A stretch of DNA of 12,845 nucleotides from an uncultured Chryseolinea sp. (GTDB taxonomy: Bacteria > Bacteroidota > Bacteroidia > Cytophagales > Cyclobacteriaceae), in contig CAMLER010000072.1 in assembly GCA_946478915.1 (NCBI GenBank), forward strand, positions 1 through 12,845, given 5' to 3'. The notes beneath the pieces were generated by a model, which saw only the letters and a program-made list of their open reading frames with translations, was not told where the DNA came from and did no database searches. The position numbers and the translations under genes were made by a program. Positions 1-12,845 of this stretch are shown one piece after another; the stretch's first letter is position 1, and every line of letters begins with the position of its first letter.

Positions 1-53
1 GCATCAAGCCAGTAATTGAAAAACGATTTTAGCTGAAATAGTTTTCGACTCAC

Positions 54-440
54 TCAGTTGAGCCTGATCGGAGCAATCATTGTAAATTCAGGGATATTCA
101 CCTGCATGGTAACACCGTCAACCACACGTTCCATCAAGTAGGTCCCAATCATCTTGCCCAACCCTGACTTCAGGTTACAACCTGAAACATATTGATGAAC
201 CTGGCCCGGTTCAAGTACTGGCTGCTGACCAACAACACCTTCGCCCTCAACCTCGCGTTGACTAAACCCGGCGTCATAGATATGCCAGTGTCTGCGCAAT
301 AGTTGAATCGTGTACTCGCTATGATTCTCGATTGATATTCGATAGGTGAAAACATAATGATACTGGCTTGGACTAGAGTACGCAGGTTGGTACTCTGTCT
401 CCACACTTACCTTAATGCCTTGAGTAATTTCCGTCACCAT
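54..440 (-). CDS. apaG: ApaG domain protein
   Basis: Small single-domain protein of 128 residues, the usual ApaG length (about 125). It is one Ig-like/fibronectin-type beta-sandwich domain. Visible family features are the N-terminal strand IKVSVETEY, the segment RRHWHIYDA (residues 49-57), the region GEGVVGQQPVLEPGQ and the glycine-rich GLGKMIGTYLME (94-105), followed by IPEFTMIAP near the end. ApaG proteins are linked to Co2+/Mg2+ resistance in enterobacteria, but the biochemical role is not settled, so the function here is known only at family level. The start lies 8 nt below a good -7 promoter match, which implies a nearly leaderless mRNA. The gene diverges from ung and shares no operon partner inside the window. 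The family call is firm. Confidence 0.95.
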   Translation of the reverse strand: MVTEITQGIKVSVETEYQPAYSSPSQYHYVFTYRISIENHSEYTIQLLRRHWHIYDAGFSQREVEGEGVVGQQPVLEPGQVHQYVSGCNLKSGLGKMIGTYLMERVVDGVTMQVNIPEFTMIAPIRLN

Positions 441-447
441 ATCGCTT

Positions 448-476
448 CAAAAATATTAATTTTTTGCAAATCACAA
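448..476 (-). promoter_or_regulatory. Candidate promoter of apaG
   Basis: On the minus strand TATTTTTG (448-455) fits the Bacteroidota -7 consensus TAnnTTTG. A TTG at 474-476 lies 18 nt upstream as a possible -33 element. Transcription would begin at about 441, next to the apaG ATG (438-440), so the message would be nearly leaderless. This is a consensus match only. Confidence 0.45.
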
Positions 477-564
477 GTTAAGCTAATGAATTCTTAACAA
501 AATATTGCACGAGTGATATTAAAGATACTTTTCTTCACATGCTATCTTTCAGACATTTTTCCAT

Positions 565-596
565 TTTGTCGTTTTCATCGAATGCTTATAGTTTTG
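565..596 (+). promoter_or_regulatory. Candidate promoter of ung
   Basis: TTTG (565-568) and TAGTTTTG (589-596) match the Bacteroidota -33 (TTTG) and -7 (TAnnTTTG) elements with a 20-nt spacer. The expected transcription start is near 603, downstream of the ATG at 539 and essentially at the ATG at 602. This argues that translation of ung starts at 614. Confidence 0.5.
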
Positions 597-603
597 ACGT
601 CAT

Positions 604-608
604 GGAGG
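604..608 (+). promoter_or_regulatory. Shine-Dalgarno site deciding the ung start
   Basis: GGAGG lies 5 nt before the ATG at 614. Strong Shine-Dalgarno sites are uncommon in Bacteroidota. Together with the promoter match just upstream, it favours 614 over the in-frame ATGs at 539 and 602. Confidence 0.55.
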
Positions 609-613
609 TAAAA

Positions 614-1264
614 ATGGTTCCAGGGTGGAAGGCAAGGCTTGCCGACGAATTCGAAAAACCCTATTTCAGTAGCCTAATCGACTTTGTCAAGCAAGAATAT
701 AAGACACAAATCATTTATCCTCCTGGGAAAGAAATCTTTAATGCATTCGATTGCTGCGATTTCGCGGACGTAAAAGTTGTTATCATAGGTCAGGACCCCT
801 ATCATGGACACGGCCAGGCAAATGGATTAAGCTTCTCGGTTAGGGATGGGGTCAAAATACCACCCTCATTGTTGAACATTTTTAAAGAGATCCGCGACGA
901 CCTGAAGAAACCCATACCTGTTTCAGGGGATCTTTTGCGCTGGTCCAAACAAGGAGTGCTCATGTTGAATGCAACACTAACTGTTCGCGCATCAGCACCT
1001 GGTTCTCACCAAAACAAGGGCTGGGAAACCTTCACTGACGCTGTTATCAGAAAATTGGCTACAGAGAGAGAACACTTGGTATTTCTGTTATGGGGCGCTT
1101 ATGCCCAGCGAAAAGGGGAAATTATCGATCGGAGTAAACACTTGGTACTGATGTCTGCGCACCCCTCGCCATTTTCTGCTGACCGGGGCTTTTTCGGATG
1201 CAGACACTTTAGCAAAGCAAATGAGTACCTTAAAAGTAAGGGGCTAAGCGAGATCGATTGGTAG
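614..1264 (+). CDS. ung: Uracil-DNA glycosylase, family 1
   Basis: Removes uracil from DNA by cleaving the N-glycosidic bond, the first step of base excision repair after cytosine deamination or dUTP misincorporation. From the ATG at 614 the protein has 216 residues, normal for bacterial Ung. The water-activating motif GQDPYHG is at residues 59-65 (catalytic Asp61), the uracil-recognition segment LMLNATLTV at 116-124, and the DNA-intercalating motif HPSPFS at 183-188 (His183). These fit family 1 UDG. An in-frame extension to an ATG at 539 adds 25 residues unlike Ung and lies mostly upstream of the predicted transcription start. An ATG at 602 is also possible. The gene stands alone on the plus strand, divergent from apaG and convergent with lepB. 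No clear terminator is visible in the 63-bp gap to lepB. Confidence 0.95.
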   Translation: MVPGWKARLADEFEKPYFSSLIDFVKQEYKTQIIYPPGKEIFNAFDCCDFADVKVVIIGQDPYHGHGQANGLSFSVRDGVKIPPSLLNIFKEIRDDLKKPIPVSGDLLRWSKQGVLMLNATLTVRASAPGSHQNKGWETFTDAVIRKLATEREHLVFLLWGAYAQRKGEIIDRSKHLVLMSAHPSPFSADRGFFGCRHFSKANEYLKSKGLSEIDW

Positions 1265-1327
1265 CGCTGACTGCCACAAACATTCTGTTCTCGTTGTTGT
1301 AGTCGCTTCGCGTTGTCCTTCGAATGC

Positions 1328-2488
1328 TTATCGAATTAACTTGAAGAATCTGCTCCACCGAATCTTATGAAGAAAATCGGCATTTCGATCAATGGATAGC
1401 CAAATAAAGAAGGCCTTTCCAACGATATGATCTTCTGGCACAAATCCCCAGAACCTCGAATCAAGCGAATTATGACGGTTGTCGCCCATCATAAAGTAGT
1501 AGTTTTGCTTAAAGGTGTATTCGGTCACTACTTTTCCATCGATGGTTAGCGTGTTATTATCGACCCTGACGTCGTCATGATGTTCATACAACTTAATAGT
1601 GGCGCCGTAGAGTGTAAGGGTTGAATCGTTTATGGGAATGGTGGCACCTTCCTTGGGAACCCAAAGAGGTCCAAAATTGTCAGTCGACCAACTCACGATT
1701 TTGTCTGCATCACTGGTGTTTCCATCCCATTCATAGTAGGTTGAATAGGGCAGGAGACCATCCTCGTCACTGCGGCTTTGCAGTGCTACACCCTTTATGT
1801 AAGGAAGGGCTTTCAGTTCATCGACTCTTTCCTGGGTCAGCCACATCAGGTAAACAAAACTACCATCTTGCTGTCTGCCGGAGATTTGATAATCTTCGGG
1901 CCCAAGGTCAAGTTTGCTAAGGTTTCGTTCATTTATTGGTCCATCAGATGTGACGAGATAGCTGTATTGAACTTCTGGATGATTTTCGAGAAGCTGTCCA
2001 TTTGTGTAGACTTTTCTATCCTTAATCACCAGTGTATCACCCGCTTGCGCCACACAACGTTTGATATAGTTTATCTTAAGGTCGATAGGATAATCGACGT
2101 TTTCATTGAGCGCCCGGGGAGGAACGTTAAACACGACCACATCATTGCGTTTGACATGCGTAAAGCCAGGCAAACGATATTGGGGCAACTTGATCCATTC
2201 AAGATAGGATGGAATATTAGTGAACCAGATCTTCTGATGTGTCAGTGGAACTTGTAAGGGTGTCGTCGTTGTACGCGTGCCGTAATGAAACTTGCTAACG
2301 AAGAGGAAATCGCCTACAAGAAGGGAGTTTTCCATGGAGGGTGTAGGGATGGTGTATGCCTCCATGATCAGCCACCTGATCAGTGTAGCGGCGATTACGG
2401 CAAACAGGATGGCATCCCACCATTCGCGGACCTTAGATTTGGGCTTTTCCTCGTGAGATTCCTCCTTTTTCCAAAACTGCCAATTCAT
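1328..2488 (-). CDS. lepB: Signal peptidase I
   Basis: Membrane-bound serine protease that cuts signal peptides from exported proteins outside the inner membrane. The protein has 386 residues. It has a basic, charged cytoplasmic N-terminus, one transmembrane segment at about 27-45, and then the nucleophile region IPTPSMENSLLVGD with catalytic Ser51. The general base is Lys143, in INYIKRCVAQAGDTL. Box E, GDNRHNSLDSRFWGFVP, spans 335-351. About 180 residues separate the Lys region from box E, much more than in E. coli-type enzymes of similar fold. This enlarged insertion is common in Bacteroidota LepB and is not a fusion. It is the last gene of the parA-to-lepB cluster, but 322 bp of repeat sequence separate it from dapB, so it may need its own promoter. 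No convincing TAnnTTTG match was seen; TTTCTTTG about 20 nt upstream is one base off. Confidence 0.96.
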   Translation of the reverse strand: MNWQFWKKEESHEEKPKSKVREWWDAILFAVIAATLIRWLIMEAYTIPTPSMENSLLVGDFLFVSKFHYGTRTTTTPLQVPLTHQKIWFTNIPSYLEWIKLPQYRLPGFTHVKRNDVVVFNVPPRALNENVDYPIDLKINYIKRCVAQAGDTLVIKDRKVYTNGQLLENHPEVQYSYLVTSDGPINERNLSKLDLGPEDYQISGRQQDGSFVYLMWLTQERVDELKALPYIKGVALQSRSDEDGLLPYSTYYEWDGNTSDADKIVSWSTDNFGPLWVPKEGATIPINDSTLTLYGATIKLYEHHDDVRVDNNTLTIDGKVVTEYTFKQNYYFMMGDNRHNSLDSRFWGFVPEDHIVGKAFFIWLSIDRNADFLHKIRWSRFFKLIR

Positions 2489-2540
2489 ATTAGATGCTTC
2501 TTAATAAAACCGTGCAAAGAAAGTGAAAATAATTGATCTC

Positions 2541-2806
2541 CGTTAATCGTTATCCGTTATCCGTGGAGTGTGCGTCTTGTTCGCGTGTGCACATGCTAAT
2601 AGTTATTAGTTTTCCTTTGTCACGTTAGAAAAAAGGAATAGGGAATAAGGATGGGGTCGCTTAGTGCACGCCTTATTCCTTACTCCCTATCCCTTCCTTC
2701 AAAAAACGCAACATTACAAAGTAGGATAGCTAACAACTCTCATCTCTTTCCGCGTACACACTTCCGATATCAGACTCGATTAACGGATAACGGATACCGG
2801 ATAGCG
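2541..2806. repeat. Imperfect palindrome made of 7-bp repeat arrays
   Basis: Fills most of the 322-bp gap between dapB and lepB and contains no credible gene. The left outer arm is CGTTAAT, CGTTATC, CGTTATC, CGTGGAG (2541-2568). The right outer arm is ATTAACG, GATAACG, GATACCG, GATAGCG (2779-2806). The arms are inverted and share 14 exact bases (2551-2564 against 2783-2796). An inner pair is GGAATAG, GGAATAA, GGATGGG (2635-2655) and CCTTATT, CCTTACT, CCCTATC, CCTTCCT (2671-2698), with 9 exact inverted bases. Between them AGTTATTAG and CTTTGTCACGTT on the left face near-complements on the right. The transcript could fold as one long broken hairpin with its tip near 2651-2670. The right arm ends 4 nt from the dapB stop codon. 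Confidence 0.85.
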
Positions 2807-2810
2807 GTGA

Positions 2811-3518
2811 CTAAAATTTCAGGAAATCATCCATTGTAAAAATTCCGCGCTTGTCTTTTATCCATTCCGCAACCATCACAGCTCCCTTTGCAAACCCCTC
2901 GCGTGAATGCGCGATGTGTTTGATCTCAATATCATCGATGGCGGATTCATATTTTACAATGTGCGTGCCGGGCACCTGATCAATACGAAAAGATTCTATA
3001 AAAAGATCTTCAGGCTTGTTTGTTTTGTGGTTCACCCATTTTTTCTTCCGCTTTACGTTATTGATAATTCCTTCAGCCAGGGTGATAGCCGTACCGCTTG
3101 GCGCGTCTTTTTTCTCCGTATGATGGATCTCGTCCATAGCAATGTCGTATTCGGACAGGTTATTCATCATGCGGGCGATGTATTCATTCACCTTGAAAAA
3201 TATATTAACCCCGAGGCTGTAATTGGAGGCGTAGAAAAAAGCGCTGTTATTTTTTTTGCACAGCAACTCAATTTCTGTTTTTCGTTCTAGCCATCCCGTT
3301 GTTCCGCACACCACCGGGAGTCTTCTTTCAATACATTTTTTTACGTTGTCAAATGCCGCGTCAGGGTGGGAGAATTCGATAGCCACATCACCAGATACAG
3401 CATCAAACTCTGTTGCATTATCGATGTCAATCCGCCCAGCGATTTGATGACCCCGATCGAGCGCAACCTTCTCAATCGTCTTTCCCATTTTTCCGTATCC
3501 GAGTAAAATAATGTCCAT
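2811..3518 (-). CDS. dapB: 4-hydroxy-tetrahydrodipicolinate reductase
   Basis: NAD(P)H-dependent reductase of the lysine and diaminopimelate pathway, which supplies the cross-linking residue of peptidoglycan. From the ATG at 3518 it has 235 residues. The dinucleotide-binding loop GYGKMG is at 7-12, the CGTTGW motif at 71-76, and the catalytic region EIHHTEKKDAPSGTA at 130-144, with the conserved His pair at 132-133 and a Lys following. The later segment SREGFAKGAV is also typical. An in-frame ATG at 3539 would add seven residues before the start of the Rossmann strand; MDIILLGYG is the better family match. It sits between the DUF5683 gene (77-bp gap) and lepB (322-bp gap filled with repeats). 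The glycine-rich loop matters for the cofactor, but NADH versus NADPH preference cannot be told here. Confidence 0.95.
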   Translation of the reverse strand: MDIILLGYGKMGKTIEKVALDRGHQIAGRIDIDNATEFDAVSGDVAIEFSHPDAAFDNVKKCIERRLPVVCGTTGWLERKTEIELLCKKNNSAFFYASNYSLGVNIFFKVNEYIARMMNNLSEYDIAMDEIHHTEKKDAPSGTAITLAEGIINNVKRKKKWVNHKTNKPEDLFIESFRIDQVPGTHIVKYESAIDDIEIKHIAHSREGFAKGAVMVAEWIKDKRGIFTMDDFLKF

Positions 3519-3537
3519 GTTGATCTTCGTTCGGAAC

Positions 3538-3551
3538 AAAAATGCATTTTT
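3538..3551. promoter_or_regulatory. Perfect 14-nt palindrome upstream of dapB
   Basis: The sequence AAAAATGCATTTTT is a perfect palindrome about 20 nt upstream of the dapB ATG, inside the 77-bp gap. It overlaps CATTTTTG on the minus strand, one base off the TAnnTTTG -7 consensus. It might be an operator or just AT-rich sequence; nothing identifies a regulator. Confidence 0.25.
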
Positions 3552-3595
3552 TACTGATTATTCCGATTCGAAAGTTTTTTTTCTGATCGTAACCC

Positions 3596-4198
3596 TCAAA
3601 ATTTTAGGACAACCGACATCGAATTTTGCCGGCCCAACAGTTCATCGTGACCCATTGAAGGGCGAAAAGAAACTTTGAAAGTGGGATTTAGATCGAATTC
3701 TTTTAAATGCGCGTCAACGTGGGCATCGACAATCTGGAGAAGATACATTGCACCCATCATGATAACCCAAAAATCTCTTTCGCGTCGGGACTTGTCTACA
3801 ATGGTTCGGAGCTGGCCTGTCGTATACGCATTGGGATCGTTTGGCTTTCGATCATTGTCGCCTTCGAGTCCGTGATCAAGATTGTAATACAACTGTGCCT
3901 TATACTCTGTGTAATTGCCCTGGTAAAAATTGATGGCATATCCGATTCCAAAAAAACCTCCATAAACCAGAGGAAGTTTCCAGTATTTCTTATTATAAAT
4001 TTGTCCAAGACCAGGGAGCACAGCTGCATAGAGAAGCGCCTTGCGCGGATTGTAGCGCGATGCGTATGATTTCAATAAAACTGTATCAGGCGTGCCACCA
4101 ACAATTGTGTCATTAGGAATAACAGTTAATGAATCCTGTGCCATCGTCCTTGCTGAACTTGCCAGTAAAAACAGAATGATGGTCAGGCGGATTATCAT
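3596..4198 (-). CDS. DUF5683 family membrane protein
   Basis: Protein of 200 residues of unknown function, placed in the DUF5683 family by sequence character and by its position after parB. Residues 1-20 form a signal peptide (hydrophobic run RLTIILFLLASSA, likely cut at TMA before QDS). A second conserved block follows: YNPRKALLYAAVLPGLGQIYNK (49-70), then the hydrophobic LVYGGFFGIGYAI (77-89), and another hydrophobic stretch FWVIMMGAMYLLQIVDA (143-159) ending in DAHVDAHL. The PGLGQIYN motif resembles that of TM2-type small membrane proteins. The C-terminal FKVSFRPSM...MSVVLKF looks like beta strands near the envelope. It lies 4 nt after parB and was probably co-transcribed with it. DUF5683 genes are usual neighbours of parAB in Bacteroidota, but no role in partitioning has been shown that I know of. 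Confidence 0.85.
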   Translation of the reverse strand: MIIRLTIILFLLASSARTMAQDSLTVIPNDTIVGGTPDTVLLKSYASRYNPRKALLYAAVLPGLGQIYNKKYWKLPLVYGGFFGIGYAINFYQGNYTEYKAQLYYNLDHGLEGDNDRKPNDPNAYTTGQLRTIVDKSRRERDFWVIMMGAMYLLQIVDAHVDAHLKEFDLNPTFKVSFRPSMGHDELLGRQNSMSVVLKF

Positions 4199-4202
4199 CG
4201 TG

Positions 4203-5123
4203 CTATGAATACATTTTCAAGATGTCAAGAATTCTATTAAGATCCTCAACAGAGAGGAACGGAATCCTGATATCACCTTTTTTTCCATCACTTCTCACAA
4301 CAACCCGAGTGCCAAAGTGCGAAGAAAGTTTAGATTGTAATTGTGCGATCTCCTTGGTTGCCGCCTGGGCACCTGCCTGCGCCGGTCTTGCTTTTTCCGT
4401 GGCAAGGGAGCGAACGAGATCTTCAACTTTGCGCACAGACAGATCCTCTTCGAGGGTCTTCTTAAATATGTAAAGTTGCTTGTCAGCGTCCTCAACGTTG
4501 ATGATGGCGCGTGCGTGACCCATGGAAAGTTTGTTATCCCTGACTGCTATCTGTATATCAGGGGGGAGTTTCAGCAATCGAAGATAGTTTGTAACGGTCG
4601 TCCTATTCTTTCCAACGCGCTCACCCAATTCGTCCTGCTTCAAGCTACATTCTGACATCAGTCGTTGATAGCTCAACGCGATTTCGATCGCGTTAAGATT
4701 TTCTCGTTGTATGTTTTCAATGAGCGCCATCTCCAGCATTTGCTGGTCATTCGCTGCCCGAACGTAAGCGGGAATGGTCTGGATGTCAGCAAGCTTGGAA
4801 GCCTGAAATCGTCTTTCTCCCGAGATGAGTTGATATTGTTTATGAGCAAGCTTCCGAACAGTGATGGGTTGGATGATTCCATGTACGCGTATTGATTCTG
4901 CCAGTTCCATCAATGCATCCTGATCGAAATGCGATCTGGGCTGAAACGGGTTCACTTCGATTTCCTCCAGCGGGATCTCCGTCATCCCGCTGGGGGAAGC
5001 GTGAGACCGGGGTTCAGTATGCGTGACATTATGTGGCAGGGAATCGACTTCCAATCGGTCATCCTGAGAACTATCACTAAGCAGTGCGCTCAGTCCTCTT
5101 CCCAATGCTTTTTTCTTGCTCAT
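4203..5123 (-). CDS. parB: Chromosome partitioning protein ParB
   Basis: Centromere-binding CTPase that loads on parS and spreads or slides along DNA, acting with ParA to segregate the origin region. The 306 residues show the full family plan. The N-terminal LGRGLSALL (7-15) stimulates the ParA ATPase. The CTP-binding domain carries the NPFQPR motif at 58-63 and GERRF at 102-106. ENIQRENLN is at 136-144. The parS-binding helix-turn-helix lies at about 162-185 (LKQDELGERVGKNRTTVTNYLR), and the C-terminal 260-306 is a dimerization domain. The start overlaps the parA stop in an ATGA arrangement, so translation is likely coupled. An alanine-rich linker around 246-257 precedes the dimerization domain. 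Confidence 0.96.
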   Translation of the reverse strand: MSKKKALGRGLSALLSDSSQDDRLEVDSLPHNVTHTEPRSHASPSGMTEIPLEEIEVNPFQPRSHFDQDALMELAESIRVHGIIQPITVRKLAHKQYQLISGERRFQASKLADIQTIPAYVRAANDQQMLEMALIENIQRENLNAIEIALSYQRLMSECSLKQDELGERVGKNRTTVTNYLRLLKLPPDIQIAVRDNKLSMGHARAIINVEDADKQLYIFKKTLEEDLSVRKVEDLVRSLATEKARPAQAGAQAATKEIAQLQSKLSSHFGTRVVVRSDGKKGDIRIPFLSVEDLNRILDILKMYS

Positions 5124-5893
5124 TTTAATACGCTATTTTTTGCCAGTACTTCATGTCCTAAGTTGAGGTAACTGATTGCACCTTTGCTTTCAGCATCGTG
5201 CACAATAACCGGTAATCCAAAACTTGGTGCTTCGCTTAATTTTACGTTTCTGGGAATTATGGTTTTGAACGTCATTTTCGCGAAATGCGTTCTTACTTCT
5301 TCCACAACCTGGTTGCCAAGACTTGTTCGGGAATCGTACAACGTAAGGAGTATACCTTCAATCTCGAGCCGCGGATTTAACCGTGTCTGAATGATCTTTA
5401 TCGTATTCAATAACTTGCCTAGCCCTTCAAGTGCAAAGTATTCGCATTGAACGGGAATAATTACGGAGTCCGCGGCTGTAAGGGCATTGATGGTGATCAA
5501 ACCAAGCGACGGAGAACAATCTATAATAATGAAATCATATTCATCTTTAATTCGACCAAGTGCTTCTCGCATTTTTTCTTCTCTTCGCTCAATGTTCACC
5601 ATTTCAACTTCCGCACCGACCAAATCGATATGCGAAGGAAGTACATCGAGATATTTCAGATCTGTTTTTTGGATGGCATCCGAGGGTTCTACATCGTCGA
5701 CCATACATTCGTAGATTCCATGTTCGATTTCTTTCGGGTTTAGCCCCAGGCCCGATGTAGAATTTGCCTGTGGGTCTGCGTCAACTATTAACGTTTTCCG
5801 CTCGAGCACGGCCAGACTCGCTGCCAGGTTGATAGCCGTTGTTGTTTTTCCAACGCCTCCCTTTTGATTTGCTATTGCAATAATCTTTCCCAT
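5120..5893 (-). CDS. parA: Chromosome partitioning ATPase ParA (Soj type)
   Basis: Walker-type ATPase that binds DNA non-specifically when ATP-bound and is released by ParB, driving movement of origin regions. From the ATG at 5893 it has 257 residues, matching small chromosomal ParA/Soj. The deviant Walker A motif KGGVGKTT is at 11-18, the A' segment LIVDADPQAN at 35-44, and Walker B FIIIDCSP at 121-128 (Asp125). There is no N-terminal helix-turn-helix extension, unlike plasmid type Ia ParA, so it is not expected to bind its own operator directly. An in-frame ATG at 5932 lies inside a terminator-like hairpin and adds a non-family peptide, so it was not used. The last 4 bp overlap parB. Two parS-like half-sites lie 80-98 bp upstream. 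Confidence 0.96.
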   Translation of the reverse strand: MGKIIAIANQKGGVGKTTTAINLAASLAVLERKTLIVDADPQANSTSGLGLNPKEIEHGIYECMVDDVEPSDAIQKTDLKYLDVLPSHIDLVGAEVEMVNIERREEKMREALGRIKDEYDFIIIDCSPSLGLITINALTAADSVIIPVQCEYFALEGLGKLLNTIKIIQTRLNPRLEIEGILLTLYDSRTSLGNQVVEEVRTHFAKMTFKTIIPRNVKLSEAPSFGLPVIVHDAESKGAISYLNLGHEVLAKNSVLK

Positions 5894-5909
5894 TAAATTA
5901 TAAGGTTTC

Positions 5910-5945
5910 AAAAAAATAAAATGCCCGGCCATCGAAAACCGGGCA
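5910..5945 (-). terminator. Terminator-like hairpin just before parA
   Basis: On the minus strand TGCCCGG (5945-5939) and CCGGGCA (5928-5922) form a 7-bp GC-rich stem with a 10-nt loop. A run of T follows, interrupted by one A (5921-5910). This is the form of an intrinsic terminator. It lies 168 nt past the yidC stop and 17 nt before the parA start, and could end yidC transcription or act as an attenuator. Confidence 0.6.
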
Positions 5946-5946
5946 A

Positions 5947-5954
5947 CAAATATA
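5947..5954 (-). promoter_or_regulatory. Candidate -7 element of the parA promoter
   Basis: TATATTTG on the minus strand matches TAnnTTTG exactly. No TTG stands at the usual spacing; the nearest reasonable one leaves 15 nt. Transcription would begin near 5940, inside the first arm of the adjacent hairpin. Confidence 0.4.
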
Positions 5955-5972
5955 TATTAAAACCAAAGCCAA

Positions 5973-5991
5973 CGTGGAACACCGTGAAACA
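5973..5991. promoter_or_regulatory. Two tandem parS-like half-sites
   Basis: CGTGGAACA (5973-5981) and CGTGAAACA (5983-5991) each match the right half of the parS consensus TGTTnCACGTGnAACA, 10 bp apart and in the same orientation. They do not form one canonical 16-bp palindrome. They lie upstream of parAB, where ParB-linked autoregulation is plausible, but binding is inferred. Confidence 0.4.
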
Positions 5992-5993
5992 CG

Positions 5994-6002
5994 TTATCCA
6001 CA
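5994..6002 (+). promoter_or_regulatory. Perfect DnaA-box 9-mer
   Basis: TTATCCACA matches the strong DnaA box exactly and sits 2 nt from the parS-like half-sites. A single copy may be chance or a DnaA-regulated site. I found no cluster of further boxes around it. Confidence 0.4.
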
Positions 6003-6065
6003 ATCGCTTCACACTTTTATACCCAAATCAGACATATTATTTCATCAATCACTTTAAGAGGATGC

Positions 6066-6080
6066 TATCAATCATTGATA
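6066..6080. repeat. Short inverted repeat after yidC
   Basis: TATCAA and TTGATA flank a 3-nt centre 33 nt past the yidC stop. No T-run follows on either strand, so it is not a classical terminator. It may be a small operator or RNA end structure. Confidence 0.3.
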
Positions 6081-6112
6081 ACTAAACTGATACATGAACG
6101 CGGTTGCAGCTA

Positions 6113-7933
6113 TTATTTCTTCCGGCGCTTTCTTTCTTCCTCCGCTTTTCTCCTGGTTTCTTCGCTGGCTTTCATTGCCTCTTCCAGTTTACTCATGAAT
6201 CTGGATTTCTTTCCACCGCCTGCAGCATTCTTCTTTTTGTTTTCTTCCATGATCGCGCGGATCTTATCCTCATCCACAAACCTTTTAATGATAGCCTGCT
6301 GGATGAATGTGATTACAGTGGATACGAAATAATAAAAAGTAAGTCCGGCGGAGAATGAGTTGAGAACAAATAGAAAAATTACCGGCATAACCATTGACAT
6401 GGTTTTCATGGGTCCCTGGACTGACGATATTTGATTGTTCTGCCAAGTGTAAAGCAAGGTGGCAGCGGTCATGAGCAATGTAAAGATACTGATGTGACTC
6501 CCAAGAAATGGCACTTCAAATGGAAGTCTGATCAACGAATCATACGTTGACAAATCTTCTGCCCATAAGAATGGTTGCTGTCTCAGTTCGATGCTCGCGG
6601 GAAAAAGGTAGAACATCGCGAACAGGATCGGCATCTGCAGCAACACCGGAATGCAGCCGCTGATCGGGTTTACACCCACCTGCTGATACAACTTCATTTG
6701 TTCCTGCTGCACCTTTGTCATATCATCACCTACGCGTTCCTTGATTTCGTCAAGTTCTGGTTTCAACACCTTCATTTTTGCCATGCTGAGAAATGACTTG
6801 TAGGAAAGTGGGAACAAAACAAGCTTGAGAAGGATCACCAGGATGATGATGATGAGTCCGTAGTTTGAAATGAACTTTGTAAGGAAATGGAAAACCGGAA
6901 AGATCGCAAACTTGTTGATCCAGTTAACAGGAGGCCAACCCAGATAAACGTTTTTAGTGAAACCATCTGCGACGACACCGATGGTCTGGTAGTCATTAGG
7001 ACCGAAATAGAATTTGAAATCAGCCTGATTCTCCCTAATGTTTTTTGTGGGGATGAACAGCTTCGCATTTGCGCGTTTTACAACAGAGGTGTCGCTTTCG
7101 TTAATGGCTGTTTCGACTTCACCGCCGGAAAAGTTATTCTTAGCAATTATCGATGACAGGAAAAATTTTTCTTTTATGGTGATCCACTTCAACGGATCTG
7201 CAAATATTTCTGTCTCTGTATCGGTTGACCTTTCGCTAAGTTCATCAAAACCATCATTTTCTGAGTAATAAGTGATGGTAGAATAAATACGCGTGTCAGC
7301 CAGGTCTTTCTCAATAGGTTTAAGGATATTTTTCCACTGAAAAGTGAGATACTCTCCCGATAGTTTTTCTCCTATTCCCGTGCTTTCTATTTCATAAATA
7401 AGCTGGTAACCTTTAGCCGGAATTTTATAAAGATGTGTGACGCTTGAACCGTTATTCAGTGTAATTGAAAATCGTACCTCTGTCGTATCGCCATTTTGTT
7501 GCTGACTTGCATTATAGAAGAGTTTATATAGATCGATTTCCTTTCCTTGGTAAGTGGTCAAGAGGTTGAACTCATTGTTCGTCGGAGTAATTACTTTTAA
7601 TGGCTGCTGGCGATAAGTCTTGTATTTTTTTAATTCCACCTCGCGCAAGATCCCACCTCGGTTGCTAAAAGTATATTTGATGTCCTCGTTCTCTATGGAG
7701 GTTGAAGACTCTTGGCCCCTCATGCTTGCTGACAACTCCCCAAAAGTTGCTGCTAATGTGCTGTCGTTGGGTACCGATGCCTCTGCCGTACTGTCTTGTC
7801 TGCCCATCTCGGACGGAGTAGTGGACGGCTCTTGTTGCTGTGTAGGAGGGGGAGGAACAGGAGAAAACCAATAAAAGTACGCCATTAATAGCGCGGCAAT
7901 AAGTGTGAGTCCGATAGCTGAGTTCCTGTCCAT
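6113..7933 (-). CDS. yidC: Membrane protein insertase YidC
   Basis: Inserts and folds inner-membrane proteins, alone or with SecYEG. The protein has 606 residues, the long Gram-negative form. The first transmembrane segment is at about 7-22 (IGLTLIAALLMAYFYW). A Pro/Ser/Thr-rich linker and the periplasmic beta domain (about 80-335) follow. The conserved insertase core begins near 355: transmembrane segment LIIIILVILLKLVLFPL (360-376), the cytoplasmic coiled hairpin YKSFLSMAKMKVLKPELDEIKERVGDD with QEQMKLYQQVGVNPISGCIPVLLQMPI (410-436), then membrane segments near 434-446, 481-496 and 512-545. The C-terminal tail (565-606) is rich in Lys and Arg, suiting ribosome contact. The S23/IVP gene and repeat arrays separate it from pyrG, its usual close upstream neighbour in Bacteroidota. 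Confidence 0.96.
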   Translation of the reverse strand: MDRNSAIGLTLIAALLMAYFYWFSPVPPPPTQQQEPSTTPSEMGRQDSTAEASVPNDSTLAATFGELSASMRGQESSTSIENEDIKYTFSNRGGILREVELKKYKTYRQQPLKVITPTNNEFNLLTTYQGKEIDLYKLFYNASQQQNGDTTEVRFSITLNNGSSVTHLYKIPAKGYQLIYEIESTGIGEKLSGEYLTFQWKNILKPIEKDLADTRIYSTITYYSENDGFDELSERSTDTETEIFADPLKWITIKEKFFLSSIIAKNNFSGGEVETAINESDTSVVKRANAKLFIPTKNIRENQADFKFYFGPNDYQTIGVVADGFTKNVYLGWPPVNWINKFAIFPVFHFLTKFISNYGLIIIILVILLKLVLFPLSYKSFLSMAKMKVLKPELDEIKERVGDDMTKVQQEQMKLYQQVGVNPISGCIPVLLQMPILFAMFYLFPASIELRQQPFLWAEDLSTYDSLIRLPFEVPFLGSHISIFTLLMTAATLLYTWQNNQISSVQGPMKTMSMVMPVIFLFVLNSFSAGLTFYYFVSTVITFIQQAIIKRFVDEDKIRAIMEENKKKNAAGGGKKSRFMSKLEEAMKASEETRRKAEEERKRRKK

Positions 7934-7945
7934 GTATTAAATTAA

Positions 7946-7976
7946 GTTCAAAGTTTAAAGTTCAAGGTTCAAAGTT
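7946..7976. repeat. Heptamer array, left of the S23/IVP gene
   Basis: Four 7-bp units GTTCAAA, GTTTAAA, GTTCAAG, GTTCAAA plus a partial GTT. It fills most of the 47-bp gap between the S23/IVP stop and the yidC start, so it lies in the yidC leader. It is the inverted partner of the array at 8443-8512, sharing 13 exact bases (7957-7969). Confidence 0.85.
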
Positions 7977-7980
7977 GCGG

Positions 7981-8394
7981 TCACATGCTGCGTTCATCAG
8001 ACTTATTATTGAACTTTATTCCTTTCATTTTTGATTGCTTCAAGTAGACGATGAATCCCGTTAGCATTTTGCTAATTGAACGAATGTCATCCAAAAATAA
8101 ATCGCACTCAGCCCCATCGAGGTGTTTTCGATCTAATGCTCTGTATAATTGTGAGCGGACCTCACCAGCAGAGCCTCTGGCTATTGAAAGAAACTGAATG
8201 AATTCCTTTGTTCCTCCCCGCTCAAATCCTTCCGCAATGTTATCCATCACAGACCCCGTCGATCTGTTTATCTGATCACGGAGCGCATAGTCTTTTGAGA
8301 ATGATCCTGTTAATGTCAATTCAAATATCTGTTTTGATAGTATTCTTGCCTTCTGCCAGGCACCAATGTCTTCAAATGTTTTAATAGTAGCCAT
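7981..8394 (-). CDS. Four-helix bundle protein, S23 / 23S rRNA-intervening-sequence family
   Basis: A 137-residue, helix-rich protein of the family first seen as ORFs in intervening sequences of 23S rRNA genes (TIGR02436, PF05635-like). The start has the family opening FEDIGAWQKARILSKQIFEL (7-26). The strongest signature, DNIAEGFERGGTKEFIQFLS followed by IARGSAGEVRSQLYRA, spans about 51-86. Relatives form oligomeric four-helix bundles and resemble Avd, the accessory protein of diversity-generating retroelements, but no reverse transcriptase is in the window. Function is unknown. Here the gene is freestanding, with no rRNA around it. It lies between pyrG and yidC in the same direction as both, and is bounded by inverted heptamer arrays, which suggests it arrived as a unit. 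The C-terminal Lys-rich tail (about 118-137) is less conserved. Confidence 0.9.
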   Translation of the reverse strand: MATIKTFEDIGAWQKARILSKQIFELTLTGSFSKDYALRDQINRSTGSVMDNIAEGFERGGTKEFIQFLSIARGSAGEVRSQLYRALDRKHLDGAECDLFLDDIRSISKMLTGFIVYLKQSKMKGIKFNNKSDERSM

Positions 8395-8442
8395 ACAACG
8401 GTATTAATTACGAAACACAACATAAAAACTTCTAAACCAAGG

Positions 8443-8512
8443 CCCCAACCTCAAACCTCAAACCTTGAACTTTTAACTTTTAACCTTGAACTTTTAACTT
8501 TTAACTTTTAAC
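8443..8512. repeat. Heptamer array, right of the S23/IVP gene
   Basis: Ten 7-bp units in register: CCCCAAC, CTCAAAC twice, CTTGAAC, TTTTAAC twice, CTTGAAC, TTTTAAC three times. It is inverted relative to 7946-7976 (shared 13-mer at 8461-8473 and again at 8482-8494). The last base is the final base of the pyrG stop codon, and repeat-like sequence (TAAACCC, TAACCC) continues into the last pyrG codons. Confidence 0.88.
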
Positions 8513-10131
8513 TAAACCCTAACCCTCTTCCTCTCAATCGCCGCTTCTATGAACTTTACAAAGAGCGGATGTGGATTGAGGACGGTACTCTTTAACTCCG
8601 GGTGATATTGTACTCCGACAAACCAGGGATGGTCCTTCAACTCAACTACTTCAACAAGGTTTGTATCGGGGTTTACACCAACAGCTTTTAATCCGGCATG
8701 TTCGATCTGTTCCAGGTATTTGTTGTTGAACTCATATCGATGGCGGTGACGCTCTTCGATCATTGTTTCTCCGTAGGCAGCAAACGACTTGGTACCTTTC
8801 TTCAGCTTACAGTCATATGCCCCAAGCCGCATCGTACCACCCTTGTTGACGATCTTTTTCTGCTCTTCCATCATATCGATTACCGGGTGCTGTGTTTTAG
8901 GATTCAGTTCGGTTGAACTAGCTTCCAGCCCAAGAACATTCCGCGCAAATTCCACCACTGCACACTGCATCCCAAGGCAAATTCCGAAGAATGGGATTTT
9001 GTTTTCTCTAACGTACCGGATCGTTTCAATTTTTCCTTCCAGTCCCCGCTCACCAAATCCCGGCGCAACCAATATGCCGTCCATGTTTTTAAGCATAGAG
9101 TCAACTACATCTGGGTTAACATCTTCGGAGGAGATCCATCGAACGTTCACTTTGCAATCATTCTGTGCACCAGCGTGAACAAACGCTTCAGCAATAGACT
9201 TGTATGCGTCTGGTAATGAGACATATTTTCCAACCAATCCAACCGTAACCTCATTCACCGGATTTTTAAGCTTTCCCAAAAAACTTTTCCAGTGATCCAG
9301 CTTGGGTTCCTCCTTGGTAGATACCTTCAGTTTTGCCAACACGCGTTCATCCAATTTCTCTTTTCGCATGTGGATCGGGACATCGTAAATAGTCTCAGCA
9401 TCCATCGCTTCGATCACAGAGTTTATGTGGACGTTGCAAAAGAGTGCAAGCTTTTTTCTGATGTCATGAGGTAATGGTAATTCTGTCCGGCATACCAATA
9501 TATCCGGCTGAACACCGGCTTCAAGTAAATCTTTGACAGAATGCTGTGTTGGCTTGGTTTTCAGCTCTTTAGCTGCCTTCAGATATGGTATTAATGTAAG
9601 ATGAATGACTATGGCACTGTTAGGTGGAAGATCCCATTTTACCTGCCGCACCGTCTCAATGAAGGGGAGGGATTCGATGTCACCGACGCAACCCCCGATT
9701 TCTGTTATCACAAAATCGTATTCACCGGTTTCACCTAAAAGAAAAAGATTGCGCTTTATCTCGTCTGTAATATGTGGAATAACCTGTACGGTCTTACCCA
9801 GGTATTCACCTTTTCTCTCCTTGGTGATGACGTTGTTATAAATCCTTCCGGTAGTAACATTGTTGGCCTGAGAAGTACGGATGTTCAGAAACCTTTCATA
9901 GTGGCCGAGGTCAAGATCGGTCTCGGCTCCATCATCCGTCACGTAGCACTCCCCGTGCTCATAAGGATTTAGAGTTCCCGGATCAATATTGAGATAAGGA
10001 TCAAACTTCTGTATCGTGACCTTGAATCCCCGGGCCTGAAGCAACTGTGCCAGCGATGCTGCGATGATCCCTTTGCCCAACGACGAAGTCACACCCCCTG
10101 TTACAAAAATGTATTTAGCAGTTAATGACAT
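8512..10131 (-). CDS. pyrG: CTP synthase
   Basis: Makes CTP from UTP, ATP and glutamine, the last step of pyrimidine nucleotide synthesis. From the ATG at 10131 it has 539 residues, close to the E. coli enzyme (545). The N-terminal synthetase domain starts with the P-loop [10 protein letters not shown] (12-21), with [11 protein letters not shown] and [16 protein letters not shown] following. The C-terminal class I glutaminase domain has the nucleophile in FFGICLGMQ (Cys385) and the His/Glu pair in QYHPELKST (His510, Glu512). An in-frame ATG at 10164 is rejected: it adds 11 unlike residues and overlaps the -7 promoter match. The extreme C-terminus (RKRVRV) is read from sequence that continues the adjacent heptamer array. 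It is the first gene of the block leading to yidC. Confidence 0.97.
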
Positions 10132-10161
10132 GATTACAGTTACCTCAAAATAAATCGGGGG

Positions 10162-10169
10162 CAAAGGTA
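10162..10169 (-). promoter_or_regulatory. Candidate -7 element of the pyrG promoter
   Basis: TACCTTTG on the minus strand matches TAnnTTTG exactly, 30 nt before the pyrG ATG, giving a predicted leader of about 24 nt. No clear -33 TTG at the standard spacing was found. Its position supports the start at 10131. Confidence 0.5.
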
Positions 10170-10475
10170 GAGTTTAAAGTGAAAGATATGAAGTCTGGCT
10201 CCAAACTTTCCCCTCAAAAATATCTATCCAAAGTATTGTGAATTGTCTGCAAAATGCTAACAAAAAGGAATCGGCTACACCTGTTTTTGTCGCTAACGAC
10301 AGTTCAACGGCAATCCCGACCTCACGTCTGAAAAACCTCATTGTAGGGGTGATTACAGGGTTACTTAGAAATATCCCTGAGCATTCAAATCCGGAAGCAA
10401 AGCTGTGCGCTATTCCAACTCGTCTGTATTTGGCTTTATAGAGGTTGGTGTTCTAGGCGATTAAAACGCGCGCAA
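10170..10475. other. Intergenic region between pyrG and the secreted repeat protein
   Basis: No credible gene. A possible hairpin at 10356-10379 pairs CAGGGTTA with TATCCCTG (one mismatch, 8-nt loop) and has no T-run, so it may be leader RNA structure. No exact TAnnTTTG match was found on the plus strand, so the promoter of the downstream gene is unidentified. No known riboswitch was recognised. Confidence 0.4.
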
Positions 10476-12845
10476 ATGTGTGTAGTATTACAAAAGAGGT
10501 TATTCTGGATCATATCGTTCATATTGGTCGTCATCTGTTCGTCGCTGCAGGAATCGTTTGCCCAGGGATGTAATGGAGCCAACGGGACAGGTATATTTAC
10601 CGGATCCATAGCAAACCGCGACAATGGTACGCTTTGCGCCAACAGCCCTGTTCAGCCCGGGCTTATGGAAATCGACATCAGCAACATCGACGAAAGCGGT
10701 ACTATTCAATTCGAAATAAACTGGGATGACGGATCTGCGCCTCAGCGGGTGAACGCATTCAAGATAGCAGCCAACAGGTATTTTGCTCAGGTAACTCACC
10801 TGTTTCCCGCGAATGGCGCGCAAGTGCGGTGTGAGTACCGACCCGACGTACGGCTCGTTTTCAACGGTACGGTCTGTGCGGCGACCCTCGGCGTGCCACC
10901 GCGCTTTGTCCGTTGGAATACCGACGATCAGCAAACCGGTAACCTGGCACTTCTTGAAACCATAACAAATGTTAACGAATACCTTGTTTGTGCGGGGGTC
11001 GAAACCAATGTCACATTCACCGATCGCTCGGATCTGAATTGCGTTCCACCCGACCTGGTGCTTGGACCAAACGACAGAAGAAGATGGAGGCAGTTTGTAT
11101 ATGGAACCGCGAATACCATTACGGGATCTGTTCGAATCGGCGGAAGCACGACACCATTTCCTTCAAATGGTGCCGTTTCCATTTCCACTGAACCTATACT
11201 CACTTCCGGGTTTCCAACCACTACCACAGAAATCATAACAGTTCCCGCAACGGCACAGGTAGGCGAAATATTCGAGATCACGATGAACTACTGGAATACG
11301 TGTAACGCATTCCCTGCACGCCCTCCGGTGCAAGAGACGGCGCGCATCCGTATAGTTGCCCAGCCACCCGCTCCGACGGGAAATGACCTGACCGTTTGTA
11401 ACGGGACTACACCGGGCGCTTTTTCAATTGCAGGGGTACCTCCCGGGAACATCGTGAACTGGTACCGGAATGTTCCTGGAAGCCCTGATGCGCCAGGTAC
11501 ATTGATTACTTCAGGTACTTCAACAACGTTGGCGGTTAATTCGACCAACGTTCCTGGATACGTAAACAATACCACACCCGGGGTATACAGCGTTTGGGCG
11601 AGCTATGTTCCCAACGTTGCTAATGCACTTAATTGTGAGAGTCCTAAAATACAGTTGAGACGTACCATCCGGAATGTCCTGGCCGTCGCAAACCCTACCA
11701 CAGCGCCACCCGCGCAGGTATGTAACAATTCATCTTTCAACATAGTACTCCCTAATCCAGCCACAGAAACTTTTGGTGGGAATACACAATATACTTTTGC
11801 CGGCGATGTGGGTGTTAGCGTAGGCGCAACCACAGCAAATTCTGCGACGTTCAACGTGGCCGTTGCATTTGCACCGGGTGAGCTTTTTGTCGACCGGACC
11901 ATTTCAGTAACAAGAAGATATTCGACAAATCCGAACTGCGGCGCGACGCGGACTTTTACGGTGCGCGTTTACAACGAAACTGTTGGAGGTTCGCTTAGCA
12001 ACTTTCCTGATGTTTGCGAAGGCACAAGCGTAGGCCCAATTACACTCTCGGGCCATGTGGGCACGATCACAGGCTGGCAGGTTGAAATCAATGGTGGCGG
12101 TTGGAACCCTTATACCGGACCTGCCTCTGGAAATTCTATTACGCCTGGAATCATAAGCGACGGAGTCTACAGGTTCAGGGCTGTCATTGACAATGGACCA
12201 TGTAATACAGTAAACAGTACGATTGAAACAGTAACGGTTACAGATAACCCAGCTCCGCCGACCGCCGGAACGGATCAGGCGTTTTGTGGTTCGCTGGTTT
12301 CAGCCGCGCAAAATGCAACGCTTTCAGGAGGTGTTGGTACATGGAGTTATATTTCCAGCGTTCCTGCTGGACGGCCCTCGCCGACCTTCGTGGCTAACGA
12401 TGAAAACACAACTTTCACTATTGGAAGCACGGCCCAAGCCGGCGCTTATACCATGCGTTGGTCGGTTGTTGTGGGATCATGTACATTCGAAGATGATGTT
12501 ATAATTGATTTTGGTGCTAATCCTGCACCGGTTCCGCCAATGACAGTCAACCTTTGCGGAGAGTCAGGTAATCTAACCGCGCCCGTTCCAACCATTGGGT
12601 CTGGCGTTTGGACGATCATAAGTGGACCAAGTGGCTGTGTTACGGGTAACTGTCCCGAACTCACACTTGCCGATCCAACATCACCGACCTCAGCGATTTC
12701 CTTAAACGCTCCAATTACGTATGGGTCATATACTTTAGAGTGGCGTGTAATCAGCGGTATTTGCGCGCCTGCGTTTAATACGGCCACCGTTACATTCTTC
12801 CAGGATCCGACTGCCACCGCATCTGACATTAACGGCATATGCCTT
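10476..12845 (+). CDS. Large secreted Ig/PKD-like repeat protein, 5' part
   Basis: An uninterrupted reading frame of 790 codons from the ATG at 10476 to the window edge, with no stop; the 3' end is missing. Residues 1-29 form a clear signal peptide (basic start, hydrophobic FWIISFILVVICSS, cut after SFA). An N-terminal part has a PKD-like block (about 172-200, CAGVETNVTFTDRSDLNC). Then come repeats of about 90-108 residues, each opened by a hydrophobic residue, Cys and a small residue: VCNG (Cys308), VCNN (416), VCEG (514), FCGS (604), LCGE (694) and ICL (789). The repeats carry GTW or GVW turns and Thr/Ser/Pro/Gly/Asn-rich strands. This is the style of Bacteroidota cell-surface or type IX-secreted proteins, often ending in a gliding-motility-associated C-terminal domain. 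That domain would lie outside the window, so secretion route and role (adhesion, motility, matrix) are inference. It diverges from pyrG. Confidence 0.85.
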   Translation, partial: MCVVLQKRLFWIISFILVVICSSLQESFAQGCNGANGTGIFTGSIANRDNGTLCANSPVQPGLMEIDISNIDESGTIQFEINWDDGSAPQRVNAFKIAANRYFAQVTHLFPANGAQVRCEYRPDVRLVFNGTVCAATLGVPPRFVRWNTDDQQTGNLALLETITNVNEYLVCAGVETNVTFTDRSDLNCVPPDLVLGPNDRRRWRQFVYGTANTITGSVRIGGSTTPFPSNGAVSISTEPILTSGFPTTTTEIITVPATAQVGEIFEITMNYWNTCNAFPARPPVQETARIRIVAQPPAPTGNDLTVCNGTTPGAFSIAGVPPGNIVNWYRNVPGSPDAPGTLITSGTSTTLAVNSTNVPGYVNNTTPGVYSVWASYVPNVANALNCESPKIQLRRTIRNVLAVANPTTAPPAQVCNNSSFNIVLPNPATETFGGNTQYTFAGDVGVSVGATTANSATFNVAVAFAPGELFVDRTISVTRRYSTNPNCGATRTFTVRVYNETVGGSLSNFPDVCEGTSVGPITLSGHVGTITGWQVEINGGGWNPYTGPASGNSITPGIISDGVYRFRAVIDNGPCNTVNSTIETVTVTDNPAPPTAGTDQAFCGSLVSAAQNATLSGGVGTWSYISSVPAGRPSPTFVANDENTTFTIGSTAQAGAYTMRWSVVVGSCTFEDDVIIDFGANPAPVPPMTVNLCGESGNLTAPVPTIGSGVWTIISGPSGCVTGNCPELTLADPTSPTSAISLNAPITYGSYTLEWRVISGICAPAFNTATVTFFQDPTATASDINGICL

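Follow-up and report, generated by a model that had tools for sequence, protein, structure and literature searches.

The stretch of DNA analyzed here (the window; 12,845 nucleotides) harbors an S23/IVP gene at positions 7981–8394 of the minus strand, bracketed by inverted heptamer arrays at positions 8447–8513 and 7944–7976 and located between pyrG and yidC, both of which also lie on the minus strand. The features considered below are as follows, with 5΄ and 3΄ referring to the sense of the S23 gene.

8512–10164, minus strand: pyrG (CTP synthase; PF06418, PF00117), flanking host gene; ORF as listed, with a putative start
8447–8513, minus strand: 5΄ arm of tandem heptamers, with inner units GTTTGAG and outer units GTTAAAA/GTTCAAG read from the sequence; Tandem Repeats Finder rows 8447–8465 and 8468–8513; inverted partner 7944–7976
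8395–8446, minus strand: leader from the 5΄ arm to the S23 start codon, from the sequence
7981–8394, minus strand: S23/IVP (four helix bundle) gene, 137 aa; PF05635, TIGR02436; solved relative 2gsc_A (XCC0516)
7944–7976, minus strand: 3΄ arm of inverted heptamers, from Tandem Repeats Finder, the inverted repeat and RNA fold pairing with the 5΄ arm
6113–7933, minus strand: yidC (PF02096, PF14849), flanking host gene
2537–2810, no strand assigned: S23-less heptamer hairpin region at the lepB–dapB junction, from Tandem Repeats Finder, inverted repeats and shuffles; no S23 fragment found in it

In a profile search, the S23 ORF of the window scored 110.5 bits against PF05635 (cut-off 33.8) and 106.4 bits against TIGR02436 (four helix bundle protein; cut-off 24), and it accordingly belongs to the family. 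One solved relative was found, 2gsc_A (E = 1.3e-9), which PMC4990558 describes as a pentamer of four-helix bundles. Tandem Repeats Finder detected a period of 7 at positions 7944–7976 (AAGTTCA) and 8468–8513 (AACTTTT), the latter array being adjoined by the row at 8447–8465 (AACCTCA). Positions 7944–7976 and 8475–8507 form an inverted repeat of 33 nt with 91% complementarity, and the longest exact inverted match between the arms is 13 nt, as stated in an earlier note on this DNA, which had described the S23 gene as lying between opposed arrays of 7-bp units. This arrangement was confirmed by comparison with 20,000 dinucleotide-block shuffles, none of which reached the arm complementarity score of 27 (maximum, 20). 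The limits that the note had assigned to the unit were correct on one side: the 5΄ array, which extends to 8513, overlaps the pyrG stop codon (8512–8514), but the 3΄ array begins at 7944, which is 10 nt, not 1 nt, upstream of the yidC ATG (7931–7933).

In RNA fold predictions, the arms pair with each other and the S23 ORF lies in the loop in both the MFE and the centroid structures (z = –3.2, with 1 of 100 shuffles folding as well). Apart from S23, the segment between the arms contains no ORF of 70 aa or more, consistent with the earlier statement that the cassette encodes no transposase, and the cassette thus lacks the transposase of its own that characterizes a classical insertion sequence. 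An Rfam scan of the window yielded no match at the gathering threshold. As in the intervening sequences (IVSs) of 23S rRNA, the S23 ORF is enclosed by terminal inverted repeats able to form a stem; however, the window cassette adjoins pyrG and yidC instead of lying inside a 23S rRNA gene. By analogy, it would work like an IVS, with excision by RNase III, yet it is not an rRNA IVS. Elsewhere in the window, a long plus-strand ORF (10476–12845; 790 aa) runs off the end and has a G+C content of ~0.49–0.53, above that of the rest.

PF05635 was present in all 14 genomes behind the selected loci (72 rows). In a second set of 61 genomes, sampled across the phylum Bacteroidota, 45 contained it (matches summing to 260), two genomes being shared between the two sets. 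Up to 16 S23 genes occurred per genome, and about half of the ~320 distinct S23 rows in 73 genomes were tested. The 158 genes concerned are non-redundant, cover 85 aa or more of the domain and have flanks suitable for analysis; the sample is non-random and favors good profile matches or best-scoring loci and S23-rich genomes. Mutually complementary arms of 7- or 8-nt units were observed for 110 of these 158 genes, compared with 5 of 687 other genes of the same loci (odds ratio 313), so that arrays of this kind are not equally frequent between unrelated genes, a condition under which the earlier note would have failed. Likewise, cognate flanks scored at least 15 in 120/158 S23 genes, compared with 3.5% of non-cognate flank pairs, and the best arm period among these 120 genes was 7 in 80 and 8 in 32. 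In the first batch of loci, 89 inverted arm pairs were found at period 7 (41 enclosing S23) and 16 at period 8, with 0, 2, 0, 0 and 0 at periods 5, 6, 9, 10 and 11, respectively. A first scan with a strict array threshold had detected arrays on both sides of 10 out of 71 S23 genes and on one side of 17; the cognate-alignment test is more sensitive, and both results stand.

These counts bear on the possibility that the arrays represent intergenic heptamer repeats of an ordinary kind, adjoining S23 by chance. Cyanobacterial STRRs are intergenic tandem heptamers and resemble the arms in this respect. The same likeness extends to the TAACTGA repeats of Beggiatoaceae, Cyanobacteria and Bacteroidetes, although PMC4679880 describes these as repeats in direct orientation that mostly precede start codons, with one inverted case, and the terms S23 and four helix are absent from its main text. 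Consistent with such an origin, heptamer hairpins lacking S23 occur in the window itself (2537–2810) and elsewhere, as 48 of the 89 period-7 pairs enclose no S23 (16 of these 48 rows come from one locus, L110). However, chance adjacency is contradicted by the difference between S23 and other genes; of the five positive controls, the three listed are L115 and L149, both of them S23 genes excluded as duplicates, and a PDDEXK_3 gene (L096). It is also contradicted by the tracking of the S23 protein by the repeat word and unit length, which is described below. We therefore consider this explanation extremely unlikely.

The earlier note had proposed inspecting the flanks of other S23 genes for such arrays and had named array-less S23 genes as evidence against it. 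Most S23 genes carry arrays, but some do lack them: the 48/158 genes that fall below the criterion include nine at one conserved array-less locus, and others have arms that are either weak or strong but of a different period. These nine genes indicate that the S23 family also has a non-cassette form. The array-less locus is found in nine Chryseolinea-group genomes (L059, L060, L061, L071, L072, L105, L106, L107 and L108), and its DNA homology extends 65–264 nt past the gene. On the S23 tree, the presence of arms clusters moderately (32 changes; shuffled mean 41.5, minimum 32).

Complementary flanks were also observed for nuclease genes of the PDDEXK_3/GxxExxY family (PF13366/TIGR04256), in 24 of 30 cases compared with 6.0% of non-cognate pairs, the best repeat spacing ranging from 6 to 13 nt with no dominant period. 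The genes of this family in which such short-unit arrays were noted come from L230–L259 (the 24 of 30), L096:4165–4560 and L097:4182–4568. Separately, a 172-aa ORF at L043:13119–13637, a control gene with complementary flanks, has a weak match to Y1_Tnp (E = 0.0074, below the cut-off) and possibly represents a REP-type arrangement.

The repeat word varies between loci (GTTAATC, CGTTATC, AGTCAGG, GTAAGTG, GGTCCAT, CGGGTTA and many more), and the two arms of one locus match. Read inward, the arms have a fixed polarity, with GTT appearing 367 times versus 48 for AAC and GGT 242 times versus 6 for ACC; they contain 10% C and are rich in GTT, AGT and GGT, the reverse complements of which are rare. 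S23 identity predicts the similarity of arms at unrelated sites (Mantel r = 0.175, above 2,000/2,000 permutations), and this tendency remained once S23 proteins at least 70% identical were removed (r = 0.211, again above all permutations). Unit length (7 or 8) also tracks the S23 tree, with 12 changes compared with a shuffled mean of 18.9 (0/2,000 as low). Because similar S23 proteins carry similar words and unit length follows the S23 tree, the gene and its arms tend to be inherited together. In absolute terms the correlation between word and protein is weak, and it is equally compatible with shared descent and with protein–repeat recognition. With regard to the force that keeps the arms alike, G–U wobble mismatches between them numbered 168 in the sense and 170 in the antisense orientation; this nil asymmetry leaves selection on the sense RNA unsupported, and the force may therefore act on DNA, for example through template switching between inverted arms.

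We compared the pyrG–yidC junction among relatives. The window is chromosomal DNA of a Chryseolinea-like bacterium, its closest YidC matches being from Chryseolinea genomes (85% and 83%), and pyrG adjoins yidC in 39 of the 47 loci fetched. An S23 gene lies between the two genes in the window and in one of these 39 relatives, the closest one (L001); it is absent from the other 38, in which the gap is at most 276 nt, and the empty junctions that the earlier note had suggested seeking thus exist. The S23 protein of L001 is 72% identical to that of the window, and its arms consist of related but different heptamers. The same-side arms of the window and L001 are alike at 46/58 and 44/53 positions, and the two arms within each locus at 30/33 and 29/33, respectively, figures that are not like for like; since same-side arms are not clearly less alike than within-locus arms, concerted evolution of the arms is unproved. 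At this junction, one of the more distant relatives (L010) carries a short hairpin of heptamers and no gene. When decayed S23 was sought in stop-to-stop fragments of 45 yidC loci and the window, including the lepB–dapB hairpin and the L010 insert, just the two intact genes of the window and L001 were recovered.

Alleles with and without the gene were found at two other sites. At site B, between ETF-QO-like and ferredoxin genes, five of eight genomes of one genus have the cassette and the other three lack the gene. The flanking genes of the empty allele L227 overlap as ATGA, and in the filled allele L222, an arm provides the first gene with a new TAA stop codon while the ATG of the second gene is kept; L228 is empty like L227, and L229 lacks the gene and has ~90 nt of other sequence. 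The gene and arms are thus present or absent jointly in the aligned alleles, and inspection by eye revealed no target-site duplication at this empty site, the best and the one clean case. At the third site, L214 is filled, whereas L216–L218 lack the gene and carry a small hairpin of AGCTATC-like units (~1.5 units in L216 and L218, five in L217), so that insertion and replacement are indistinguishable there; the contig of L215 starts 116 nt before the match and is uninformative, and L219–L221 (68–72% identity) fell outside the alignment. Together with the 38/39 relatives that lack the gene at the pyrG–yidC junction and the frequency of arms around S23 genes, these alleles support the view that the gene and its arrays form one unit, as the earlier note had supposed.

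The same comparisons uphold in part the earlier interpretation of a mobile or once-mobile cassette, with arrays acting as ends or hairpins: filled and empty alleles exist, but movement itself was not caught. A comparison of 112 S23 genes revealed no pair at unrelated sites with an identity of 85% or more, and recent transposition was consequently not observed. DNA homology between S23 loci is mostly restricted to the gene among the matches listed, and is therefore too short for mapping the ends of the element. The tandem S23 cluster L147–L149 was considered as a clean cassette loss and rejected, as the ~145 nt missing from G052 relative to G067 lie within one S23 gene and correspond to a partial deletion.

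Several genomes contain short heptamer hairpins that lack S23. In the window, the outer arms of the lepB–dapB hairpin are located at 2537–2564 and 2783–2810 (TCCGTTA/TAACGGA; 0/20,000 shuffles as high), and an inner hairpin of AAGGAAT-like units at 2625–2651 and 2677–2703. The genome of the closest relative contains an S23 cassette with CGTTATC arms (L082). A search of a single genome (G008) with the L010 hairpin returned at least 65 rows, counting both strands (40 of 200 candidates scored). Within the 250-nt segment examined per locus, inverted pairs with loops of 3 to 41 nt were present in 22 of the 30 loci obtained, four of these 22 duplicating another locus on the opposite strand. Gene-less hairpins separated by over 1 kb from every S23 gene of the locus matched the S23 words of their own genome better than expected, at 0.608 compared with 0.450 for permuted labels (P = 0.0006, n = 17). 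Across 14 genomes, hairpin density correlated with the number of S23 genes (Spearman 0.67), but nine of the 17 hairpins come from one genome. These results supersede a looser word test (own genome 0.654, others 0.371, own genome best in just 8/26), which included overlapping hairpins and ones near S23 genes. Upstream of site B, a gene-less octamer hairpin has a loop that is exactly inverted between L222 and L226, with a different hairpin at that position in L224; the inversion fits DNA-level events between inverted arms, which are expected to invert the loop.

The arrangement extends beyond Bacteroidota. In a plasmid collection, 24 records matched the window S23, and the 16 that were read comprise 14 from cyanobacteria, one from Riemerella and one from Azospirillum; complementary arms were present around 15 of these 16 genes, compared with 12.5% of non-cognate pairs. 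On the Azospirillum lipoferum plasmid AZO_p2, S23 lies inside a 23S rRNA gene (RF02541 spans the whole 2.3-kb locus), and the ORF is located between inverted GGACGGA/GGACAGA units. According to PMC4990558, the Coxiella 23S IVS has a 28-bp terminal stem with GACAGAT heptamers at the RNase III cut, and its excision by RNase III was demonstrated in vitro; the same paper calls it unclear where 23S rRNA IVSs originate and what function they have. The link of the S23 family to sequence inserted in rRNA, which the earlier note had drawn from general knowledge of the family, is thus direct, and the rRNA IVSs have the same anatomy as far as two cases go: an S23 ORF in a stem closed by terminal inverted repeats, as in Coxiella, Leptospira and others, with heptamers in the stem region in Coxiella (PMC4990558) and in the Azospirillum 23S gene. 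They differ in that cassettes of the window type lie between protein genes, reach the numbers per genome given above and have S23-less relatives. Among the matches listed in the open-access literature, the Coxiella IVS heptamers were found, and no report was found of inverted heptamer arms around S23 outside rRNA.

Another reading of the arms is regulatory: as a pair of transcription terminators or insulators, they would shield a resident gene from its surroundings and would not constitute the ends of an element. The stable pairing of the arms in the fold prediction would suit this, as would the location of S23-less hairpins where relatives have a terminator-like hairpin. However, a terminator would fold on itself, whereas arms ~500 nt apart complement each other and track the S23 lineage; moreover, the gene and arms are jointly present or absent at site B, and such arms occur inside the Azospirillum 23S rRNA gene. 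These observations make the regulatory reading unlikely.

We further considered whether the cassette might be moved by proteins encoded elsewhere. PF05635 resembles Avd, the accessory protein of DGRs, in sequence and in its four-helix-bundle structure, according to PMC10053308, and one S23 protein matches the bAvd model below the cut-off (29.1 bits versus 40); S23 could on this basis be an Avd-like accessory of a cassette moved in trans by a reverse transcriptase of the DGR or group II type. However, RVT_1 matches are absent from 14 of the 25 genomes with at least five S23 genes, so that a reverse transcriptase partner is unlikely, and the rank correlation between RVT_1 and S23 was 0.03 over 61 genomes. 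No reverse transcriptase was found beside the window S23, among ten window proteins scanned (the ORF at 10476–12845 being outside this set), and in this respect the window differs from a DGR. The helper of this type that the earlier note had hinted at through Avd is therefore unsupported, and we regard the reading as very unlikely.

In REP/BIME systems with RAYT transposases, inverted repeats border a gene and are also dispersed in gene-less form. S23 cassettes are similar, being genes flanked by inverted repeats with gene-less copies dispersed, and the hairpins might accordingly be mobilized by Y1 (IS200-like) transposases with S23 as cargo. Y1_Tnp and S23 counts are correlated over 61 genomes (Spearman 0.56, uncorrected for kinship or general mobile-element load), and the S23-less hairpins of G008 are dispersed in a REP-like manner. 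However, Y1_Tnp matches are absent from 4/25 S23-rich genomes, and PDDEXK_3, which is likewise absent from 4/25, correlates better with S23 counts (0.69, uncorrected for kinship). In addition, the gene between the window arms is S23 and not a Y1 transposase, and the arms are tandem 7- or 8-mers, the word of which changes from cassette to cassette. Mobilization of this kind appears improbable, and no transposase or reverse transcriptase partner of the cassette was identified.

The window cassette is best read as a hairpin cassette of the IVS type outside rRNA, inherited and seldom moved as a unit. We consider it likely that it is akin to 23S rRNA IVSs, in which a long imperfect palindrome with arms of tandem 7-nt units holds the S23/IVP gene in its loop. 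The same layout, with a new word each time, surrounds the S23 family in many bacteria and occurs inside an rRNA gene, which suggests that the cassette kind is widespread; it has been little noticed and is probably mobile. The cassette would, with high probability, have arrived whole, by insertion. By analogy with the rRNA IVSs, it is rather likely that the arms would pair in RNA with the gene in the loop and that RNase III could excise it, such that insertion between operon genes would be nearly harmless; a similar degree of confidence applies to the idea that the arms are kept alike on DNA, through template switching or through conversion involving the two inverted arms. Somewhat more tentatively, the S23 protein might recognize its own repeat hairpin and help the cassette to persist or be copied, binding being no more than a natural guess.

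In its broadest form, the interpretation would make S23/IVP the protein component of an unrecognized class of bacterial mobile hairpins, in which each cassette has its own 7- or 8-nt word, putatively recognized by its own S23 protein, and spreads with dispersed gene-less copies of that word; the rRNA IVSs would then be one small branch and the GxxExxY (PDDEXK_3) nuclease genes a sister class with longer, less regular units. We regard this proposal as evenly balanced between right and wrong. The rRNA IVS cases would form part of a wider group of gene-in-hairpin cassettes, and each protein of S23/IVP, a common family without known function, gains a candidate cognate nucleic acid that is directly testable. 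The cassettes also offer a source for some intergenic heptamer repeats.

S23 cassettes were further observed within CRISPR operons of cyanobacterial plasmids (L209, L211 and L297), in the order cas6–S23–cas4 in two and cas10/cmr2–S23–cmr3 in one. In PMC10910872, the legend of a figure about CRISPR-linked proteins mentions the 23S rRNA IVP. The S23 genes in these operons may be passengers and not parts of the CRISPR systems.
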